DNA of 39,825 nucleotides from an uncultured Erysipelotrichaceae bacterium (GTDB lineage Bacteria; Bacillota_I; Bacilli_A; RFN20; CAG-826): contig CADCPN010000006.1 of assembly GCA_902803375.1 (NCBI GenBank), positions 1 to 39,825 of the forward strand, written 5' to 3'. The stretch's first letter is position 1. Each line of letters begins with the position of its first letter. Under the pieces are notes generated by a model. It was not told the DNA's origin. It was given only the letters and a program-made list of their open reading frames with translations, and ran no database searches. A program made the translations under genes and the position numbers. This document shows, piece after piece, positions 1 through 39,825 of the stretch.

Positions 1-54
1 ACGATGCTGCGTTATCTGGACTGGAAAAAAGGCAAAAATCGCGATGGCGAGTGA
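1..54 (+). CDS. C-terminal end of an unknown protein (5' truncated by window edge)
   Basis: An open frame runs from the first base to a TGA at 52-54 and reads as 17 residues ending LDWKKGKNRDGE. Its basic, hydrophilic end and its position just before DegV on the same strand suit the tail of a real gene, but too little is present to name it. The next start codon is 63 bases downstream. Confidence 0.4.
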   Translation, partial: TMLRYLDWKKGKNRDGE

Positions 55-117
55 GTTCGCCATCCCTTACGTGCACCTAGGAGTTTTAATAGTTAAGTCT
101 ACTATAGGAGAGTAACC

Positions 118-990
118 ATGAAAGTTGCCATCAGTTCCGACACCGTTATCGACATGCCCAAGGATCTCCTTGCCAAGTTCGATATCCACACGGTTCCTTT
201 TACCCTCGTCATGGGCGAAGAATCCGGCTTAGACGGAGAGATCACCCCTGAAGAATTATTTGCCTATACCGAGAAGACCGGCATGCTCCCCCATACCGCC
301 GCCGTCAATCAATTCCAGATGGAAGAGCACTTCCAGAAGCTATTTGATGAAGGCTATGAGGCCATTGTCCATTTCGATATCTCCTCCAAGATGTCTAGCG
401 CCTATGCCAATGCCGTTGCCGCGGCGCAGAAATATGGCGATAAGGTCGTCGTCATTGACTCCAGAGTTCTCTCTACTGGCATCGGTCTGCTTGCCATTTA
501 CGCAAGAAAGCTTGCGGATGCCGGCTATCCGCTAGCAGAGATCAAGAAGCTGGTTGAAGAGCGTATCCCCTTCGATCAGACCTCTTTCATCCTTGAGTCC
601 GTTAACTATCTATATAAAGGCGGAAGATGCAGCGCTCTTGCGGCTCTTGGCGCCAATGTCTTGCGCCTTCGCCCGGAGATCTACGTCAAAGACGGAACGA
701 TGGGCCCGGGTGCCAAATATCGCGGCCCGATGAAGAAGTTTGTCGCAAGCTACGTCGAAGATACCCTCGATTTCTACAATAACATCGATCCGGAAGTTGC
801 CTTCATCACCTATAGCACCGCCCCAGAAGAAGTAATCGAACAGACGAAAGAGACCTTGAAGAAGGCCGGCTTCCGCAATATCTTCGTAACCCATGCCGGT
901 GGCACCGTCTCCTGCCACTGCGGCCCACATTGCCTCGGCATCCTTTATATGAATGATGGCGAACACGTCGTCGAGCCGTATAAAGGCTAA
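118..990 (+). CDS. DegV family fatty-acid-binding protein
   Basis: A 290-residue DegV/FakB-type protein. Members bind a fatty acid in a cleft between two domains, and FakB members present it to the kinase FakA for phospholipid synthesis. The N-terminus carries the family pattern SSDTVID (residues 6-12). A Ser-rich loop SSKMSSAYANA lies near 89-99, TAA at 60-62, and YKGGRCSALAALGANVLRLRPEI at about 166-188 splits into the helix that lines the lipid site. The length matches the family (about 280-290). The ATG at 118 follows a good Shine-Dalgarno (GGAGAG at 107-112). It is monocistronic, with its own terminator downstream. No fakA is in the window, so the lipid-kinase role is inferred from the family. 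Family call very secure; ligand unknown. Confidence 0.93.
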   Translation: MKVAISSDTVIDMPKDLLAKFDIHTVPFTLVMGEESGLDGEITPEELFAYTEKTGMLPHTAAVNQFQMEEHFQKLFDEGYEAIVHFDISSKMSSAYANAVAAAQKYGDKVVVIDSRVLSTGIGLLAIYARKLADAGYPLAEIKKLVEERIPFDQTSFILESVNYLYKGGRCSALAALGANVLRLRPEIYVKDGTMGPGAKYRGPMKKFVASYVEDTLDFYNNIDPEVAFITYSTAPEEVIEQTKETLKKAGFRNIFVTHAGGTVSCHCGPHCLGILYMNDGEHVVEPYKG

Positions 991-1010
991 GCCTAAACCA
1001 CAATGAAATC

Positions 1011-1034
1011 GCCCTCAGAAATGAGGGCTTTCTT
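1011..1034 (+). terminator. Rho-independent terminator after degV
   Basis: Perfect 7-bp stem GCCCTCA/TGAGGGC at 1011-1017 and 1022-1028 with a GAAA tetraloop, followed by TTTCTT. It sits 20 bases after the degV stop. Confidence 0.85.
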
Positions 1035-1201
1035 ATGCCTAGTTTCCGGAAAATTAACGAAAACCATATATTGAGCAAATAAGGGATTGGAATTACGGCC
1101 ATTTCGAGGCTTTCTTGAATGATTTGGCGAATGTTTGGCTTTTGGGCGTGCTACAAACAAACGAAACCAGAAACGATATGGTGCCCTTGAGACCGTGCTT
1201 T

Positions 1202-1486
1202 CTAAGGTGCGCCCCCGTACGTCAGCTTGAATCTCCCCTTTTCGTAGCCCTCTCTTTCAAGCCTTTGTGAAATCGGAGGATTCCCTCCCCCCCTTTCCTT
1301 CGATTCTTTGAAAACAATTTTCGCGAGGGCTGCAAGCTCCTCATCGAGCAATCCCGAGACCTCTTCTCTTGCCATGGGAACTCTTTCCGGGCTTAAGAGG
1401 CCGGACGGTGAAGAGCTCATCGCCAAACAAGTCTTCCGATCGGCCTCCAAGCCCAACTTGTTTGGCAGACCGGAATCATAGCGCAA
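1202..1486 (-). CDS. Possible small protein or gene remnant (TTG start)
   Basis: A 94-codon frame whose only upstream start is TTG at 1486, preceded on the minus strand by an AAAGGA about 8 bases away. An internal ATG is possible at residue 38 (MAREEVSGLLDEELAALA). The charged second half, ending GYEKGRFKLTYGGAP, looks protein-like. Codon use (AGG, GGG, GGA) differs from neighbouring genes and resembles that of the ATPase at 38247. No family recognised, and no terminator seen after it. It could be a horizontally acquired small gene, a fragment of a larger one, or chance. Confidence 0.3.
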   Translation of the reverse strand: MRYDSGLPNKLGLEADRKTCLAMSSSPSGLLSPERVPMAREEVSGLLDEELAALAKIVFKESKERGGGNPPISQRLEREGYEKGRFKLTYGGAP

Positions 1487-1977
1487 ATCTAAAATCCTTT
1501 ATTTGCTCCTATAACTAGGATTAATCCACCAATGTTATTGTTAATCTCCCAAAAACGTATCGATATTAGGGGATTACTGGTGGAGTTGGGAGAATAATCC
1601 CTTGGTTTTCCTTATTCCCCGATAGGATATTTGAGGGCTAACTTTGCCTCAGTCCGCATTCATCGATCCGCGTTATTTCTTATAAGGGCTCCAAATGGGG
1701 TTTGTTTCAGGCGGGGATAGCCGCTAACAAGCCTGCTAAAGAAAGACGAAGGGGTTAACGAACCTGCGCGAAGACGGGCGATCAGATACTCGTTAGCCTT
1801 TATCATAGGCAAATACCTTTTAACTCAGTCCATTGTTGTCGCCGCTTCACAGCGACTTTCGGCTAAAAACTTGCATTTAGTTTGTCAGTTGGCGTCAAAT
1901 ATCCCGTAATAAATTAGCGATACAATTTTGCTTGTAACGTATGACCCTATAGGCATATCATAAACAAATTTGTCTGA

Positions 1978-2006
1978 TGAAAACATTAGATTAAATCTTG
2001 TTTTCA
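1978..2006. promoter_or_regulatory. 29-bp dyad, candidate operator upstream of phnD
   Basis: Arms TGAAAACA (1978-1985) and TGTTTTCA (1999-2006) enclose a second dyad AGATT/AATCT (1988-1992, 1994-1998), with only a TT bulge between the two. A TATACT (-10-like) follows at 2015-2020, so the dyad would cover the -35 region of a promoter with no good -35 hexamer. That is the layout of a repressor or activator site. The promoter call is inference; the dyad is directly visible. Confidence 0.5.
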
Positions 2007-2150
2007 AATCCTTATATACTACTCTTGAATCTCTTTTCGTCCATAAAAAATTCAGCAAGAAAACGGTTTCATGAATTTTCGTGTTTCCTTGTATCGAAGA
2101 CTAGGTACAATGGCCTAAACGGCAGAAGAAATTCGTATGCGAAAGATCTT

Positions 2151-2202
2151 AGGTAGCAAAAGGGAAATGAGCCTACTAATGAGTGAGAGGCTTCTACCTT
2201 TT
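2151..2202 (+). promoter_or_regulatory. Bulged hairpin with T run in the phnD leader (attenuator-like)
   Basis: AGGTAG (2151-2156) pairs with CTACCT (2194-2199), and AGCCT (2170-2174) pairs with AGGCT (2188-2192). TTTT follows at 2199-2202. The 13-nt left-hand bulge is large, so the fold is not a textbook terminator. It lies 100 bases before phnD in a leader that would be about 275 nt if transcription starts near 2027. Candidate attenuator or stabilising element. Confidence 0.4.
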
Positions 2203-2302
2203 GGTTCCGCCTTCGTTACCCTTTCCTTATGAAACGGTTCCTCTGCTGCAATTGACCCGCACATAGAAAGCAAAAGGTCAAAGAAAGGAAATTGAAGTAC
2301 AT

Positions 2303-3439
2303 ATGAAACACTTCAACAAGTTCGTTCTCGTCGCTTCCACCCTCGCCGCAACCGCCACCTTGGCATCCTGCGGCTCCGCAGAGGATAAAAACATCCATCT
2401 GCAGCTCGTCCCGTCTAACGACCCGACTACCCTCCAGACTCGTGCGACCGCGCTCGCCCCGATCCTAGACAAGTATGCCCCTGGCTATAAGTTCACCATC
2501 GACGTCGGCACCTCCTACGCTGCCACCACCACCGCCCTTGAGGCCGGTCAGATCGATGGCGGCTTCCTAACCTCCTCTGGCTATGCCCAAGAGACCATTG
2601 AGCATGAAGGCGCCATCGACCTACTCCTTTCTGCTTCCCGCAAAGGCTATAAAGTCCAGGCTGATGATTTCCCGGGACTCACCAAGGCTGACCTAGAGAA
2701 GCAGCGCCAGGCCATGAACGGCAAAGATGGCTACAAGTATCGCGGCGAACAGTCCGATACCGAGGTCGCCTTCTATTGCTCCGTCGTCCTCACCCTCCGC
2801 GATGAGGTTCGTGCCGCCAAGGGCCTAGCTCCTCTTGATGCCGACAAAGATGGTGAAGTCTCCCTCGCTGAACTTCACGCTGCCAAGGCCAAGTGGGGCA
2901 CCATGGGAGGCACCTCTTCCTCTGGCTTCATCTATCCGACCAAGTATATCTACGAGGGCGGCTACACCAAGGGCTTCATCGATGCCGCTGGCTATGAGGC
3001 GCTCTCCGCTGAAGACCAGGCCAAATCCATGATCACCGTCTCCCAGAAATCCTATCCGGCCGCCGTTGATAACCTCATGAATGGCGTTATCGACGTCGCC
3101 GTTGGCTTCTTCGATATCCGCTATGGCTCTGCTTTCGTCCAGGCTGATAGCAAATACAAGAACGACGAATCCATCTTCACCCAGACCTACACCCAGGCCG
3201 TTCTTGACCCGATCATGAACGACACCGTCTGCGCCTACTCTGGTCTTTCTCAGGCTAAGAAGGATGCCATCAAGACCGCTCTTAAGGGTGCTGTAAAAGA
3301 TGGCGATATGAACACCGAAGGCACCGGCGCCTGGCTCCTATATCAGATCTATTCCCACACCGGCTATGTCGATGGCAAGGATTCTGATTACGAGGCCGCT
3401 CGCGATATGTACCGCTGGACTCTTAACGCCTCTAAGTAA
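2303..3439 (+). CDS. phnD: PhnD-like phosphonate/phosphite ABC transporter substrate-binding lipoprotein with an EF-hand loop
   Basis: A 378-residue extracellular solute receptor for the PhnCDE importer. It has a lipoprotein signal peptide with lipobox LASC, lipid-anchored Cys at residue 23. The PhnD/type-2 periplasmic fold is supported by IHLQLVPSNDPTTLQTRA near the N-terminus and by GGTSSSGFIYPTKYI (about 201-215), the family's oxyanion-binding serine region. A 12-residue calcium-binding EF-hand/dockerin-type loop, DADKDGEVSLAE at 179-190, with D1-D3-D5-G6-V8-S9-E12 all in place, is inserted just before that motif. The family is usually near 300-340 aa, so the protein is enlarged around this insert (roughly 120-200). 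The substrate is unproven: no C-P lyase or phosphonatase gene is in the window. The ATG follows AAAGGAA with a rather long spacer. First gene of the transport operon. Confidence 0.88.
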   Translation: MKHFNKFVLVASTLAATATLASCGSAEDKNIHLQLVPSNDPTTLQTRATALAPILDKYAPGYKFTIDVGTSYAATTTALEAGQIDGGFLTSSGYAQETIEHEGAIDLLLSASRKGYKVQADDFPGLTKADLEKQRQAMNGKDGYKYRGEQSDTEVAFYCSVVLTLRDEVRAAKGLAPLDADKDGEVSLAELHAAKAKWGTMGGTSSSGFIYPTKYIYEGGYTKGFIDAAGYEALSAEDQAKSMITVSQKSYPAAVDNLMNGVIDVAVGFFDIRYGSAFVQADSKYKNDESIFTQTYTQAVLDPIMNDTVCAYSGLSQAKKDAIKTALKGAVKDGDMNTEGTGAWLLYQIYSHTGYVDGKDSDYEAARDMYRWTLNASK

Positions 3440-3484
3440 TCTTTCTCGATTGCTTCGATAAAACCTAAATAAATTAAGGCAGTT

Positions 3485-3512
3485 AGCCCTCGGAGTGTAT
3501 GCTCCGGGGGCT
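3485..3512 (+). promoter_or_regulatory. Intercistronic hairpin between phnD and phnC
   Basis: An 11-bp stem (3485-3495 with 3502-3512, one T-G pair) and a 6-nt loop, in the 126-base phnD-phnC gap. No T run follows, so it is not a strong terminator. Such hairpins after a binding-protein gene commonly protect the upstream mRNA 3' end and give more receptor than transporter; that role is inference here. Confidence 0.6.
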
Positions 3513-3565
3513 ATACGTGCATATAAAAAGGTCAGCATTTCTGACCGCTAGAAAAGGACGCGCTT

Positions 3566-4375
3566 ATGCTAGAACTCAAGAACGTAGACAAGGTCTACCC
3601 TAACGGCTTCAAAGCCCTCAATAACGTCAGCCTGGAAGTCAAAGATGGCGAATTCATCTCCATCATCGGCCTTTCCGGCGCTGGCAAATCCACCCTTATC
3701 CGCTGCATCAACAGAATGCACGACATCCAGGGGGGCGAAATCCTGATTGACGGCGTCGATATCAGCAAACTCAAGGGGAAGGCTCTTCGCCAGCAGCGTC
3801 GTTCTATCGGCATGATCTTTCAGTCCTTCAACCTCGTAAGGAGGAGCAGCGTTTATAAAAACGTCCTCGGTGGCCGCGTCGGCTACCACAATACCTTCGA
3901 GACGATATTCGGAATTTACACTAAGGAAGAAAAGCTCCTCGCTTTGCAGAACCTAGATAAATTCGGAATATTGGATAAAGCCTATGTCCGCGCCGACCAG
4001 CTTTCCGGCGGCCAGCAGCAGCGTGTTGCCCTTGCTAGAGCCCTTACCCAGCAGCCGAAGATCCTCCTCGCGGATGAACCGGTTGCCTCCCTTGACCCGG
4101 CGACCACGATTGCCGTCATGAATGACTTCACCCGCATCAACAAGATGGGCATCACCATCATCGCCAACATGCACCACGTTGACTTGGCGAAGAAGTACTC
4201 CACCCGCATCATCGGCGTCCGCGCCGGCGAGATCGTCTTCGATGGCAAGCCAGAAGAAGTAGACGATGAGGTCTGCTTCAAAATCTATGGCAGACACCTA
4301 ACCGCCAACGAGAACCTAGGCGCCTCCGTGGATGAGCTCCCCGATGAGCCAGTCGAAGGAAAAGAGGCTAAGTAA
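3566..4375 (+). CDS. phnC: Phosphonate-type ABC transporter ATP-binding protein
   Basis: A 269-residue ABC ATPase that powers import through the two PhnE subunits. All the hallmarks are readable: Walker A GLSGAGKST (35-43), Q-loop Gln86 in IGMIFQSFNL, signature LSGGQQQRVALARAL (146-160), Walker B ILLADE with Asp170-Glu171, D-loop SLDP, and the H-loop His in NMHHVD (201-206). The architecture and the QSFNLV / RVGYHNT region match PhnC closely. The ATG at 3566 follows AAAAGGA. It ends 3 bases before the first phnE, so translation is likely coupled. An acidic tail of about 25 residues follows the domain. Confidence 0.95.
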   Translation: MLELKNVDKVYPNGFKALNNVSLEVKDGEFISIIGLSGAGKSTLIRCINRMHDIQGGEILIDGVDISKLKGKALRQQRRSIGMIFQSFNLVRRSSVYKNVLGGRVGYHNTFETIFGIYTKEEKLLALQNLDKFGILDKAYVRADQLSGGQQQRVALARALTQQPKILLADEPVASLDPATTIAVMNDFTRINKMGITIIANMHHVDLAKKYSTRIIGVRAGEIVFDGKPEEVDDEVCFKIYGRHLTANENLGASVDELPDEPVEGKEAK

Positions 4376-4378
4376 CCT

Positions 4379-5323
4379 ATGCCCTTCCTCGCCAAGAAAG
4401 ACAATGCCTGGAGACGCTTCGCTATGAAGGCCTTCTACAAGGAAGTTGCCGTCGACCTAAGCGACGCCCAAGATGGCAGCAACGTCAAATATATCCGTAA
4501 GCCGCGTCTAACGAAGATGATTCTCATCCTTATCGCGGTGGCTATCGTCATCGTCCTCGCCACGATTCCTTTAAACACGTCTACCCGCGTCAGATGGAAC
4601 TGGACCTATTTCTTCAAGCAATTCGCGGCCATGCTCAGCCCGAACCCCCGCCGCACCGTCGATTCAGCGGGCTGGTGGAGCTTTGCCTGGCAATCCTTTG
4701 CCGTCGGCATCCGCACTCCGCTAGTTAACGCGCAGCCCTTCCTTCATATCTTCTGCATCAACTTCGTCGGCACCGTCATCGGCTGCTTGCTTAGCGTGCC
4801 TGTCTATTACCTTTGCGCCCATAACGTGAACCATAACAAAGGGCTGCGAATTGCCGTTAAGATCTTCAACGATATCCTCCGCTGCATCCCGATGTTCATC
4901 CTTTGCGTCATCTTCGGATTGATCTTCGGCAACGGCGTCGCGCTCCCTTGCATCCTTGCCATCGCCTTATTCACCCTCGGCATCATGTACCAGATGATGT
5001 ATGAGTACCTAGAGACCCTCAACATGAAGCCTTTTGAATCGATGAGGAGCTGCGGCGCCAATAACCTGCAAGCCGTCGCCTTGGGACTTCACCCTGAGGT
5101 TAAGCCGATGTTCTTCGCCTATGCGATCTATGTCCTGGAGATCAACATCCGCGCTTCTGTCGTTTTAAGCTACGTTGGCCTAACTAGCACCTACATGAAC
5201 GCCCTTCAGACCTATATTGAGAACAACTACCTCGACTACATCGGCGCGATGCTTGTGCCTCTATTCATCGTCGTCGCCACTTTGCAGATTATCTCTAACA
5301 CCTTAGTAAGGAGGCTAAAATGA
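4379..5323 (+). CDS. phnE: Phosphonate-type ABC transporter permease, first PhnE subunit
   Basis: A 314-residue inner-membrane permease of the BPD_transp_1 family. After a basic cytoplasmic N-terminus of about 48 residues come a first membrane helix (MILILIAVAIVIVLATIPL) and several further helices. The EAA-type coupling loop that docks on PhnC reads MRSCGANNLQAVALGL, with Gly at the conserved place. It starts 3 bases after phnC and overlaps the next permease by 4 bases (ATGA), so the two are translated together. Two distinct phnE genes, as here, are common in Bacillota and would form a heterodimeric channel. Confidence 0.9.
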   Translation: MPFLAKKDNAWRRFAMKAFYKEVAVDLSDAQDGSNVKYIRKPRLTKMILILIAVAIVIVLATIPLNTSTRVRWNWTYFFKQFAAMLSPNPRRTVDSAGWWSFAWQSFAVGIRTPLVNAQPFLHIFCINFVGTVIGCLLSVPVYYLCAHNVNHNKGLRIAVKIFNDILRCIPMFILCVIFGLIFGNGVALPCILAIALFTLGIMYQMMYEYLETLNMKPFESMRSCGANNLQAVALGLHPEVKPMFFAYAIYVLEINIRASVVLSYVGLTSTYMNALQTYIENNYLDYIGAMLVPLFIVVATLQIISNTLVRRLK

Positions 5324-6225
5324 GCGCGAAAGCCACCAATAAAAAGTCACCTTTCCGCAAGGTGATCAACTTCTTCGCCGGCGATACCCAGGGCATGACC
5401 CATTATGATGACCCCGTCTCTGCCTATGCCGCGAAGCCGAAGATGTGGATCGTGAACCTATTCTTCGTACTCTGCCTTATCCTCGCCTTCATCTATGCCT
5501 GCTTTGTCTCGGATATCTTCCTAGGCAATGACCGCCCTATCTCTTGGGATTTGGTTGGCGAAAGGCTTAACGACTTCGTCCATCCTGACTGGAGCTATTT
5601 CTTCGGATATGGCGAATACGTCTTCAAGGAATCCGTCGTCTATAACTGCCTCGTCACCCTTGGCGTCACGATTCTAGGCACCACGATCGGCTTCCTTCTC
5701 TCCATCCCCTTTGGCTTCTTTGCCTCCCATAAGCTATTTGGCAAATGGGCCAATATCTGCAGCTTCCTCCTTATCGCTATCCGCACCTTCCCGGAACTGT
5801 TGCTCGCCTTGTTCTTCGTCGGACTTGCCGGTCAGACCTGTGTCACCGCATTGCTTTGCCTTTCCATCCACTCTATCGGCATGATCGGCAAACTCTATGC
5901 CGATCAGCTCGATGAGCTTGACCTTGATGCATTAGAGGCCATGGATGCCTGCGGCGCCAACGCCATCCAGCGCGTCCATACCGCGGTTGTGCCGGAGATC
6001 ATCCCAAGCTTCCTAAGCGTTGGACTATACCGCTTTGACATCAACCTCCGCACCGCCACCATGCTAGGCCTAGTCCTTAACCAGTCTGCCGGCGTCGGCT
6101 ATTCCATCCTTCTAGATATCTCTAAGTCCGCCTACAGCAGACTTGGCGCCGATACCCTTGCCATCATCGTGATGATCGTTGCCGTCGATTTGTGGAGCTC
6201 TTGGCTAAGAAAGAAGCTTGTCTGA
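5320..6225 (+). CDS. phnE: Phosphonate-type ABC transporter permease, second PhnE subunit
   Basis: A 301-residue permease paralogous to its neighbour. It has an N-terminal cytoplasmic stretch of about 45 residues, a membrane helix at about 45-65, then a BPD_transp_1 domain with helices around GVTILGTTIGFLLSIPFGFF and FLLIAIRTFPELLLALFFVGL. The EAA loop reads LEAMDACGANAIQRV. The ATG lies inside the previous gene's end (ATGA overlap). It ends TGATG, where the A of TGA is the first base of the next gene's ATG. Together with the first PhnE it forms the translocation pore. Confidence 0.92.
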   Translation: MSAKATNKKSPFRKVINFFAGDTQGMTHYDDPVSAYAAKPKMWIVNLFFVLCLILAFIYACFVSDIFLGNDRPISWDLVGERLNDFVHPDWSYFFGYGEYVFKESVVYNCLVTLGVTILGTTIGFLLSIPFGFFASHKLFGKWANICSFLLIAIRTFPELLLALFFVGLAGQTCVTALLCLSIHSIGMIGKLYADQLDELDLDALEAMDACGANAIQRVHTAVVPEIIPSFLSVGLYRFDINLRTATMLGLVLNQSAGVGYSILLDISKSAYSRLGADTLAIIVMIVAVDLWSSWLRKKLV

Positions 6226-6704
6226 TGAAGACCTTAATCATGCTAACCGGCGTTCCCGGCATGGGCAAAAGCACTTGGGCGCGTCAATATGCGTCAACGC
6301 ATAAGGATGTCCTCATCGTCGATACCGATGAAGTCAGGAAGTCCATCACGGGCGATTACCATGTCTTCCCGGAGGATAGAAGAGTCATCTATGACAAAAT
6401 GAGCGACATGGCTAGCGAATGGTTTGCCAGCCATGAGGGCGAATGCACCGTCATCGAGGACTCGACCTTCACGGATAACTATAGAAGAGAGTATTACATG
6501 CACCGCATAAAAGGGCAGGACTACTCGATTCTTCATATGTGCAAGCTCCATGACTATTCCCGTTGCTTCAAGCAGAATAAGATGAGAAAAGAAGAGAAGT
6601 GGGTGCCGGATGAAGCCATCCAGAACTTCATTGATCATTATGAGGAGCCTAGCGATGAGGTGAAGCGCCTCTTCGATAAGATAGAAGTCGACTATTGGGA
6701 CTAA
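6225..6704 (+). CDS. Small P-loop kinase (AAA_33 / polynucleotide-kinase-like) coupled to phnE
   Basis: A 159-residue ATP-binding protein. Walker A is GVPGMGKST (9-17) after a hydrophobic strand. Strand 2 ends in IVDTDEVRKS (Asp33/Asp35), the usual acceptor/metal site of T4 Pnk-like and zeta-type kinases. VIEDSTFTDNYRREYY is a second acidic strand, and RKEEKWVPDEAIQNF is a lid-like region. An in-frame ATG at 6192 exists, but the ATG at 6225 is preferred because it overlaps the permease stop by one base and starts exactly at the P-loop fold. The family phosphorylates RNA ends, nucleotides or small alcohols; the substrate cannot be read from sequence. Tight coupling to an importer suggests it phosphorylates the imported compound or a product of it (inference). 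Confidence 0.8.
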   Translation: MKTLIMLTGVPGMGKSTWARQYASTHKDVLIVDTDEVRKSITGDYHVFPEDRRVIYDKMSDMASEWFASHEGECTVIEDSTFTDNYRREYYMHRIKGQDYSILHMCKLHDYSRCFKQNKMRKEEKWVPDEAIQNFIDHYEEPSDEVKRLFDKIEVDYWD

Positions 6705-6823
6705 GCGGAATCCCCGCCTAGTCCTTTTTAGCCCTATTAATAGAAGTGGGTTTAGTGAAAAACCGACCCGCTTTTGCTTAAAAGGACCCATTCCTTTCGG
6801 GAACCGCCCTCTTTTCTTATACA

Positions 6824-6829
6824 TATAAT
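6824..6829 (+). promoter_or_regulatory. Perfect -10 box upstream of the metallophosphoesterase gene
   Basis: TATAAT lies 28 bases before the ATG at 6857, but no convincing -35 hexamer is found 16-18 bases upstream. It suggests the phosphoesterase and membrane-protein pair can be transcribed apart from the phn genes. Confidence 0.4.
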
Positions 6830-6856
6830 CTCTTTTCGTATTAGAATGGAGACAAC

Positions 6857-7972
6857 ATGAAAAAACAAACACGCACGGCATTGCTTCTATGTTTGCTTTC
6901 GGGCTCCTTGGTCTCCTGCGCTCATCCTGCTCCCTCGTTGGAGGATTACGTGAGCAAGGTATCCTTTTCTAGCGCCAAATGGAGCGAAGGCATCCGAGTC
7001 CTTCAGCTCACCGATACCCACCTTTCGATGATCGCCGACTTCACGGTGGAGACGGCCTATATTAAGGCTTTGGCGGAGAATACCAAAGCCGACATGATCA
7101 TCACTACGGGCGATAACGTCCAATTCGGCAACGGCAAAACCGTTAAGAGGTTCTACCGGATGATGGACGCGGTCGGGCTTCCTTATGCGCTATCTTGGGG
7201 CAACCACGACCAGCAAGGCGTCTATAACCCCCATTTCCCGGGCGCGGAAAGCCATAACCATCCTCTATCTTTATATAAGGAAATCGATGATGACGTCTAT
7301 GGAGAATCTAACTACGTCATTAACCTACATAAGGATGGAAGCGAGGCCCCTACTTTTCAGCTTTTCTCTCTTGATTCGGGTTCCCTATTTAACCAAGGCT
7401 TCCAGGATGGCTATGAAGTCCTCCATGATGATCAGATCGATTGGTATAAGAAAGAAGCGGAGGCCTATAAGACCTCTACTGGCTATACCCCCAATATCGC
7501 TTTCTTCCATATTGGCTTATGGGAGATGGAATATGCCTATCGCCTCGCGACCGGCAAAACCGATAGGGGCGCCCACCCAGGAAAAGTTACTGCCTACTCG
7601 GGAGAGATGAGAGAGAAGACCTGGACCCCAAGCCCAGAGTTAGGGAAGACCAGCGTCTATGTCGGATATAAGAGAACCAGCATGTTCGCCGAAGCCGAGA
7701 AGCATAACGCCAAAGGCATCCTTTTTGGCCACGACCACATCAATAACTTCGCGGCTAAGTACTATCTAGATTCCTCTAGGGCAACCGATCCTATCGCCTT
7801 GGTCTATGGCGTCAAGACAGGGCATGGCCTCTATTACGATGAGGACATGATCGGGGGCAACCTTCTCACCATCTTTGAAGATGGCTCCGTGCATTACCAA
7901 AGAGCCTACCAGCATTACGCGGACTCCTATGAAAACGGCAAAGGCTTCGATGGCCTTAAGGAGATCTTCTAA
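6857..7972 (+). CDS. Secreted lipoprotein metallophosphoesterase (calcineurin-like)
   Basis: A 371-residue exported phosphoesterase. A signal peptide with lipobox LVSC anchors Cys21 to the outer face of the membrane. The calcineurin-like metal motifs come in order: DTH (53-55), GDN (85-87), GNHD (115-118), a His in FFHIGLW (about 220), and GHDHINN (about 293). These ligate two metal ions and mark a hydrolase of phosphate mono- or diesters; the layout resembles purple-acid-phosphatase-like outer enzymes. The ATG follows GGAG at 6847-6850. Its place after a phosphonate-type importer suggests release of phosphorus compounds outside the cell for uptake (inference). The true substrate is unknown. 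Confidence 0.87.
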   Translation: MKKQTRTALLLCLLSGSLVSCAHPAPSLEDYVSKVSFSSAKWSEGIRVLQLTDTHLSMIADFTVETAYIKALAENTKADMIITTGDNVQFGNGKTVKRFYRMMDAVGLPYALSWGNHDQQGVYNPHFPGAESHNHPLSLYKEIDDDVYGESNYVINLHKDGSEAPTFQLFSLDSGSLFNQGFQDGYEVLHDDQIDWYKKEAEAYKTSTGYTPNIAFFHIGLWEMEYAYRLATGKTDRGAHPGKVTAYSGEMREKTWTPSPELGKTSVYVGYKRTSMFAEAEKHNAKGILFGHDHINNFAAKYYLDSSRATDPIALVYGVKTGHGLYYDEDMIGGNLLTIFEDGSVHYQRAYQHYADSYENGKGFDGLKEIF

Positions 7973-7973
7973 T

Positions 7974-8915
7974 ATGAAAAAGAGCGTTTATTTCTTTGTT
8001 TTAGAAATCCTGCTATACGCGATCTCCGGCATCTCCCTCTTCACTTGGAGCGAGTTCATGATCTACGTGATCGGCAGCACCGATAGCCATATGCTTAGCT
8101 ACTCGCCTTTTATCTTGCTGACTTTGCTCCCCTCCTTCTTATTGCTATTTGTTCACCTATATTGGTACGCCCATTCTTTCTTTGCTAGAAAGCTAATGAC
8201 CACCATCTTCGGCGTCTTCTTCGCATCCTATGGCTTATTGATGGCCTTACTCCCCATCGTCTTCCTTGCCAATAAGACCTACCCTAGCGTGGTAATGGGC
8301 AACGCGACCGCCCTATATCCGCTAGATTCGATTATCCTTGGCGTCATCCTTCTACTCATTGGCGTGTTGCTGCTACTCTATGCGAGAAAGAAGATGAAGG
8401 AGGAGTCCTTTCTCGCCGTTGAAGAAAAGCCAGGGAAAGCCTGGGGCATCGTCCGCGGCATCCTCACCTTTCTTTTCACCTATATCTCCGCGTGGTGGTT
8501 TGGCGATTTCATCTTTGCTTTCGTGGCGGCTGACTATGGCAATAACGTCTTCATTAGCCTAGTCATGTATCTATTGTTCGCTCACCCCGCGGTCATGCTA
8601 TTGCTTTATCAAACTTTCTACCGGAAGAAGAAGTCGAGAAGATTCTGGTTCGTCTCCGCGATCTCTACCTTCTCCGCCTCCGCTTTGCTTATCGCCTCTT
8701 TCGCGATCTATAAGAGCGTTAACGGCATGCAGTTTGTCACGGAGTCGCTTACCTATGCCTTCCCATTAGACTTTGCGACCAGCAAAAATTTCGGCCCCAT
8801 CGTCCTTATCCTTATGAACGCGGTTGCTCCTATAGTCTCGCTTGCAATGTATTTCCTCTCCAAGAGCAAGAAGGAAGAAGAACTAGAGCAAAAGGAAGAG
8901 GAAGAGTCTAAATAG
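7974..8915 (+). CDS. Polytopic membrane protein of unknown function
   Basis: A 313-residue protein with about eight hydrophobic helices, a basic cytoplasmic loop around YARKKMKEESFLAVEEKPGK, and a Lys/Glu-rich C-terminal tail. The start at 7974 is chosen because AAGGAG lies 10 bases before it (inside the end of the previous gene) and MKKSVYFFVLEILLYAISG gives a proper membrane N-terminus; the frame is also open upstream, but only inside the phosphoesterase gene. It starts one base after the phosphoesterase stop, so the two are probably co-translated. No family recognised. Confidence 0.75.
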   Translation: MKKSVYFFVLEILLYAISGISLFTWSEFMIYVIGSTDSHMLSYSPFILLTLLPSFLLLFVHLYWYAHSFFARKLMTTIFGVFFASYGLLMALLPIVFLANKTYPSVVMGNATALYPLDSIILGVILLLIGVLLLLYARKKMKEESFLAVEEKPGKAWGIVRGILTFLFTYISAWWFGDFIFAFVAADYGNNVFISLVMYLLFAHPAVMLLLYQTFYRKKKSRRFWFVSAISTFSASALLIASFAIYKSVNGMQFVTESLTYAFPLDFATSKNFGPIVLILMNAVAPIVSLAMYFLSKSKKEEELEQKEEEESK

Positions 8916-8956
8916 CCTTCCCCTGAAGCCAAAGAATAAAAGCGTGTCATGAAAAT

Positions 8957-8987
8957 GGGCCGGATTCGATTCCGGTCCAATTTTCTT
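8957..8987. terminator. Bidirectional terminator between convergent genes
   Basis: An 8-bp stem (8957-8964 with 8971-8978, one G-T pair) and a 6-nt loop, then AATTTTCTT on the plus strand and CATTTTC on the minus strand. It serves the membrane-protein gene; the plus-strand tail overlaps the stop codon of the convergent dehydrogenase gene. Confidence 0.75.
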
Positions 8988-9762
8988 ATAGGCTTTTGTT
9001 TGCGTTCCCGGCGACTTTTCTAACTAGGCCTCTTGGGGCAAGCCTAGTGCCAAAGGCCAGTAGTTTGCTCGAGAGAGTCGGCAGGCAGATCGCTTTGTTC
9101 TTATCTAGGGCCTTCACCCCTTTTAATGCAACCTTGTAGGCATCTGCCCCGTGCTTGAACATCGGGCTGCCTTCTTTATTGGCGGAGGCTTTCTCAAATC
9201 CCGTCTTGGTGGGCCCAGGGCAAAGGGCGCTGACCTTGATGCCTTTGCCTTTTACCTCTTCGCGAAGCGCTTCTGAGAAAGAAAGGACGAAGGCTTTGGA
9301 GGCGTAATAGGTCGCCATATAGGGGCCTGCGCCAAAAGAGGCGAGGGAGGCGACGTTTAAGATCTTGCCTTCTTTCCTTTCGATCAAAGATGGCAAGAAG
9401 ACATAGGTAAGCTGCATCAAGGCGGCGATATTGAGCTCAACCATGCCGTATTGCTTATTCCAATCCGCGTCAGCGAAAGCGGTAGCATCGCCATAGCCCG
9501 CGTTATTGATGAGGGTATCGACTTCAAGCTCGTTTTGCTTAACGAAGGAAGCGACTTCTATTGCCGCGTCTTTCTTGCTTAGGTCTAACGGCAAGATGAA
9601 GACGGAGATGCCATCTTGCTTCTCTAGCTCTTTTTGGATCTCCTCTAGCTTTCCTTTGCTTCTAGCGATGAGGAGTAGGTCATTCTTTCTAGAGGCGTAA
9701 ATTTTGGCAAACTGCAGTCCTAGGCCGCTAGAGGCGCCGGTGATAAGGGTAATTTTCTTCAT
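8986..9762 (-). CDS. Short-chain dehydrogenase/reductase (classical SDR)
   Basis: A 258-residue NAD(P)-dependent oxidoreductase. The cofactor motif TGASSGLG is at 8-15, NNAG at 86-89, catalytic Ser about 139, and YxxxK at 152-156 (YYASK), followed by the PGPTKTGF segment. The frame is open 43 codons further upstream, but the extra residues do not look like SDR sequence, so the ATG at 9762 is chosen. No clear Shine-Dalgarno precedes it (CGTTATTCCC), so the start is slightly uncertain or initiation is unusual. Family members reduce ketones, aldehydes or fatty-acyl intermediates; the substrate is unknown. Monocistronic. Confidence 0.88.
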   Translation of the reverse strand: MKKITLITGASSGLGLQFAKIYASRKNDLLLIARSKGKLEEIQKELEKQDGISVFILPLDLSKKDAAIEVASFVKQNELEVDTLINNAGYGDATAFADADWNKQYGMVELNIAALMQLTYVFLPSLIERKEGKILNVASLASFGAGPYMATYYASKAFVLSFSEALREEVKGKGIKVSALCPGPTKTGFEKASANKEGSPMFKHGADAYKVALKGVKALDKNKAICLPTLSSKLLAFGTRLAPRGLVRKVAGNANKSL

Positions 9763-9868
9763 GGGAATAACGATAAGCCAACTGCAAAAGAAGGGAAACG
9801 ATTTGATTAGGGAAAGAGAAAACTGGTTCCCTTTATTTCTTTTCCTACGGCAACGAGAGAAAGCTTTT

Positions 9869-9883
9869 GCCTCATCATGAGGC
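9869..9883. repeat. Perfect 15-bp palindrome upstream of the SDR gene
   Basis: GCCTCAT-C-ATGAGGC, flanked by TTTT on one side and GAAAA on the other, 107 bases upstream of the SDR start. It could be a repressor operator for the dehydrogenase or a small terminator. Confidence 0.5.
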
Positions 9884-9990
9884 GAAAACATTAAAAAGCG
9901 GCCTTTCCGTTGGATGTTTTGTTAATGCCAGATCCTTCTGGGGCTTTTAGACTCACCTTCTTAGGGGTGATCGCGAAGCAAATCTCCCCC

Positions 9991-10036
9991 CTTCCTTAAG
10001 GAAGTTCTTTACCTATGGCCGCGGATAAAGTATAGT
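9991..10036 (+). promoter_or_regulatory. rimP operon promoter with upstream 14-bp palindrome
   Basis: -35 TTTACC (10008-10013), a 17-bp spacer and -10 TATAGT (10031-10036) give a good sigma-70-type promoter; transcription would begin near 10043. A perfect palindrome CTTCCTTAAGGAAG (9991-10004) abuts the -35 and could be a regulator site. Confidence 0.65.
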
Positions 10037-10083
10037 TTGGGCGCGGATATCCCGTCGCGGATCCGTTATTGAGTCAATTTTTG

Positions 10084-10110
10084 GAGTGGCCTCAACAAGC
10101 CACTCTTTCT
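10084..10110 (+). promoter_or_regulatory. Hairpin with short T tract in the rimP leader (possible attenuator)
   Basis: GAGTGGC (10084-10090) pairs perfectly with GCCACTC (10099-10105), followed by TTTCT. It lies between the promoter and the rimP ribosome-binding site, where a terminator would end transcription before the operon. Leader attenuation of nusA operons is known in other bacteria; its operation here is inference. Confidence 0.5.
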
Positions 10111-10127
10111 ATTGATAAGGAGGTTTC

Positions 10128-10592
10128 ATGAGTCAGATTGAGACTAGCATTCTCGAAATGCTACAGCCCGCCGTCAAAGCATCAGGCTACGACATCAGTT
10201 CCCTTTCCTTGAAGAATTCCAAGGATGGGATGCAACTCGCGATCGTCGTCGATCGCGTCGCCCCCATCTCGTTGGAAGACATCGTCAAAGTCAGCGACAT
10301 CGTCTCGGAGATCCTTGATAAGGAAGACCCGATCCAAGATGCCTATACCCTTGATGTGTCTAGCCTAGGCGCAGAGAAGCCCATCGCCTTAGATGCGCTC
10401 CCCCTCTACGCAGGAAGGTATGTGAATCTCCATCTTTCCCACCCCTATAAAGGGGAGAACATCCTCGAGGGCAAGTTCGTCAGGATTGAAGGCGATAACC
10501 TTGTCCTTGAGATCCGCGACAAATCCAGGAAGAAAGAGATTTCCTTCCCCCTTTCCGACGTCGACCGCGCGAGGCTCGCGATCGAATTCTAA
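10128..10592 (+). CDS. rimP: Ribosome maturation factor RimP
   Basis: A 154-residue protein for 30S subunit maturation. The N-terminal RimP domain carries MLQPAVKASGYDISSLSLKN, the VDRVAPISLEDIVKVSDIVSEILD pattern and YTLDVSSLGAEKPI, which corresponds to the family's YxLEVSSPGxxRPL. The C-terminal small Sm-like domain follows from about residue 95. The length and the position directly before nusA match Bacillota (ylxS-nusA). The start is fixed by AAGGAGG at 10117-10123, 4 bases before the ATG. First gene of the operon. Confidence 0.93.
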   Translation: MSQIETSILEMLQPAVKASGYDISSLSLKNSKDGMQLAIVVDRVAPISLEDIVKVSDIVSEILDKEDPIQDAYTLDVSSLGAEKPIALDALPLYAGRYVNLHLSHPYKGENILEGKFVRIEGDNLVLEIRDKSRKKEISFPLSDVDRARLAIEF

Positions 10593-10641
10593 ATTGCCTC
10601 ACCAACAACCAAGTATTTGAGCATTCACTTAGGAGAAAATC

Positions 10642-12441
10642 ATGCCAAAGAAAAAAGTCGAAGAGATGCCGAAGTTCGTTGACGCCCTCCGCGAGGTCGC
10701 CGATGCCAAGGGACTTAGTGACGAACAGGTCATCACCGCGCTAGAAGAAGCGATTCAGCGCGCCTACATCAAGTATCTAGGCGGCGGAGACGATGCTGTT
10801 GTCTCTTGCCACGTCGATCCGGAAACCGGACACGTCGATCTCGCCCAGATCAAAAAGGTTGTCGAGGAAGTCCAGGATGACTACCTCGAGATCTCCGTCG
10901 AAGATGCCAACGCCACCGTCAAGGGCAAGAAGTCGAAATACGCCCCCGGCGATGACTTCGCCATCCCCTGCCCGCTTGAGCAAGTTACCAAGCTGACCGC
11001 CATGGCCGTCAAGAGCAACCTCCGTCAGCGTCTAGCCGAAGCTGAGCGCACCGCCCTCTATGAGGTCTATAAGGACCACATCGGGGAGATGATGACCGGC
11101 ACCGTCGTCAAAGCCGACGACAGAGGCGTCACCATCCGCATCGGCCGCACCTATATCGAAATGGGCCGCCGTGAGCTTATCGGCGATGAGTACTTCAAGA
11201 TCGATGAACCCATCAAGGTCTACATCCAGGAAGTCCGCTCCGTCTTAAACGAAGAAGGCAAGCCGGCCAAAGGCCCGCAGATCGAGGCCACCCGCGCTTC
11301 CGAAGGCTTCCTCAAGAGACTCTTCGAGGAAGAAATCCACGAAATCTATGATGGCACCGTCGTCATCAAGGCGATCGCCCGCCAGGCTGGCATCCGTTCC
11401 AAGGTTGCCGTCGCCTCCAACAATGAAGATGTCGACGCTACCGGCGCCTGCATCGGCCAGGGCGGTCAGCGCATCCAGAAGATCGTCGCCCAGCTAGGCA
11501 ATGGCAAGAACAAGGAAAAGATCGACGTCGTCAACTATTCCGACAACCACGGCCTCTTCATCATCGAAGCCGTCCGTCCGGTCACCCCGCTTGGCGTCGC
11601 CATCAACGAGGAAGAGAAGACCGCTATCGTCGTCATCAATGATGGCGACCTCCCGCTAGCCATGGGTAAATTCCGCGCTAACGTCAACCTTGCCTCCAAG
11701 CTCACCGGCTATAAGCTGGAGATGCTTGAGAAGTCCATCGCCGACAGGAAGGGTATCACCTACACCACCGTCGAAGAATGGAAGGCCATGGCGGAAGAAG
11801 AGCGCCGCGCCAAGGAGAAGGAGGAATACCTTAACCAAGTCCGCCTTGAAGCCGAGCGCAAGGCCGCAGAAGAAGCTGCCGAAGAAGCGCGCAAGGCCGC
11901 TGAAGAAGCCGCTGCTAAAGAAGAAGCCGCTGCCAAAGTCGCCACCGAGAACGCCGTTGAGGCCGCCCCGGTCGCCGAAGAGAAGCCAGTCGTCGCCCCG
12001 AAGGCCGCTGCCTCCGTCGAAGACTTCCCAGCCGAAGCCGCCAATCCGGCTGCCGCCGCCCTCGCCGCCTTCAAGGCTGCTGAGGCAAAGAAAGCGGAAG
12101 AAGCTGCCGCTCCGAAGAAGGAAGAGACTGTTGAGACCGCTGAGGTCAAGACCACCACTACCCTCTCTGACCTAGAGAAGGAACTCGAATCCGCCAAGGA
12201 GAAGAAGACCCGCTCCGTCACCAAGAAGCGCCCGCGCAAGATCACCGAAGAGGAAGTCAAGCGCGAGACCCCGGTCGCTCCGGTCGCCCCGAACCAATCC
12301 GCCATGCCTGTCTATACCGAAGAAGAGCTTGCTGATATCGAAGCCGAAGAGAAGAACTACGACTCCTATGAAGGCGATACCGAAGAGGATATCGACGAGG
12401 ATTACAGCGAGTACGATCAGTACTACGACGACGATAAGTAA
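10642..12441 (+). CDS. nusA: Transcription termination/antitermination factor NusA with long C-terminal extension
   Basis: A 599-residue RNA-polymerase-binding elongation factor controlling pausing and termination. Residues about 1-125 form the N-terminal RNAP-binding domain. An S1 domain follows (MMTGTVVKADDRGVTIRIGR), then KH1 and KH2 with IARQAGIRSKVAV, GACIGQGGQRI and MGKFRANVNLASKLTGYKL. From residue 377 an extra 223 residues follow. The first half is Ala/Glu/Lys-rich and probably helical or coiled-coil. A basic patch TRSVTKKRPRKIT comes next, and the end is very acidic with many Asp/Glu/Tyr. Bacillota NusA is normally near 350-400 residues. It follows AGGAG at 10631-10635 and overlaps ylxR by one base. 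Confidence 0.95.
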   Translation: MPKKKVEEMPKFVDALREVADAKGLSDEQVITALEEAIQRAYIKYLGGGDDAVVSCHVDPETGHVDLAQIKKVVEEVQDDYLEISVEDANATVKGKKSKYAPGDDFAIPCPLEQVTKLTAMAVKSNLRQRLAEAERTALYEVYKDHIGEMMTGTVVKADDRGVTIRIGRTYIEMGRRELIGDEYFKIDEPIKVYIQEVRSVLNEEGKPAKGPQIEATRASEGFLKRLFEEEIHEIYDGTVVIKAIARQAGIRSKVAVASNNEDVDATGACIGQGGQRIQKIVAQLGNGKNKEKIDVVNYSDNHGLFIIEAVRPVTPLGVAINEEEKTAIVVINDGDLPLAMGKFRANVNLASKLTGYKLEMLEKSIADRKGITYTTVEEWKAMAEEERRAKEKEEYLNQVRLEAERKAAEEAAEEARKAAEEAAAKEEAAAKVATENAVEAAPVAEEKPVVAPKAAASVEDFPAEAANPAAAALAAFKAAEAKKAEEAAAPKKEETVETAEVKTTTTLSDLEKELESAKEKKTRSVTKKRPRKITEEEVKRETPVAPVAPNQSAMPVYTEEELADIEAEEKNYDSYEGDTEEDIDEDYSEYDQYYDDDK

Positions 12442-12692
12442 TGAAAATCAACAACTCCCGCCTCGATGTTGCAAGCCACAAGCGCTTCCCCAAGGAAGAC
12501 TTGTTCCGCTTCGTAAGCGTCGATGGCAAGCTTCTTCTTGATGAGGATGGCACCTTGCCAGGCCGAGGCTTCTACCTCCGCCGCGACAAGGCTTCCATCG
12601 CCCTCGTCAAGAAGAAAGGCACCCTTGCTCGCCTTAGCAAAGGCGCAAGCGTCGACGACGCGCTATATGCGCGATTAGAGGAACTATGCTAG
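12441..12692 (+). CDS. ylxR: YlxR family nucleic-acid-binding protein (DUF448), reduced N-terminus
   Basis: An 83-residue basic protein, recognised by position between nusA and ylxQ and by DLFRFVSVDGKLLLDEDGTL followed by PGRGFYLRRD, the DUF448 GRGxYL signature. The usual N-terminal RxCxxCR motif is missing: only SRLDVASHKRFPK remains, so the Cys pair is lost. YlxR proteins bind RNA, and in some species regulate metabolism or RNase P activity; the role here is unknown. It starts on the last base of nusA's TAA and overlaps ylxQ by 7 bases. Confidence 0.85.
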   Translation: MKINNSRLDVASHKRFPKEDLFRFVSVDGKLLLDEDGTLPGRGFYLRRDKASIALVKKKGTLARLSKGASVDDALYARLEELC

Positions 12693-12982
12693 ATAAACCC
12701 TTATCCTTCCTAGGACTTCTCAATAAAGGCGGCAATTTGATCTTCGGCGAGACCCTTCTTCATAGCAGGAATCTCAACCTTATCATCTTAGCCACCGACG
12801 TCGCCCCGGCCCAGGGCAAGAAATTCGAGGCGTTCATCGCCAAGCATGGGCTATTGGTCGATAGAACCTATACCAAAGCGCAGCTAGGAGAGGCGCTAGG
12901 TTACCCAGCTCTCAGCGCCATCGGCATCCGCAATAGGAAGGCCGCTAAGGCATATTTGGAGAAGCTAGAGGCCAAAGAGTAA
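12686..12982 (+). CDS. ylxQ: YlxQ family L7Ae-like ribosomal-type RNA-binding protein
   Basis: A 98-residue small protein at the invariant position between ylxR and infB. FLGLLNKGGNLIFGETLLHS and LIILATDVAPAQGKKFEAF fit the L7Ae/YbxF fold, in which a Gly-rich helix end and the LxxxATDxxxN strand contact kink-turn RNA; the family's usual Asn/Ser-rich edge is reduced here. The ATG at 12686 lies inside the end of ylxR. It probably binds rRNA or another kinked RNA. Confidence 0.82.
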   Translation: MLDKPLSFLGLLNKGGNLIFGETLLHSRNLNLIILATDVAPAQGKKFEAFIAKHGLLVDRTYTKAQLGEALGYPALSAIGIRNRKAAKAYLEKLEAKE

Positions 12983-13025
12983 TTCTCCCCTGCCTATTTG
13001 CTATCTTTACGAAAGGAGCATAAGC

Positions 13026-14909
13026 ATGAAGAAAAAGCAAAATTTCGGACCCAAGATGTCTGACCAGAAGAAATCTGGCAATAGTCGCGGCAATAACCGC
13101 GTCAGCAACTTCGATCCGTCCCGTCGCAACAGCAAGAAAGAGGAATTCGCCAAAGTCAATGGTGGCGTCTTCGTCTATTCCAAGCCCCTTTCCGTTGCAG
13201 AGCTCAGCAAGGCCATCAACGTGCCTTCCACTGAGATCATCAAGTACCTTTTCCTCCAGGGAAAGGCCGTCACCATCAACCAGATGCTCGACGATGACAC
13301 CATCGGCGAGCTTTGCCTCCAGTTTGGCTATGACTTCAAGAAGGAGCAGAACGTTGACGCCGCCCACTTCGAAGAACTCAAGATCGAGGATGATCCTTCC
13401 TTGCTGAAGGAGCGCCCGGCCGTCGTCACCATCATGGGCCACGTCGACCATGGCAAGACCACCCTTATCGATGCCATCCGCTCTTCTCACATCGTCGATA
13501 CCGAAGCCGGCGGCATCTCCCAGGAGATCGGCGCCTACCAGAAGGAAATCCACGGCAAGAAGATCACCTTCATCGACACTCCGGGCCACGCGGCCTTCAC
13601 CGCGATGAGAGCCCGTGGCGCTTCCGTCACCGACATCGTTATTCTTGTCGTCGCCGCTGACGACGGCGTCATGCCGCAGACCATCGAGGCCATCGACCAT
13701 GCCAAAGCCGCTGGCGTTCCTATCATCGTCGCAATCAACAAGATCGATGTTCCGGGCGCGAATCCGCACAAGGTTCTCGAAGGGCTTATGGCACATGATG
13801 TCATCGCCGAAGAATATGGCGGCGACGTCATGTGCGTGCAAATCTCCGCGAAGAAAGGCATCGGCATCGATGACCTTCTCGATATGGTCTTGCTCAAGGC
13901 TGAAATGCTTGAGCTTAAGGCCAACCCAGCCCGTTACGCCATCGGCACCGTCCTTGAGGCGGAGCTTGATAAAGGCGTTGGCCCGAAGGCTACCCTCCTT
14001 GTCCAGAACGGCACCCTCAACATGGGCGACTATGTCGTCGTTGGCGAAACCTATGGCAAGGTCAGGCGCATGACCAACGAATTCGGCACGATCATGAAGA
14101 CCGCTGGACCTAGCGCCCCTGTCTCCGTCATCGGCTTGGCCGATGTCCCCTCTGCCGGCGACCGCTTCATGGCCTTCCCGGAAGAGAGGCAGGCCAAGGA
14201 AATCGCCGAGAAGCGTCAGCTTGAGAAGACCGCCCAGCAAAGAGCTGGCACCGCGGCCCTCACCCTCAACGACCTCAATAACCTCATCACCTCCGGCAAG
14301 ATCCAGGATATCAACGTCATTGTCAAAGCCGATACCGATGGCACTGCTGAGGCCTTGAAGGCAAACCTTGAGAAGATGTCCACCGACACCATCAAGGTCC
14401 ATGTCCTATTGGCGAGCGCCGGCGCAATCTCCGATTCCGATATCCTTCTCGCCTCCGCCTCCCATGCCATAATCTTCGGCTTCAACGTCCGTCCAGACGC
14501 CAGAGTCAGAGCCATGGCTGAGGAGAACAAGGTTGAGATCCACCTTCACAAGATCATCTATGAACTCCTCGATGAGATGGAAGCCGCCCTTAAGGGCATG
14601 GCCATCACCGAGAAGGTCGAATCCGTCACCGGCGAAGCCGAGATCCGCCACCTCTGGAAGATGGTCCACGTCGGCACCATCGCCGGCGCCTATGTCCGCA
14701 GCGGCGTCATTAAGAGCAAGGAAAAGGTCCGCCTTATCCGCGATGGCGTCGTCATCTATGATGGCGTCCTCGGCTCTTTGAAGCGATTCAAGGATGACGC
14801 AAGCGAAGTCAAGCAGGGCTACGAATGCGGCTTTACGATCTCCGGATATAACGACATCAAGGAAGGCGACGTTGTCGAAGCCTACGAGATGGTCGAGAAG
14901 AAGGACTAA
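13026..14909 (+). CDS. infB: Translation initiation factor IF-2
   Basis: A 627-residue GTPase that brings initiator tRNA to the 30S subunit. It has a short basic N-terminus (1-40), an IF2_N domain at about 50-105 ([21 protein letters not shown]), G1 GHVDHGKTT (138-146), G3 DTPGH (184-188), and G4 NKID (238-241). Domains II-IV end in the S1-like and fMet-tRNA-binding regions. The short N-terminus is like that of Mollicutes and Erysipelotrichia rather than Bacillus (about 716) or E. coli (890). The ATG follows AAAGGAGCATAAGC. It is 3 bases from rbfA. Confidence 0.97.
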
Positions 14910-14912
14910 TTC

Positions 14913-15269
14913 ATGGCTAACCGTCAAGGAAGAATGAAGGCCATCATCGGCAAATACATCTCCGAGATCGTTCAGCGTGAGATCAAAGATCCGCATCTGG
15001 GCATGATCTCCATCAACGAGGTCATCGTCAACGATGACTACTCGCTGGCGAAGGTCTATGTCACCTTCTTCAACGCCAAGTATCCCCTTCAGGCCTTAGA
15101 GCAACTAAAGAAGCACGAAGGCTTCGTTAGAAGCTTCTTGTCCAAGAAGATGAATGTCTATAAGGTTCCGGTCATCCGCTTCGTCTATGATGAGAGCTTC
15201 GACCGCGCTCAGCGCATCGAAGAGGCTCTCCGCAAAGAAGAAGCCGAACTGCAAGCCTTGAAGAAATAA
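14913..15269 (+). CDS. rbfA: 30S ribosome-binding factor RbfA
   Basis: A 118-residue cold-shock ribosome maturation factor that binds the 30S neck near helix 1. Recognised by IGKYISEIVQREIKDPHLG, VNDDYSLAKVYVTFF and the C-terminal VPVIRFVYDESFDRAQRIEEAL, the KH-like core of the family. It lies 3 bases after infB and is the last gene of the rimP operon, followed by a strong terminator. In related genomes truB follows directly; here another gene on the opposite strand intervenes. Confidence 0.95.
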   Translation: MANRQGRMKAIIGKYISEIVQREIKDPHLGMISINEVIVNDDYSLAKVYVTFFNAKYPLQALEQLKKHEGFVRSFLSKKMNVYKVPVIRFVYDESFDRAQRIEEALRKEEAELQALKK

Positions 15270-15285
15270 CTCCTGCAATGGCAAT

Positions 15286-15314
15286 TAGCCCCGATATAAA
15301 GTCGGGGCTATTTT
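15286..15314 (+). terminator. Terminator of the rimP-rbfA operon
   Basis: A 9-bp perfect stem with arms TAGCCCCGA and TCGGGGCTA at 15286-15294 and 15302-15310, then TTTTG. The right arm includes the last stop codon (15308-15310) of the opposite-strand broken gene. Confidence 0.85.
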
Positions 15315-15946
15315 GTAAATGGCTTGATCTTAGTGACGCCTAGAAGATCGATTTGCTGGGCAAGAACCTTGGCTCCTTTTCTAGGGTATAATCCGAATTC
15401 GTCATCGATAGCATCTCTTCTTTCTATTGAAATAGGCACTAGCTTCCATACGAGCCTAGTGCCTTTCGCCTATTTCAATTTGTTTCCTTCCTTAACCAAA
15501 AAGCTGCAGGGTTTTAGCCTAGCTTCCATTTCCTTCTTCACTTGCTGGTAGAAGGCTTTCTTCTCCTGTACGTTAAGATTGCCTTCAACTCTTTCAAACA
15601 AGACCTTATGGTAGCCTCCTTCCAGAAGGCGAAGCGAGCCAACCAACTGATGGCCTTTATATAGAAGAAGATTATCAAGTTTAGAATTTAATTCGGGTAG
15701 ATAAGGATATTCTTTCCTTAGTTCGATATATGAAATCACACCTTCTTTGCTATCGATCTCTTTATAGGAAAGATGGTCATCAAAAGGATTCTTTCTCTCT
15801 TTCGCCTAGGTGGAGACGATCACTTTCTTTAGGTTCTCTTTCTCTTCTAGCGCCAGCAAGAAGACATCCTCTTTGTCAATAAGAGAGTAGTTATCGTCCA
15901 GAAGGCAGATATCGCCTAGGATTTTGCGTAATGAGTGCAGCTTCAT
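15308..15946 (-). pseudogene. Unknown 213-codon gene interrupted by two in-frame TAG codons (pseudogene or stop-codon readthrough)
   Basis: One minus-strand reading frame runs from ATG 15946 to TAG 15308 with TAG codons at 15808-15806 and 15472-15470. The three pieces are 46, 111 and 53 codons. All read like normal protein, for example MKLHSLRKILGDICLLDD, LELNSKLDNLLLYKGHQLVG-type sequence in the middle, and LVWKLVPISIERRDAIDDEF at the end. There is no frameshift. Both internal stops sit in the identical 10-mer TAGGCGAAAG. The second lies in a strong inverted repeat (15426-15479). The simplest reading is a gene killed by two nonsense mutations, but the repeated context and intact frame are unusual. 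No Shine-Dalgarno precedes the ATG; a TATAAT is 17 bases upstream. No family recognised. Confidence 0.7.
15426..15479. repeat. Nested inverted repeat around the second in-frame TAG
   Basis: Outer arms ATTGAAATAGGC (15426-15437) and GCCTATTTCAAT (15468-15479) are perfect. An alternative inner 9-bp stem AGGCACTAG/CTAGTGCCT (15434-15442, 15456-15464) shares bases with it. On the minus strand the TAG at 15472-15470 lies in the outer stem, and the inner stem begins 5 bases after it. No T run follows, so it is a poor terminator. Confidence 0.7.
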
Positions 15947-15963
15947 GGTCAAAACGCGGGTAG

Positions 15964-16017
15964 ATTATAGTCAAGAAGCGCAATTTGATGAAATGTCATG
16001 GTCCTTTTCGATATAAT
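15964..16017. promoter_or_regulatory. Divergent -10 boxes between the broken gene and truB
   Basis: Minus strand: TATAAT at 15964-15969, 17 bases before the ATG at 15946. Plus strand: TATAAT at 16012-16017, only 10 bases before the truB ATG. Neither has a good -35. Transcription from the plus-strand box would start about 4 bases before the truB ATG or at it, which would make a leaderless mRNA; no Shine-Dalgarno is present. Confidence 0.5.
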
Positions 16018-16027
16018 CTAAACCGTT

Positions 16028-16873
16028 ATGACTGATGGAATCCTCATTCTAGACAAAGACGAAGGCGTGACCTCCCGCCATGTCGATAACCAAGTCGGCC
16101 ACCTCTTCGGCACCCGTCACGTTGGCCATCTTGGCACCCTTGACCCTTTCGCGACTGGGCTTCTAGTCGTTGCCGTAGGCAAAGGCAATAAGTTCCTCCC
16201 CTACCTTAGCGATGGCAGGAAGACCTATATCGCCTCGCTAAAACTTGGGACCTCCACCACGACTGGCGACCCTAGCGGAGAAGTGCTTGAAACTAAGCCT
16301 ATCCCCCGCATTACCGATAGGGATATCGCCGACTTGCTGAAGACTTTCTTAGGCAAATCGATGCAGGTCCCTCCGATGACCAGCGCCATCAAAATAAATG
16401 GGGAAGCCCTCTATAAGAAAGCCCATCGCGGCGAGGAGATAGAAAGAAAGCCAAGGGAGATCGAAGTCTTTGAGATCTCAATGTTGCTTCGCCTAGGCTC
16501 TAGAATCGACTTTTTGGTCACTGTCTCTAGCGGCACCTATATCAGGGTCCTTGCCGAAGATATCGCCAAAAAGCTAGGAACGGTAGGACACCTTACCGCC
16601 CTTCGCCGCATCAAAGTCGGCGACATCGATATCTCTAAGGCCAAGAAGCTCTCCCATCTTTCCACTTCCGACCTTCTTGAGCCGACTCCCTATGTCGATT
16701 TGCCTCACTTCGAGGTCAATGACTATGGCCATACCCGCGTGCTTAACGGGATGAAGCTGACGTTCCCCTCGACGGAAGAGAAGATATTGGTCACCTATCA
16801 AGGAAAGGCGGTCGCGATCTATGCCTATAAAGAGGAAGACCAGCAATACCATTGCTTCCGCGGACTATTCTAA
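16028..16873 (+). CDS. truB: tRNA pseudouridine-55 synthase TruB
   Basis: A 281-residue enzyme converting U55 of tRNA to pseudouridine in the T-loop. The catalytic motif RHVGHLGTLDPFATGLL contains the nucleophile Asp39. The N-terminal GILILDKDEGVTSRHVDNQV, QVPPMTSAIKINGEALYKKA (PPxxSAxKxxGxxxY motif) and the SSGTYIRVLAEDI active-site loop are all intact. The start at ATG 16028 gives the standard N-terminus but has no ribosome-binding site and lies 10 bases after a perfect -10 box. It is followed by ribF after 4 bases. Confidence 0.95.
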   Translation: MTDGILILDKDEGVTSRHVDNQVGHLFGTRHVGHLGTLDPFATGLLVVAVGKGNKFLPYLSDGRKTYIASLKLGTSTTTGDPSGEVLETKPIPRITDRDIADLLKTFLGKSMQVPPMTSAIKINGEALYKKAHRGEEIERKPREIEVFEISMLLRLGSRIDFLVTVSSGTYIRVLAEDIAKKLGTVGHLTALRRIKVGDIDISKAKKLSHLSTSDLLEPTPYVDLPHFEVNDYGHTRVLNGMKLTFPSTEEKILVTYQGKAVAIYAYKEEDQQYHCFRGLF

Positions 16874-16877
16874 AAAC

Positions 16878-17774
16878 ATGGAAATCATTCGTTTTGACTA
16901 TAAAAACCTGCCGCCAAAGAAAGAGGGCCTTACCCTTGCTTTAGGCACCTTCGATGGCTTTCATAAAGGGCATCAAAGGATTCTGATCGAGACCAGCCTT
17001 CATGCAAAAAATGAAGCTGGCATCCTTCTTTTTAGCTGTTCTCCTTCGAAGGTCCTCCATTTAGGCAAGACCGAGGAGGTGCTTACCTCCTTAGAGGATC
17101 AGCTTTGCTATGCGGAAAAGCTGCGCATGGATGTCGCCTATATCGTGGAGGCCACTAGAGAGTTCTTCTCTTTATCGAAAGATGGCTTCATGGACCTTCT
17201 TGAGAGCTTAGGCGCCACCTCCCTCGTCGCCGGGGCCGACTATACCTTCGGCAATGCCGGCGAAGGAAGCGTCGAGGACTTAAAGAAGAGATTCAAGACC
17301 TTTGTTGTTCCTTTGGTCAAGCAGAACGGGAAGAAGATCTCCACTCGCGATATCAAGGCGATGCTGAAAAATGGCGATGCCAAGGAAGCCTGGGAGAACC
17401 TAGGCCACCCCTATGAAGTGAAGGGCAAAGTCGTCCATGGGCTGGAGAATGGCAGAAAGATCGGCTTCCCGACGCTTAATATCGAGCTCTCCGCGGATTA
17501 CCTTATCCCGAAATATGGCGTCTATTATGGCATCTGCTACCTATCTGGGGTTCCCCATAAGGCCATGGTCAACGTCGGCAATAACCCTACGATCGGCGTC
17601 TTGAAGAAAGCCAACATCGAGGCGTACCTTCTTGACTATGAAGGCGATGCCTATGGCAAGACGGTGTATCTAAGCTTCCTCGACTATGAACGAGAAGAGA
17701 GGAAGTTTGCTTCCCTGCAGCAACTAAAATCCCAATTGGAGATCGATAAGGAATGGATCAGGAAGCATCAGTGA
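16878..17774 (+). CDS. ribF: Bifunctional riboflavin kinase / FAD synthetase
   Basis: A 298-residue enzyme that phosphorylates riboflavin to FMN and adenylylates FMN to FAD. The N-terminal nucleotidyltransferase domain carries GTFDGFHKGHQRIL (23-36) with the HxGH signature. The C-terminal flavokinase domain carries GRKIGFPTLNIEL (GxxxGFPTxN) and KYGVYYG, plus VNVGNNPTIG. The start at 16878 is chosen because it is 4 bases after the truB stop and gives the family N-terminus; the frame also runs back into truB. It ends in TGA. Confidence 0.95.
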   Translation: MEIIRFDYKNLPPKKEGLTLALGTFDGFHKGHQRILIETSLHAKNEAGILLFSCSPSKVLHLGKTEEVLTSLEDQLCYAEKLRMDVAYIVEATREFFSLSKDGFMDLLESLGATSLVAGADYTFGNAGEGSVEDLKKRFKTFVVPLVKQNGKKISTRDIKAMLKNGDAKEAWENLGHPYEVKGKVVHGLENGRKIGFPTLNIELSADYLIPKYGVYYGICYLSGVPHKAMVNVGNNPTIGVLKKANIEAYLLDYEGDAYGKTVYLSFLDYEREERKFASLQQLKSQLEIDKEWIRKHQ

Positions 17775-17806
17775 TGGTCCCTGGCTTTTTTTCTTCTCGC
17801 CATGAA

Positions 17807-17838
17807 AAAAAGAAATGACTGCGAGGCCATTTCTTTTT
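17807..17838. terminator. Bidirectional terminator between ribF and the convergent lipoprotein gene
   Basis: An 11-bp A/T-rich stem (17807-17817 with 17828-17838, core AGAAATG/CATTTCT) and a 10-nt loop. The arm composition itself supplies a T run on both strands. Confidence 0.7.
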
Positions 17839-17843
17839 ATTTC

Positions 17844-18545
17844 CTACCAAACCCAGGAGATCTCATGGACGTAGCAAGCGTAATTCGATTCGTTATGGAT
17901 TCGGAAGTAGAGGTAGGAAGGAGTGGTTTCATAGTTGGCCGTATATAAGGTGCCAGCTTCATGCGTAGCGGATTCGTTGCCGGACTCCTTTGCCTCGATA
18001 TCCGTTCCGTTTTTCTCTTCCATGCAATCGGAAAGGGATTGATATCCGGTGACTGCGGGGAAGAAGGTGGCATCGGTAGGATAGGGGACGCCATCGACAT
18101 AGGTATTGAAGGACTGCCCCATGATGGTGATGCTAAGCATTCCGCAGATGGCATCGCGGTTATAGAGGTAGGAATCCGCCTTCTTCATCTGCAGCAAAGG
18201 AGTGGAGAACTTACCCGTATTCAGCCCGATGTTATGGAAGGCGAATTCATGGCCACCCGAAGTCATCACTCCATCAGGAGCATAGCCACTCGAGGGCATA
18301 GCCGGGGCGTCGCTGCCATGGATGGTTAGCGTGCCGCCTGGGGCAACAAGGCTTTCGCTGGCCGAACTTTCTTCGCTGACCAAGCTTTCTTCCTTGCTGG
18401 AGGTTTCTTCGCTAGAAGGCTTCGTCTCGCCGGAAGAGGGGAGGGGCTCATTATAAGAATTGACGGAAACTGGCTCTATAGCACTCCCGCAGGAAGCAAG
18501 CAACAAGCAGGAAGATAGAAGCAATGCTTTGGATAATTGACGCAT
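17844..18545 (-). CDS. Lipoprotein of unknown function with Ser/Glu-rich linker
   Basis: A 233-residue exported protein with signal peptide and lipobox LLASC (Cys about 19). Residues about 30-68 are a low-complexity stretch of Ser, Glu, Pro and Lys that probably serves as a spacer through the cell wall. A compact domain follows, with GGTLTIHGSDAPAMP, FAFHNIGLNTGKFSTPLLQM and a C-terminal YLYFRIHNESNYACYVHEISW, suggesting a beta-rich fold with two or three Cys. No family recognised. It follows AAGGAG on the minus strand, and a -10-like TATAGT lies at 18569-18574 (complement). Convergent to ribF, divergent from tex. Confidence 0.75.
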   Translation of the reverse strand: MRQLSKALLLSSCLLLASCGSAIEPVSVNSYNEPLPSSGETKPSSEETSSKEESLVSEESSASESLVAPGGTLTIHGSDAPAMPSSGYAPDGVMTSGGHEFAFHNIGLNTGKFSTPLLQMKKADSYLYNRDAICGMLSITIMGQSFNTYVDGVPYPTDATFFPAVTGYQSLSDCMEEKNGTDIEAKESGNESATHEAGTLYTANYETTPSYLYFRIHNESNYACYVHEISWVW

Positions 18546-18701
18546 AGAGATCTCCTTAAATTCGACTAACTATAACATGGCTGTTCGTTTTACTCCACTT
18601 TTGCTCGATGGAGTGTCCTTTGCCTTAGGCAAGCGGGCAAAGACCTAGCAAAAGGCTTGCCTCTAGCAATTTATCTTGCTTCATAGGATAGTTATGAGGT
18701 T

Positions 18702-20843
18702 ATGAACATTGTCATTGCAATCGCGGAAGAGCTTAAGCTTAAGCCTACTTCCGTCAATGCTGCTATTAAGCTGCTCGATGAAGGGGATACCGTCCCTTTC
18801 ATCGCTAGATATCGAAAAGAGGCCACCGGCGGATTGACCGATGCTGATCTCCGCCTTTTGGAAGAAAGGCTCAAATACCTTCGTAACCTGCAGGAGAGAA
18901 TGGACGCCTGCCTTTCCTCTATCGAAGGGCAGGGCAAGCTCACGGATGATCTTAGACTATCGATCGAAAACGCGAAGACCCTCGCCGAAGTCGAAGACCT
19001 TTATCGCCCTTATAAGCAAAAGAGAAAAACCCGCGCCGTCTTGGCCAAAGAACGCGGCCTAGAGCCTCTTGCCGAATATATCAAAAAGGGAAGAAGGGGC
19101 AATGGCTTCGAGGCTTTGCTCTCCTCTATTATCGACCAGGGGAAAGGCGTCAAAACCAAAGAAGACGCCTTGCAGGGCGCTAGCGACATCATCGCCGAAG
19201 AGATCGCCGACAACGCGACTTATCGCGCCTATATCAAGGCCCTTATCCATGATGATGGCTATATCGTCTCTAGGGAAATCAAAAAGGATGAGCGCGATAC
19301 CTATCGCCTTTATGCCGATTTCCGTAACCGCGTCTCTTCTATCCCTTCTTACCGCGTATTAGCCCTTAACCGCGGCGAGAAAGATGGCTATTTGAAGGTG
19401 ACGTTAGACTATTCTCTCCCCGCCATTTCTAAGCGCATCGCCTACGACTATACCTACCATAACGATTTCAAGGAGCTCCTCGACGAGTGCATTGAAGATG
19501 CCTGCAAGAGGCTTATCCTCCCAAGCGTAGAAAACGAGATCAGGAATTCTCTCACCGAGAAGGCGGAGGATGAATCTATTGAGGTCTTTAAGAAGAACCT
19601 GAAGTCGTTGTTGCTTTATCCGCCGCTAAAAGGCAAGACGGTCCTAGGCTTCGACCCAGGCTTCCGCACCGGCTGCAAATACGCTCTTCTTACCCCTAAT
19701 GGCATCCCTACCAAAGTCGGCATCGTCAATATCACCGCCGCCTCCAAGGCTGAGGTAGAAAGAGCTAGAGGGGAGCTACTTAACCTATTGTCCCGCAACA
19801 AGGTCGACTACATCGCCCTAGGTAACGGCACCGCCTCAAGAGAATCCGAAGCCGAGCTATCGAAGCTTATCAAGGATTACAACATCCCCACCAAGATCTT
19901 CATCGTCTCCGAAAGCGGCGCCTCCGTCTATTCCGCCTCCAAGCTTGCCGAAGAGGAATTCCCTGACCTAACCGTCGAGAAAAGGAGCGCTATCTCTCTT
20001 GCTAGACGCCTTCAAGATCCTCTAAACGAACTCGTGAAGATCGAGCCCAAAGCCATGGGCGTTGGCCAGTATCAGCACGATATGAACCAGACCAAGCTCA
20101 ACGACTCCCTTAGAACCGTCGTTGAAGACTGCGTCAACGCAGTCGGCATCAATCTCAACAATGCCTCCGCCTCCGTCCTTCAATATGTCTCCGGCATCAA
20201 CAAGACCGTTGCCAGTAACATCTATAACTATCTGAAGGACAACGGCCCCTTCGCCAAAAGAAGCGATTTGAAGAAAGTCCCCAAGCTTGGCCCGAAAGCC
20301 TATGAGCAGGCCGCAGGCTTCTTGCGCATCTATGGCGGCGAAGAGCCTCTTGATGCCACCTCCATCCACCCAGAATCCTATAAGGAAGCAAAAGCCATCC
20401 TCAAGAAGACCGGCATCGATATCCTTAAAGATTCCTTGCAGGAGAAGGAGAAAAAGCTCTCTTCCTTCGATAAGGATGCCTTTATCGTTAGCAGCGGCAT
20501 TGGCAAAGAGACCCTCAACGATATCCTTGAGGAAATCAAGCGCCCAGGACGCGATATCCGCGAAGAGGCCAAGGTCGTTACGCTAAATAACGAAGTCAAA
20601 GACATCAAAGACCTCAAAGAGGGCATGATCTTAAACGGCACCGTCAGGAACATCATGGACTTCGGCATGTTCGTCGATATCAACGTCCATCAAGATGGCC
20701 TTGTCCACATCAGCGAAGTCAGCAAGAAGTATTGCCGCGACATCTCCTCCCTTTACTCCATCGGGGACGTCGTCAAAGTGAAAGTCATCTCCGTCGACGT
20801 CGAAAGAAAACGCATTGGCTTGTCCATTAAGCAAGTCGCCTAA
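18702..20843 (+). CDS. tex: Tex-like transcription accessory protein / S1 RNA-binding protein
   Basis: A 713-residue nucleic-acid-binding protein. The N-terminal Tex domain reads PTSVNAAIKLLDEGDTVPFI, then ARYRKEATGGLTDADLRLLE. A YqgF/RNase-H-like domain starts about residue 314 (VLGFDPGFRTGCKYALL). A helix-hairpin-helix region follows (YVSGINKTVASNIYNYL; KVPKLGPKAYEQAAGFLRI). A C-terminal S1 domain runs from about 640 to 710 (NGTVRNIMDFGMFVDI). Length and order match the family. The start has only a weak GAGG ribosome-binding site, but the N-terminus is the standard one. Monocistronic with its own terminator. Confidence 0.95.
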   Translation: MNIVIAIAEELKLKPTSVNAAIKLLDEGDTVPFIARYRKEATGGLTDADLRLLEERLKYLRNLQERMDACLSSIEGQGKLTDDLRLSIENAKTLAEVEDLYRPYKQKRKTRAVLAKERGLEPLAEYIKKGRRGNGFEALLSSIIDQGKGVKTKEDALQGASDIIAEEIADNATYRAYIKALIHDDGYIVSREIKKDERDTYRLYADFRNRVSSIPSYRVLALNRGEKDGYLKVTLDYSLPAISKRIAYDYTYHNDFKELLDECIEDACKRLILPSVENEIRNSLTEKAEDESIEVFKKNLKSLLLYPPLKGKTVLGFDPGFRTGCKYALLTPNGIPTKVGIVNITAASKAEVERARGELLNLLSRNKVDYIALGNGTASRESEAELSKLIKDYNIPTKIFIVSESGASVYSASKLAEEEFPDLTVEKRSAISLARRLQDPLNELVKIEPKAMGVGQYQHDMNQTKLNDSLRTVVEDCVNAVGINLNNASASVLQYVSGINKTVASNIYNYLKDNGPFAKRSDLKKVPKLGPKAYEQAAGFLRIYGGEEPLDATSIHPESYKEAKAILKKTGIDILKDSLQEKEKKLSSFDKDAFIVSSGIGKETLNDILEEIKRPGRDIREEAKVVTLNNEVKDIKDLKEGMILNGTVRNIMDFGMFVDINVHQDGLVHISEVSKKYCRDISSLYSIGDVVKVKVISVDVERKRIGLSIKQVA

Positions 20844-20854
20844 ATAGCGGAAAA

Positions 20855-20896
20855 AACCGGGCATGCGCATGATTGCATTGCCCGGTTATTTCTTTT
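20855..20896 (+). terminator. Terminator after tex
   Basis: A 9-bp perfect stem AACCGGGCA/TGCCCGGTT at 20855-20863 and 20879-20887 with a 15-nt loop, then ATTTCTTTT. Confidence 0.85.
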
Positions 20897-21197
20897 ATGC
20901 GGTCTTGGAAAGATCGGTGGAAAAGCTATTGATGGAGGCGTTAAGCTTCTTTCCGCTAACTAGCTCGACACCGGCTTTCTATGATAGCAAAGAGATATTG
21001 ATCTCTCCGATTTCGGCAGTATAAGGGATTTAGATGCCGATAGCTTTATCTTTGGATTGCTTAAAGGCATGCTCGCCTATTCTTAAGAAGTGGATGTCTA
21101 GGTTTTCGCTAAGGAAAGAAAACGCGTTGGGCAAAAGCGCCTTTGCCACTCTGGATGAAGATTGAGCAGAATGTAAGCGAATAAGCAGCAAATGCAT
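20895..21197 (-). pseudogene. Decayed minus-strand gene fragment with two in-frame stops
   Basis: A 101-codon frame from ATG 21197 to TAA 20895 carries TAA at 21032-21030 and TAG at 20981-20979, yet reads like protein on both sides: ENLDIHFLRIGEHAFKQSKD, IPYTAEIGEINISLLS and KAGVELVSGKKLNASINSFS. The IGEHAF piece recalls BspA-type leucine-rich repeats, but the match is too short to claim. The remaining bases to 21352 hold no convincing gene; other short frames there overlap this one and look like decay. This covers the 509-base gap between tex and the first MATE gene. Confidence 0.45.
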
Positions 21198-21352
21198 GGC
21201 TTAAAGGAAAGCGAATAACCCATTTGGGAGAAGAAGCGATATGGAAATGGCATGATGAAAACCTACAATATAGGCAAGGCATCCATAAAAGCGTTTCCAT
21301 TGAACGCCTTCTCCCTTTTCTATTGAAAAGAAAGTACTAGGATAAAGCGACC

Positions 21353-22672
21353 ATGAAGAAGCAGCGTACCTTAATGCAACTATTCGTCCCGATCTTCTTT
21401 GAGACTCTTTTCATGATGATCATGGGCAGCGTCGATACTCTGATGCTTTCTAGCGTCTCGGATAAGGCCGTCGGCAGCGTTGGGGCCTCTAACACCTACT
21501 TAGATGTCTTCACCATCACCTTCGCGGTCATCTCCTCCGGCATGCTCGCCGTCATGACGCAGTATATCGGCGCGAAGAAAGAAGGGGTTACCCGAAAGGC
21601 GCTGCTTTTTGGCCTTATCTTCAATGGCGTCCTTGGCCTAGCGGTGGCCCTCATCCTTTTCTTTGCCGCTAAGCCGATCTTAACGGTCTTAGGCATTGCC
21701 ATAGATTTGCTTGAGGATGCGACGACTTACATGAGCATCGTCGGCGCCTCTTGCTTATTTACCGCCCTTACCCCGATCTTCACCGCCTACCTGCGCGCTT
21801 TTGGCTATACCAAGGAGCCGCTTATCGCCAATATCGTCGCCAATATCGCTAACGTCGTCTTGAATAGCGTCTTCCTCTTCGGCATGGGGATGGGAGTGGC
21901 AGGCGTCGCTTTGGCCACCCTTATCTCTAGAGCAGTCGGCTTAGCTCTAGCGATGCTATTTAGCTTCATCCTCATCCATCCTTCTAAAGAAGATGGCGGC
22001 GTCTCCATGAGGATCGTCATCACCAATATCCTCCGCGTTGGCCTTCCTAGCGCGATGGAGAACATGGTCTATAACATTGCGATGGCCATCGTCATGAAGG
22101 CCCTTAACTATATGTCTAAGGATGGCATCTACGTCACCGTCCGCTCCTATGGCGTCCAGATTGGCAACTTCACCTATTGCGCTGGCTTGGCCTTAGCTAC
22201 CGCCAACTCCATCATCGTTGGCTGGAAGATTGGGCAAGGCAAGCTAGATGAAGTGAAGAAGGACACCCTGAAGGTTTTGAAAATCGGCTTAGGAATCTCT
22301 TTGGGAATGGGCGCGATCATGGCAGGGCTTTCTCCCCTTATCATGCGCATTTTCACCGATGATCCCAAAGTCATCCATCTTGTCTTCCTTTGCCTTTGGA
22401 TTGATGTGGCGCTGGAATCTGGCAGAACGAGCAACCTCATCTTGGGCATGGCCCTTAAGACGAGCGGCGACGCCCTCTTCACCGTCATAATCGGAACAAT
22501 CTTCATGTTCCTTTTCGCCTCTGGAGGCTCTTGGCTATTCGGCGTCGCCGCCAATTGGACCATCCTTGGCGTTTGGGCAAGCCTTGCCGCTGATGAATCC
22601 TCAAGAGGGCTTCTTATGTATCTTCGCTGGAAGAGCGAGAAGTGGAAAAAGAAAGTGCTCGTTCACGACTAA
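21353..22672 (+). CDS. MATE family efflux transporter
   Basis: A 439-residue multidrug and toxin extrusion-type transporter. It has about 12 hydrophobic helices in two homologous halves, starting with LFVPIFFETLFMMIMGSVDT, a motif in which MATE proteins carry the conserved pocket residues. VGSVGASNTYLD and AYLRAFGYTKEPLIANIVAN are further family patterns. It would export cationic or metabolic compounds by Na+ or H+ antiport; the substrate is unknown. The start follows AGGA with a 10-base spacer. It ends with a short basic tail. Monocistronic. It shares a family but little sequence with the second MATE gene 300 bases downstream. Confidence 0.92.
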   Translation: MKKQRTLMQLFVPIFFETLFMMIMGSVDTLMLSSVSDKAVGSVGASNTYLDVFTITFAVISSGMLAVMTQYIGAKKEGVTRKALLFGLIFNGVLGLAVALILFFAAKPILTVLGIAIDLLEDATTYMSIVGASCLFTALTPIFTAYLRAFGYTKEPLIANIVANIANVVLNSVFLFGMGMGVAGVALATLISRAVGLALAMLFSFILIHPSKEDGGVSMRIVITNILRVGLPSAMENMVYNIAMAIVMKALNYMSKDGIYVTVRSYGVQIGNFTYCAGLALATANSIIVGWKIGQGKLDEVKKDTLKVLKIGLGISLGMGAIMAGLSPLIMRIFTDDPKVIHLVFLCLWIDVALESGRTSNLILGMALKTSGDALFTVIIGTIFMFLFASGGSWLFGVAANWTILGVWASLAADESSRGLLMYLRWKSEKWKKKVLVHD

Positions 22673-22680
22673 CCGCGTTA

Positions 22681-22718
22681 AATGAGGGCGATTATGTAGA
22701 AAACCGCCCTCATTTTTA
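22681..22718 (+). terminator. Terminator after the first MATE gene
   Basis: A 10-bp stem AATGAGGGCG/CGCCCTCATT at 22681-22690 and 22705-22714, then TTTAG. Confidence 0.75.
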
Positions 22719-22755
22719 GTCCTTTCATCCTCTATGCCATATCGATGAGGCTTGG

Positions 22756-22884
22756 ATGGCTAGATGCAAAGAAGTGTTCGATTACGTGAAGGATGAAGAA
22801 ATCTGCTGCATCATCAACGCCCATCTTGATAGGAAGAACCTGACCTCGGCTAGGCCAGGATATATTGAGGCTTTGATGAAATAA
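22756..22884 (+). CDS. Possible 42-residue protein or gene remnant
   Basis: A short frame from ATG 22756 to TAA 22882-22884, with GAGG about 6 bases before the ATG. It reads MARCKEVFDYVKDEEICCII then NAHLDRKNLTSARPGYIEAL, which is clearly protein-like and charged. The same frame is open back to 22718, so it may be the tail of a lost larger gene. It is followed by a hairpin with a T tract. No family recognised. Confidence 0.4.
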   Translation: MARCKEVFDYVKDEEICCIINAHLDRKNLTSARPGYIEALMK

Positions 22885-22915
22885 AGAGCTTTGCCTTGCA
22901 AGCCTATCCGCAAAA

Positions 22916-22941
22916 AAGACCACCTTTCGCGGTGGCCTTTT
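22916..22941. terminator. Hairpin terminator between the small ORF and the second MATE gene
   Basis: AAGACCACC/GGTGGCCTT stem with one mismatch at 22916-22924 and 22931-22939, loop TTTCGC, T run on both strands. Confidence 0.65.
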
Positions 22942-22971
22942 GAATAGATTCGTAACGTTCTTCTTAAGTTG

Positions 22972-24387
22972 CTATAGGTTTATAGCTGCCTTTGTCATCC
23001 CTTTCCTTGCTTCGAATTCAGGCTTATTTTGGCCATGCTTTTTTAAATAGACGCCAAATAGAACTAGGGCAACGACGCAGCAGATGGCATCGGCAATCGG
23101 GGTAGCGGCAACGATGCCATAGGTTGGGATGACGCCCTGAAGAATGAACATAAGCGGGATATCGACGATCCCTTTCCTTAGCAAGGCAAGTAGCAAGGAG
23201 CGGTAGGCGCAGCCAACGGCCTGGAAGAAGGAGATGATCGAATAGGCAATCGCGGAGAAAGGTGCGCCGATGCAGAAGATGCGTAGGAACGCGATGCCAT
23301 ATCCTAAGGATTCGCTGGTCTCGCTTGAGATGAAGATCTGGATAAGAGGCTTGGCGAAGACTAGGCTAATGACCATTGCGATCGTTGCGATGCCTAAGGA
23401 GATGGCGCCGCTAGTGTAAACGACGCTCTTCATGCGCTTTCTATTGCCGCTAGCCTTGTTATAGGCGATGAGCGGCAATACGCCTTGCGCCATTCCCCTG
23501 ACGACGGAATGGGCGAACATGTTGACCTTTTTGGCAACGCCAACGCCAGCCTGGGCAGAAAGGGAGACCCCCTGCATGAGATTATCAAGAATCGCATAGG
23601 AGATGTTCTCGCATAGGGTCATTAAGCAAGCCGGCATCCCGATCTTCAGCACATCAAGGGCGAGGCGATTTTCGAATAGCCTTTTGCCGATTTTCATGGA
23701 GAAGAAAAGCTTTTTGCGCAAAGCCAAGAAGATGACGATGTAATAGGCAAGGGCAATAACGTTGGATAAGCCGGTAGCCAAAGCGGCTCCCGCGATGACG
23801 TTATCCTTCATGATTACGAACATGAATAACGGGTCTAATGCCATGTTGAGGAGTCCGCCGATTACGATGCCCAAAGAGGCGTGAAGCGAATATCCTTCCG
23901 CACGGATAAGATGAGAGAAGAGGGTATTGATGGAGGTAGGGACGCCGCAGGCGACGACGGCGATAAGAAGATAGATCTTCGCGCTTTCATGGACGGCGAC
24001 GTCGCCCCCGCCTAGCAAATCGATGAAGAAGTCACTGGCGAAAAACGCGAATAGGCAATAAAGGATAGAGACGAGAAGGCATCCCCAAATAGCAAAGCTA
24101 AACGCCGACTTCGCGCGTTTCCAATCTCCTTTGCCCATGGCTCTGCCCATGACGCTAGATCCACCAACGCCAAAGAGGTTGGAAATGGCGCTAAGGAACA
24201 TAAACGCAGGCATGCATACGGTGACCGCGGCAAGAAGGCGATCTTGCTTAGCCAGCCCGACGAAGAAGGTGTCGGCCATGTTGTAGATGACTAAGATCAA
24301 TTGGCCGATGACGCTAGGGATGGCCAAAGTCAATACGCTTCCTAATACAGGACGTTCTTCAAAAAGCTCTTTTTCTTTTTCCTTCAT
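22972..24387 (-). CDS. MATE family efflux transporter, divergent from a LysR regulator
   Basis: A 471-residue exporter with about 12 membrane helices. Family features include TLAIPSVIGQLILVIYNMAD then TFFVGLAKQD near the N-terminus, the GVGGSSVMGRAMGKGDWKRA loop, IRAEGYSLHASLGI, and a second half starting about residue 240 (LKIGMPACLMTLCENISYAI). The ATG at 24387 follows GGGGGT on the minus strand. It is transcribed away from the adjacent LysR gene across a 103-base gap, the usual arrangement for a transporter controlled by its divergent LysR regulator. Confidence 0.93.
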   Translation of the reverse strand: MKEKEKELFEERPVLGSVLTLAIPSVIGQLILVIYNMADTFFVGLAKQDRLLAAVTVCMPAFMFLSAISNLFGVGGSSVMGRAMGKGDWKRAKSAFSFAIWGCLLVSILYCLFAFFASDFFIDLLGGGDVAVHESAKIYLLIAVVACGVPTSINTLFSHLIRAEGYSLHASLGIVIGGLLNMALDPLFMFVIMKDNVIAGAALATGLSNVIALAYYIVIFLALRKKLFFSMKIGKRLFENRLALDVLKIGMPACLMTLCENISYAILDNLMQGVSLSAQAGVGVAKKVNMFAHSVVRGMAQGVLPLIAYNKASGNRKRMKSVVYTSGAISLGIATIAMVISLVFAKPLIQIFISSETSESLGYGIAFLRIFCIGAPFSAIAYSIISFFQAVGCAYRSLLLALLRKGIVDIPLMFILQGVIPTYGIVAATPIADAICCVVALVLFGVYLKKHGQNKPEFEARKGMTKAAINL

Positions 24388-24450
24388 GGATGCTACCCCC
24401 TAATTCCTGCAAATCATAATCGTTTTGATGGAAGTGAGGGATAAAAGGTT

Positions 24451-24465
24451 TTATGATTTTCATAA
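24451..24465. promoter_or_regulatory. LysR-type regulator binding site (T-N11-A dyad)
   Basis: TTATG-ATTTT-CATAA at 24451-24465 is a perfect dyad whose inner part, TATG-N5-CATA, fits the T-N11-A LTTR box. It sits in the 103-base gap between the divergent MATE and lysR genes, 25 bases before the lysR ATG, overlapping where the lysR promoter should lie. Autoregulation plus control of the MATE gene is inferred. Confidence 0.65.
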
Positions 24466-24490
24466 GAAAAACTTATAAGGAGAACGAACA

Positions 24491-25390
24491 ATGATCGATG
24501 GGAAGCTCTTAACGCTTATCAAAGTCGCGGAAGAGGGGTCTTTCTCCAGGGCCGCCAAAAGCCTTGGCTTAACTCAGCCAGCCGTCTCTAACCATATCAA
24601 AACGCTGGAATCTGAGCTTAACTGCCAGCTCTTCATTCGCAATAACAATGTCGCAAAACTCACTGATGAAGGCGAAATTGCCGTCCATTATGCCAAAAGG
24701 ATGGAAGCTCTTTATGCTAGAATGGACCAAAAAATCGCTGACTATCAGCAGAACCGTTTCTCCTTATCCATCGGCATCACCCACACTGCCCAGAACTCTC
24801 CTATCGTCGAGGCAATCGCTAAGTATGCAGCGGAAAAAGGAGGAGTCCACATAAATTTTGTTTCTGGGTATATAAAAGAACTTTATGAGCAACTTGATGA
24901 ATATGTGCTTGATATGGCGGTAGTCGAAGGCAGTAACGAAGACCCATCCTTCAACTCGGTCTTGCTCGATACGGATACGCTTCTTGTGGCGATGTCTCCC
25001 CGCAACCACCTCGCAAGCAAGGCAACCTTGACCCTGGATGATCTAAGGAAGGAAAAGCTTATCCTCCGCAGCAAAGGCTCAGCCACCCGTTCCTTGTTTG
25101 AGGCATCGCTAGAATCCCATGAGTCCCACATCAAAGAATTCGACGTCCTTGTCGAATCGGAATCCCTTAACGTCATCAAAGACCTCGTCATGAAGGATTC
25201 TGGCGTATCGATTCTCCCCGCCTCTAGCTGCGTCTCTGAGGTAAAGAAGGGCAAGCTGGTTTTGCTCCCCATCATCGGCCTGCCGATGACGCGACAAGTC
25301 AACATCGTCGTCAGGAAGAGCTTCAAGAGGATGGATATCCTCGATGGCATCGTCTCCAGCTATCGCAAGATGATGGGAGGGGCTATTTAA
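24491..25390 (+). CDS. LysR family transcriptional regulator
   Basis: A 299-residue DNA-binding regulator. The N-terminal winged helix-turn-helix reads LLTLIKVAEEGSFSRAAKSL, then GLTQPAVSNHIKTLESELNC (about 5-45), followed by the linker helix. The effector-binding LysR_substrate domain occupies about 90-295 (LLVAMSPRNHLASKATLTLD). The ATG follows AAGGAG with a 9-base spacer. Divergent from the second MATE gene, it probably controls that exporter in response to a small ligand and represses itself (inference from arrangement and the dyad at 24451-24465). Confidence 0.93.
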   Translation: MIDGKLLTLIKVAEEGSFSRAAKSLGLTQPAVSNHIKTLESELNCQLFIRNNNVAKLTDEGEIAVHYAKRMEALYARMDQKIADYQQNRFSLSIGITHTAQNSPIVEAIAKYAAEKGGVHINFVSGYIKELYEQLDEYVLDMAVVEGSNEDPSFNSVLLDTDTLLVAMSPRNHLASKATLTLDDLRKEKLILRSKGSATRSLFEASLESHESHIKEFDVLVESESLNVIKDLVMKDSGVSILPASSCVSEVKKGKLVLLPIIGLPMTRQVNIVVRKSFKRMDILDGIVSSYRKMMGGAI

Positions 25391-25408
25391 TCCAAAAGCA
25401 TAATAAAA

Positions 25409-25430
25409 CCCAGCACCTTGCGATGCTGGG
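25409..25430. terminator. Bidirectional terminator between lysR and typA
   Basis: A 7-bp stem CCCAGCA/TGCTGGG with an 8-nt loop. The minus-strand side is followed by TTTTATT (strong, for typA); the plus-strand side has GTCTTT. Confidence 0.8.
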
Positions 25431-25450
25431 CGTCTTTGCTATCTTGCCGA

Positions 25451-27292
25451 TTAGTTATTGGCTGCGGCTTCGGCCTCAGCCTTTTTCTTGGCGTCGAATT
25501 TCTTTCTTTCCGGAGTGGAGAGAATCCTCTTTCTCATGCGGAAGGTGGAAGGAGTGACTTCGACCAGCTCATCGGAGTTGATGTAGTCGAGGCAGGCTTC
25601 CAGGGTCATCTTGCGCGGAGACTTGAGAACGACGGTCTGATCCTTGTTGGAGGAGCGGACGTTGGTCTGAGCCTTGGCGGCGGTGACGTTGACGGCTAGG
25701 TCGACCGGGTAGCGGTGCTCACCGACGATCATGCCTTCGTAGCAGATGGTGCCCGGAAGGATGAACATGGTGCCGTGCTCTTCGACCTTCTCGATGGAGT
25801 AGGGGGTAGCCGGGCCCTTATCGACGGAGACGAGGACGCCGATGGAGCGCTCGCCGACGACATTGCGGAACATCGGGCGATATTCGCGGAAGGTGTGGTT
25901 GATGATGCCATAGCCCTTGGTGAGGGTGAGGAAGTTATTGACGAAACCTAGCAACCCACGGGACGGGATGATATAGGTAACGCGGGTCTGGCCGTTATTT
26001 TCGCTCATATCCTGCATCTGGCCGCCGCGCTGGCCGAGGATATCCATGATATCGCCGACGAATTCGGAGGGGACATCGATCTGGACGTCTTCATAGGGTT
26101 CGCACTTAACGCCATTGATTTCCTTGATGATGACAGAAGGCTTGGATACTTCGAGCTCATATCCTTCGCGCCTCATGGTTTCGATGAGAACGGATAGGTG
26201 GAGCTCACCGCGACCGGAGACAAGCCAAGTCTCGGTGTTCGGGATGCGGCTATAGCGGAGGGAGACGTCGCGCTGGACTTCCTGGAAAAGACGGTCTTCG
26301 ATGACGCGGGCGGTAACGAACTTGCCATCCTGGCCGCGGAGGGGGGAGGAGTTGGTGCCGAAGGTCATCTGAAGGGTCGGCTCATCGACGCGTAATAGCG
26401 GGAGCGGGTTGATGTGGCCAGGAGCGCAGAAAGTCTCGCCGACGTTCATCTCTGGGTTGCCTGCGATAGCGCAGATGTCGCCGGCATGAACCTCATCGGT
26501 CTCGATGCGGCGGAGGCCGGAGAAGGTGTAGAGCTTCATGACCTTGAAGTCTTTGGTGGAGCCATCGTGATGGACATCGGTAACGGTGTCGCCGACTTTG
26601 ACGGAGCCGCCACGGACGGTGCCAACGCCGATTCTTCCGACGAATTCGGAATAGTCGAGTAGGGCCGGCTGGAACTGGAAGGGGCCATCTGGATCGCAGA
26701 TCGGTTCCGGGATTTCCTTAAGGATGGTCTCGAAGACGGCATCCATGCCTTTCTTCTGGGTGGAAATATCCGGGCTATAGGAGGAGGTGCCATTTAGCGC
26801 AGAGGTGTAGACGACCGGGAAATCGAGCAGGTCATCGGGCGCGCCGAGCTGGATGAAGAGGTCGAGGACTTCGTCGACCGCTTTCTGGGGATCGGCGTTG
26901 GGACGGTCGACCTTGTTGATGACGACGATCGGCTTGATGTGGTTCTCAAGGGCGTTCTTTAGGACGAAGCGGGTCTGCGGCATGGTGCCTTCGAAGGCAT
27001 CGACGAGCAATAAGCAGCCATCGACCATGTGCATGATGCGCTCGACTTCGCCGCCGAAGTCCGCGTGCCCTGGGGTGTCGACGATGTTGATCTTGGTGTC
27101 TTTGTAAACGACGGAAGTGGCTTTGGCCAAAATGGTGATGCCCCTTTCCCTTTCCTGGGGGTTGGAGTCCATCATGCGGTCCTGGACCGCTTCGTTCTCG
27201 CGGAAGGTTCCGCTGCTGGTCAAGAGGGAATTGACGAGGGTGGTCTTACCGTGGTCAACGTGTGCGATAATCGCGATGTTTCTCATTTTCAT
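25451..27292 (-). CDS. typA: Ribosome-associated GTPase TypA/BipA
   Basis: A 613-residue translational GTPase acting on ribosomes under stress and in 50S assembly. G1 is [10 protein letters not shown] (10-19), G3 [15 protein letters not shown]4 NKVDR. EF-G-like domains II, III and V and the TypA-specific C-terminal domain follow ([38 protein letters not shown]-type region). The start at ATG 27292 is chosen because AGGAGGT lies 9 bases upstream and it gives the family length (607-614); the frame extends 18 codons upstream without support. Monocistronic. Confidence 0.96.
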
Positions 27293-27346
27293 AGTTGCGG
27301 TACCTCCTGAATGTGTGTTTTTCTTAGCTATAAAAGTGCCGTGCAA

Positions 27347-27375
27347 ATCTTATTCTTATGCGTATGCGCGTGCAA
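27347..27375 (-). promoter_or_regulatory. Candidate typA promoter
   Basis: On the minus strand, TTGCAC (complement of 27370-27375), a 17-base spacer and TAAGAT (complement of 27347-27352). Transcription would begin about 48 bases before typA. Both hexamers are imperfect. Confidence 0.4.
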
Positions 27376-27527
27376 GAAAAAATTAAGCTTTTTTGGCCAA
27401 GGGCCTCGATAACGGTTACCTTAGATTTTGCTAGGGCAAACAAATGTTGTTTTGCCTTTGCGCTTTTCAATCTTGATTTCTCATAACTGGCTATACTATT
27501 CCTATAACAAAACAAAAGGAGAGTCCT

Positions 27528-27947
27528 ATGAAGTTCAAAACCGGCGATGTTGTTTACCCCATCATCTATTGGAACAAGTTTGAGATCCTCCCGATAGAAT
27601 ATGATCCAGGCTTGATTCTTGGCTATGACGAGAAGAAAGGCATGTATGCCGTTGGCTCCTTCGATATCGATGAGCCAGACACTTTAATCTCCTGGAGCTT
27701 CATCAAAGAAGAGGACCTAGGCCTATTCAAGGACATCGAGCCGCGTTTTGACCTACTTCCCGATTTCGGAGACGTTGACCTCAAAAAGGAGAGATACATC
27801 GAGTTCTATTCCATCGGCTATAACGCTTTTAAGGAATTCCACGAACGTAAAATCTCAGAACGCGAACTGAAAAAGAGGCTGCACGAACTAGAGCGTGAGC
27901 CTCGCAATGAGCCTCTTTACTACGAAGGCGAGATCAACCTTAAATAA
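27528..27947 (+). CDS. Small acidic protein of unknown function
   Basis: A 139-residue cytoplasmic-looking protein with no signal peptide or membrane helix. MKFKTGDVVYPIIYWNKFEI and GLILGYDEKKGMYAVGSFDI suggest a small beta-barrel (SH3/CarD-like) N-terminal half. A charged helical C-terminal half follows, with EFHERKISERELKKRLHELE. The start is firm: AAAGGAGAG lies 4-5 bases before the ATG. Divergent from typA, followed by its own terminator. No family recognised. Confidence 0.75.
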   Translation: MKFKTGDVVYPIIYWNKFEILPIEYDPGLILGYDEKKGMYAVGSFDIDEPDTLISWSFIKEEDLGLFKDIEPRFDLLPDFGDVDLKKERYIEFYSIGYNAFKEFHERKISERELKKRLHELEREPRNEPLYYEGEINLK

Positions 27948-27960
27948 GGATATCTAACCC

Positions 27961-27990
27961 AAGGGGACGCCTTCTCGCGCCCTTTTTTAT
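27961..27990 (+). terminator. Terminator after the small acidic-protein gene
   Basis: AAGGG pairs with CCCTT and CGC with GCG around loop CTTCTC (one 2-nt bulge), then TTTTATT. Confidence 0.7.
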
Positions 27991-28539
27991 TTCATCCTCT
28001 TCTCGAAGCGACAGAAATACTCGTATTCGCCTTCGCCTTGAGAAGCGTCTTCCTCGGAGAGCCTTCCATCAAAGGGCAAAGGAAGTTTTTTTGAAGAACT
28101 AAGCCATTGGGAAGCCTCATTTGCTGATTTAAAAATGAAGGTTTCTCTTCTTAAAAATATAGGGTTCAAGTTTCCAAGGCTTCCGTATTTGGATACATGC
28201 CCTCAATGATTTTTCCCCTCCTTTGCCCAATGCCTTTAGAATGGGCGAGGGGGTTAACGAAAAGGATGCTTAGGCCATTATGGCAGGTGAGAATATCAAT
28301 CTTCATGGTGCCCCAGCCGATGACATCGTCTCCTTCCTAGATTCAAATTGTTCGGAATTAGGCTGAGAAAGGTAATTTTCGATAGTTTTCCGATTGATGA
28401 CCTCCTCGCTTTCATCATAATTGCAATCTCGTTCCCCGACTTCGCCTTCCGCCCTCAATTTGAAGGTGGCTTGGCTATCGAGGATAAACTGATCCCAATC
28501 TTCTTTCTTTGCTGGCTTTCAGGAGATTTCGCTTTGCAT
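27987..28539 (-). pseudogene. Decayed GNAT family N-acetyltransferase
   Basis: Three overlapping minus-strand frames join into one acetyltransferase. Frame 1 starts at ATG 28539 with AAGGAAAA upstream, has TGA at codon 7 (28521-28519), then KPAKKEDWDQFILDSQATFK and ENYLSQPNSEQFESRKE. Around 28330 it shifts to GDDVIGWGTMKIDILTCHNG and LSILFVNPLAHSKGIGQRRG, the acetyl-CoA-binding motif A of GNATs, then YPNTEALET and a TGA. A second shift in a T run near 28150 leads to FLRRETFIFKSANEASQWLS and the terminal EYEYFCRFEKRMK. At least two frameshifts and two TGA codons make it non-functional; both TGA positions could have been Trp codons. Confidence 0.7.
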
Positions 28540-28590
28540 TTTTCCTTTTTCCTTTGCAAATAAAAATCACGGAAAGAGGCGTTTGGTTTC

Positions 28591-28799
28591 CTAAGGTTTC
28601 CCTTTTCCCGCAGCGCACTTGGCATCATCTTTATGCTGCGGCAATAGATCGCCTTCTAGTCCCCTAGCGCGGCGGAGCTTGCTCTTCTAAGCAAAAACGA
28701 ATATACCCCTGCATTCTTTTCTTCGCCTATCGCGGTTTTTTCATCGCCCCGAAAGGAAGGCGCAAAGATTCCATAAACCTCATCCGCTTCCGTCAACGG
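28591..28799 (-). pseudogene. Second decayed minus-strand gene fragment
   Basis: From 28799 the frame reads LTEADEVYGIFAPSFRGDEK and TAIGEEKNAGVYSFLLRRAS and meets TAG at 28658-28656. The overlapping frame starting at 28659 continues LEGDLLPQHKDDAKCAAGKG to TAG 28593-28591. This indicates a single-base shift near 28660 in a former gene whose 5' end is lost. It lies just upstream of the GNAT remnant in the same direction, so the two may once have formed an operon. No family recognised. With the GNAT remnant it accounts for most of the 997-base gap before the EAL gene. Confidence 0.45.
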
Positions 28800-28835
28800 T
28801 CAAGCGTAATTGATGAATGTTATTTCACCTTAAGC

Positions 28836-28878
28836 TATATTGTTCACGTCAAATGGGGAAAGGGGAATTCATTCCCCT
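28836..28878 (+). promoter_or_regulatory. Possible promoter and inverted repeat before the EAL-domain gene
   Basis: A -10-like TATATT at 28836-28841 with no good -35 (TTGATG is 20 bases away). A perfect inverted repeat AGGGGAA-TTCA-TTCCCCT follows at 28861-28878 in the leader, without a T run. It could be an operator or a 5' mRNA hairpin. Confidence 0.35.
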
Positions 28879-28944
28879 GCCCATATTTGCTCTTATCCAT
28901 GGCCTTAAACCCCTAGGCCCCCCATCCAGCAGGAGAAAATAGAG

Positions 28945-31900
28945 ATGTCCAATCATAACCAAGATCTATCGTTTTTCCGCAAGGAGTTTGACCTCTACCC
29001 TGGGGCAATCGTCATCATGAAGCTTGATGGCGAAGGCACCATCCTCGGCGGCAACAAAGAGCTTCTTGGGCTTTTTGAATGCGACAACGAAGAAGAGCTG
29101 CACTCCCTTTCTAAGGATTCGGTCATCCACGTTTTGAATTCCACTACCTTCAAACACGGCGCCACCGATATCTCGGCCTTTCTAGAATCGGGCGTTTTGG
29201 ATTCTGACCGCGTCTATCTCCCCCTTACCACCTATAAAGGAAAGACCATCACCTTCCGCATTTTCTCTAAGCCGGCTCTGCTTGATGGCGAGAAAGTCGC
29301 CGTCGTTAGCCTCTACCGCGCTGACCTAGGCGATGATTCCAATGAGTTTGACCATCTTACCGGCGTCTTGGCTCTCCACGCCTTCGTGAAAAGAGGCAAT
29401 GAATGGCTCCGCCAGGAAAACGGCAATTTCTCATCGGAGAGATTCCGCATCTTCTATTTCAATATCCGCGGCTTCAAGTCCTACAACTTCGCCCATGGCA
29501 TCGATAAGGGCGACTTGCTGCTGCAGAACCTATCCGCTTCCCTTATCTTCCATTTCCCCAATAGCCTCCTTTCCCGCTATAGCGATGACCATTTCGTATT
29601 GCTTAGCAAAAACAATGACTACGAGGAGAGGATAAAAAAGGTTCGCCGCGTCATAGAGCAGACCAATAGCGGTGGCGGCCTCCTGATCCAGGTCGGCTTC
29701 TATGAGCTTCCCTTTGGTTTCTTCGATGTCGCCGCTGCAATAGAGAAAGCCCGCCTTGCTAGCGAATCGATCCATGAGGAGCTTGCAACGCAAGTCACCC
29801 CCTATACCTCTTTCCTAGGCAAAGCCAGGGAAGAGAAGGCCTATGTCATCGAGCATATCGATGAGGCCATCGCCAATGGATGGATCAAGGCCTATCTCCA
29901 ACCGATTCAGCGCACCATCAATCATGAGATTTCTTCCTTTGAATGCCTCGCTAGATGGCAAGATCCCAAGAAGGGGATGCTTCTGCCGAAATCCTTTGTC
30001 CCCGCCCTAGAAGAGAGCAAGCAAATCCATAAGCTGGACTGCTATCTGCTCGAGAAGATCTGCAAGGGTTTCCGCAAAGCCGTCGCGGAAGGCGCTGCTA
30101 CCTTCCGCGTCTCCTTTAACCTCTCCCGAGTCGACTTCCTTTTCTGCGACATGTTCGCTTTCGTCGAAAAGATGGTTGAGGAGTACCACGTCCCAAGAGA
30201 GCTTCTCACCATTGAAATCACCGAATCCGCCTTCGTTGATTCCGATGACTTCATCCAGGGGCAGATCGAGAGATTCCATAAAGCCGGATATCGGGTCTAT
30301 ATGGATGACTTCGGCTCTGGATATAGCTACTTGACGCTTCTAGGCAAAGGCAATTTCGATGGCTTGAAGATCGACATGGCCTTCTTGAAGAACTTCAATG
30401 ACTCCAGTAAATCCATCGTCACCGGCATCGTTCGCCTTGCCAAAGAGCTAGGCATCTCCACCATCGCCGAAGGCGTCGAGACCAAAGAGCAATATGACTT
30501 CCTTAAAGCCATCGGCTGCGAGAAGGTCCAGGGCTACTATATTGGGAAGCCAAGTAAGCTTTTTGACGCCCTTTCTGCGCTAAAGGAGAAAAGCATCCGC
30601 CTTGAGGGGCGCAACTACTCCGAGTTTTATGAAAAACTGGGAAGGATCGACATGGTCTCTAGGAAAGCCCTCTGCATCCTTGAGCTTGTCGATGGCCTCT
30701 TCCACCCCCTTTCCTATAACCGAGCTTTCGGCGAGGAGCTATCCTCCATCCGCATCGCTTCGGGAGAGCAGCTTGCCGAAACCCTTGCTAGCCGCGGCAG
30801 TTTGCTAGTCGCGCAATGGAAGGGCTTTGCCGCTAGGGTTGCCTCTTCTAAGACATGCGAATCCACTTATTTCACCAGCAACGGCCGCTTCATTAAGCTA
30901 ACCGCGGAACTTATCGTCTCCGATAAGATCCGCCAGGGCTTCCTTATCTCCATCGGCTCCACCGAAGAGGAGATCGAAAGAAAAGAAGCATCCAGCGCCC
31001 TTGAAGGACTTAAGAACCTCATCCTCCTCTATGATGAGGTCTATGCAATCGATACGGTGTCTAGGACTTGCCATGCGCTATTAGAAAACCGCTATAACGA
31101 CTTTGGCAACTACGCTGGCAACAACGCCAGAATCCAAGAATACGCGACTAACTTCGTCTTCCCCGAAGACCAGCTTCGCTTCCTCTCCTTTGCCAATCCC
31201 GCGACTTTTGAAAAACGCGTTGCCCAAAGCGAGAAGGGCATCATCAGCGATTATTTCCGCATTAAGGAAATCGATGGGAATTATGTCTGGAAGAATTTCA
31301 CCTGCATGGTGCTTCCCAATACCGATGGCAAGTCGGCGTTAGGAGTCGTCTCCACCGTTTCCTTCCGCTCCCTTGGCGCGCTAAACCGCGGCCTAGGCGA
31401 AGAGAACAAGCTCTATGCCAAAGGGCATTTCGATTGGGATGCCTTCATGAGGGAGACCCCGATCAAGATGTTCTATAAGGATAGAAACCGCCGCTTCCTT
31501 GGCGCCTCCTTATCCTTTTTGCGCTACTATGGCTTCCCCTCGGTCGAAGAGATCATCGGCAAGACGGATGAAGAGATGTATTGGCACGTTGCCGAGAATA
31601 AAAGCCGCGACGTTGAACTTGACGTCATCACAGAGGGAAAATCCTTCATTAACGTCCCAGGCAAGTGCATCGTCGCTGGCCAAATCCGTAACATCTCCGC
31701 CTCGAAAGCCCCGTTATATGAAAATGGGCAAATCGTAGGTTTGGTCGGATATTTCGTTGACCTAGACCATGAGCAGGAAGATTTGTCTAAACTTCGATTT
31801 GACTCCCATATCGATCCCCTCACGAACCTTCTGAATGCCGATGGCATCCTCTCTTCCCTCAATGAGTATGCCGCCGCTAAGCTCTCCGAAGGCAAACCCT

Positions 31901-32265
31901 ATGCGCTATTGCTTCTTGAAGACCCCGCTTATAAAGACTTCGCTAAAGGCGCTAATCTAGAAAAGGAAGAGGCTATCATCAAGCGCGTTGCCTCTACGAT
32001 CCTAGATAACGTCGGCTCCAAAGGCGCCGTCGGCCATCTCTATGGCTGCCGCTATATGGTGATCTGCAACTATGAAGACCCCGCTGATGTCGAAAAGCTT
32101 GGCTCTACTATCCTAAGCAGCTGCCGCGCCATCAGCGAAGTCGAGGGGAGAAGAGTCTCCGTCCACCTCCGCAAGAAGATCGTCTATAGCGACTCCGCCT
32201 CCAGCGAGATGGAGATGATCGCCATGCTATTCGGCGCCGTCCCCTCCGCTAAAAGCAACGATTAA
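28945..32265 (+). CDS. Large c-di-GMP signalling protein: PAS, degenerate GGDEF, EAL, PAS, degenerate GGDEF
   Basis: A 1106-residue soluble protein with no membrane helix. Residues 1-130 look PAS-like. A GGDEF-type domain at about 134-300 has SDDHF (213-217) in place of GGDEF, so it is probably inactive. The EAL phosphodiesterase domain (about 305-550) reads ECLARW (E333), FNLSRVDF, IEITESAF, MDDFGSGYS (D454-D455), KIDMAFL and IAEGVETKEQ. The metal and catalytic residues are kept, so it should cleave c-di-GMP. A sensor-like middle is followed by a PAS domain at about 835-940 (MFYKDRNRRFLGASLSF), then a second cyclase-like domain from 955 (HIDPLTNLL) with YGCRY at 1033-1037 replacing the active loop. 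The ATG at 28945 follows AGGAG at 28931-28935. Monocistronic. No active cyclase is in the window. Confidence 0.9.
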   Translation: MSNHNQDLSFFRKEFDLYPGAIVIMKLDGEGTILGGNKELLGLFECDNEEELHSLSKDSVIHVLNSTTFKHGATDISAFLESGVLDSDRVYLPLTTYKGKTITFRIFSKPALLDGEKVAVVSLYRADLGDDSNEFDHLTGVLALHAFVKRGNEWLRQENGNFSSERFRIFYFNIRGFKSYNFAHGIDKGDLLLQNLSASLIFHFPNSLLSRYSDDHFVLLSKNNDYEERIKKVRRVIEQTNSGGGLLIQVGFYELPFGFFDVAAAIEKARLASESIHEELATQVTPYTSFLGKAREEKAYVIEHIDEAIANGWIKAYLQPIQRTINHEISSFECLARWQDPKKGMLLPKSFVPALEESKQIHKLDCYLLEKICKGFRKAVAEGAATFRVSFNLSRVDFLFCDMFAFVEKMVEEYHVPRELLTIEITESAFVDSDDFIQGQIERFHKAGYRVYMDDFGSGYSYLTLLGKGNFDGLKIDMAFLKNFNDSSKSIVTGIVRLAKELGISTIAEGVETKEQYDFLKAIGCEKVQGYYIGKPSKLFDALSALKEKSIRLEGRNYSEFYEKLGRIDMVSRKALCILELVDGLFHPLSYNRAFGEELSSIRIASGEQLAETLASRGSLLVAQWKGFAARVASSKTCESTYFTSNGRFIKLTAELIVSDKIRQGFLISIGSTEEEIERKEASSALEGLKNLILLYDEVYAIDTVSRTCHALLENRYNDFGNYAGNNARIQEYATNFVFPEDQLRFLSFANPATFEKRVAQSEKGIISDYFRIKEIDGNYVWKNFTCMVLPNTDGKSALGVVSTVSFRSLGALNRGLGEENKLYAKGHFDWDAFMRETPIKMFYKDRNRRFLGASLSFLRYYGFPSVEEIIGKTDEEMYWHVAENKSRDVELDVITEGKSFINVPGKCIVAGQIRNISASKAPLYENGQIVGLVGYFVDLDHEQEDLSKLRFDSHIDPLTNLLNADGILSSLNEYAAAKLSEGKPYALLLLEDPAYKDFAKGANLEKEEAIIKRVASTILDNVGSKGAVGHLYGCRYMVICNYEDPADVEKLGSTILSSCRAISEVEGRRVSVHLRKKIVYSDSASSEMEMIAMLFGAVPSAKSND

Positions 32266-32287
32266 TCTTCCCCTATAGGGAAAGTAG

Positions 32288-32318
32288 TTGCAACGAGCCT
32301 TAAGAGTATATATACTCT
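32288..32318 (+). promoter_or_regulatory. rpsO promoter with a palindrome over the -10
   Basis: -35 TTGCAA (32288-32293), a 17-bp spacer, -10 TATACT (32311-32316). The perfect 16-bp palindrome AGAGTATATATACTCT (32303-32318) is superimposed on the -10. The leader to rpsO is about 83 bases and could hold an S15 autoregulatory fold, which was not resolved by eye. Confidence 0.7.
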
Positions 32319-32405
32319 ATCCCGCAGCCCACCCTAGTTGAGACCATTCACTCCTTGATCCAACCAGCGATGCGGCCAAGAAAGAGTTAAAGGAGAAAAA
32401 GTAAA

Positions 32406-32675
32406 ATGGCACTTTCTAAAGAAGAAACTTCCAAGATCGTTAAGGAATTTGGCAAGGACGAAAAGGACACCGGTTCCACCGAAGTCCAGGTCGCTATCCT
32501 CACCAAGAGAATCCAGGATCTCACCGCTCACCTTCAATCGAACAATGGTGATGCCGGAGCCCGCCGCAGCCTTCTCATCCTCGTCGGTAAGCGTCGTAGC
32601 CTTCTTAGCTACCTCAATGCCCACGATGTGAACCGCTACACCGCTCTTATCGCTAAGCTCGGCATCCGTAAGTAA
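32406..32675 (+). CDS. rpsO: 30S ribosomal protein S15
   Basis: An 89-residue primary 16S rRNA-binding protein of the central domain. The family sequence is evident: GSTEVQVAILTKRIQDLTAH, then LQSNNGDAGARRSLLILVGK and RRSLLSYLNAHDVNRYTALI, ending AKLGIRK. Length is exactly typical (89). The ATG follows AAAGGAG. It has its own promoter and terminator. rpsO often sits next to pnp; here a dipeptidase gene separates them. Confidence 0.98.
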   Translation: MALSKEETSKIVKEFGKDEKDTGSTEVQVAILTKRIQDLTAHLQSNNGDAGARRSLLILVGKRRSLLSYLNAHDVNRYTALIAKLGIRK

Positions 32676-32700
32676 TTTCGTACATCTAGTTGAGCAGATA

Positions 32701-32729
32701 ACCCAGGAACGCACGCTCCTGGGTTTTTT
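32701..32729 (+). terminator. Terminator after rpsO
   Basis: A perfect 8-bp stem ACCCAGGA/TCCTGGGT at 32701-32708 and 32717-32724 with an 8-nt loop, then TTTTT. Confidence 0.92.
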
Positions 32730-32823
32730 CCTATATATAAAAGGATATAGGCGTGCATTCCCTTTGCTAAAAATCCTTTCGCGCCTATCCTATTATCGAT
32801 ATCAAAGAAGGAGGCAATTCACT

Positions 32824-34290
32824 ATGGCCTGCACCACATTATTAGTCGGCAAGAAGGCGAGCAACGACGGCTCGACCATGATTGCCAGGAATGACGATTC
32901 CCCGGGAGGAAGGTTCTCCGCAAAGAAGCTTGCGATCATGGAGCCGCAAGATCAGCCTCGCCACTACAAATCCGTCCTCTCCCACGTCGAGATCGACCTT
33001 CCCGATAACCCGCTTCGCTATACCTATATCCCTAACGTCGATAAAAGCAAAGGCTATTGGGGCGCCGCCGGCATCAACTCCGAAAACGTCGGCATGACCG
33101 CAACCGAGACCATCACCACCAATGAAAGGGTTATGGCGGCTGATCCGCTAGTCGAGCTTATTGAAAAAGATGGCGATAAGGAAGAAGTTCCAGGCGGCAT
33201 CGGCGAAGAAGACCTCGTCATGATCGTCCTTCCCTATATTCATAGCGCACGCGAGGGCGTTATCCGCCTTGGGCAACTGTTAGAGAAATACGGCACCTAC
33301 GAGAATAACGGCATAGCCTTCAACGATGGCAACGAGATCTGGTGGCTAGAGACCATCGGCGGCCATCACTATATCGCTAGACGCGTTCCCGACGATCGCT
33401 ATGTCGTCATGCCGAATCAGTTCGGCCTCGATAACTTCGACTTCGAGGATGCCTATGGCGAAAAGAAGGAGCACATGTGCTCCCCTGACCTAAAGGAGTT
33501 CGTGGAGAAAAATCACCTAGACCTAGGATTGGATGACAAGTTCAATCCTCGCCTCGCCTTTGGCTCTCACGCCGATAGCGACCACATCTATAACACCCCA
33601 CGCGCCTGGTTCATCGGCAGATACTTCAATCCCCGCTCTTTCAAGTGGGATGGCGATGATGCAGACTATACCCCAAGCAGCGATGATATCCCCTGGTCGT
33701 TCGTGCCAGAGAGGAAGATCACCCTGGAAGAGGTCAAATACGCGCTTAGCTCCTATTATCAGGGCACGCCCTATAACCCCTATGCCCATAATGGCGATGC
33801 TTCGATGCGCGGCGCCTTCCGTCCGATTGGCATCTCCAGAACCGATGACCTCGCCGTGCTTACTATCCGCAGCGACCTCCCGAAAGAGGTCGCATCCGTC
33901 GAATGGTTCAGCTTTGGCTGCAACGCCTTCAACGCCCTCGTTCCTTTCTTCCCGCAGGGTGGCAAGGTTCCAGAGTACTATTCCAACACGACTCTTGACG
34001 TTGATTCCAATAGCTTCTATTGGGCCAACCGCCTCATCGCCAGCATGTCCGATGCCCATTTCAACATGACCGCCATCCACATCGAGCGTTACCAAGACGC
34101 CCTCCAAGGCGCAGGCAGACTCGCCGTGAAGAAGGCGGAGCTTGCCGCCATGCAGGGCGAGCTTAACCTTGATGCAGCCAATGAAGCGATGGCCGCCACG
34201 GCTAAGAAGCTAACAACCGACACCTTGGGAAAGGTCCTTTATGCGACTAGCTGCCTCATGAAGAACGGCTTTGCAAGAAGCGATAACTAA
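32824..34290 (+). CDS. pepD: Family C69 dipeptidase (PepD-type Ntn hydrolase)
   Basis: A 488-residue cytoplasmic dipeptidase. It starts MACTTLLVGKKASNDGSTMI followed by ARNDD, the C69 signature in which Cys3 becomes the N-terminal nucleophile after removal of Met-Ala. GYWGAAGINSENVGMTATET and NEIWWLETIGGHHYIARRVP are further conserved blocks. The frame begins at 32764, but ATG 32824 is chosen because AAGGAGG precedes it and because the nucleophile must lie at the N-terminus. No signal peptide, so it trims peptides inside the cell. Monocistronic; no clear terminator follows. Confidence 0.94.
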   Translation: MACTTLLVGKKASNDGSTMIARNDDSPGGRFSAKKLAIMEPQDQPRHYKSVLSHVEIDLPDNPLRYTYIPNVDKSKGYWGAAGINSENVGMTATETITTNERVMAADPLVELIEKDGDKEEVPGGIGEEDLVMIVLPYIHSAREGVIRLGQLLEKYGTYENNGIAFNDGNEIWWLETIGGHHYIARRVPDDRYVVMPNQFGLDNFDFEDAYGEKKEHMCSPDLKEFVEKNHLDLGLDDKFNPRLAFGSHADSDHIYNTPRAWFIGRYFNPRSFKWDGDDADYTPSSDDIPWSFVPERKITLEEVKYALSSYYQGTPYNPYAHNGDASMRGAFRPIGISRTDDLAVLTIRSDLPKEVASVEWFSFGCNAFNALVPFFPQGGKVPEYYSNTTLDVDSNSFYWANRLIASMSDAHFNMTAIHIERYQDALQGAGRLAVKKAELAAMQGELNLDAANEAMAATAKKLTTDTLGKVLYATSCLMKNGFARSDN

Positions 34291-34447
34291 CTAGATATAT
34301 AAGTGAATGAAGAAGTGGCGAGGCTATTTGGCTTTGTCACTTTTGTTTTGCAGAGATTAATCGAAATATCCCTTTTTTCATCTTCTTTTTTCGATGAACT
34401 AACTCTAAAGAATAGGCAAGCGATTTCCAAATTTGCATTTCTATCGA

Positions 34448-34476
34448 TACCTTACTTACGTAGTAAGTGGTATGAT
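34448..34476 (+). promoter_or_regulatory. pnp promoter region with a dyad next to the -10
   Basis: TACC-TT-ACTTAC-GTA-GTAAGT-GGTA at 34448-34472 is a 10-bp dyad with a 2-base bulge. The -10 TATGAT (34471-34476) starts at its right edge and no proper -35 is present. The layout fits a regulator site, or an activator-dependent promoter. The leader to pnp would be about 28 bases. Confidence 0.5.
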
Positions 34477-34509
34477 TGGCCCGTTAATTCACAGAAAGAG
34501 AGAAATTGA

Positions 34510-36777
<2,268 letters not shown>

Positions 36778-36797
36778 GACAAAGCTAATCCAAACAC

Positions 36798-36830
36798 AAA
36801 GCTCTTCTCTTTATCGGGGGAGAGCTTTTT
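36798..36830 (+). terminator. Terminator after pnp
   Basis: A 12-bp stem (36798-36809 with 36817-36828, two G-T pairs), a 7-nt loop, and a T run at its end. Confidence 0.88.
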
Positions 36831-37195
36831 GCATCCATCGATAAAAACTAGAGGGAAAGAGAAAACGGATGTGAGATGGCTAGTCCTAAATCTTCTAGCG
36901 AGGTAACGGCAGCGGTTTCCAAAAGCCAAGCTTTTAAAAAAAGCGGCGTCAATTAGCATTCTTAACATACAACGTAGCCAAAGAAGAAGGGCGGATAAAT
37001 ATATTCGTTTCTTTGCGGAAATGTTTGTTGTTTTGCTAGATCCGCTCTTCTTTCTTTATTGTGGCGCCTCCAAATCCGCATTGCGTTCCCCTTTGTTGCG
37101 GATTTTAGCCTTGTTTTCTTTGCAAAAAGAGAAACAAAATATCGCTTGCGCGTAGATTTTGTGCGTAAAATATAGCTATACAAGGAGGCGATATT
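36831..37195. other. AT-rich intergenic stretch between pnp and the kinase-like gene
   Basis: No gene recognised; a 73-codon minus-strand frame (36962-37183) lacks coding character. It holds a perfect 9-bp inverted repeat AAATCCGCA/TGCGGATTT at 37072-37080 and 37097-37105, which could be a terminator-like hairpin or an operator for the downstream gene. A TTGCGC (37143-37148) and ATATAG-type box before 37190 may be its promoter. Confidence 0.45.
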
Positions 37196-37813
37196 ATGCC
37201 CCGCATCATTACAATTGGTCGTGAATTTGGCAGCGGAGGAAGAGAGCTTGGCCGTCGCCTTGCCGAAACTCTAGGCTTCGCTTATTACGATTCTGAAATC
37301 ATCAAGGAGATCGCAAAGAAGACGCCTTTTTCCGAAGAGTACATCAATGAGGTCTCCGAGAGTGGCCCGATCCCATTGTTCCCGATCCATTACGGCAATT
37401 CTTTGTCCATGGTCAATGACGCAAGCGTTGACATGGCTCTTGATATCTTTTCCGCCCAAAGCGAGATCTTGAAAGAGCTTGCCTCCAAATCCGACTGCGT
37501 CATCATCGGCCGTGCCGCCGATTACGTCCTTCGCGACATGGATCCGTTCCGCATCTTCGTCTATGCCGATTCCAAAGCGAAGCTAGAACGCTGCAAAGGA
37601 CGCGCCACCGCCGAGGAGAAGCTCACCGATAAGCAGCTTCTTCGCAAGATGAAGACCATCGATAAGAAGAGAAAGCGCTACTACGAGTTCTATTCCGGAC
37701 GCACCTGGGGCGGCAGGAATTCCTATGATGTCTTGGTCAACACTTCCAACCAGGATATCAAGAAGATCGCCCATTCCATCGCTAGGCTCTTTGAAGAAGA
37801 GGAAGCGAAGTAA
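37196..37813 (+). CDS. Cytidylate-kinase-like family protein
   Basis: A 205-residue P-loop kinase of the cytidylate-kinase-like family common in Bacillota. The N-terminus ITIGREFGSGGRELGRRLAE holds a modified P-loop (GSGGRE, 12-17). YYDSEIIKEIAKKTPFSEEY follows, then IIGRAADYVLRDMDPFRIFV and RKRYYEFYSGRTWGGRNSYD with the lid Arg and Tyr residues. It may phosphorylate CMP/dCMP, or a related compound; a true Cmk is not in the window. The ATG at 37196 follows AAGGAGG. Monocistronic with a strong terminator. Confidence 0.88.
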   Translation: MPRIITIGREFGSGGRELGRRLAETLGFAYYDSEIIKEIAKKTPFSEEYINEVSESGPIPLFPIHYGNSLSMVNDASVDMALDIFSAQSEILKELASKSDCVIIGRAADYVLRDMDPFRIFVYADSKAKLERCKGRATAEEKLTDKQLLRKMKTIDKKRKRYYEFYSGRTWGGRNSYDVLVNTSNQDIKKIAHSIARLFEEEEAK

Positions 37814-37827
37814 CGCTCTGCTTATAC

Positions 37828-37857
37828 CCGGGGATAGCCTTTATCCCCGGTTTTCTT
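37828..37857 (+). terminator. Terminator after the kinase-like gene
   Basis: A perfect 9-bp stem CCGGGGATA/TATCCCCGG at 37828-37836 and 37842-37850, 5-nt loop, then TTTTCTT. Confidence 0.9.
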
Positions 37858-37902
37858 ATTGATTAGGAAATTCTATTTGAGTCTATAAACGCAAAAAAAA
37901 CA

Positions 37903-38208
37903 CTACGATCCTTCGGGATGGGCATGCGGGCATAATCGATGCTGCTGCTTTGAAGCCATAGAATGTCGGCTTTTTCTTAGAACTTTTACCTCTTTTCTTA
38001 ATTCCGTGAGATAAAAGGTCCCCCCCTTAGGGTGCAATCTAATGCCTCTTATTGATTTTGCGTCGCTCGACCTGAGAAAGCGCATTGTCAAACGTCCCGT
38101 CAAAGCAGTAACTTCATCGAAATGGATCGGGGGCGAAACCATCACGATCAGAAAGGCGGTTCCAAGAAGATGAAATACCATATTTGCTTTATAACCGAAC
38201 TTTTTCAT
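37903..38208 (-). pseudogene. Possible decayed gene between the kinase and the ATPase cassette
   Basis: A 101-codon minus-strand frame begins inside the left repeat of the ATPase cassette and reads HFDEVTALTGRLTMRFLRSS and GGTFYLTELRKEVKVLRKSR. A second minus-strand frame over the same bases also looks protein-like but contains stops. The two cannot both be real, so this is probably decayed DNA, possibly disrupted when the cassette arrived. No ribosome-binding site or family recognised. This accounts for the 433-base gap 37814-38246. Confidence 0.25.
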
Positions 38209-38213
38209 ATAAT
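38184..38213 (+). promoter_or_regulatory. Promoter of the ATPase gene, lying in the left terminal repeat
   Basis: -35-like TTGCTT (38184-38189), 18-bp spacer, perfect -10 TATAAT (38208-38213). The -10 is in the centre of the left 41-bp repeat; transcription would start near 38220, within the repeat's right arm. Confidence 0.6.
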
Positions 38214-38232
38214 AACTAAGAAAAGTTCGGTT
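38192..38232. repeat. Left 41-bp palindrome-ended repeat of the ATPase cassette
   Basis: It begins TAACCGAACT and ends AAAAGTTCGGTT. The arms AACCGAACTTTT and AAAAGTTCGGTT (38193-38204, 38221-38232) are perfectly complementary. The 16-base centre differs from that of the right copy and holds the ATPase -10 box. Confidence 0.85.
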
Positions 38233-38246
38233 TAGGAGGAAATTTC

Positions 38247-39509
38247 ATGGAACAGCTGTACAAGCGCGAGGCCTATCTTGAGAAGATCAGGCCTTTCTAC
38301 GACCTGCCCGACGTTATCAAGGTCCTCACGGGGGTCAGGAGGTGCGGGAAATCCTGCATCATGGAGATGATACGCGAGGAACTTGTGGGGAAGGGCGTGC
38401 CCGACAGGAACCTGCTTTATATCCACCTCGATCGAAGGCCATACAAAGGGATAAGGACGCCCGATAAGCTCGAGGAGGCGATAGACAAGGGATTCTCCGA
38501 CGCTTCGGGCCTCAAGTACCTCTTCATCGACGAGATCCAGAACGTGAAGAACTTTGAGGAGGTCGTCAACGCCTACCGCGAGGAAGGGGACTACTCGATC
38601 TTCGTCACGGGGAGCAACGGGTACCTCCTCTCTGGCCAATTGGTCACCAAACTCACGGGGCGATACCTTGAGTTCGAAATCCATACGCTTTCCTTCAAAG
38701 AATACGAGGAGATGAAGGCCCAGTATGGCAAACCCATTGATCCCAATTTGGACACGGAATTCGCCTCCTACGTCATCGAAGGGGGATTCCCTCTCACCGT
38801 GAGGATCGACGAAGGGGAAGCAAAGAGGGCCTACGTCAAAGGGGTCATCGAAGAGATCTACGAGAAGGACATCAAAAAGAACAAAAAGATACGGCAGAGG
38901 GCCCTTTTCGACACCATCCAGACCTACATCGTCAACAACTTCGGCGCCACGACCTCCCTGAAGGCGTTATGCGGGCGTTTGGAGTCCGCCCTTGGCAGGA
39001 AGGTGAGGAAGGAGACGGTCTACAACTACCTCCAAATCCTTCAGGACGCCAAGATTGTCTTGAAGTGCAGGCGGTTCGACCTCAAGAGCAAGCGCTCCCT
39101 CAACGGCGAGGAGAAGTACTACCTATCCGACCTCAGCTTCTACTTCGCAAGCAACGTAGACAATAGAATCAACTACGGCCCCGTGCTGGAGAATATCGTG
39201 TACCGCTACGCGAGGATGATGGGCTATGAGGCTAGCGTCGGCAGGATCGGAAATCTCGAGGTCGACTTCATCCTCCGCGACCAGAGACAAGACTACGCCT
39301 ACGTCCAGGTCGCCCAGACCATCATGGCCGGGCCAGTCAACGAGAAGGGGGTTCCGCTCACGGAGGAAAGGGAATACCGCCCTCTGGAGTCGATCAAAGA
39401 CAACTACCCAAAGTATCTTTTGACCATGGATCATCTTTTGCAAAAAAGGAACGGGATCAAGCATGAGAACATCGTGGCTTTCCTCAAAGAGGAGAAAGCG
39501 TTCGAATAA
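38247..39509 (+). CDS. AAA_14/DUF4143 family ATPase in a repeat-bounded cassette
   Basis: A 420-residue protein. The N-terminal AAA_14 ATPase domain has Walker A GVRRCGKS (29-36), Walker B YLFIDEIQNV (91-100, D95/E96), FVTGSNGYLLSG and LTGRYLEFEIHTLSFKEY. A winged-helix-like middle follows (SALGRKVRKETVYNYLQILQ). The C-terminal DUF4143 domain, of the restriction-endonuclease-like fold, reads NLEVDFILRD (336-345) and YVQVAQ (352-357), with Gln where nucleases have Lys. The ATG follows TAGGAGG. Gly GGG and Arg AGG codons are frequent, unlike the GGC/CGC of neighbours, which indicates transfer. Its TAA lies in the right repeat. Family functions are poorly known; the cassette shape suggests mobility. 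Confidence 0.92.
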   Translation: MEQLYKREAYLEKIRPFYDLPDVIKVLTGVRRCGKSCIMEMIREELVGKGVPDRNLLYIHLDRRPYKGIRTPDKLEEAIDKGFSDASGLKYLFIDEIQNVKNFEEVVNAYREEGDYSIFVTGSNGYLLSGQLVTKLTGRYLEFEIHTLSFKEYEEMKAQYGKPIDPNLDTEFASYVIEGGFPLTVRIDEGEAKRAYVKGVIEEIYEKDIKKNKKIRQRALFDTIQTYIVNNFGATTSLKALCGRLESALGRKVRKETVYNYLQILQDAKIVLKCRRFDLKSKRSLNGEEKYYLSDLSFYFASNVDNRINYGPVLENIVYRYARMMGYEASVGRIGNLEVDFILRDQRQDYAYVQVAQTIMAGPVNEKGVPLTEEREYRPLESIKDNYPKYLLTMDHLLQKRNGIKHENIVAFLKEEKAFE

Positions 39510-39547
39510 CCGAACTATTTTCACCATTAAATGGTAAAAGTTCGGTT
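39507..39547. repeat. Right 41-bp palindrome-ended repeat of the ATPase cassette
   Basis: Exactly the same length as the left copy, beginning TAACCGAACT (its TAA is the ATPase stop codon) and ending AAAAGTTCGGTT. The centre contains ACCATT-A-AATGGT, so the whole unit folds into a longer hairpin than the left one and could act as a terminator. Confidence 0.85.
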
Positions 39548-39680
39548 ATGGAATAGATTTTTAGGATGGAAGACCTGCATTCGTTTCATTTAAGTCTTTA
39601 TCTATTTAGGAACATTTCAAATATCGTATTATGAGTATTAGCGAAACAAGTTTTTCTGAGTTTTAGGGGATTTTGTACTA

Positions 39681-39825
39681 TTAATCCTCTTCCCTGACTA
39701 CGAGCTTATTCTTGCGAGGACGTCCTCTCATCCCTTTTGTGGTTTTCCTAGCAACGTATTCCGGGGCGCATTCCTCGGGTATCTCGAACCCGAAAGCCTC
39801 GCATACCTTGATTTGGCTTCCGATG
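39681..39825 (-). CDS. C-terminus of an unknown protein with AT-hook-like tail (5' truncated by window edge)
   Basis: A minus-strand frame enters at the window end and stops at TAA 39683-39681. The last 47 residues include IKVCEAFGFEIPEECAPEYV and a basic end MRGRPRKNKLVVREED. RGRP is the core of an AT-hook DNA-binding motif; such tails occur in some transposases and chromatin-type proteins. Codon use (AGG, GGG, CCC) resembles the ATPase gene more than the core genes. It may be a transposase or another cargo of the same foreign segment; not identifiable from this part. Confidence 0.6.
   Translation of the reverse strand, partial: IGSQIKVCEAFGFEIPEECAPEYVARKTTKGMRGRPRKNKLVVREED

What the first reader, a model, noticed from the sequence alone, without database searches (positions are those of the whole stretch)
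38192..39547. Single-gene ATPase cassette bounded by two 41-bp palindrome-ended repeats
Seen: two 41-bp units of identical length share TAACCGAACT at one end and AAAAGTTCGGTT at the other, are internally complementary, and frame one AAA_14/DUF4143 ATPase exactly. The left unit supplies the -10 box; the right unit contains the stop codon. The centres differ, so selection seems to act on the ends. Codon use is foreign. Established: DUF4143 belongs to the restriction-endonuclease-like fold and these ATPases are often multicopy with unclear roles. Inference: this is a minimal mobile or self-regulating element in which the ATPase recognises its own terminal hairpins, comparable in logic to REP/RAYT systems but with a different enzyme.
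Basis: partly seen in the sequence, partly recalled or inferred. Interest (0 to 1): 0.8.

Follow-up and report, generated by a model that had tools for sequence, protein, structure and literature searches.

The report
Single-gene ATPase unit with own palindrome
A very common but unexplained bacterial ATPase gene travels between genomes as a compact unit with its own matching DNA palindrome, which the ATPase itself probably reads, so this family of untested 'phage-defence candidates' may be partly a family of mobile genes.

Summary
In detail: two about 41-bp palindromes with the same arms frame one AAA_14/DUF4143 ATPase gene (38247-39509), and they occur nowhere else in the genome. It is not peculiar to this locus. 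Homologues (54-63% identity; Bacillota, Spirochaetota, Kiritimatiellota and others) nearly all carry a palindrome of fixed 45-bp geometry just upstream of their promoter, with arms of different sequence in each lineage. In a minority, this window included, a second copy sits at the stop codon, in the same orientation where that could be read.

(1) Arm sequence co-varies specifically with the ATPase's winged-helix recognition helix (residues about 246-267), so each ATPase probably reads its own palindrome. (2) Where near-identical copies (80-98% DNA identity) lie in unrelated surroundings, the shared DNA runs from the palindrome's left edge to the stop codon. The transferred unit is palindrome plus gene. 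Palindromes without the gene and internally deleted remnants also exist.

The family is PADLOC's PDC-S01, a very abundant, untested defence candidate. Supported: a self-recognising single-gene mobile unit. Not shown: that the ATPase moves itself. Its nuclease motif is degenerate (D..QxA, not D..ExK), and autoregulation is a second likely role of the palindrome.

The parts
38190..38234 (.). Upstream palindrome (45-bp frame; 12-bp perfect arms at 38193-38232)
   Evidence: geometry by comparison with 45-bp sites of homologues
38208..38213 (+). TATAAT, -10-like box in the centre of the upstream palindrome (weak TTGCTT at 38184-38189 as -35)
   Evidence: sequence; not found by the consensus scan because the -35 is weak
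38234..38239 (+). AGGAGG ribosome-binding site, directly after the palindrome
   Evidence: sequence
38247..39509 (+). AAA_14 - winged helix - DUF4143 ATPase, 420 aa (PADLOC PDC-S01)
   Evidence: AlphaFold2 model pLDDT 87.5
38316..38705 (+). AAA_14 ATPase domain (residues 24-153); Walker A GVRRCGKS, Walker B LFIDEIQ
39009..39047 (+). Winged-helix recognition helix (residues 255-267), the part that co-varies with the palindrome arms
39189..39314 (+). DUF4143 nuclease-like core with E315, E338/D340, Q354; QxA in place of ExK
   Evidence: alignment; paralogues in the same genome keep ExK
39506..39549 (.). Downstream palindrome (11-bp perfect arms), contains the stop codon TAA at 39507-39509

Best explanation
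The locus is one member of a widespread family of single-gene mobile units: palindrome (P) + promoter + AAA_14-winged-helix-DUF4143 ATPase gene (G), often with a second P at the stop codon (P-G-P). Shown by comparison: near-universal upstream P of fixed 45-bp geometry; arm sequence matched to the ATPase's own recognition helix; transfer as one piece from P to stop codon; P without the gene, and deleted remnants, exist. Inferred: ATPase protomers, perhaps as a pair on the two half-sites, bind P through their winged helices and (i) control their own promoter, which P abuts or overlaps, and (ii) mark P as the end or attachment site of the unit. Breakage at the left edges of two directly repeated Ps would release P-G and leave a lone P; insertion at a lone P would restore P-G-P; insertion elsewhere would give P-G. 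Whether the ATPase, with its odd nuclease domain, or host/other recombination does the cutting and joining is open. Rough odds: self-recognition 0.85, transferred as the P-G unit 0.8, ATPase-driven movement 0.4.
For: Upstream P with at least 12 of 16 pairs in 74% of 95 loci against 1.7% of 1271 control windows; downstream 17%. Independent sample: about 20 of 23 intact homologues from 397 other genomes. Blind pattern search of those genomes: 10 hits, all with spacing exactly 21 although 17-25 was allowed, 6 of 10 next to or framing the ATPase gene. Arm distance against protein distance: winged helix r=0.68, AAA 0.55, DUF4143 0.53; partial winged helix|AAA 0.46, AAA|winged helix -0.03, DUF4143|winged helix 0.00 (92 loci). 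After dereplication (58 loci) the partial correlation peaks at residues 246-267 (0.46-0.47); 0 of 2000 random 19-column sets reach the value of residues 250-268. In 14 P-G-P pairs that meet the 45-bp frame, own arms are 89% identical against 54% between loci, and all 14 lie in direct orientation. In 24 pairs with 85-98% DNA identity in different surroundings, 21 begin within 14 nt of P's TTAA; 21 end within 27 nt of the stop codon and the other 3 just after a downstream P (sequences). A 5.2-kb query around L093 matches the 10 compared genomes at 80-94% only from P to the stop codon. Lone Ps and deleted remnants. Folds: SSO1545, Orc1/Cdc6 on DNA, RuvB.
Against: No movement event, circle or precise target-site duplication was seen; no empty/occupied pair at nucleotide resolution was found (the pepP-glpK comparison shows an island of about 4 kb with two ATPase genes and other DNA). 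Most units lack the downstream P, so two ends are not needed for a gene to persist. Copy number is usually one per genome, unlike active insertion sequences. The nuclease motif is degenerate. The 35-bp palindromes of more distant homologues differ in geometry, and distant plasmid homologues lack clear palindromes.
Confidence: 0.6

Rival explanations
1. P is only an autoregulatory operator. The ATPase binds P through its winged helix to repress or activate its own promoter; the gene spreads by ordinary horizontal transfer and homologous recombination, and the downstream P is a second operator or a duplication relic.
For: P lies immediately upstream of the -35 box (TTG at +46, TATAAT at +69 in the anchored profile) and overlaps the -10 in the window. 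It is present upstream in nearly all homologues but downstream in a minority. Co-variation with the recognition helix is equally expected.
Against: It does not explain why the transferred DNA starts at P and stops at the stop codon, why a matched P recurs exactly at the stop codon in many lineages, or why Ps persist alone away from the gene.
Confidence: 0.22
2. A single-gene anti-phage defence system (PDC-S01) with an autoregulated promoter; patchiness and transfer reflect the usual turnover of defence genes.
For: PADLOC PDC-S01 at 2.8e-128; PDC-S01 ranked 4th most common defence across prokaryotes (PMC12988326) and the most frequent single locus in rumen genomes (PMC13356809). AAA plus PD-(D/E)XK-like architecture suits defence.
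Against: [quoted passage not shown] In 13 loci inspected the neighbours looked mostly like housekeeping or accessory genes or other ATPases, not defence islands (by inspection, no family scan). P-type palindromes are essentially absent from 2.9 million viral contigs: 0 and 1 exact matches for two classes, so P is not a phage target. Defence does not explain the P boundaries, but is compatible with mobility.
Confidence: 0.12
3. Convergent terminator-like or chance repeats around a horizontally acquired gene; no link between ATPase and palindrome.
For: Short inverted repeats are common in AT-rich intergenic DNA; short two-copy families often match by chance.
Against: Control comparison, fixed 45-bp spacing in a blind search, cognate arms and helix-specific co-variation.
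Confidence: 0.02

Closest known systems
PADLOC PDC-S01 (candidate single-gene phage defence)
   Same: Same protein family; single gene; very abundant in rumen and gut genomes; ATPase fused to PD-(D/E)XK-like domain (PMC12988326).
   Different: I found no description of a cognate palindrome, unit boundaries or self-recognition; the nuclease motif here is degenerate.
SSO1545 / PABY2304 (archaeal AAA+ ATPases, PDB 2fna, 2qen) and Orc1/Cdc6
   Same: Among the best fold matches: AAA+ followed by a winged helix; Orc1/Cdc6 is solved bound to origin DNA.
   Different: No sequence match in the PDB at E<=0.01; TM-scores only about 0.3-0.5; the archaeal proteins' DNA sites were not examined here.
REP/RAYT (TnpA-REP) and IS200/IS605
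   Same: Single gene with palindromic sites near both ends; site and enzyme matched to each other (from general knowledge).
   Different: Enzyme is AAA+/winged-helix/DUF4143, not an HUH/Y1 transposase; P is one or two copies per genome rather than dispersed; P is longer, with fixed 45-bp spacing and a variable centre.
Tn7-like TnsA/TnsC
   Same: AAA+ ATPase, winged helix and restriction-endonuclease-like fold acting on element ends (from general knowledge).
   Different: No DDE transposase in the unit; all three domains in one protein; palindromic rather than multi-site ends.

Membership tests
Pfam AAA_14 / DUF4143 ATPases | AAA_14 and DUF4143 profile matches above the curated cut-off | tested here: met
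   107.7 bits against 27 and 46.9 against 28.1
Pfam AAA_14 / DUF4143 ATPases | PD-(D/E)XK-type catalytic residues in DUF4143 | tested here: not met
   D340 invariant but QxA/S replaces ExK in the aligned subfamily; paralogues L005 and L006 keep ECK/EFK. Catalysis with a displaced lysine is not excluded.
PADLOC PDC-S01 | match to a PDC-S01 profile over the full length | tested here: met
   PDLC04787, E=2.8e-128, residues 1-416
PADLOC PDC-S01 | anti-phage activity | not testable with these tools
   validation described as pending for most PDCs in PMC12988326
REP/RAYT and IS200/IS605 | HUH (Y1) transposase | tested here: not met
   only AAA_14/DUF4143 reach the cut-off in Pfam; no PHROGs or NCBIfam match
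REP/RAYT | palindromes dispersed in many copies through the genome | tested here: not met
   2 copies in the own genome; one or two per genome elsewhere
Single-gene mobile element (general) | near-identical copies in unrelated surroundings with common boundaries | tested here: met
Single-gene mobile element (general) | empty and occupied site at nucleotide resolution, target duplication | tested here: inconclusive
   relatives lack the gene at the pepP-glpK site but the insertion there is a larger island; lone P L142 shares only about 16 and 20 nt of flank with L086
Tn7-like transposons | DDE transposase (TnsB) in the element | tested here: not met
   the unit holds one gene

The most novel reading that the evidence does not exclude
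AAA_14-winged-helix-DUF4143 ATPases are the mobility enzymes of a previously unrecognised class of single-gene elements. Each ATPase binds its cognate 45-bp palindrome with its winged helix and drives excision and insertion at that site, so that much of the abundant 'PDC-S01 defence system' is a mobile (possibly selfish) gene family whose specificity is written in matched helix/palindrome pairs.
Probability: 0.35. Interest if true: 0.92.

Novelty: new variant of a known kind. Interest (0 to 1): 0.76.

Why it matters
PDC-S01 is counted among the most abundant defence systems of prokaryotes without experimental proof. Showing that a part of it comes as self-recognising, palindrome-bearing single-gene units gives the family a predicted DNA target, a predicted specificity code (recognition helix against palindrome arm) and a concrete alternative to defence. 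All three are directly testable with one purified protein and one 45-bp DNA.

Tried and rejected
Dispersed REP-like repeats: rejected, 1-2 copies per genome. RNA hairpin or terminator: disfavoured, P usually lies upstream of the -35 box with A-tract centre and flanks, and the terminator scan finds only weak stems at the stop codon. Phage target: P almost absent from viral contigs, and no viral homologue of P0001 found by the search for related loci. Distant plasmid homologues (Acinetobacter, Lactobacillus, Enterococcus) as empty/occupied material: no clear 45-bp palindrome in the examples fetched. Half-palindromes at the 3' end of all P-G units: no general enrichment, only scattered half-arms. 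Empty site by flank comparison in the genus and in Acetatifactor: flanks not conserved or islands too large. Loci from minus-strand matches of the genome search are not re-oriented; searches used some of them swapped, corrected from then on. Literature: no paper in the library holds DUF4143 with 'palindrom' and one holds DUF4143 at all; the library is open-licence papers only.

Full report
WHAT IS THERE. The window ends with an ATPase gene (38247-39509) between two palindromes that share their arms (AACCGAACT/AGTTCGGTT) but not their centres. The exact arms occur nowhere else in the 1.67-Mb genome. The right palindrome supplies the stop codon; the left one holds a TATAAT box and ends just before the ribosome-binding site. 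The protein is AAA_14 plus DUF4143, with a winged helix between them in a confident model (pLDDT 87.5; the winged-helix reading is mine, from the order of helices and strands and the fold matches). Codon use is atypical.

IT GENERALISES, WITH A CORRECTION. I collected homologues from the genus and from many phyla (tree: 9 changes of host phylum and 16 of host order, both only a hint of transfer). Nearly all carry an upstream palindrome of fixed geometry: 45 bp from TTAA to TTAA, arms of 12-18 bp whose outer TTAAsG is shared while the next six or seven bases differ between lineages, T/A tracts at about 7 bp and A-tracts at about 31 bp from the centre, and a -35/-10 promoter directly to the right. 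At 12 or more of 16 pairs, 74% of 95 loci have it upstream, 17% downstream, 1.7% of 1271 control windows. The downstream copy, when present, sits close to the stop codon, often overlapping it (within about 60 nt; about 90 nt in L206). An independent set from 397 other genomes repeats this; one member (L216) carries the window's own palindrome class, CTAAACCGAACT...AGTTCGGTTTAG. A pattern search blind to the gene gave ten hits, all with the same 21-base spacing, six of them at the ATPase gene.

THE ATPASE PROBABLY READS ITS OWN PALINDROME. Across 92 loci the distance between palindrome arms follows the distance between winged-helix domains (r=0.68). Once that is accounted for, the AAA and DUF4143 domains add nothing (partial r -0.03 and 0.00). 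With close relatives removed (58 loci) and the rest of the protein as control, the signal peaks sharply at residues 246-267, around the predicted recognition helix (255-267); none of 2000 random column sets reaches it. Where two palindromes frame one gene, they resemble each other (89% of arm positions) much more than those of other loci (54%), even where the centres have diverged. These are computed associations, not binding data.

THE MOBILE UNIT IS PALINDROME PLUS GENE. In 24 pairs of loci with 85-98% DNA identity in unrelated surroundings, the shared DNA begins at the palindrome (21 within 14 nt of its TTAA) and ends at the stop codon or, in three, after a downstream palindrome (sequences). 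I left out pairs that are syntenic over longer stretches (L045/L047, L054/L061, the L053/L056/L057 group) or cut by a contig end. A 5.2-kb stretch around one unit (L093) matched the ten compared genomes at 80-94% only over that segment. In the window's genus the gene is present in 12 of 31 genomes. In G014 it lies in an island of about 4 kb between pepP and glpK, which adjoin each other in many relatives with no palindrome between. Palindromes also occur alone (L137, L138, L141, L142, L147, L148, L255, L256 and others) or with internal deletions that begin at the palindrome's right edge (L258, L259).

MECHANISM. The simplest reading that joins these facts: P is a binding site for the ATPase, used both as operator and as unit end. 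Three states are seen (P-G-P, P-G, lone P); breakage at the left edge of directly repeated Ps and rejoining would interconvert them. The direct orientation in all 14 readable pairs fits this. The steps of cutting and joining are inference. The DUF4143 domain keeps D340 but has QxA in place of ExK, unlike two paralogues in the same genome, so it may be an inactive, altered or partner-dependent nuclease.

RIVALS. An operator-only role is the strongest; it explains position and co-variation but not the unit boundaries or lone palindromes. Defence (PADLOC PDC-S01) is the current label in the literature (PMC12988326, PMC13356809) but untested; neighbours looked mostly like housekeeping genes and P is almost absent from viral contigs. 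Mobility and defence can both be true.

LIMITS. Nearly all sequences are draft assemblies of uncultured organisms; the genomes given are unnamed; one genome per species prevents strain-level empty-site comparison; papers were limited to an open-licence library.

Noticed in passing
L007 (own genome, G000:C50:1996-2442): A different ATPase gene (466 aa, not of the window's subfamily) is also framed: repeats of TTACACAAAT...ATTTGYGTAA lie both just upstream and 1-45 nt after its stop codon. The arrangement may extend beyond the DUF4143 subfamily.
   Followed up: partly
L005 (own genome, G000:C64:17874-18245, minus strand): A DUF4143-type ATPase with intact ECK motif lies between two copies of a roughly 105-bp direct repeat that seems to hold the 3' end of the upstream gene and its terminator, as if insertion had duplicated the target.
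   Followed up: no
L255, L256, L137 (Acetatifactor-type and related genomes): Lone palindromes lie beside the same NUDIX-like gene, upstream of it in L255 and downstream in L137, which could mean a P-NUDIX-P passenger unit.
   Followed up: partly
L151 (G014), L147 (G041), L068, L097: Different ATPase subfamilies cluster side by side, some next to tandem AATCGGAAGAATGT repeats; units seem to gather near each other.
   Followed up: no
window:39650-39825: The contig ends in a sequence repeated at about 81-90% in G009 and at the ends of other contigs of the own genome (C34, C49), probably the end of an insertion sequence that broke the assembly.
   Followed up: no
genus loci L020, L022, L025, L026, L027: More distant homologues (34-41% identity) have paired palindromes of another geometry (about 35 bp, e.g. 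CGTTACAAA-N17-TTTGTAACG) at both ends of the gene.
   Followed up: partly
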